A stretch of 22,593 nt of DNA, taken from positions 1 through 22,593 of IMG/VR virus record IMGVR_UViG_3300038701_001267. One strand, written 5' to 3'. Source of the stretch: a virus. The translations under genes were made by a program, and so were the position numbers. This document shows, piece after piece, positions 1-22,593 of this stretch. The notes under the pieces are model-generated. The model was given only the letters and a program-made list of their open reading frames with translations, did no database searches and was not told the DNA's origin. Each line of letters starts with the position of its first letter. Within the stretch, counting starts at the first letter, position 1.

Positions 1-216
1 AAATTCGAAAACCCCGCAATGTCGGCGGTTGGCTCCGGTGTCAAGTCTGTACTGTTCGGACACCTGCCTTCCTACAAGATTGCAACCACCGGACTGGACT
101 TCGCAGTTTCTGCGGACGCACAGTTCGAAAAGGATGTTACGGTTTACCGCTGGACCTACCGGTTCGACGGCAACCTGTCTCACGCATCCCACGTGAAGTA
201 CCTCACGACTTCCTAG
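1..216 (+). CDS. Major capsid protein, C-terminal fragment (HK97 fold)
   Basis: The reading frame is open from the first base, so the gene starts upstream of the window; the last 71 residues are visible. The pattern of a glycine-rich turn, 'VLFGHLPSYKI', then alternating strands and 'YRWTYRFDGNLSHASHVKYL' close to the stop resembles the C-terminal A-domain and P-domain end of HK97-type capsid proteins, which form the icosahedral shell. A terminator follows directly, and head-tail connector genes come 2.5 kb later, which fits a capsid gene at the end of a head operon. The fragment is short, so the call rests on this C-terminal pattern plus gene order. Another virion protein is the main alternative. 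Confidence 0.7.
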   Translation, partial: KFENPAMSAVGSGVKSVLFGHLPSYKIATTGLDFAVSADAQFEKDVTVYRWTYRFDGNLSHASHVKYLTTS

Positions 217-232
217 TCACTGGTACTGCGAA

Positions 233-263
233 GGCCCTCAGGGAAAACCCTGGGGGTCTTTGC
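233..263 (+). terminator. Rho-independent terminator after the capsid gene
   Basis: An 11-bp stem (GGCCCTCAGGG pairing with CCCTGGGGGTC, including G-U pairs) closes an AAAA loop at 244-247 and is followed by a short T run, with a second T-rich stretch at 277-285. It lies 17 bp after the capsid stop codon. It would separate capsid transcription from the glycosyltransferase cassette. Confidence 0.7.
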
Positions 264-284
264 GTATTTCTGGGGCTTTTTGTT

Positions 285-296
285 TAGACTGTCCCC
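285..296 (+). promoter_or_regulatory. Leaderless promoter -10 element for the GT4 gene
   Basis: TAGACT at 285-290 is followed by six bases (GTCCCC) and then the ATG at 297. Transcription would start at or next to the A of the start codon. No Shine-Dalgarno sequence precedes this ATG. A weak -35 candidate, TTGCGT, lies at 260-265 with a long 19-base spacer. The same spacing recurs at several other genes in the window. Confidence 0.6.
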
Positions 297-1484
297 ATGG
301 GATACGAAAAAATTAATGCGGCAGTTTCTGTAGCTTCGAACTTTTATGGGGCTTCTACCGGGTATGGGAACCAAGTCACCTATTTGTTGGACAGGATGAA
401 GCGCCACAAAATGGATGTGGCCATGCTGGCAAACTATGGCCTAGAGGGTCGCTTTGAGAAAATCAAAACACGGTTCGGGACTGTGCCTGCTTACCCGCGG
501 GGCTTTGCCCAACACTCGCATGACGTTATCCCGGTTTGGCATTCGCACTTCACTAGCCAACATGCGGACAAACCGCGGGCGCTGTTTACTTTGTATGACG
601 TGTGGGTTTTTAATCAGATGAAGTTTGAGGACCCGATTATTTCTTGGGTGCCCTTGGATCATGTGACGTTACCGCCTGAGGTGGCTAAGTTTTTGAAACG
701 TGACAATGTGACACCAATTACGATGTCCCCTCACGGTCAGAGACAGTTAGAAGCGGTCGGTATAAAGTCGACTTATATCCCTCACGCTGTAGACACCAAC
801 TTATATAAACCGACCTTCGAGATTGATGGCAAACCTGCCAGACAGTTCATGGGTATTAGTGACGACACTTTTCTGGTAACGATGGTGTCGGCTAATAAGG
901 CGAACGGGATTGTTCACCGTAAGGGTTTGGCAGAAGCTCTGACGGCTTTCGCGATGTTCCTGCATGAGAAACCGGACTCGCATTTGTATTTACACATGGA
1001 GCCCTCTAACGCCTATGGCGGGTTTGTTATCCCTCGCCTTTTGCGGGCGGTCGGTATTCCTCCAGAGAAAGTTACTGTGGCTGATTCGACCCAGTTGCGT
1101 ATTGGTTATCCGGTGGAAACCATGGCGGCGATTTATACGATGTCTGACGTGTTGCTTATGCCGTCTTATGGGGAGGGTTTTGGTATCCCGCTGATTGAGG
1201 CACAGTCGACAGGGACTCGAGTGCTGACGTCGTCGTGGACTGCCATGGCTGACCTTGCTGGCCCCTCGTCGTGGATTGTTGCGGGGCAACCGTTGTGGGA
1301 TGAGACTCAGGTGGCGATGTATCAGATGCCGTTGATTAGTTCTATTGTTGATGGGTTGAAGCTGGCTTATGATGCGCCGCGGGGTGTTGATGATGAGTCC
1401 CGCGAGTGGGCTAAACAGTTTGATGTGGAAAAGGTTTGGCAGGAAAAATGGCTGCCATTCTTCAGAGAGTTTTTCAGCGCTTAA
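297..1484 (+). CDS. GT4-type (GT-B fold) glycosyltransferase
   Basis: This 395-residue protein is full length for a retaining GT-B glycosyltransferase. The N-terminus has the glycine-rich acceptor-domain pattern 'GASTGYGNQVTYLL', and the C-terminal domain has the diagnostic nucleotide-sugar motif 'PSYGEGFGIPLIEAQ' at about residues 288-302, preceded by 'AAIYTMSDVLLM'. Such enzymes transfer a sugar from an activated donor to a protein, lipid or glycan. It lies between the capsid gene and the connector gene, where neither packaging nor assembly needs it. Glycosylation of the phage's own virion proteins is one inferred role; altering host surface glycans is the other. No Shine-Dalgarno is present; the ATG sits six bases after a -10 hexamer. 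Its stop overlaps the converging methyltransferase by 4 nt. Confidence 0.9.
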   Translation: MGYEKINAAVSVASNFYGASTGYGNQVTYLLDRMKRHKMDVAMLANYGLEGRFEKIKTRFGTVPAYPRGFAQHSHDVIPVWHSHFTSQHADKPRALFTLYDVWVFNQMKFEDPIISWVPLDHVTLPPEVAKFLKRDNVTPITMSPHGQRQLEAVGIKSTYIPHAVDTNLYKPTFEIDGKPARQFMGISDDTFLVTMVSANKANGIVHRKGLAEALTAFAMFLHEKPDSHLYLHMEPSNAYGGFVIPRLLRAVGIPPEKVTVADSTQLRIGYPVETMAAIYTMSDVLLMPSYGEGFGIPLIEAQSTGTRVLTSSWTAMADLAGPSSWIVAGQPLWDETQVAMYQMPLISSIVDGLKLAYDAPRGVDDESREWAKQFDVEKVWQEKWLPFFREFFSA

Positions 1485-1999
1485 GCCTTGACCCCGTAAA
1501 AGTAAAGGTCCTGTGACTCGGGGTTGTACTCAAACGCATGTTCACTAAACATTGCGTTTAGGTCGAACTCTTGTTCGAAGTCTTGTTGGTTGAGGTTGCG
1601 GTAATAGTCGCCGGTGTGTGGTGATGAGCCACGGTCTGTTCGGCTTGTCCCGTGTTCGGGCCTACCGTCGGAGGCGCAGGTGATGAGTACGGCGGTGTTT
1701 GCCATGCGGTGCATGTTGGTAAAGGTGGCGACCCATTCGGGGTTGTGCTCGAAGCATTCTGCCGATACGGCTATGTCGAAGCTGTTGTCGGGGTAGTCCA
1801 GTTTTTCTCCGCCTGACACAACGTCTACGCCGGGACCGGGGCCGATGTCCACACCGACATAACGTGTCGCGTTATAGAAGTCGCGGACGGTGCCGTTGAT
1901 GTTGAGCGATCCGACTTCGAGGACTTGCACACCTTCGAACCATTCGGGGTGAGCTGTTTTGATTTTGCTAAACCAGGTTCGTTGTTGTTTATGAGCCAT
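1481..1999 (-). CDS. Class I SAM-dependent methyltransferase
   Basis: The 172-residue product has the class I methyltransferase order: 'VLEVGSLNINGT' (glycine-rich SAM-binding motif I, about residues 26-37), 'RYVGVDIGPGPGVDV' (acidic motif II), 'SFDIAVSAECFEHNP' (motif IV region), then a C-terminal substrate region. The size suggests a small-molecule or sugar methyltransferase; no DNA methylase DPPY or PC motif is seen. The only reverse-strand gene in the structural half, it lies between two glycosyltransferases, so methylating their transferred sugar is a plausible but inferred role. ATG 1999 is preferred over GTG 2002 because it places a -10 hexamer exactly six bases upstream; there is no Shine-Dalgarno. 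Confidence 0.85.
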   Translation of the reverse strand: MAHKQQRTWFSKIKTAHPEWFEGVQVLEVGSLNINGTVRDFYNATRYVGVDIGPGPGVDVVSGGEKLDYPDNSFDIAVSAECFEHNPEWVATFTNMHRMANTAVLITCASDGRPEHGTSRTDRGSSPHTGDYYRNLNQQDFEQEFDLNAMFSEHAFEYNPESQDLYFYGVKA

Positions 2000-2016
2000 C
2001 ACACTAGGATACCCGT
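2000..2016. promoter_or_regulatory. Bidirectional leaderless promoter between methyltransferase and GT2 genes
   Basis: The 17-bp gap between two divergent ATG codons contains TAGGATA (2005-2011). Read on the plus strand it gives TAGGAT, then six bases, then the GT2 ATG at 2017. Read on the minus strand it gives TATCCT, then six bases, then the methyltransferase ATG at 1999. One element thus could serve as the -10 of both genes with identical spacing. A TTGTTG at 1982-1987 gives the plus-strand direction a -35 candidate at a 17-base spacer; no comparable minus-strand -35 is obvious. Confidence 0.6.
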
Positions 2017-2685
2017 ATGCTTCCTAACTTGATTGTGCCGGTGTTGAACCGTTACGACCTGCTAGAGAAAATGGTTAGGTCAATCGACTACCCTGTCCGC
2101 AATCTGCTTATTGTCGACAATGGGAAACAGTTACAAAGTATGGGCGGGAACTTAACATATGCGAACGAATACGTCGGTGAGTTTAACGTATTAAGTTTGC
2201 CCTCTAACCTTGGGGTTGCCGCCTCATGGAACCTCGGGATAAAACTTTTCCCCCACGACGACCGGTGGTTTTTTGCTTCTAATGACATGAGGTTCGACCC
2301 AGGCGACCTAGAGGCACTCTCAAAGGCCAGGAGAGACGCTGTAACGCTCTCTAACTACTACCCCTACTTCCACACCTTCGCGTTAGGTGAAGCCGTTGTG
2401 GACGAGGTGGGGCTGTTTGACGAGCGTTTCTATCCAGCTTACTTCGAGGACACAGATTATATGCGCCGGTGTGAAATAAAAAACATCCCTGTCGACCGGG
2501 TAAATGTTGCACGCCATCATGAAAACAGTTCGACGATTAACTCTGACCCAAAATTGTTGTCACAAAATGGGGTCACTTTTCAACGCAACCAAAAACTGCA
2601 CAGTAAGAAACTCGCTGCGGTTGACGATACTTGGTCTTGGAGTTTGCGCGATCGGCGAGCGGGGGAATGGCTACAGGTAGACTAG
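2017..2685 (+). CDS. GT2-type (GT-A fold) glycosyltransferase
   Basis: The 222-residue protein begins with the GT-A nucleotide-binding pattern 'LIVPVLNRYDLLEKMVRSID' and 'LLIVDNG', followed by 'PSNLGVAASWNLGI' and 'FFASNDMRF' (about residues 84-92, in the position of the DXD metal-binding motif). 'YFEDTDYMRRCEI' near residue 142 matches the ED-containing catalytic region of family 2 enzymes. This is an inverting transferase, likely using a nucleotide sugar and a divalent metal. The start ATG lacks a Shine-Dalgarno and sits six bases after a -10 hexamer. With the GT4 enzyme and the methyltransferase it forms a three-gene sugar cassette inserted before the head-tail connector. Confidence 0.88.
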   Translation: MLPNLIVPVLNRYDLLEKMVRSIDYPVRNLLIVDNGKQLQSMGGNLTYANEYVGEFNVLSLPSNLGVAASWNLGIKLFPHDDRWFFASNDMRFDPGDLEALSKARRDAVTLSNYYPYFHTFALGEAVVDEVGLFDERFYPAYFEDTDYMRRCEIKNIPVDRVNVARHHENSSTINSDPKLLSQNGVTFQRNQKLHSKKLAAVDDTWSWSLRDRRAGEWLQVD

Positions 2686-2701
2686 AGCTCGGAGGCTTAC
2701 T

Positions 2702-3313
2702 GTGGCGATTACTAATGGTTATTGTTCCCTAGCGGATATTAAAGCGGCGTTACGCATCACTGACGACATTGACGACACACTCTTAGAGTTGTGTATTGAG
2801 TCTGCGTCTCGGGACATTGACGGCGCAACCGAACGTGTGTTCTATCAAGACACCGACGAGGTTCGAACATATGTTCCAACTGATTCTTTCCTGGTAGAAA
2901 TTGACGACCTGGTATCTCTAACTACGCTTCGCACTTCCTCTGGCGGTGTGAACTTTGACGTGACTTGGAGTGAAGACGATTACCAGTTGGAGCCGTTGAA
3001 CTCTCAAGCGGGCGGGCTGGTAGTGCCGGCTTCTAGAATCCGCGCCATCGGGTCCTACCTGTTTCCCGTTTTCGAACCTTCTAACATAAACGCACAAGAG
3101 GCCACAGTTGAGGTCACAGGAACCTTCGGGTTCTCAAGTGTCCCCACTGCTATACGCCAGGCCACAATTCTTTTAGGCATGAGGCACTACAAGCGTTACG
3201 ATTCCCCGCTCGGTATTGCCGGCTTCTCCGACGTGGGCGCTGTGCGCGTGTCACGTATTGACCCGGATGTTGAGAATCTGATTGCGCCGTTTAAGAAAGT
3301 GAGAATGGCGTGA
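2702..3313 (+). CDS. Head-tail connector protein (gp6-like)
   Basis: This 203-residue protein opens with 'CSLADIKAALRITDDIDDTLLELCIESASRDID', the helical N-terminal signature of gp6-like DNA-packaging and head-tail connector proteins, which dock as a ring below the portal. A beta-rich middle section and a C-terminal helical segment with 'AIRQATILLGMRHYKRY' also fit that family. It starts with GTG at 2702 behind a strong GGAGG at 2692-2699 region. It is the first gene of the tail-assembly operon and overlaps the next gene by GTGA. The family assignment is from pattern recognition without a profile search. Confidence 0.75.
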   Translation: MAITNGYCSLADIKAALRITDDIDDTLLELCIESASRDIDGATERVFYQDTDEVRTYVPTDSFLVEIDDLVSLTTLRTSSGGVNFDVTWSEDDYQLEPLNSQAGGLVVPASRIRAIGSYLFPVFEPSNINAQEATVEVTGTFGFSSVPTAIRQATILLGMRHYKRYDSPLGIAGFSDVGAVRVSRIDPDVENLIAPFKKVRMA

Positions 3314-3714
3314 GTGATATCACTGCCATGTCGCAGGGTATTGCTAACAACCTTGCCAGAATTTCAGGCATTCGCACTTACCCCGAAATTCCGGACAACC
3401 CTGCCCTGCCCGCTGCTGTGGTTTCTTTGGTATCTGTCGATTACGATCAGGCCTTCGCCGGTGGTCTGACGGATTACACCTTTGAGGTGACTGTCATTGT
3501 TTCTAGGGTCACTGAGAGGCGAGCGCAAAAGCGCGTACACGATTTGGTGCAAACCGGGTCCGGGTCTGTCAAAGACGCTATCCAGTTTGACCGGACTCTC
3601 GGCGGTGAGGCGTTCGATTGTGTAGTGACCGAAATGAATAACATCGCGTCCGTTAGTATTGGGGATATAGAGTATTTGACCGCGGCGTTCATCGTCGTAG
3701 TTCGAGCAAACTAA
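3310..3714 (+). CDS. Probable tail terminator / head-tail joining protein
   Basis: The 134-residue product has an N-terminal helix, 'YPEIPDNPALPAAVVSLVSVDYDQAF' and alternating strands ending in 'YLTAAFIVVVRA'. This alpha-beta layout, length and position just before the tail tube gene match tail terminator proteins (lambda gpU-like) that cap the tube and join it to the head. The GTG start overlaps the connector stop codon (GTGA), implying translational coupling. A head-closure protein is the alternative. Assignment depends on gene order more than on a diagnostic motif. Confidence 0.6.
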   Translation: MSDITAMSQGIANNLARISGIRTYPEIPDNPALPAAVVSLVSVDYDQAFAGGLTDYTFEVTVIVSRVTERRAQKRVHDLVQTGSGSVKDAIQFDRTLGGEAFDCVVTEMNNIASVSIGDIEYLTAAFIVVVRAN

Positions 3715-3726
3715 GGAGTAAAAGCC

Positions 3727-4152
3727 GTGGCGAAATTCGTGGCGACCGACGTAAAGACAACCATCAACGGGGTCGACTTCAGCGACCACATTGCGGCTGT
3801 CACATTAGACATTTCAACAGACGAAATTGAAACCACGGCGTTCTCGTCCGTGGGTTTCCGGACTCGTATTGCTGGTCTAAAAGATGGGTCCATTACTTTG
3901 GACTTCCACCAAGACTTTGGCACTGCAGGTTCCAACGCTGTTGACTCAACCATTTGGAACAACTTCGGTAGCTTGGCTACTGTTGTGGTTTCTCCGACCA
4001 GCGGTTCTGTGTCGCCTAGTAATCCTGCGTACAGTGGGGTCTATTTGATTTCACAGACAACCCCGCTGGCGAGTAGTGTCGGGGATCTCGCAACCCAGAG
4101 TCTGACCTGGCCCACTGCAGGAACCGCGGGAATCACACGCGCAACTTCCTAA
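3727..4152 (+). CDS. Major tail (tube) protein
   Basis: This 141-residue, beta-rich, serine- and threonine-rich protein contains 'VKTTINGVDFSDHIAAVTLDISTDEIETTAFSS' split over several strands, 'GSITLDFHQDFG' and a threonine-rich C-terminus. These match small siphovirus tail tube subunits, which polymerise as hexameric rings along the tape measure. It has a strong ribosome binding site (AAGGAG at 3713-3718) before the GTG at 3727, in keeping with high expression. Position between tail terminator and tail assembly chaperones supports the call. Confidence 0.8.
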   Translation: MAKFVATDVKTTINGVDFSDHIAAVTLDISTDEIETTAFSSVGFRTRIAGLKDGSITLDFHQDFGTAGSNAVDSTIWNNFGSLATVVVSPTSGSVSPSNPAYSGVYLISQTTPLASSVGDLATQSLTWPTAGTAGITRATS

Positions 4153-4160
4153 TTTATGGT

Positions 4161-4172
4161 TAGAATAAGAGC
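4161..4172 (+). promoter_or_regulatory. Leaderless promoter -10 element for tail assembly chaperone gene
   Basis: TAGAAT at 4161-4166 is followed by AAGAGC and the ATG at 4173, the same six-base spacing as at the glycosyltransferase genes. There is no strong Shine-Dalgarno, though the purine-rich AAGAG could act weakly as one. No convincing -35 is seen. It would permit tail chaperone expression separate from the upstream operon. Confidence 0.5.
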
Positions 4173-4424
4173 ATGGAACCTATTGCTCTTACCGTAAATT
4201 TTGCCGACGGGTCTAAAAAGACTGTCACTTGTATTGCTGCCGATTTGATTGCGTTCGAAACTAAGTTCGATTTGAGCGTTGTCAAACTGGAGCAAGACTT
4301 GCGTCTGACACATTTGTTCTATCTTGCATGGCACGCGACGAAACGTGCCGGGGATACGACGGATGAGTTTGAGAAGTGGACCGAGTCCGTTGCGATTGTG
4401 TCACAGGCTGAAGAAAAAAAATAA
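4173..4424 (+). CDS. Tail assembly chaperone, short form (gpG-like)
   Basis: The 83-residue product is small, acidic at its C-terminus and ends 'SQAEEKK' at a run of eight adenines. Position between the tail tube and tape measure genes, plus the downstream overlapping -1 frame, identify it as the unshifted tail assembly chaperone. In lambda-like phages this protein coats the tape measure while the tube polymerises and is absent from the virion. The ATG follows a -10 hexamer rather than a clear ribosome binding site. The sequence itself is too divergent for recognition by motif; the frameshift architecture is the main evidence. Confidence 0.8.
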   Translation: MEPIALTVNFADGSKKTVTCIAADLIAFETKFDLSVVKLEQDLRLTHLFYLAWHATKRAGDTTDEFEKWTESVAIVSQAEEKK

Positions 4425-4579
4425 GGGGGCTAGGAGCCTCTAGCCTTCACTGGATGATCGCTTCTATGGCGGTCGAGACTGGCATTGCGCCTTCTGAGTT
4501 GTTGAGCTTGGAACCGCGCATGTTGTGGACCATGCACCGGTATATGGTGTCTAAATCGCAGAGGCAGGCTCAGCGGTAA
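4173..4579 (+). CDS. Tail assembly chaperone, -1 frameshift product (gpGT-like)
   Basis: If ribosomes slip back one base on the adenine run ending at 4421, base 4421 is read twice and translation continues in the -1 frame to TAA at 4577-4579. This gives 83 plus 52 residues, about 135 in all. The added segment contains 'MIASMAVETGIAPSELLSL' and 'LEPRMLWTMHRYMV', a helical, methionine-rich tail typical of the T domain that recruits tail tube subunits. The frame has no stop between the slip site and 4577, and it fills what would otherwise be a 165-bp gap before the next gene. This programmed -1 frameshift is conserved among long-tailed phages, and the sequence here supports it directly. Confidence 0.85.
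4414..4445 (+). promoter_or_regulatory. Programmed -1 frameshift signal (A8 slip site and stem-loop)
   Basis: Eight adenines at 4414-4421 provide a heptameric A_AAA_AAA slippery site immediately before the TAA of the zero frame. Six bases downstream a perfect hairpin starts: GGCTAG (4428-4433), loop GAGCCT, CTAGCC (4440-4445). Slip site, 6-nt spacer and stem are the standard layout of a stimulated -1 frameshift. Confidence 0.85.
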
Positions 4580-4589
4580 ACTAGGGCAT
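4577..4589 (+). promoter_or_regulatory. Possible leaderless promoter -10 for the gene at 4590
   Basis: TAAACT (4577-4582), which contains the stop of the frameshifted chaperone, lies seven bases before the ATG at 4590. No -35 element and no Shine-Dalgarno are evident. The resemblance to the other hexamer-start pairs in the window is the reason for listing it. Confidence 0.4.
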
Positions 4590-5174
4590 ATGCCCCGTGC
4601 CGGTTCTCCAGAAATTTTGTCGTTTGATATTCGCGACTTGGACATTGACCGTGCGCTCTATCACCTGCGTAACACTGATAAAGATTTATACAATCAGATG
4701 CGCCGGGATTTTCGTACTGCTGTAAAACCGATTGCGAAAGAGCTGCAGGGGAATATCCCTCGGGGTGGTTCGCCTTTGTCGGGGATGTCTCGGTCGCCGC
4801 GCAAGGCTCGCACGATGAAGAGTGCCGATCAGAGGTCGCCTTATGTGTGGAAGTTGCCTGCAACAAAAATTGACATCGGGAGCAGACGTAGCGGTAGACG
4901 TGGCACTAAGTCTGTCGCACGTATTCAGTTTCTGGACAAGCGACCCTTCTCGGCGTTCAGCATTTTAGAAACGGCAAGGCAGTCAAGTACCCCACGTGGC
5001 CAAAACATGATCGCGGGTATTACTTCGAAGTTCCCCAACAATGGCAAAGGGCGTTGGGTTATTGAACAGTTTTATGATCGGCGCCAAGAAATGGTGCGTA
5101 TCGGTAGGCGCGTAGTGGCGAAATATAGTCGCTCGATTACTAAAAAAATTGCAAGTGGAAAGGTCTCCATCTGA
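4590..5174 (+). CDS. Structural or tail protein of unknown function
   Basis: This 194-residue protein is strongly basic, with arginine- and lysine-rich stretches such as 'SPRKARTMKSADQR' and 'SRRSGRRGTKSVARI'. The N-terminus 'LDIDRALYHLRNTDKDLYNQMRRDFRTAVKPIAKELQ' is helical. The fold outline resembles the HK97 gp10-like family of head-tail and minor tail proteins, but that family usually sits before the tail tube gene, not after the chaperones. It precedes the tape measure and its stop codon overlaps that start (TGATG), so co-translation is likely. A tail tip or tape-measure-associated role is inferred only. Confidence 0.55.
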   Translation: MPRAGSPEILSFDIRDLDIDRALYHLRNTDKDLYNQMRRDFRTAVKPIAKELQGNIPRGGSPLSGMSRSPRKARTMKSADQRSPYVWKLPATKIDIGSRRSGRRGTKSVARIQFLDKRPFSAFSILETARQSSTPRGQNMIAGITSKFPNNGKGRWVIEQFYDRRQEMVRIGRRVVAKYSRSITKKIASGKVSI

Positions 5175-7015
5175 TGGCTATTAGTCTGCCGATTGTTTCC
5201 TCTTTTGATAACCGGGGTTTGCGTAGGGCGAAAGATGCTCTGCGTAGTTTTGGTAATTTTGCTGCCGACATTGGGAAGATTGCGGCGGGTGCTGTTACTG
5301 CTGTGGCTGTGGCTGGTGTGCGTGAGGCGGCACAATTCGAGACTTCGATTGCGAAGATTGAGGGTTTGGTAGGTGTTGGTGGGGAGGCTCTTGATGAGCT
5401 TGCTGGTGCTGCTAGGCGTTTAGGCCCTGAGACTGGTCGGTCGGCTCAGGAGGCGGCTGATGCGTTGTTTGTTATTACGTCGGCGGGTTTGCGTGGGGCT
5501 GATGCTGTTGAGGCGTTAGAGCTGTCTTTGAAGGCTTCTACTGCTGGGCTGGGTGAGACGCAGGATATTGCGCGATCTGTTGCTGGTGCTATGAATGCTT
5601 ATGGTGCTGAGACTATTGATGCGGCTAAAGCGACGGATGTGATTGTTGCTACTGCTCGTGCCGGTAACTTTGAGACTTCTCAGTTTGCGTCGGCTATTGG
5701 TCGGGTGTTGCCGTTCGCGCAACAGGCTGGGGCGAGTCTTGAGGATATGGGTGGCGCTGTTGCGCTTTTGACTAGGACGAATGGTGATGCGGCGCAGTCT
5801 GTGACGCAGGTGTCGTCTTTGTTTAGGGCTTTTGTTATTCCGACTGAGCAGGCTAAGACTGCGTTGGCGAATGTTGGTTTGTCTGCTGAGGATATGCGGA
5901 CTGCTATTGCGGAGCAGGGTTTGCCGGCGGCGTTGGACATGCTTGAGGACAAACTGGGTGGCAACCGTGAGGAGCTTGGTCGGCTTCTGGGTTCGAGTGA
6001 GGCGGCGTCTGCTGCGTTCCAAATTTTGGATGCGGATTCGGGGACGCTTGCTGAGACTTTTGGTGTGGTTAATGATGCTACTGGTATCACTAATGAGGCG
6101 TTTGATGTTGCGGCTGATACTGCGAGTGTGAAGTTTGCTCAGGCGATGGGGACGGCTCGCGAGAGTTTGCTTGTCATTGGTGAGGAATTGTTAGAACGGT
6201 TGTTGCCGTATCTTGAAAGATTCAGCACCTTTATGGAAGAGAACGGGCCTGCAATTGAAGAAGGTTTCGATAATATCTTTACTGTTGTCGAACGTGTTGC
6301 AGAGGGCGTCGGTGAGTTCATTGAAAAGTTGGTGGGCAATGAATCTTTCCAGGAGTTTCTTTCTACTTTGGGGACATGGTTTGAGAATACTTGGCCGATT
6401 GTTGAGGAGCTTGTAGCGCAAATTGGGGATTTGGCTGTTTCGCTGTTTCCAATTTTAACCACTGCAATTGAAACCGCATTGCCAATTATTGAAAGTGTTG
6501 TAAGCATTTTTAAAGACCTGGGTTTCTTCCTAGGGGTTGCCTTAGAAGAAATCGGATTTTTGCAACAAGAGTTCCCGCTGTTGCAAGCTACCTTTGAACT
6601 TGCTACTGGACCTATTCGCCTTTTGGCTGCAGCCTTTGAACTTTTGGCTAATGGCTTGCGGCGAGTCCGGGAGGAGTACGAAAAGTGGAAAGGCTCTAAC
6701 GCTCCCGACGAACTTCTGCCCGGACCTATAACAGACCAGAATGTTCGCTTACCGGCACCACAGACTAGGGCTACGGGTGGCCCTGTGCAAGCCGGACAAA
6801 GCTACCTTATCGGTGAGCGTGGTGCTGAAATGTTTGTACCCCGCCAGGATGGTTCTATTGTTCCTAACCACAGGCTTGGTGCTGGCGGTGGTGGCGGTAT
6901 TTACATTACGGTGAACGCTGGTATGGGGACGAATGGACCCCAGGTCGGTGAGGAGATTGTGGCTGCTATTAAGCGGTATGAGCGGTCTAGCGGGCGGGTG
7001 TTTGCTAGTGCGTAG
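5174..7015 (+). CDS. Tape measure protein
   Basis: The 613-residue protein has the core of phage tape measure proteins: 'RDAAQFETSIAKIEGLVG'-like motif (here 'REAAQFETSIAKIEGLVG', residues about 49-66), 'LGPETGRSAQEAADALFVITSAG', 'SLKASTAGLGETQDIA' and 'GRVLPFAQQAGASLEDMGG'. A hydrophobic helical segment lies around residues 410-490, and the C-terminus has the glycine-rich 'YLIGERGAEMFVPRQDGSIV' motif. It sets tail length and is ejected with DNA. Using the usual figure of about 1.5 angstrom per residue, the tail would be about 90 nm, which is an inference. The plus strand of the first two thirds is very G/T-rich, unlike the last third, which suggests a mosaic join near 6200. Confidence 0.95.
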   Translation: MAISLPIVSSFDNRGLRRAKDALRSFGNFAADIGKIAAGAVTAVAVAGVREAAQFETSIAKIEGLVGVGGEALDELAGAARRLGPETGRSAQEAADALFVITSAGLRGADAVEALELSLKASTAGLGETQDIARSVAGAMNAYGAETIDAAKATDVIVATARAGNFETSQFASAIGRVLPFAQQAGASLEDMGGAVALLTRTNGDAAQSVTQVSSLFRAFVIPTEQAKTALANVGLSAEDMRTAIAEQGLPAALDMLEDKLGGNREELGRLLGSSEAASAAFQILDADSGTLAETFGVVNDATGITNEAFDVAADTASVKFAQAMGTARESLLVIGEELLERLLPYLERFSTFMEENGPAIEEGFDNIFTVVERVAEGVGEFIEKLVGNESFQEFLSTLGTWFENTWPIVEELVAQIGDLAVSLFPILTTAIETALPIIESVVSIFKDLGFFLGVALEEIGFLQQEFPLLQATFELATGPIRLLAAAFELLANGLRRVREEYEKWKGSNAPDELLPGPITDQNVRLPAPQTRATGGPVQAGQSYLIGERGAEMFVPRQDGSIVPNHRLGAGGGGGIYITVNAGMGTNGPQVGEEIVAAIKRYERSSGRVFASA

Positions 7016-7039
7016 AATGGAATCGGGAAGGATTTACTG

Positions 7040-7396
7040 ATGCAGGCTCCAGGTGAACTTGATTTGACTTTGTACCAGGGTGCGACTTTTGATTATGAGT
7101 TGTCGTGGTCGGCTGCTGGTTCGGCGGTGGATTTGACGGATTATTCGGCACGTATGCAGGTGCGTCCTTCGTATTCGAGTGGGTCTGTGGTTGTTGAGTT
7201 GACGTCGGATTCTGGGATTGTGTTGGGTGGTACGGCGGGGACGATTGAGTTGGGTTTGTCTGCGTCTGCTACTGAGGCTTTGGGGTTTACTTCTAGTCGG
7301 CAGTTTGTTTACGATTTGGAGTTGGAGTCGGATTCTGGTGTGGTGACTCGGTTGGTGCAGGGCCGTTTTTTTATTGATCCGGAGGTTACTCGGTGA
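7040..7396 (+). CDS. Small beta-rich tail protein, unknown function
   Basis: The 118-residue product consists of regular short strands ('[17 protein letters not shown]', '[15 protein letters not shown]', '[13 protein letters not shown]', '[15 protein letters not shown]'), suggesting an immunoglobulin-like or baseplate-like beta sandwich. Proteins of this kind are common immediately before fibre genes in siphoviruses. A good ribosome binding site (GGAAGGA at 7027-7033) precedes the ATG. The stop overlaps the collagen-like fibre start by GTGA, so the two products may be made in linked amounts. A fibre-docking or tail-tip role is inferred. Confidence 0.6.
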
Positions 7397-8859
7397 CGAC
7401 TGTCAATGTGACGACAGTTGAGAATGTGGTGGAGGTTATTCGGCCTTCACCGCAAACGGTGACGACTGAGAATGTTACGGGTGCGACTGTTGCTGTTGCG
7501 TCTGAGCGTGGCCCTCAGGGGCCGCGGGGTTTGCAGGGGCCTCAGGGTGAGCCGGGTGCGGATTCGACTGTGCCTGGGCCTACTGGTCCGCAGGGTGAGA
7601 CGGGGCCTGCTGGGCCTACTGGCCCGCAGGGTGTTAAGGGTGATACTGGGGATGTTGGGCCTGCGGGTGCTACGGGTCCGCAGGGGCCGGCTGGCCCTGA
7701 GGGGCCGGAGGGTGCGGCGTCTACTGTTCCGGGGCCGGAGGGTCCTACTGGTGCGACTGGTCCTGCTGGTCCACAGGGGGACACTGGTCCTACGGGGGCG
7801 ACTGGCCCGCAAGGGCCGGAGGGGCCTGCTGGGCCTCAAGGTGAGGCTGGGCCTACAGGTTTAACTGGTGCTCAAGGTCCGGCTGGTGACACTGGGCCTC
7901 AAGGGTTACAGGGCGAGACGGGCCCTCAGGGTCAGCAGGGTGTTAAGGGTGATACTGGGGATGTTGGGCCAACTGGCCCGCAAGGCCCTCAAGGTGAAAC
8001 GGGTCCGCAGGGCATCCAGGGTGAGACTGGACTGACAGGTGCCACAGGTCCAGAAGGGCCAGAAGGTCCGCAGGGAATTCAAGGCGAGACGGGTTCAACG
8101 GGCGCTACCGGCCCGCAGGGAATACAGGGCGAGACCGGTCCAACGGGACCTCAAGGCCCGCAAGGTTTACAGGGAGACACTGGGCTTACAGGTCCTCAAG
8201 GGTTGCAAGGTGAAACCGGCCCGACAGGTGCTCAAGGACCGGATGGCGATAGTGCTTACACGGTTGCTGTTGCGGAAGGTTTTGTTGGGACTGAGGCCGA
8301 ATGGTTGGCTTCACTTGTTGGGGCTACTGGACCACAGGGACCACAGGGTGATACTGGTCCTACAGGTGCTCAGGGTATTCAAGGGGATACGGGTCCTGAA
8401 GGTCCGCAGGGTATTCAGGGAGAGACTGGCCCGCAAGGCCCTCAAGGCATTCAGGGTATTCAGGGTATTCAAGGTGAGACGGGTGCGACTGGTCCGCAGG
8501 GAGAGACGGGTTTAACTGGGGCTACGGGTCCTCAGGGTCCGCAAGGAGACACTGGTCTGACCGGCCCAACGGGACCCCAAGGGCCACAAGGTATTCAGGG
8601 CGAGACGGGTGCCACAGGGCCTACTGGGCCGCAAGGGGTAAAGGGAGACACTGGGGACACCGGGCCTACGGGTCCTACCGGACCACAGGGACCACAGGGT
8701 GAAACTGGTGAAACTGGTGTTGTTGCGGCTACTTCACCGATCCAATATAACGCGGGTACCAAAACAGTCAGCATTGATGCTAACGCTGGCGGTATCACCA
8801 TTAATGGTTCATCTGTTGCTTTGGGTGGGACGATTGTTGTTGAGGCGAGGCTGGGATGA
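7393..8859 (+). CDS. Collagen-like tail fibre protein
   Basis: This 488-residue protein has about 39 N-terminal residues likely to dock on the tail, then Gly-X-Y triplets almost without break from residue 40 to about 442, and a 46-residue C-terminal head ('[20 protein letters not shown]' region). Recurrent triplets are GPQ, GPT, GET, GIQ and GDT, with glutamate and threonine common. Such repeats form a trimeric collagen helix without hydroxyproline. The helix is interrupted once, at residues 286-309, by '[20 protein letters not shown]' and a few further residues. It is probably a host-contact fibre, with the C-terminal head as a trimerisation or receptor domain. Repeat number may vary by recombination. 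Confidence 0.92.
7510..8718 (+). repeat. Gly-X-Y triplet repeat tract in the fibre gene
   Basis: About 400 consecutive triplets-worth of codons follow the GGN-NNN-NNN rhythm with frequent local direct repeats, such as blocks reading GIQGIQGIQ at about 8443-8475. Codon choice for glycine and proline varies along the tract, which reduces exact DNA identity between units. The non-collagen interruption occupies 8248-8319. Such tracts are prone to expansion and contraction. Confidence 0.9.
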
Positions 8860-10052
8860 GTAAACCAGACGTAACGGTTGAGGTTGGCATTTTTAATGGG
8901 TTTCAGTTGGATGACCCTGAGTTCGGCCTTTTGGATACCGGTGTGTTGGATGGTGGGATTGATTACACCGAGGTTCCCCAGGGTCTAGTGTCGGTGTCTA
9001 CGTCTCGGGGTCGTAATCGGGATATTGGGAAAACATCAGCAGGGTCACTCTCGGTTTCGTTGCGGAATGAGGACCGGTTTTTTGATCCGTTGGCTGGTTC
9101 GGCGTTTTCTAGTTTGGTGCGGCCTCGGTTGCCTATTCGTGTTAGTGCGGATGGTGAGCGGGTGTTTACAGGGTTTGTGGATGATTGGGATTTCACGTAT
9201 TCGCCGGGTGGTCAGTCTTCGGCTTCTGTTGAGGCGACGGATGGGTTTTCGCGGTTTGCTCGAAACATTAATGGTGGTGGGTCTGCGGTTGTGGAAAGTT
9301 CGGGTGCGCGTTTGGAGCGGGTGTTAGACCAGTTGGAGGTGAACTGGCCGGCGGGTGAGCGGGATATTGATACTGGTCAGGCGACACTAGCGGCGGGTGT
9401 GCTTGAGGGTGAAGCGCTCGGGTACATGTTGGATGTGGTGGAACAGTCTGAGCTTGGGTTGTTGTTTATGTCGAAGTCTGGGGATGTGGCGTTTCGGTCG
9501 CGTTTGTTGGCGACGGTTTCTGATCCGGTGAGGTTTGCGGATGACGGCTTAGGTGTGCCGTTCTCTGGTGTGGAGATTGAGTTTGGTGCTGAGGATTTGG
9601 TTAATCAGGCGATTATTACTGGCCCGTCTGGGACGGCTATCGAGGAAGATGCGCCGTCGCAGATTCTTTATGGGATTACGGCGGAGGAAATCGACACTCA
9701 GGTTTCTACACTTGCACAGCAGGAGGGGATTGCCGAGTTCCTCATTTCAAAGTATTCGGTGCCAGAGTTGCGTGTTCAGGGTGTGACGGTGAACATGCTC
9801 GGGTTGTCTACTGCTCAGGTGTCGGATGTGTTGGGGTTGGAAATTGGCGACCAGGTGGACTTGAAGTTCACACCTAACGGTATCCCTCCAGCGATTAGTG
9901 TCCGGTCACGCATTATTGGGGTGTCTCACGATGTGGGGTTGGCTTCCCATTTTGTGTCGTTTAGTTTGGAGAAGTTGCCGTTCGAGTTCTTCGTTCTCGA
10001 TGACGCGGTGTTCGGTAAACTGGATGAGACCGATGTGGTCTTAGGTTTCTAG
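8856..10052 (+). CDS. Minor tail protein (tail tip / baseplate family)
   Basis: The 398-residue protein contains '[33 protein letters not shown]' and '[25 protein letters not shown]', which match the conserved N-terminal half of actinophage minor tail proteins. The middle has '[20 protein letters not shown]' and the C-terminus '[24 protein letters not shown]'. Similar phrases occur near both ends: '[16 protein letters not shown]' and '[18 protein letters not shown]'. It is likely part of the distal tail hub. The ATG overlaps the fibre stop (ATGA), so it is coupled to the collagen-like gene. Confidence 0.8.
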
Positions 10053-10061
10053 GGAGTAAAT

Positions 10062-10751
10062 GTGGCGGGTCGAAAAGTTTTTACCAGTGGTGAGATTCTT
10101 ACTGCTGCGGATGTTAATAGTTTCCTTATGGATCAGTCGGTGATGGTGTTTGCTGATTCTTCTGCGCGGTCGTCTGCGATTCCTACCCCGAGTGAGGGGA
10201 TGGTGACGTTTCGTGAGGACCAGGATGTGGTCGAGGTTTACGACGGCAGTGCGTTTAAGACTGTGGGTGGTTTGGTTGCGGTTGAGTCTGCGTTGAAGAC
10301 TGACACGTTTACTGCGTCGGTTGGTGCGGGTGGGAATGTTGCGGTGACGGATTTGTCTATTACGCATGAGGTGTCAGACCCGGCTAATAAGTTGATTATT
10401 AGTGCGTTTTTTGGGGCGGGTAATCAAGCGTTAGGACGTTTAGGTATTGCCATTCATGATGGCTCGGGACTTATTTCTGTTGGTAATACTGCGGGTAGTA
10501 GAACGAGTGTTGCTGCTGGTGGCACTACTGCCAGTGACAGTGGGGGAAACCTTGTCAATCGTATTGTGACAATGCCCGCTATTACTTTTGTGCATTCGCC
10601 TGGATCTGGCTCTAAAACTTATACGGTAAGAGCGGTAAATATAAACAACGCTACTTCTACACTTTACGTGAATCGCGCAGACGATGATGCAGACAATGCA
10701 ACCCGTTCTCGGGCTGTGTCTTCGCTTGTTATTCAGGAGGTGGCGGTCTAA
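10062..10751 (+). CDS. Tail fibre or tail-tip protein
   Basis: The 229-residue product starts with 'GRKVFTSGEILTAADVNSFL', a motif common at the N-termini of phage tail appendage proteins, followed by a short 'PTPSEGMVTFREDQDVVEVY' segment seen in proteins that display a C-terminal adhesin. The remainder is glycine, serine, threonine and valine-rich beta structure ending 'RSRAVSSLVIQEVAV'. It starts with GTG at 10062 after GGGAG at 10052-10056. It probably provides a second, shorter fibre or tip decoration beside the collagen-like one. The C-terminal part resembles no family I can name. Confidence 0.65.
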   Translation: MAGRKVFTSGEILTAADVNSFLMDQSVMVFADSSARSSAIPTPSEGMVTFREDQDVVEVYDGSAFKTVGGLVAVESALKTDTFTASVGAGGNVAVTDLSITHEVSDPANKLIISAFFGAGNQALGRLGIAIHDGSGLISVGNTAGSRTSVAAGGTTASDSGGNLVNRIVTMPAITFVHSPGSGSKTYTVRAVNINNATSTLYVNRADDDADNATRSRAVSSLVIQEVAV

Positions 10752-11071
10752 TGGATATCCCCGCAACTATCACGGCACTATACCCTGACGCTTTGTGGTC
10801 GTTGAACGGTGACGATTACACCGGTCTCGTGTGGGACGAAAACAACGCACAAAAGAAGCCGACTAAAAAGGCCCTCGAAACTGCATGGCCTCAAGTCCAA
10901 TTCGACCGGGAATATAAAGCCGTAGAAAAGGCTCGACAGCAGGCTTACGTGACAGATTCTGACCCGTTGTTTTTTGAGTGGCAACGTGGGGACGCTACCG
11001 AGCAACAGTGGAGGGATGCTGTTCAAACGGTTAAGACTGCACACCCCTACCCGACACCACCCGGAGAGTAA
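10751..11071 (+). CDS. Tail-associated or fibre-assembly protein, putative
   Basis: The 106-residue protein contains 'LYPDALWSLNGDDYTGLVWDE' in two halves and 'PLFFEWQRGDATEQQWRDAV'. This two-part plan (short N-terminal 'tyr-pro-asp' segment, C-terminal helical region with 'FEWQRGDAT') is seen in small proteins encoded after phage fibre genes, and may be a fibre-assembly or XkdW-like protein. The assignment is tentative. The gene starts one base after overlapping the upstream stop (TAATG) and is the first in which the plus strand becomes C/A-rich rather than G/T-rich. Confidence 0.5.
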   Translation: MDIPATITALYPDALWSLNGDDYTGLVWDENNAQKKPTKKALETAWPQVQFDREYKAVEKARQQAYVTDSDPLFFEWQRGDATEQQWRDAVQTVKTAHPYPTPPGE

Positions 11072-11074
11072 ACG

Positions 11075-11626
11075 GTGAGGTTTTACAATCCGTGGCCGGA
11101 ACCGTACACGGTCAACGCTAGAAGCCCATGGGGGCCTAGAAAACGCCATCCCATCACAGGTAAGTCGACTTTCCACCACGGTATTGATGTGGCCATGCCG
11201 ATAGGCACACCGCTAATTGCCGGAGCCGATGGCACTGTCGCGCATAAGGGTAACGGGGCTTCAGGCGGTCACGTGCTCATCCTCAGACATGCCGGCAATT
11301 TTCACACGGTTTACTATCACTTGAAAGAGGCGTCTCATAAACGCCTTGGTGAGCCGGTGAAAGCCGGAGATATTGTGGCCATGTCGGGTAACACTGGTCG
11401 GTCTACAGGCCCTCACCTTCATTTCGAGGTTCGCCGTTCCCGTAAGTGGGGCGACACCGTAGACCCACAACCTTTACTGCAAGGCCCATTCAGAGGTCGC
11501 CCAGAAGCTCCCACACGTCCGCAAAGGCCGTCAAGGGTAGGCAAAGTCTCACCCGGTCTCGAAGGACTCAGCAGGTCATGGGTAGCCCGTGGAGCGCACG
11601 CCATTAGAAGGGGACTAGGACGATGA
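11075..11626 (+). CDS. Endolysin, M23 family (LytM) peptidase
   Basis: This 183-residue enzyme shows all zinc-site signatures of M23 peptidases: H34-x3-D38 in 'HHGIDVAMPIGTP', the 'YYHL' histidine at 82, and H114-x-H116 in 'GNTGRSTGPHLHFEVR'. It cleaves peptide cross-bridges of peptidoglycan. No signal peptide is present, so a holin is needed for release. Residues beyond about 135 form a basic proline- and arginine-rich tail that may bind the cell wall. A GTG start at 11075 is used, with a weak upstream GGAGAG. The next genes encode small membrane proteins, as expected in a lysis cassette. A virion-associated lysin is possible but less likely. Confidence 0.92.
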   Translation: MRFYNPWPEPYTVNARSPWGPRKRHPITGKSTFHHGIDVAMPIGTPLIAGADGTVAHKGNGASGGHVLILRHAGNFHTVYYHLKEASHKRLGEPVKAGDIVAMSGNTGRSTGPHLHFEVRRSRKWGDTVDPQPLLQGPFRGRPEAPTRPQRPSRVGKVSPGLEGLSRSWVARGAHAIRRGLGR

Positions 11627-11862
11627 CCGAAAGCACTGGAACCGGCGGAGTAAGAGTCTCAATGAAAGATATTTTCGAGGAAGTCCAGAGACAGGGCAGA
11701 CTCCTAGATAAAATCGCCAACAGTCTGCCAGACACCGAAACACAAGTGTCCGACCACGAACAACGCCTACGCCGCCTCGAAATGCGAATGGGGTGGATAT
11801 TTGGTGCACTCGGTCTCATGGGTGCGTTGGTAGGTGTGTTCAGTATTAGCCTGCAACCATGA
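11623..11862 (+). CDS. XhlA-like membrane protein, holin partner
   Basis: The 79-residue product has an N-terminal amphipathic, heptad-rich region ('IFEEVQRQGRLLDKIANSL', then 'VSDHEQRLRRLEMRMG') followed by one C-terminal transmembrane helix at residues 57-76. This arrangement is that of haemolysin XhlA-type lysis proteins. It presumably associates with the endolysin or a holin at the membrane. It overlaps the endolysin stop by ATGA and the next gene by ATGA, so the lysis genes are translationally coupled. Confidence 0.75.
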   Translation: MTESTGTGGVRVSMKDIFEEVQRQGRLLDKIANSLPDTETQVSDHEQRLRRLEMRMGWIFGALGLMGALVGVFSISLQP

Positions 11863-12089
11863 CACCGGACCAAAAGGATCGGTGGAGGGTTCGCCGGAAA
11901 CTCATTTTCGGGGCCGTCATATTCGGCGCGTTAATGATTGTGGCTGGGGGGTTCGGGCTTTTCCAGGACAGGTTCACCGGAGAACTCGTTTACGGTGGCG
12001 TGACGATTATCACGGGCGCAATTAGCGCGTATGCTGGATTCGCAACATATGACGACAAATGGCATGGAGGAACGCCGGATGGAAACTGA
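11859..12089 (+). CDS. Two-helix membrane protein, holin candidate
   Basis: The 76-residue protein begins with the charged 'TPDQKDRWRVRRK' and has two hydrophobic helices at about residues 15-35 and 43-62, separated by a short polar turn. The short charged C-terminus ends 'DDKWHGGTPDGN'. Class II holins have this layout. It overlaps both neighbours in the lysis cassette (11859-11862 upstream, 12079-12089 downstream). It could be the holin, an antiholin or another lysis regulator; sequence alone does not decide. Confidence 0.6.
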   Translation: MTPDQKDRWRVRRKLIFGAVIFGALMIVAGGFGLFQDRFTGELVYGGVTIITGAISAYAGFATYDDKWHGGTPDGN

Positions 12090-12342
12090 ACTATTTACTA
12101 AGACTTTTTGGAACGCTGCACGGAGGCGTTGGTTGTATCAGGTGGCCGTAGCTGCGGTGCCACTGTTGATCGCTATCGGATTTCTCACGCCTGACTTGGC
12201 ACAACTGGTGCTGAACGTTATCGCTGCCGTGTTGGGTGTTGGTGCCGGCACTATGGCACTCACGAACGTAACGCCGGACAACGTGTTCAAACTTGCTATC
12301 GAGGTGCCCGAGGACGAGGACGGAGCGCCGGAGGATGAGTGA
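12079..12342 (+). CDS. Holin, r1t-like
   Basis: The 87-residue product reads 'TKTFWNAARRRWLYQVAVAA' before a first hydrophobic helix (about residues 19-36), then a second at about 41-61 ending 'GTMALTNVTPDN', and a strongly acidic tail ('EVPEDEDGAPEDE'). A short tryptophan- and arginine-containing N-terminus before two helices is typical of r1t-type holins. ATG 12079 is chosen over ATG 12064 because GGAGG at 12066-12070 lies eight bases upstream. It forms membrane holes that let the endolysin reach peptidoglycan. Confidence 0.7.
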   Translation: METELFTKTFWNAARRRWLYQVAVAAVPLLIAIGFLTPDLAQLVLNVIAAVLGVGAGTMALTNVTPDNVFKLAIEVPEDEDGAPEDE

Positions 12343-12427
12343 CCCGTTCGACGCTATCGACAAAGTGGACGGAATCGCCATACCGATTGACCCGATGGAC
12401 TTGCTTCAGTGCGACAGTTGTCAGTAA
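12335..12427 (+). CDS. Very small acidic protein, unknown
   Basis: A 30-residue frame starts inside the holin gene and ends just before the terminator: 'MSDPFDAIDKVDGIAI' then 'PIDPMDLLQCDSCQ'. The start overlaps the end of the holin gene by eight bases and could be read by translational coupling; a GGAG at 12330-12333 is close. The C-terminal CDSC pair could bind a metal or form a disulfide. Coding status is uncertain, but the frame occupies the gap before the terminator neatly. Confidence 0.45.
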   Translation: MSDPFDAIDKVDGIAIPIDPMDLLQCDSCQ

Positions 12428-12468
12428 GATATCCGACGGTAGGTAAATAGCCTTCCTCTCTCGGTTGG

Positions 12469-12505
12469 AAACCCCTCACGGTAAACACTGTGGGGGGTTT
12501 TCCTT
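12469..12505. terminator. Strong bidirectional terminator after the lysis block
   Basis: AAACCCCTCAC (12469-12479) pairs with GTGGGGGGTTT (12490-12500) with only one G-U pair and a 10-nt loop. T residues follow on the plus strand and, by symmetry, A/T-rich flanks end the minus strand, so it can stop late transcription from the left and the HTH gene from the right. Confidence 0.85.
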
Positions 12506-12531
12506 TACCTAAAAAAGTTGGTTCAGGCCAA

Positions 12532-12735
12532 TTATTTTCCGAGCCAGTTGCGGATCGTCCTCCGAGTCACACCTGCACGTCTGGCAAGCTCCACCTCTGT
12601 AACGCCTTTAGAGGCCTCGTCATGCACTGCCCTTATTAGTTCACCCGTGAGTTGTTCTGTGCGCTCTATGGACCAGATACGGCGCTGTGAGATGGTGTCT
12701 AGGGTCTCGTGGCCCTCGTCTATGTTGAACGTCAT
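12532..12735 (-). CDS. Small HTH DNA-binding protein, candidate repressor or Cro-like regulator
   Basis: The 67-residue form from ATG 12735 has a helical N-terminus ('TISQRRIWSIERTEQLTGEL') and a C-terminal helix-turn-helix 'VTEVELARRAGVTRRTIRNWL'. An upstream in-frame ATG at 12795 would add 20 residues but crosses the divergent promoter region; the shorter start sits seven bases after a TACACT -10 hexamer and is preferred. Divergent transcription from a neighbour with overlapping -35 elements is the layout of phage transcriptional switches, so autoregulation and control of the plus-strand genes are inferred. There is no integrase nearby, so a lysogeny role is unproven. Confidence 0.75.
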   Translation of the reverse strand: MTFNIDEGHETLDTISQRRIWSIERTEQLTGELIRAVHDEASKGVTEVELARRAGVTRRTIRNWLGK

Positions 12736-12772
12736 GGGTACGAGTGTACACGCCGGGGTTGACATCCGCCAA
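12736..12772 (-). promoter_or_regulatory. Leaderless promoter for the HTH gene
   Basis: On the minus strand TTGGCG (12772-12767), an 18-base spacer, TACACT (12748-12743) and then seven bases lead to the ATG at 12735. The -10 lies inside the GTGTACAC palindrome at 12744-12751, a plausible operator half-overlap. The -35 is only two bases from the plus-strand -35, so the two promoters should compete. Confidence 0.6.
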
Positions 12773-12786
12773 CAGGTCTGTATATT
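12759..12786 (+). promoter_or_regulatory. Sigma70-like promoter for the gene at 12816
   Basis: TTGACA (12759-12764) is a perfect -35 match, with a 16-base spacer and TATATT (12781-12786) as the -10. The start codon follows 30 bases later after a GAGAGGGAG ribosome binding site at 12800-12809. It is one of the best consensus promoters in the window. Confidence 0.8.
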
Positions 12787-12815
12787 GGTAGACACCTAGA
12801 GAGAGGGAGTCCAAA

Positions 12816-13043
12816 ATGGGTTACTTTAAGAATCAACTAATCGCCGACCAGGTGGAACTTGGTGACCGGCTGCCGGCACCGAAACCCGCAACCGATCATG
12901 TCGCACACGCGCTCGAAGACGGGTGGTTGACAAAAGCCGACATGGTGCACGAACACAATGAAGCCATCCGGCTAAACGTAGCAATCTGTTTCGCGCTCGC
13001 TGTGGGGATTGTGGTCGGCTTTACTGTGGCGGTGTTCGCATGA
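12816..13043 (+). CDS. Small membrane protein, unknown function
   Basis: The 75-residue protein has a soluble N-terminus ('GYFKNQLIADQVELGDRLPA', then 'HALEDGWLTKADMVHEHNEA') and one C-terminal transmembrane helix at about residues 54-73. It is driven by a near-consensus promoter, so it should be expressed early and strongly. A host-takeover or superinfection-exclusion role would fit a promoter-proximal phage membrane protein but nothing in the sequence proves it. It overlaps the next gene by ATGA. Confidence 0.7.
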   Translation: MGYFKNQLIADQVELGDRLPAPKPATDHVAHALEDGWLTKADMVHEHNEAIRLNVAICFALAVGIVVGFTVAVFA

Positions 13044-13195
13044 TGCCGTGGATACTGTTTTTCGGTGGCGCTTTTATGGCACTGGTGTCCGGCGTTCTCA
13101 CACTGTCACCTAACGGCGGTTCGATGTTGGGTGTGGTGTTGATGTTGTGGGGTTTTTGGATGATTGCGTCTAGGGATGTTCGTGATGGGCTTTGA
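13040..13195 (+). CDS. Tiny two-helix membrane protein
   Basis: A 51-residue frame begins with two successive ATGs (13040, 13043) and encodes mostly hydrophobic residues: one helix at about 4-22 ('WILFFGGAFMALVSGVLTL'), one at about 29-44 ('MLGVVLMLWGFWMIAS'), and a short charged C-terminus 'RDVRDGL'. It overlaps the upstream stop (ATGA), so it is probably co-translated with the preceding membrane protein. Its 3' end runs 26 bases into the converging WhiB gene. Function is unknown. Confidence 0.65.
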   Translation: MMPWILFFGGAFMALVSGVLTLSPNGGSMLGVVLMLWGFWMIASRDVRDGL

Positions 13196-13442
13196 GTTTG
13201 TCGGCAGTCATGCCACCCCAAATACCGAACTCTTGCCGGGTGCCAATGGCGTAGTCCCTACAGGTCATGAGAAGTGGACAATCTGCACACAGGCCCTTGG
13301 CCGCCTCGATAGCCTTTTCGCGGACTTCCCTATCTGGGATGTCTTCAGGGAAAAAAATGTCGGGCAACCTTTGACAGGGCACTTCACCAACTCGTTCGAT
13401 GGCGAGCAGGAGGTCACTGTGGGGATGTCCGTCGTGAAACAT
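13170..13442 (-). CDS. WhiB-like iron-sulfur regulator, first copy
   Basis: The 90-residue protein has the four invariant WhiB cysteines at 23, 52, 55 and 61 ('VPCQ', 'GLCADCPLLMTCRDYA') that hold a 4Fe-4S cluster, followed by the 'FGIWGGMT' turn at about residues 72-78. WhiB proteins are found only in Actinobacteria and their phages and bind sigma factor sigma-A to change transcription. The C-terminus after GIWGG is short ('ADKLKAHHEHP') without the usual arginine-rich hook, so DNA contact may differ. It is transcribed away from the recombination operon from a leaderless promoter. Phage WhiB proteins can alter host division genes; that role here is inferred. Confidence 0.95.
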   Translation of the reverse strand: MFHDGHPHSDLLLAIERVGEVPCQRLPDIFFPEDIPDREVREKAIEAAKGLCADCPLLMTCRDYAIGTRQEFGIWGGMTADKLKAHHEHP

Positions 13443-13454
13443 ACAATCAGTCTA
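13443..13454 (-). promoter_or_regulatory. Leaderless promoter -10 for the first WhiB gene
   Basis: On the minus strand TAGACT (13454-13449) is followed by six bases (GATTGT) and the WhiB ATG at 13442. TAGACT and the six-base spacing are identical to those of the GT4 gene at 285-296. CTGTTG about 16 bases upstream is a poor -35. On the plus strand the same bases carry the AGGAGG ribosome binding site of the gene at 13468. Confidence 0.6.
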
Positions 13455-13467
13455 GGAGGTTAAGTCG

Positions 13468-13644
13468 ATGCAACAGTGGACAATTAAGGTCGAGTTTTAC
13501 CCTGGGGAAACGTTGGAACGTGACCGTTGGTGGTGGCAAATTAAGGAATACGGTCAGATTGCGGAGTCGAGTGGTGGCCCCGATCCGGAGTTTATTTGTG
13601 AGGACATCGCGGTTGCACTAAACAAGTTGATGGAGCTGCCGTGA
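13468..13644 (+). CDS. Small protein at the head of the recombination operon
   Basis: The 58-residue frame begins 'MQQWTIKVEFYPGETLERDR' and ends 'EDIAVALNKLMELP', rich in aromatic residues including WWW. A near-perfect AGGAGG (13454-13459) precedes the ATG. Its stop overlaps the GTG start of the exonuclease gene, so they should be co-translated. No family is recognised. The short strand-rich sequence resembles small actinophage proteins that accompany recombination genes, but no function is claimed. Confidence 0.75.
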   Translation: MQQWTIKVEFYPGETLERDRWWWQIKEYGQIAESSGGPDPEFICEDIAVALNKLMELP

Positions 13645-14234
13645 TTCCTGCCGAACGGTTCCTCGCTAACAAGGCTGACGATTTCGAGGCGTGGTTGGAG
13701 GCTCGGAGGTCGGGTGTGACGGCGACTCAGGTTGCTAACGCTGCCACACCGGCAGGCTTCGAACGGGCCGCAGCCGACTTCCTCACGGAATGGCGAGAGC
13801 CGGACAACCCCTACATGAAGTTTGGTCGGGATTGGGAGTCTCATATTGCGGACTATGTGGACGAGGCGTTTCAGGTGCGTCCGAATGAGTGGTTAATAGC
13901 TGGCGACAATCCCCGCCATCTTTGCACTCCCGATGGAGTTTCAGACAGTCACACTGTTATCGGTGAATACAAGACCACGGGAAAAGATTGGGGCCACGTT
14001 GACAAACTCCCACTCCGCTACAAGAGACAGGTTCAGTGGCAGTTGCACGTAACCGGCGCGCAGTCGTGCATTGTGTCGTGGTTGGTGCGTGAGGAAGTCG
14101 ATGGCGAGTTTGTGCCTGCCGCGTTTTTACCGGTGGCGGGGATTGTGTTCCGTGATGAGGACATGATCGCGGAACTTGTGACTGTCGCTGACCGGTTGTG
14201 GGCTTTTGTGAACGGCGAAAACAGTGCCACATAG
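13641..14234 (+). CDS. YqaJ / lambda-exonuclease-type recombination nuclease
   Basis: The 197-residue protein has the ordered motifs of PD-(D/E)XK viral exonucleases: 'RRSGVTATQVANA' (residues 22-34), 'PYMKFGRDWESHIADY' with E66, 'CTPDGVSD' with D98, 'GEYKTTGKDW' with E109 and K111, and 'RYKRQVQWQLHVTG' (127-138). D98, E109 and K111 are the expected metal-site triad. It would resect duplex DNA 5' to 3' to expose single strands for the annealing protein encoded 470 bp later. Length is typical. A GTG start overlaps the upstream stop (GTGA). Confidence 0.92.
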   Translation: MIPAERFLANKADDFEAWLEARRSGVTATQVANAATPAGFERAAADFLTEWREPDNPYMKFGRDWESHIADYVDEAFQVRPNEWLIAGDNPRHLCTPDGVSDSHTVIGEYKTTGKDWGHVDKLPLRYKRQVQWQLHVTGAQSCIVSWLVREEVDGEFVPAAFLPVAGIVFRDEDMIAELVTVADRLWAFVNGENSAT

Positions 14235-14268
14235 GCCACGTGTGTAACGGATTTTGAGGGAGGAACTA

Positions 14269-14535
14269 ATGAAAATCGAAGACATCACTGTTCAAGTGTT
14301 GGACGAGGTGGACGAAGAACGTCAGGCCAGCCGGGTGAGGAACTTGCTTCGGTCAGAGGTGATTAAGTTGGGCCACGAGTATGCCCAAGCTCGGTTGTTG
14401 CAGAACCGATTAGAGACTAAGTGCATGTTGCGGGCTCGGAAGTTACGCATGTTGGGTTTTGAGAAGTTGGAAATCGGGGAGCTGTTTGGGGTTCCTCGTC
14501 GGACGGTTAACAAGTGGTTGAAGGGAATGGACTAA
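14269..14535 (+). CDS. HTH DNA-binding protein
   Basis: The 88-residue form from ATG 14269 is chosen for its GGGAGG at 14258-14264 rather than the TTG at 14254. The protein is helical ('DEVDEERQASRVRNLLRSEV', 'HEYAQARLLQNRLETKCMLR') and ends with a helix-turn-helix 'LEIGELFGVPRRTVNKWLKGMD'. It lies between the exonuclease and the annealing protein, with TAATG overlap to the next gene. A role as regulator of the recombination operon or a replication accessory protein is likely. The C-terminal HTH resembles that of the protein at 12532-12735 but the two are not evident duplicates. Confidence 0.8.
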   Translation: MKIEDITVQVLDEVDEERQASRVRNLLRSEVIKLGHEYAQARLLQNRLETKCMLRARKLRMLGFEKLEIGELFGVPRRTVNKWLKGMD

Positions 14536-14714
14536 TGGCTAAGATGGGCCGGCCTAGGTTGCCGGATTCTGAGCGAAAGTCACAAATGGTGGGGCTTGCT
14601 TTGCCCGCTAAACAGTATGAGCAGGTGCAACAGATTGCGGAGACAAGCGAGCGTTCGATGTCTTCGGTGGTTAGAGAAGCGTTAGAAAACTATTTGGAGG
14701 AACACAATGACTAG
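14535..14714 (+). CDS. Ribbon-helix-helix (Arc/CopG-like) DNA-binding protein
   Basis: The 59-residue product has an N-terminal basic tail ('MAKMGRPRLPDSERKSQ'), a strand 'MVGLALPAKQYEQVQQIAET' and helices ending 'SSVVREALENYLEE', matching the RHH fold (strand, helix A, turn, helix B). RHH proteins dimerise and bind operators, often as autorepressors. The start ATG shares its A with the upstream TAA; an upstream ATG at 14514 is inside the HTH gene and is not preferred. Confidence 0.82.
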   Translation: MAKMGRPRLPDSERKSQMVGLALPAKQYEQVQQIAETSERSMSSVVREALENYLEEHND

Positions 14715-15216
14715 ATTTTCGCTTGACAGCTATGAGACTGTGGAAGACCGGCACGCTCGGGCACTCGCAGAATACCCAGACCTGCGGGTAGTGATTAACA
14801 ACCACACCACACCGGCGGACAGGGAACGAAACACGTGGGTTGTGGAAGCTCGCGTGTATAAGGATGCTGGTGATCAGGCGGCGGATATTCCTAAAGCAAC
14901 TGAGTGGGCGTTTGAAATTGATGGCGAGGGGATGGCAAATAAAACTTCGGCGTTGGAGAATGCGTGCACGTCTGCGCTCGGTCGGGCACTCCGGTGGGCG
15001 TTTGCCGGTTCTAAAGGTCCTAGCCGTTCGGAGATGGAGAAAGTGGAACGGATGGAAAATCGAGACTGGCTGGCTGAGGCAGATAAGCTAGACGATGTTA
15101 AGCAACTCCGAGTCTTGTGGGCTCACGCTAAACAGGCCGGAGCTGACAAAGACATTCTGAAAAAGTTGGAGGCACGGGCGAGTGAACTCGGCAATAGTGA
15201 GGGCGGCAACTCGTGA
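14707..15216 (+). CDS. Single-strand annealing recombinase, ERF-like (probable)
   Basis: The 169-residue protein has the motif 'KTSALENACTSALGRALRW' at about residues 79-97, which is typical of ERF and related annealing proteins, and a conserved beta-rich N-terminal half ('DLRVVINNHTTP', 'NTWVVEARVYKD', 'EWAFEIDGEGMANK'). The C-terminus is helical, as in actinophage versions. It is encoded next to a YqaJ-type exonuclease, the usual partner of such proteins. It would pair homologous single strands left by resection. Family identity (ERF versus Rad52-like Sak) is not certain. The start overlaps the RHH gene by ATGA-like 8-bp overlap. Confidence 0.75.
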   Translation: MTRFSLDSYETVEDRHARALAEYPDLRVVINNHTTPADRERNTWVVEARVYKDAGDQAADIPKATEWAFEIDGEGMANKTSALENACTSALGRALRWAFAGSKGPSRSEMEKVERMENRDWLAEADKLDDVKQLRVLWAHAKQAGADKDILKKLEARASELGNSEGGNS

Positions 15217-15217
15217 A

Positions 15218-15388
15218 GTGTTGGAAGCGTACAATCAAGCCATCCTTCGGGGTGACCTCCAGGCGGCCTTATTTTGGCGGCCTATTGTTGTTGAAAGGTT
15301 GGGGTTGTTAGGTGGAGACGACACGGATTCTGCAGGAGTTGTCGGAGTTGACGGCGACGAGTCGGAGGGGCGTGGAGGCCCTTTTTGA
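15218..15388 (+). CDS. Small overlapping ORF of the recombination operon, hypothetical
   Basis: The frame from GTG 15218 encodes 56 residues: 'LEAYNQAILRGDLQAALFWRPI' followed by 'VVERLGLLGGDDTD' and a glycine-rich tail. The N-terminal helical part looks like a real protein; the tail may be read-through of the overlap with the next gene. It overlaps the coiled-coil gene (15312) by 77 bp. Weak Shine-Dalgarno. Listed because the helical block is not expected by chance, but the end is doubtful. Confidence 0.45.
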   Translation: MLEAYNQAILRGDLQAALFWRPIVVERLGLLGGDDTDSAGVVGVDGDESEGRGGPF

Positions 15389-15638
15389 GGCTGAGGAAGA
15401 ACTAGCGCACGCTGAGAACGAGTTGGATGCGGTCGAGGCTAGGGCGTTTTTGGATTCTGAGGGGTCGGTGGCGGAGCGTACTGCTCGGGCGAAGCTGATC
15501 GCGGCGGATGTTCGGTTGGCTCGGGATTTGGCTAAGGCTTCGGTGAACCGGATTAAGACCAAACTGCGCGTTATTGATAGTGAGATTGTGGCGCAGTCCA
15601 CTATGGCGAAACTATTAGCAGCGGAGGCCAGACTATGA
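15312..15638 (+). CDS. Coiled-coil protein of unknown function
   Basis: The 108-residue protein is almost entirely helical and alanine-, glutamate- and arginine-rich with heptad-like spacing ('LQELSELTATSRRGVEALFE', 'EELAHAENELDAVEARAFLD', 'AKLIAADVRLARDLAKASVN'). It should form a dimeric or trimeric coiled coil. GTG start at 15312 with GTTAGGTG just upstream. It follows the annealing protein in the same operon and is ATGA-coupled to a zinc-finger mini-gene. No catalytic motif is seen. Confidence 0.75.
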   Translation: METTRILQELSELTATSRRGVEALFEAEEELAHAENELDAVEARAFLDSEGSVAERTARAKLIAADVRLARDLAKASVNRIKTKLRVIDSEIVAQSTMAKLLAAEARL

Positions 15639-15727
15639 AGTGTGACAACTGTGGCATTTTTGAGGCGATGGAGAACCGTGGCCTGTGTGACACCTGCGGG
15701 GATATCTTTGGGGTGCCTACGGGTTAG
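15635..15727 (+). CDS. Mini zinc-finger protein (two CxxC pairs)
   Basis: A 30-residue frame, 'MKCDNCGIFEAMENRGLCDT' continuing 'CGDIFGVPTG', has CxxC at residues 3-6 and 18-21, a classic small zinc ribbon. It overlaps the upstream stop by ATGA and ends just before a terminator, so it is the last gene of the operon. Such tiny zinc ribbons often act as adaptor or regulatory proteins. The evenly spaced cysteine pairs argue against chance. Confidence 0.65.
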   Translation: MKCDNCGIFEAMENRGLCDTCGDIFGVPTG

Positions 15728-15742
15728 ACTTGTTGGAACAGT

Positions 15743-15782
15743 TCCCCCCTTTGGCTTCCGGCTAGTCGGGGGGACTTTTTTT
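15743..15782 (+). terminator. Rho-independent terminator of the recombination operon
   Basis: Six C residues (15744-15749) pair with six G residues (15768-15773) with flanking T-A, and a run of seven T follows (15776-15782). The loop is 18 nt with internal pairing GGCTTCCGGCTAG. It sits 15 bp after the zinc-finger stop codon. Confidence 0.8.
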
Positions 15783-15783
15783 G

Positions 15784-15995
15784 ATGTCAGAACTGTACCG
15801 TTTTCGGTATAGTTTTGACAGTCGCCTTTATATAAATGTGGAAGCCAGCTTTTACGTAAATATGGTAGTCGTGCCATATTTTGCTAAGTGACACTAACGG
15901 GTGGGCTAAGTGTCATTTACTTCACACCATGCCAAGGATTTGCCTCCGATGTCACAAAATTGGTACAGTTTGGGCACGAGAGAAGGGTGGAACCT
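15784..15995. promoter_or_regulatory. Repeat-rich regulatory gap before the second WhiB region
   Basis: This AT-rich stretch has no good gene. It holds: TACCG-TTTT-CGGTA at 15796-15809; a 15-bp direct repeat with three mismatches at 15827-15841 and 15851-15865, 24 bp apart; an 8-bp inverted repeat AAATATGG / CCATATTT with an 8-bp spacer at 15858-15881; and TGACACT / AGTGTCA at 15889-15895 and 15909-15915. The density and spacing suggest binding sites for one or more of the phage's DNA-binding proteins, or a replication origin. Confidence 0.55.
15940..15969 (+). promoter_or_regulatory. Promoter for the gene at 15996
   Basis: TTGCCT (15940-15945), an 18-base spacer and TACAGT (15964-15969) form a plausible sigma70-type promoter. 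The start codon lies 27 bases downstream after GAAGGG at 15982-15987. The same TACAGT -10 hexamer recurs at 19144-19149. Confidence 0.55.
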
Positions 15996-16217
15996 ATGAA
16001 CAGGGAACAAATACGCAGAGCCGAACGGGTGTCCGAAACACTCCTAGAACGCCGCATGAGGACCATTGAGTCTTTGCAGGAAGCGAAACAGTGGCAACGT
16101 CCACGATCCACAAGCGGAACCAAACAACACGACCTGCAAACTAACCGTGGCGAGTACACGTTTACCGATGAACAGTTCCGTATCGCGTTGGCTTCACTTG
16201 AGAAGGCCGAACAGTGA
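15996..16217 (+). CDS. Small basic helical protein, unknown
   Basis: The 73-residue form from ATG 15996 (ribosome binding site GAAGGG) is highly charged: 'MNREQIRRAERVSETLLERR', 'TIESLQEAKQWQRP', then 'GEYTFTDEQFRIALASLEKA'. A longer upstream start has no ribosome binding site and would read through the regulatory gap. It overlaps the second WhiB gene by GTGA-type 4 bp, so the pair is coupled. Likely a helical nucleic-acid- or WhiB-associated protein; not assignable to a family. Confidence 0.7.
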   Translation: MNREQIRRAERVSETLLERRMRTIESLQEAKQWQRPRSTSGTKQHDLQTNRGEYTFTDEQFRIALASLEKAEQ

Positions 16218-16474
16218 CCTCCTGGCAGGACCTAGACCAGGCTATTCAGGATGAAGGCGGTGTAGTGCCGTGTCAGAACGCCCCGGATATGTTCTTCAAC
16301 ACTGACGAGGGCGACCGTAGCCAATACGCGACAGCTCGCTTATTGTGTTCCGAGTGCCCGGTGAAGGATTTGTGTTTGTCGTATGCGTTGGATGCGGGGG
16401 AACCTTTTGGTTTGTGGGGTGGGTTTTCGCCTCCTGAGCGGCGGCAGATGTTGCGTCGTCGCCCAGTTGCCTAA
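16214..16474 (+). CDS. WhiB-like iron-sulfur regulator, second copy
   Basis: The 86-residue protein has WhiB cysteines at 20, 45, 48 and 54 ('VVPCQ', 'LLCSECPVKDLCLSYA') and the turn 'FGLWGGFS' at residues 65-72. A basic C-terminus 'PPERRQMLRRRPVA' follows, the feature that lets many WhiB proteins contact DNA; the first copy lacks this basic run. GTG start at 16214, coupled to the upstream gene. The two copies share the cluster layout but differ widely elsewhere, so they probably came from separate acquisitions or diverged long ago. It likely binds sigma-A at selected promoters. Confidence 0.95.
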   Translation: MTSWQDLDQAIQDEGGVVPCQNAPDMFFNTDEGDRSQYATARLLCSECPVKDLCLSYALDAGEPFGLWGGFSPPERRQMLRRRPVA

Positions 16475-16481
16475 TTGTGCA

Positions 16482-16500
16482 AGTTGTACAACTAAGTGAC
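16482..16500. promoter_or_regulatory. Perfect 12-bp palindrome and CTAAGTGAC motif, possible operator
   Basis: AGTTGTACAACT (16482-16493) is a perfect palindrome. It overlaps CTAAGTGAC (16492-16500), a motif that also occurs at 15884-15892 and, with one change, at 15906-15914. It lies eight bases after the second WhiB stop codon. It may be a transcription-factor site; there is no terminator-like T run. Confidence 0.4.
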
Positions 16501-16561
16501 GCTTTTAGGGCTTCGGGTAAACCCGCACGTCCACGCATATTGAGGGCCTTAGACGGCTTTC

Positions 16562-16670
16562 TGTGGCGTTTGGAAGGGGTTTGTGGCCGTTCGCACACAT
16601 TTGCAAATGTCGGCGTTCGCACGCATTCCACACCGTGTCGGCGTTCCCGGACATTCTGTGGCCGGTTCGG
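16562..16670 (+). repeat. Imperfect tandem iteron-like repeats
   Basis: A motif close to TGT(G/C)G(G/C)CGTTC begins at 16562, 16582, 16608, 16636 and 16657, at spacings of 20, 26, 28 and 21 bp. The best copies (16582, 16608) extend for about 18 bp. Embedded at 16597-16610 is a perfect 14-bp palindrome, ACATTTGCAAATGT. The array ends just before the -10 of the gene at 16683, so it may be an operator or origin for the DNA-replication operon that follows. Confidence 0.55.
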
Positions 16671-16682
16671 TAGTATGGGGTT
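16671..16682 (+). promoter_or_regulatory. Leaderless promoter -10 for the gene at 16683
   Basis: TAGTAT (16671-16676), then GGGGTT, then ATG at 16683: the same six-base spacing as other genes here. CGGACA at 16648-16653 gives a four-of-six -35 match at a 17-base spacer. It lies directly after the iteron-like repeats. Confidence 0.6.
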
Positions 16683-16841
16683 ATGACTGAGCGGTGGATG
16701 ATTGGGCGGGTAAGGATTATTCGTTACCCGTTACGTCGCCAAGCCATGTTCGGATGGACTTTGGTTCGGGAGGAAACCCGGACAGTGTTGGAGCTTTTCC
16801 ATCGCAGGTCGATGTGGGTTTTTGAGGTGCTGCCAAAATGA
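16683..16841 (+). CDS. Small basic protein, first gene of the resolvase operon
   Basis: The 52-residue frame ('MTERWMIGRVRIIRYPLRRQ', then 'TLVREETRTVLELFHRRSMW') is basic, with arginine-rich strands. The ATG lies six bases after a -10 hexamer and has no Shine-Dalgarno. Its stop overlaps the resolvase start by ATGA. It could be a nucleic-acid-binding accessory to the next gene; no family is recognised. Confidence 0.6.
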   Translation: MTERWMIGRVRIIRYPLRRQAMFGWTLVREETRTVLELFHRRSMWVFEVLPK

Positions 16842-17233
16842 GTGGGTCTGCCTCTCGGCGTAAGGGTAACGCTGCGGAAGTGGAAGTGGTGCACGCCCTG
16901 CGGAGGGCCGGCTGGGAGGCTGAAACCTCGAGGAACGCTAGGAACGGGACACAAAAGGGTGAGGACATCGTGTCCGATTTTCCCATGTCTATTGAGGTGA
17001 AGAATCATACTCGGACGGATTTGGCGGGATGGTGGAAGCAAGCGCAAGAGCAAGCCGGCACCGCCATGCCCGTAGTGATCCATAAACGTGTAGGCAAGCC
17101 CCGCGCCGAGGACTGGTGGGTCACAATGGACTTGCAGACGCTTCTCGATTTGGTCAAGGTGTTTCAGTGGGAAGAATCGGCGCAAGAGGTCATCGAGAAG
17201 ATTGCTGCGGAGGTGGAAGATGTCGATCGGTAA
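16838..17233 (+). CDS. Holliday junction resolvase-like nuclease (Hjc-type PD-(D/E)XK)
   Basis: The 131-residue protein begins 'SASRRKGNAAEVEVVHALRR', matching the N-terminal helix of Hjc-type resolvases with an acidic residue at position 14 or 16, then 'KGEDIVSDFPMSIEVKNHTR' with D43, E53 and K55 as the nuclease motif. The C-terminus continues with 'DWWVTMDLQTLLDLVKVF' and a helical tail. It would cut branched DNA made by the phage recombination system. Length fits. A RusA-type fold is excluded by the EVK motif. It overlaps the HNH gene start by 14 bp. Confidence 0.85.
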   Translation: MSGSASRRKGNAAEVEVVHALRRAGWEAETSRNARNGTQKGEDIVSDFPMSIEVKNHTRTDLAGWWKQAQEQAGTAMPVVIHKRVGKPRAEDWWVTMDLQTLLDLVKVFQWEESAQEVIEKIAAEVEDVDR

Positions 17234-17672
17234 AAAGTCGAAACTAAACCTCGCCCAAAAACGGCGCATAGTATTTGTCCGCGACGGGGAAACCTGTATA
17301 GCAAAAGGTGTGTTCGGGTTTTGTGGTGGTGATTTGACTCTGCAACATCGGGCTGGTCGGGGTATGGGTGGAAGTGCTGAACGTGACGGGTTCGACAATT
17401 TGGTCACTATGTGCATGATTCACAATGAGCTGGAAACAGCGAGCGCGGATTTTCATCGGTTGTGTGTGAAGTTGGGGTGGTCGATGCCGCGTTGGGTGCA
17501 CGATCAGGGTTTCGCGGATGTGGTGCCGGTGTGGTATCCCGGCAAAGGGTGGTTTCTTTTAGAGCCGGACGGTAGGGTGTCGATTTTGGATGAGCGGACG
17601 GCGAAGACTACGATGATTAGCATTTACGGTCCGGGGTTTATTGGGGACCCGAGTGGACACCCGGCGGGGTAG
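17220..17672 (+). CDS. HNH endonuclease-like protein
   Basis: The 150-residue form from ATG 17220 is chosen because GCGGAGG lies at 17207-17213; an upstream ATG at 17202 is inside the preceding gene and has no site. The core reads 'FVRDGETC', 'GFCGGDLTLQHRAGRGMGG' and 'DNLVTMCMIHNELETAS', with QH at 42-43, N60 and H68-N69 as the HNH-type metal and catalytic residues and C26, C35 and C65 possibly binding zinc. The C-terminal part ('VWYPGKGWFLLEPDGRVSIL') is extra. It probably nicks or cuts DNA; homing activity is possible. Confidence 0.75.
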   Translation: MSIGKKSKLNLAQKRRIVFVRDGETCIAKGVFGFCGGDLTLQHRAGRGMGGSAERDGFDNLVTMCMIHNELETASADFHRLCVKLGWSMPRWVHDQGFADVVPVWYPGKGWFLLEPDGRVSILDERTAKTTMISIYGPGFIGDPSGHPAG

Positions 17673-17683
17673 TAGACTATAAC
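17654..17683 (+). promoter_or_regulatory. Near-consensus promoter before the replication gene
   Basis: TGGACA (17654-17659, five of six) and TATAAC (17678-17683, five of six) are separated by 18 bases and overlap the end of the HNH gene. Transcription should start near 17690, giving a leader of about 100 nt before the ATG at 17794. It is the strongest match to consensus next to the one at 12759. Confidence 0.75.
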
Positions 17684-17698
17684 TAGTAAATAAATAGA

Positions 17699-17785
17699 GA
17701 TGACCGCCGCGGGTGGAATCGCGACGGCCATCAGAAAACCGATGAAATAGGCATCGGCTGGGTTCAAGTCTAGCCGATAGAAAGG
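17699..17785 (+). ncRNA. Structured 5' leader with alternative hairpins (candidate riboregulator)
   Basis: Hairpin 1 pairs 17699-17710 with 17721-17732 (10 of 12 positions). Hairpin 2 pairs CCGATG (17739-17744) with CATCGG (17752-17757). Hairpin 3 pairs ATCGGCT (17753-17759) with AGCCGAT (17772-17778). Hairpins 2 and 3 use the same middle segment, so they exclude each other. Hairpin 3 ends three bases before the AAAGG ribosome binding site (17781-17785) of the replication gene. A 16-codon ORF (17700-17750) ends in the loop of hairpin 2. The layout is like a translation-linked attenuator; no known riboswitch class is recognised. Confidence 0.55.
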
Positions 17786-17793
17786 TTAGACAA

Positions 17794-18594
17794 ATGGACA
17801 AACTAAACACCGATGTGAGATTTAGCATCGTGCCGCAATGGTTGTTAGAGGCTGAGACCTCCGACCGCGCTATCCGTGTTTACGCCCTCATTGCAGGTTA
17901 TGCAGACAGCGAGACCCTAACGGCTTTTCCTTCGAGGGAGACGCTTGCAAAGAGGGCCGGTTGTCACGTCAAGACGATAGATCGCGCTATTGCTGAACTA
18001 GTGCAAATTGGTGCGCTGACTAAGCAACAGAGGAAGAACGGGGACGAGTACAGTTCGAACCTCTACACGATCAGGAGGGTACCCCCACAGATGTCGCCAC
18101 CTAGGGACACTGATGTCGCGGGGGTAGGGACACCGGTGGGGCTACCTGGGGACACAGATGTCCCACTAACTAGAACCACCGAACTAGAACCAATTAACAA
18201 TAACCACTTAACTATAAGCGCAGATAAATCTGCGAAAACGAATCGTCCTCATCGTTTACCTGAAGACTGGTACCCATCCCAACGGTTGCTAGATATGTTC
18301 CCCGAAAAGTGGCCATCACTAGACCCGGAATACGAGATAGAAAACTTCATCAACTATTGGCTAGGAGAGGGTAAGCCTAAAGCCGATTGGGATCGCACGT
18401 TCCAGGGTTGGATGTCAAGGAATGAAAAGTCTTCTAAGCCTCGCGGTGGTGCTGGATGGGTGAAACCGACAGCAGCGCAGAGAACCGCCTCCCTATATGC
18501 CAAATATAAGGCCATAGAGGATGCGGAAGAACAGCCGATGAAGGGTATTGGCCAGGGTCCAGATTTTAGTTCGATGTTGAAAAGGGTTGACTAA
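17794..18594 (+). CDS. Winged-helix replication initiation / replisome organiser protein
   Basis: The 266-residue protein begins with a winged HTH ('PQWLLEAETSDRAIRVYALI', 'FPSRETLAKRAGCHVKTIDR', then 'IAELVQIGALTKQQRKNGDE'), as in phage replication initiators that bind origin DNA. A proline- and threonine-rich linker (about residues 97-140) joins it to a C-terminal block 'DWYPSQRLLDMFPEKWPSLD', 'IENFINYWLGEGKPKADWDR' and 'FQGWMSR', seen in phage replisome organisers and thought to bind the helicase loader. Ribosome binding site AAAGG at 17781-17785. It is coupled to the G39P-like gene by TAATG. Origin iterons, if any, should be nearby or inside this gene. Confidence 0.82.
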   Translation: MDKLNTDVRFSIVPQWLLEAETSDRAIRVYALIAGYADSETLTAFPSRETLAKRAGCHVKTIDRAIAELVQIGALTKQQRKNGDEYSSNLYTIRRVPPQMSPPRDTDVAGVGTPVGLPGDTDVPLTRTTELEPINNNHLTISADKSAKTNRPHRLPEDWYPSQRLLDMFPEKWPSLDPEYEIENFINYWLGEGKPKADWDRTFQGWMSRNEKSSKPRGGAGWVKPTAAQRTASLYAKYKAIEDAEEQPMKGIGQGPDFSSMLKRVD

Positions 18595-18920
18595 TGAAAA
18601 AAAGTGAGATGGTTAAGATTTTGACGATGGTTTCGGCTTTGGATGGTCGGTCGTCGGATGACATGCAAGTAGAAATGTGGATGCGATTGTTCGACGGGTG
18701 TTCCTTCGAGTCTGTTGAGGCGGCGATTATTCCGGCATATAAGGAATCCGATAAAGGGTTTCTAACGGCTAAGCAGGTGTGGGATGTTATGCGCCGTGAG
18801 GCCAGTCAGCCCAAACCGAATCAGTGGGTGAAGGATTTGCATCAGATCGGGGAACATTTTGCGTGCACTGCGGAGGATTGTGCCCGTTGGGATGATGAGG
18901 CTAAGGCGTTGACCGAATGA
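18594..18920 (+). CDS. Helicase-loader-like protein (G39P domain candidate)
   Basis: The 108-residue product has 'MVKILTMVSALDGRSSDDMQ', 'VEMWMRLFDGCSFESVEAAI' and 'YKESDKGFLTAKQVWDVMRR', the alternating-helix pattern of the small G39P/DnaI N-terminal domain that recruits replicative helicase. It follows the winged-helix initiator, the usual order of initiator then loader. Its start overlaps the upstream stop (TAATG). The assignment is from pattern and position; the match to G39P is not exact. Confidence 0.65.
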   Translation: MKKSEMVKILTMVSALDGRSSDDMQVEMWMRLFDGCSFESVEAAIIPAYKESDKGFLTAKQVWDVMRREASQPKPNQWVKDLHQIGEHFACTAEDCARWDDEAKALTE

Positions 18921-19120
18921 AACCGACAAACTATGCCGAACTAGAGGCTTTTTATATTGCGTTGGCTAAAGAGAATCCGTGGGCGACTATGGTGAGGGCT
19001 GGGGAGACGGTGAAGGGTAATGCGATGTGGCGGCAGATGTCGCCCGAGGAGTTGGACGAGTCAGCTCGGAGGGCGGCGGCAGAAATTGGTTGGGATGTGC
19101 CGGAGGCAGTGTTCGAATAG
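18917..19120 (+). CDS. Small protein, unknown
   Basis: The 67-residue frame ('MKPTNYAELEAFYIALAKEN', 'AMWRQMSPEELDESARRAAA', 'EIGWDVPEAVFE') is helical and acidic, with several tryptophans. It overlaps the loader gene by ATGA and ends at 19120, directly beside a promoter. No motif indicates a function. It is probably a third protein of the replication-initiation operon. Confidence 0.65.
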   Translation: MKPTNYAELEAFYIALAKENPWATMVRAGETVKGNAMWRQMSPEELDESARRAAAEIGWDVPEAVFE

Positions 19121-19149
19121 TTGCGCCTAACTGTGTAGTGGTGTACAGT
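19121..19149 (+). promoter_or_regulatory. Promoter before the small gene at 19176
   Basis: TTGCGC (19121-19126), a 17-base spacer and TACAGT (19144-19149) form a good sigma70-type promoter. GAAAGGGAG at 19162-19170 then gives the ribosome binding site for ATG 19176. The -10 hexamer matches that at 15964-15969. Confidence 0.7.
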
Positions 19150-19175
19150 ATGAAGTACCGAGAAAGGGAGACAAA

Positions 19176-19373
19176 ATGCAAACAGTTACCGCTTCACTTA
19201 CAGGCCAAGGCGTAGAAGCCGGCAAAACCTACAACCTGGACGACATTCACTTGGAGCCTCACCCGTGGGGCGTTATCTGCCGAGTAGTTGTCAGTGACGA
19301 ATCTGGTCAGACGTTCAAAGTCAATAGTGCTCAGATTATGTTTGACCTTGACGTGTCAGCGATGATGGCCTAA
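19176..19373 (+). CDS. Small beta-rich protein, unknown
   Basis: The 65-residue protein reads as short strands: 'TVTASLTGQGVEAGKTYNLD', 'WGVICRVVVSDESGQTFKVN', 'IMFDLDVSAMMA'. A small beta-barrel-like or OB-like fold is likely. It has its own promoter and ribosome binding site. It heads an operon of a 39-44-residue peptide, a zinc protein and SSB. Function is not known. Confidence 0.7.
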   Translation: MQTVTASLTGQGVEAGKTYNLDDIHLEPHPWGVICRVVVSDESGQTFKVNSAQIMFDLDVSAMMA

Positions 19374-19387
19374 TGGAGGGCCTGCCG

Positions 19388-19507
19388 ATGTGGTTAGAAC
19401 CGTTAGAACCTATGAGTGCCGATGCGATCGCGCTCATGTGTGATGCTGACCGGAGGCCACGCGATGCCGGAGAAACCCTCATTGTTCGGATTAGTCCGCT
19501 ACCATAA
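19388..19507 (+). CDS. Tiny protein upstream of the zinc-binding gene
   Basis: The 39-residue form starts at ATG 19388, eight bases after GGAGG (19376-19380); an alternative ATG at 19373 overlaps the preceding stop and gives 44 residues. The sequence, 'MWLEPLEPMSADAIALMCDA' then 'DRRPRDAGETLIVRISPLP', has no recognisable motif. Position between two genes of the same operon makes translation likely. Without it the 139 bp between neighbours would be empty. Confidence 0.5.
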   Translation: MWLEPLEPMSADAIALMCDADRRPRDAGETLIVRISPLP

Positions 19508-19512
19508 TTTGT

Positions 19513-19776
19513 GTGGCGAGGATTAACTGTGTTAGGTGTGGGTTTGAGTGGGAAGTTGCTACTCAGCGAAAGCCGGAGAACTATTGCCCGTCATGTCGTG
19601 CACGTGAAATTCAAACCGTGGACATTGGTGGGGATAAATGTCACCCGTGGCATGGCAGATTTGACGTGGATCAAGTAACACCGATAACTGAAGATGGTGA
19701 AGTGTTTAGACCGGGCCGCAGGTTGTGTGGTCATAGTGACTGTGTGAACAGTCGTCACATTGTAGAAGGAGAGTAA
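19513..19776 (+). CDS. Zinc-ribbon protein, possible HNH-like
   Basis: The 87-residue protein has an N-terminal CxxC pair ('CVRCGFEWE') and a second ('CPSCRAR') forming a zinc ribbon at about residues 6-30. The C-terminal half has 'KCHPWHGRFDVDQVTPI' and 'GRRLCGHSDCVNSRHIVEGE', cysteine- and histidine-rich with DCVN and RH, resembling the end of some HNH proteins. A DNA-binding or nicking role is inferred. GTG start at 19513. It is followed by the SSB gene two bases later. Confidence 0.65.
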   Translation: MARINCVRCGFEWEVATQRKPENYCPSCRAREIQTVDIGGDKCHPWHGRFDVDQVTPITEDGEVFRPGRRLCGHSDCVNSRHIVEGE

Positions 19777-19778
19777 GA

Positions 19779-20147
19779 ATGGCTATTCAGATTGAGTTTG
19801 AGGGTTACGTGAACGAGGTAAAACCGTTCGATTGGGGGACGGTGTATAACGTGGGGCACCGTCAGGTGATTAAGAATGCGGCGGGTGAGTGGGAGACCGC
19901 CGGATACGACTACTTCGACGTGTCCACCCAAAAGGGGACACCAGAGGTTGCGAAGGATACGAAAGTTCGAGTCAAGGGGACCTTGAAAACTAAACGGTTT
20001 GACAAGAAGGATGGGTCGAAGGGGATTGCGTTGCAGGTGCGCGCGGTCGAACTGGAAGCCCTTGAGAAGAAGCCGGCGACGGTGCCTGAGATGCAACAGG
20101 TGTGGCCGGACTTGAAACAGGTCCCGGCAGATAACGCGCCCTTCTGA
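19779..20147 (+). CDS. Single-stranded DNA-binding protein (SSB-like)
   Basis: The 122-residue product has an OB-fold-like core of strands ('IQIEFEGYVNEVKPFDWGTV', 'YDYFDVSTQKGTPEVAKDTK', 'VRVKGTLKTKRFDKKDGSKG', 'IALQVRAVELEAL') and a C-terminal tip ending 'ADNAPF', like the acidic DDxPF tail through which bacterial SSB recruits partners. It would coat single strands during replication and recombination. A strong AAGGAGAG ribosome binding site (19767-19774) precedes the ATG. The OB-fold call is from strand pattern plus tail. Confidence 0.75.
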   Translation: MAIQIEFEGYVNEVKPFDWGTVYNVGHRQVIKNAAGEWETAGYDYFDVSTQKGTPEVAKDTKVRVKGTLKTKRFDKKDGSKGIALQVRAVELEALEKKPATVPEMQQVWPDLKQVPADNAPF

Positions 20148-20198
20148 TCGGTAGGCTTGGTGTGTAAGTCTTGACCGGTTGGATTGAGGCTAGATTAG

Positions 20199-20222
20199 GT
20201 CCCGTTTCGGCGGGACTTTTTC
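20199..20222 (+). terminator. Rho-independent terminator after the SSB gene
   Basis: GTCCCG (20199-20204) pairs perfectly with CGGGAC (20211-20216) around a six-base loop, followed by five T. It lies about 50 bp after the SSB stop and ends the replication operon. Confidence 0.85.
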
Positions 20223-20309
20223 TTTGCCCGCGACACGCCGGGACAGTAAAAGCCGGTAAACTGGTGCAAGCGTGATTAACCTGGAAACATAAACCAGGGA
20301 GGACAGCAA

Positions 20310-20555
20310 ATGCTAGAGAACCTATTAGAGGCCAAACGGGGCAACCACGGCCCCGGCGGTTGCAAGGTCGCCAAACTGTTCGAAAAAATCGAAACCAAGG
20401 ATGCAGACATTCTGTCCAACGTCCTCGAAAACGAAGACAACTACTCCACGCTAGGAATCTTCAAAGGTCTACGTGAGTCCGGGATAGACGTCGGTTATGG
20501 GAGCCTTCACCGGCACCGTAGAGGCTTGTGCGCGTGTTGGAGGCCTAATGCTTGA
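20310..20555 (+). CDS. Small HTH-like protein coupled to the metallophosphoesterase
   Basis: The 81-residue product reads 'MLENLLEAKRGNHGPGGCKV', 'AKLFEKIETKDADILSNVLE', then 'LRESGIDVGYGSLHRHRRGL' and 'CACWRPNA'. The last part looks like an HTH recognition helix followed by a CxC pair, a plan seen in small actinophage DNA-binding proteins. GGGAGG at 20298-20303 gives the start. The 8-bp overlap with the next gene, and the similar first residues (MLENL in both), suggest the two genes act together. A regulator or a targeting subunit for the nuclease is inferred. Confidence 0.65.
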   Translation: MLENLLEAKRGNHGPGGCKVAKLFEKIETKDADILSNVLENEDNYSTLGIFKGLRESGIDVGYGSLHRHRRGLCACWRPNA

Positions 20556-21717
20556 GAACTTGGAATCGGCAGCACAGGTGAAGTCGAAGCAGAAGGTGAC
20601 ACCGGCGATCGAGTTCGACGGCCAAGAGGGGACAGCGGTAACACCGGGTTACGATGCTGAGCCGGAAAACTTTGACGAGTTCCTCATCGACGCAGGCCTC
20701 GACCCTGCAGATATCGAAGTGATCCCACCCGTTCGCACGTCCCGTTGGCAACAGCAGAAGGATGGCGACCTAGTTTGGCTCACCTCCTACCGTTTCACCT
20801 TTAGACGCCGGAAAGGTGAGATAGACCTACCTCTAGTCATGGCTAACGCTCGCAAGAAAGCGAAAAAGCCGACACCCAAGGCCACAAATGACAGCGCTCT
20901 AGTGGTGCTTTGGTCTGACCTGCAGTTAGGCAAGGTAGACGTCCGTGGCGGCACACCTGAACTGTTGGAACGTATTGAGCTGACCAAGGCGCGACTGTGG
21001 GAGATTGTGAAGCGTGAGAAGCCGTCACAGGTTATCTTCGCAGACCTAGGCGATACGGTCGAGAACTTTCAGAATGCGGCAGCACAACAACAGCTCGCAA
21101 CTAACGATCTGAGCATTATGGAGCAGGTGGATCTCGCAACATCGTTGGCGTGGGAACACATCCGATATCTGGCAGAGAAGGTGCCACAGGTCACCTATGC
21201 CAGTGTAGGAAGCAATCACTGTCAGTGGCGGTCTAATGGGAAGCCGATAGGGAAGTCCACAGACGACTGGGGTGTGTTCATCGGACGACAGTTAGCGCGC
21301 CTCGCCAGTGAGACCGGACACGACAACATTAGATTCCTGGAACCACAACCACACCATGAGTCACTCGCTGTCGATGTCTTCGACGACGGCTTCCACATCC
21401 TCGGAATAGTTCACGGTCACCAGGTAGCACGCCCTGACAGGATGCCCACATGGTGGCGACAACAAGCCTTCGGAGCTCAACCCGTAGCAGATGCTTCCAT
21501 CCTCGTACATGGACATTTCCACCACCTTCGCATCCTCGAAATGGGGTCAGTGGATCGTGGTGAAAATCCGGCATCACGGTTCCTCATCCAAGCCCCCACC
21601 ATGGACAACGGCTCTAGTTGGTTCCGCAAATTCTCTGGTGAGGATTCCCAACCGGGCTTAGCCGTATTCACCCTAGAACGCGGCACAGACTTCACCGGCA
21701 CAGTCCACAAAATATAG
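20548..21717 (+). CDS. Calcineurin-like metallophosphoesterase (DNA-repair exonuclease family)
   Basis: The 389-residue form starts at ATG 20548 (GGAGG at 20539-20543); a start at 20497 lies within the upstream gene. The phosphoesterase signature is present: D124 in 'WSDLQLGKVD', GD at 168-169 in 'ADLGDTVEN', N223-H224 in 'GSNHCQW', H289 and H291 in 'VHGHQ', and H321, H323, H325 and H326 in 'VHGHFHH'. Position 126, usually histidine, is glutamine. The first 110 residues are a variable, charged domain of unknown role. It is likely a nuclease or nucleotide phosphodiesterase related to Mre11/SbcD. Codons favour C and A, unlike the structural genes. Confidence 0.85.
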   Translation: MLENLESAAQVKSKQKVTPAIEFDGQEGTAVTPGYDAEPENFDEFLIDAGLDPADIEVIPPVRTSRWQQQKDGDLVWLTSYRFTFRRRKGEIDLPLVMANARKKAKKPTPKATNDSALVVLWSDLQLGKVDVRGGTPELLERIELTKARLWEIVKREKPSQVIFADLGDTVENFQNAAAQQQLATNDLSIMEQVDLATSLAWEHIRYLAEKVPQVTYASVGSNHCQWRSNGKPIGKSTDDWGVFIGRQLARLASETGHDNIRFLEPQPHHESLAVDVFDDGFHILGIVHGHQVARPDRMPTWWRQQAFGAQPVADASILVHGHFHHLRILEMGSVDRGENPASRFLIQAPTMDNGSSWFRKFSGEDSQPGLAVFTLERGTDFTGTVHKI

Positions 21718-21731
21718 AGAAAGGTAAAACC

Positions 21732-21908
21732 ATGTCAGACAATGAAGCAATGCTTACCCGCCTAGCACAACACCGTGAACGCATGGCAGAAGCCGGCAAC
21801 CTCACCACAGCCCGCTTCGACAAATCCCAACAAAACCTGCTAACACAAGAAATCGTGGACTACTGGCGCGATATGTCCGCCTATTACGACCGAGAGCATG
21901 ACGGGTAG
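21732..21908 (+). CDS. Small helical protein, unknown
   Basis: The 58-residue frame ('MSDNEAMLTRLAQHRERMAE', 'TTARFDKSQQNLLTQEIVDY', 'WRDMSAYYDREHDG') is helical, basic in the middle and acidic at its end. AAAGG at 21720-21724 precedes the ATG. It overlaps the HNH gene start by 11 bp. Codons are strikingly C/A-rich (CAA, AAC, ACC). No family is recognised. Confidence 0.7.
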   Translation: MSDNEAMLTRLAQHRERMAEAGNLTTARFDKSQQNLLTQEIVDYWRDMSAYYDREHDG

Positions 21909-22230
21909 ATTTAACAAACCCTGTCTCAAATGTGGCATCCTCACAAAAGCCGGCAGCTACTGCGAAACACACAAACCGGTCAAAGAGGACAGCCCACGCC
22001 GTAAAGCAATCAAAGCCGAACGTTACGACGCAACCTACAAAAGGTTAGCAAAACACGTCCGAGCAACCACAACCCAATGCCACATCTGTGGCGGACCCTG
22101 GCGACCTAACGATCCATGGGAAGCCGACCACGTAGACCCAGGCAACCCCGACGCCAAATACTTACTCGCCGGTGCACACAGGTCATGCAACCAAAAACGT
22201 GGAAACAAAAAAATAAACCCACCAGGGTAG
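21898..22230 (+). CDS. HNH endonuclease, terminase-associated type
   Basis: The 110-residue protein has a short CxxC ('CLKCG') near residue 9, then 'CHICGGPWRPNDPWEADHVD' at about 61-80 and 'LAGAHRSCNQKRGNKK' at 91-105. DH (77-78), H94, C97 and N98 fit the HNH metal and catalytic positions, with C61, C64 and C97 probable zinc ligands. HNH proteins next to terminase in cos-type phages take part in DNA packaging and cut at cos. The next gene after the gap may be terminase, which fits this. Codons are C/A-rich. Confidence 0.88.
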   Translation: MTGRFNKPCLKCGILTKAGSYCETHKPVKEDSPRRKAIKAERYDATYKRLAKHVRATTTQCHICGGPWRPNDPWEADHVDPGNPDAKYLLAGAHRSCNQKRGNKKINPPG

Positions 22231-22565
22231 GGGCACCCCTCCGGCAGGGTCACCCCACAAACTTTCACACAACACAACCCCAACCCACCAAAACAGAAAA
22301 CATTCGACTACCCCGATGGGAAGCCGAAACACCTCGCCTCACAGCAAAAACATTTTCAATACCCACCGGGGGGGAGGGTAGCCCCCCACCCCCTACCCAC
22401 ACACACCACAACCCACAACCAACACACACCACCCCCACCCCACCACCACACCACCACACAACAAAAAAACAAAACCAAAAAACTTTTTACACCACAACAA
22501 CCACACCCCAACAGGGGGTAGGCGTACCAAAAGGGAGTGGGCTAAATCCTAAAAAGGGAAACAGA
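22231..22565. other. C/A-rich gene-free gap, candidate cos or packaging region
   Basis: No gene with a credible start lies in these 335 bp. From 22382 to 22513 the plus strand has no G at all (132 bases) and only six T, an extreme strand bias. Just before it GGGGGGG-AGGGTAG-CCCCCC forms an inverted repeat around 22368-22387, overlapping GGGTAG / CTACCC (22376-22397 region). Near 22514 there is GGGGGTAGG. In cos phages a gap between an HNH gene and terminase often carries the cos site; the cut position is not identified. Confidence 0.5.
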
Positions 22566-22593
22566 ATGTACCCGACGCCCCATTTCCTCCCTT
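22566..22593 (+). CDS. Start of a gene running off the window (possibly terminase)
   Basis: ATG 22566 follows AAAAAGGGA (22551-22559) at a normal spacing and opens 'MYPTPHFLP' to the last base. The gene continues beyond the window, so its identity is not visible. A terminase small or large subunit would be expected after an HNH gene and a cos-like gap. Confidence 0.4.

Follow-up and report, generated by a model that had tools for sequence, protein, structure and literature searches.

The Replication Locus and Its Relatives

The 22.6-kb window, by which we mean the whole stretch of DNA analyzed, is a virus record related to the Pontimonas phage phiPsal1. One of its genes encodes a RepO-like replication initiator with Pfam matches to HTH_36 (4.9e-12) and DnaT (2.8e-06) and a PHROG match to a replication initiation protein (5.2e-19). 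The leader of this gene is the subject of the present analysis, and the features that we assign to it are listed in table 1. phiPsal1 is 88% identical to the window across 17500–17798, a match that ends where the rep gene starts, and the order HNH gene, leader, rep gene is common to phiPsal1 and several IMG/VR contigs. With the leader alone as a BLAST query, phiPsal1 provides the sole full match; the remaining matches, one of 26 bases in a Microbacterium phage and two of 21 bases in Rhodococcus plasmids, are at chance level.

Table 1. Features of the replication initiator gene and its leader in the window
Feature	Position	Strand	Basis
Candidate rep mRNA promoter (TGGACA 17654–17659, N18, TATAAC 17678–17683)	17654–17683	+	Read directly
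U-rich tail after the terminator hairpin (TCTATTTATT)	17689–17698	−	T count
Gene of the predicted untranslated antisense RNA (about 70 nt)	17690–17759	−	Folding, −10 box, terminator
Terminator hairpin P1' of the predicted antisense RNA	17699–17732	−	G.U strand bias, stability
seg1, 5' strand of target hairpin P2 (CCGATG)	17739–17744	+	Pairs with seg2
P2 loop, 7 nt, predicted antisense recognition (incompatibility) loop	17745–17751	+	Hypervariability
seg2, switch strand (CATCGG 17752–17757)	17752–17761	+	Pairs with seg1, seg3 or the predicted antisense RNA
Putative antisense −10 box TAGACT (TANNNT type)	17767–17772	−	7 nt before the predicted start, 17759
Anti-SD strand of the sequestering hairpin, partner 17784–17791	17768–17775	+	Minimum-energy fold
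seg3 (AGCCGAT 17772–17778), partner of seg2 in the open state	17770–17778	+	Core pairs kept
Initiator ribosome binding site (AGAAAGG 17779–17785) and SD-side sequestering strand	17779–17791	+	Read directly and fold
Replication initiator, RepO-like (HTH_36 and DnaT/DnaD-type domains)	17794–18594	+	Pfam, PHROG

Further relatives were identified by a scan for the Rep N-terminal domain and by a separate scan with the DNA pattern of hairpin P2 alone. The comparison set comprises 47 distinct leaders whose P2 loop is 7 nt long; many tests were run on 37 leaders and the covariation of helices P1 and P2 was computed on 35. A covariance model built from type II leaders only retrieved the window (E about 1e-6) together with the other type I leaders, which confirms their homology independently. 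Each phage record searched carries a single copy of the leader. Among 400 Microbacteriaceae genomes, just one carries it, on a contig of a metagenome-assembled genome that also encodes a RepO-like gene; the leader is therefore not a general host element. Most of the other Microbacteriaceae matches that we inspected lack P2, being simple terminator-like hairpins or unrelated sequence, and a search at order level returned one additional match, also terminator-like.

Mutually Exclusive Pairings at the Initiator Ribosome Site

The region 17690–17810 folds at −41.5 kcal/mol, against −23.4 ± 3.2 kcal/mol for shuffled sequences (z = −5.6). A preliminary description of this DNA had proposed that CATCGG pairs either backward with CCGATG or forward with AGCCGAT; these segments, an ATG at 17700, a TAG at 17748–17750 and the initiator start codon were all found in place by direct reading. 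The forward pairing exists and is longer than proposed, with nine pairs joining ATCGGCTGG (17753–17761) to CTAGCCGAT (17770–17778). A third pairing, missed at that stage, covers the final bases of the ribosome binding site and joins GTCTAGCC (17768–17775) to GGTTAGAC (17784–17791). When seg2 pairs with seg1 the ribosome site is hidden, and when it pairs with seg3 the site is free.

These alternative hairpins are conserved and covary among the phage relatives. P2 (seg1:seg2) is 100% paired in 37 leaders, and both partners have changed at five of its six pairs. Over P1 and P2 together (35 leaders), 94.2% of the cells are paired, 134 are double changes and the covariation score reaches 0.511, compared with at most 0.122 when the partners are slid; comparison of homologous leaders thus gives strong support to the mutually exclusive folds that had been suggested. 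The six core pairs of seg2:seg3 are retained in 31–36 of 36 leaders. As G.U pairs occur in this core and A.C oppositions do not, the pairing belongs to the plus-strand RNA. Two leaders (L007 and L008) have the minus-strand −10 box and P1 with little or no seg2:seg3 pairing. An equivalent of the anti-SD:SD pairing is found in the relatives with subtype-specific sequences, TCTCCAT:ATGGAGA, TTGTCC:GGACAA or the GTCTAGCC:GGTTAGAC of the window, and its anti-SD strand lies after seg2 or, in the subtype of the window, overlaps seg3. Pairings with slid partners collapse.

According to the computed energies, the full-length RNA favors the closed state in 37/37 leaders (median 6.4–6.6 kcal/mol), even without an antisense RNA. 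Conversely, an RNA ending at seg3 favors the open state in 35/37. When seg2 is removed from the calculation, as an antisense RNA would do, the ribosome site is mostly closed. Since the closed state is favored at equilibrium without antisense RNA, the model set out below needs co-transcriptional folding. A pattern scan revealed no terminator-like site on the plus strand between seg3 and the start codon, and we rejected transcription attenuation at the rep leader on this ground. As for the sense promoter, a TANNNT-like −10 lies near P1 on the plus strand in many, not all, of the relatives; the candidate of the window was omitted by the consensus promoter scan because the final base of its −10 box is a C.

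A Predicted Antisense RNA on the Minus Strand

The helix P1 is built for the minus strand. On the plus strand it is interrupted by one or more C.A or A.C mismatches, which on the minus strand are U.G or G.U pairs. Over 37 leaders, P1 contains 101 G.U pairs when read on the minus strand and 10 when read on the plus strand. Its mean stability is −24.6 kcal/mol on the minus strand versus −15.4 kcal/mol on the plus strand, about 9 kcal/mol in favor of the former, which is the more stable in all 37. In each of these leaders the minus strand forms an unbroken stem of 13–15 bp followed by a U-rich tail (P1'), and a pattern scan also flagged P1 as a minus-strand terminator-like hairpin. The tail is moderate, with a mean of 4.8 T among its first 8 nt (37 leaders) and no clean run of U.

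In 37/37 leaders, the complement of seg2 is preceded at 5–8 nt by a minus-strand TANNNT motif, with many different inner triplets. TANNNT is the usual form of the actinobacterial −10 box, and its background frequency here is 3–5%. It is present in 55/55 genuine leaders found by the DNA pattern, compared with 4/77 chance matches to that pattern. On the plus strand the same motif reads ANNNTA right after seg2, where pairing explains the bases only partly. We found no conserved −35 element for this putative promoter (mean of 2.54 matches vs. 2.46 in shuffled sequences). Together, the −10 box and the P1' terminator mark out a predicted, untranslated antisense RNA some 70 nt long. From its 5' end, the predicted RNA consists of hairpin P2' (the complement of seg2, loop and seg1), a U-rich linker, the terminator hairpin P1' and the U-rich tail; it folds at −33.2 kcal/mol into two hairpins, one of 7 bp closing a 7-nt loop and the other the 13-bp terminator. 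The sequence of seg3 resembles the 5' end of this RNA. The rep leader is thus likely the target of a small antisense RNA made from the opposite strand.

A Hypervariable Loop in Hairpin P2

Although P2 is invariably paired, its loop changes rapidly. Between near-identical leaders, 24 of 46 differences fall within the loop, that is, within 7 of 99 sites, where 3.3 would be expected if changes were evenly spread. Differences per site in close pairs amount to 0.312 in the loop, 0.000 in the stem and 0.02–0.03 in the flanks. Thirty-two distinct loops occur among the 47 leaders, and in one pair (L049 and L051) the loop is the sole difference in the compared sequence. Such hypervariability is typical of plasmid incompatibility loops, and we infer that the P2 loop decides the specificity of the antisense RNA. 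A GGUGG motif seen in loops was considered as a CsrA-like or decoy site and discarded; it is missing from type II leaders.

A Leader Exchanged among Replication Genes

The initiators encoded behind the leader belong to several Rep families, with at least four different N-terminal types. Two near-identical leaders (L145 and L146) precede different Rep proteins, and in two others (L114, gene at 1471–1998, and L196, first ORF) a GIY-YIG endonuclease gene lies immediately 3' of the leader. In L114 the rep gene comes after the GIY-YIG gene, so that the endonuclease gene is now under the rep control leader. The variety of Rep types, the L145/L146 pair and the GIY-YIG cases indicate that the leader is a module swapped independently of the gene that it controls.

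Several other arrangements were observed at these loci. The end of the leader is a sharp recombination boundary in the window (17202–17669 vs. 17794–18594). The HNH gene and the leader are close to those of phiPsal1 and of IMG/VR contigs, whereas the rep gene that follows shows no relationship or belongs to a different type (e.g., L001 and L005). L005 carries, between leader and rep gene, a 78-aa ORF (3558–3791) without a PHROG match. Upstream of other RepO-like genes (L112, L113, L115, L118, and L127), within a few bases of the ribosome site, lies a different inverted repeat that is strong and near-perfect; an example just upstream of the Rep match in this group is GAAGGCAGGCCACG...CGTGGCCTGCCTTC. 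This repeat is possibly another control element.

Proposed Mechanism and Alternative Readings

We consider it very probable that the leader is a replication-control locus at which a copy-number-sensing antisense RNA shuts the initiator ribosome site via seg2. Established at the sequence level are conserved helices that covary, a terminator and a −10 box on the minus strand, a hypervariable loop and a location before rep genes. From this anatomy of the leader and the computed energies we infer that the antisense RNA is produced and acts as an inhibitor, in what order the folds form over time, and what purpose the control serves. A promoter within the leader would direct synthesis of the antisense RNA, which would end at P1'. 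The hairpin at its 5' end is complementary to P2 at every base, and the first contact would probably be made between the two 7-nt loops. On the nascent mRNA, seg2:seg3 would form before the ribosome site emerges, leaving the site open and allowing the initiator to be made. Once the antisense RNA holds seg2, or the full-length mRNA relaxes, the anti-SD strand would close the site and no initiator would be produced. More phage copies would yield more antisense RNA, and initiator synthesis and replication would thus be limited by copy number. A related phage with a matching loop would also be inhibited.

The best-surviving alternative, which we judge improbable, accepts the antisense RNA and gives it a different effect: it would activate the initiator, its pairing with seg1 freeing seg2, or would act mainly by transcription interference or by RNase III cleavage. 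An activator would be useful given that the computed default state is closed, and the convergent promoters permit interference. However, seg2:seg3 would be blocked by an antisense RNA whose predicted start is the complement of seg2, and a leader deprived of seg2 has a mostly closed ribosome site.

That the leader is instead a riboswitch or a protein-binding leader, P1 and P2 forming an aptamer or protein site that flips the expression platform, is very unlikely. A structure that covaries and is coupled to an expression platform with two states does resemble a riboswitch, and the preliminary description had favored a control element of this kind or an attenuator, of no known class. A search of Rfam indeed gave no match at the gathering score on either strand; the weak matches by E-value include no ctRNA family, and each scores far below its gathering threshold. 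However, P1 is built for the minus strand and not for the plus strand, few unpaired positions are fixed, the P2 loop is hypervariable, and the leader is single copy in each phage and found only before rep genes. The recurrent C.A mismatches of P1 had suggested a protein site in a plus-strand aptamer, a candidate that we abandoned as these positions pair on the minus strand. No conserved ligand-binding core was apparent on the sense RNA, and the riboswitch reading is not supported.

The preliminary description had also seen in the 16-codon ORF starting at 17700 the trigger of an erm-like attenuator, in which a ribosome on this ORF disrupts P2 and favors the downstream hairpin. In the window the ORF does end within the P2 loop, and disruption of P2 would favor seg2:seg3. 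The ORF is, however, not conserved in frame, length or presence, which refutes a leader peptide as the common mechanism: it has 15 codons in another frame in L001, runs into rep in L004, L005, and L011, and is absent from L065 and L124. In nine leaders (L055, L058, L084, L085, L089, L092, L120, L122, and L123) ORFs start only inside seg1, and in several leaders no ORF beginning before seg1 covers it. Moreover, the ORF of the window sits in the minus-strand terminator, and pairing accounts for that sequence. The two-state leader stands; the hairpin that holds the ORF, folded at that time on the plus strand alone, is a terminator of the other strand. The minus-strand terminator and −10 box and the hypervariable loop argue for a trans-acting antisense RNA, and neither for ribosome stalling, to which we give hardly any credence, nor for a small-molecule aptamer. 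Equally implausible is a DNA-level element without RNA function, such as an origin or protein-binding inverted repeats: inverted repeats before replication genes are common at origins, but DNA leaves unexplained the strand specificity of the G.U pairs (minus in P1, plus in seg2:seg3), and the ribosome site takes part in the pairing.

Comparison with Known Antisense Systems

The predicted antisense control resembles in its working the countertranscript control of plasmids (repABC ctRNA, I-complex RNAI, and pT181), and the leader matches no Rfam family. In the repABC plasmids (p42d and relatives, inc-alpha), as proposed here, the strand opposite the initiator's leader encodes a small antisense RNA. 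Pairing of this ctRNA switches the leader between folds in which the initiator ribosome site is open or closed, and the bound leader of p42d forms an intrinsic terminator (PMC3155836). Unlike in p42d, rep is not preceded by any terminator that we could find, and what is hidden is the ribosome site. The repABC plasmids are alphaproteobacterial, and their Rep is unrelated to those encoded behind the leader described here, which lacks an Rfam match.

Leaders of the I-complex plasmids use a translated leader ORF for activation. They also use a pseudoknot for this purpose (PMC10724649). In this group (IncK, IncB/O, and ColIb-P9), RNAI, a hairpin antisense RNA some 60 nt long, makes a kissing contact with a stem-loop of the rep leader and inhibits translation; changes in the loop decide incompatibility and changes in the stem matter little (PMC10724649). 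In contrast, our leaders have no conserved ORF, their activation would go through seg2:seg3 pairing, and the host phylum is different. Countertranscript attenuators of the pT181/pIP501 type rely on competing leader segments, one of which is taken by the antisense RNA. These systems end transcription, whereas here the output is the ribosome site (pT181 is cited in PMC10724649).

Among phages, an RNA replaces the initiator protein in the extrachromosomal parABS prophages of the mycobacteriophages RedRock, Alma, and Et2Brutus (PMC7157519). These also have a noncoding RNA at an actinobacteriophage replication region; here, by contrast, a Rep protein is present with a regulated leader, and no ParA was found. 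Searches of the open-access literature returned no comparable case of a phage initiator under antisense control.

Phage Lifestyle and Significance

No tyrosine integrase was detected in 11 records and no serine recombinase or ParA in 14, many of these records being fragments. The phiPsal1 sequence was described as circular, with a stoichiometry of 2% relative to the host and no sign of integration, and the phage was judged lytic; it was lost in a second preparation (PMC6106888). The early region of the window encodes a lone HTH protein (12532–12795, minus strand), as does phiPsal1 (phiPsal1_028, cI/cro-like by annotation). The gene is repressor-like, although no lysogeny module is obvious and neither integrase nor ParA was found. 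The window also encodes two small WhiB-like proteins (13170–13442, minus strand, and 16214–16474, plus strand), recognized by eye from their Cys pattern and GxWGG motif, one WhiB being annotated in phiPsal1, and, in the tail region, a 488-aa collagen-like Gly-X-Y protein (7393–8859).

We suggest tentatively, and with more doubt than confidence, that virulent, non-integrating phages of aquatic Microbacteriaceae use plasmid-style antisense incompatibility with lineage-specific kissing loops. Such phages would sense their copy number during infection and shut off co-infecting phages with the same loop, and their loops would diversify into "incompatibility groups."

Control of the initiator by an antisense RNA is textbook plasmid biology. 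The system described here appears to be spread over dozens of aquatic actinobacterial phages and conserved with a fast-changing recognition loop. The leader represents a new RNA family, which an annotation restricted to the plus strand would mislabel as a riboswitch or a leader peptide. The occurrence of this module, conserved and in single copy, across dozens of tailed phages where neither an integrase nor a partition gene was detected suggests that phages also limit or police replication by copy-number-sensing RNA, and the hypervariable loop directly predicts which of these phages would exclude each other.
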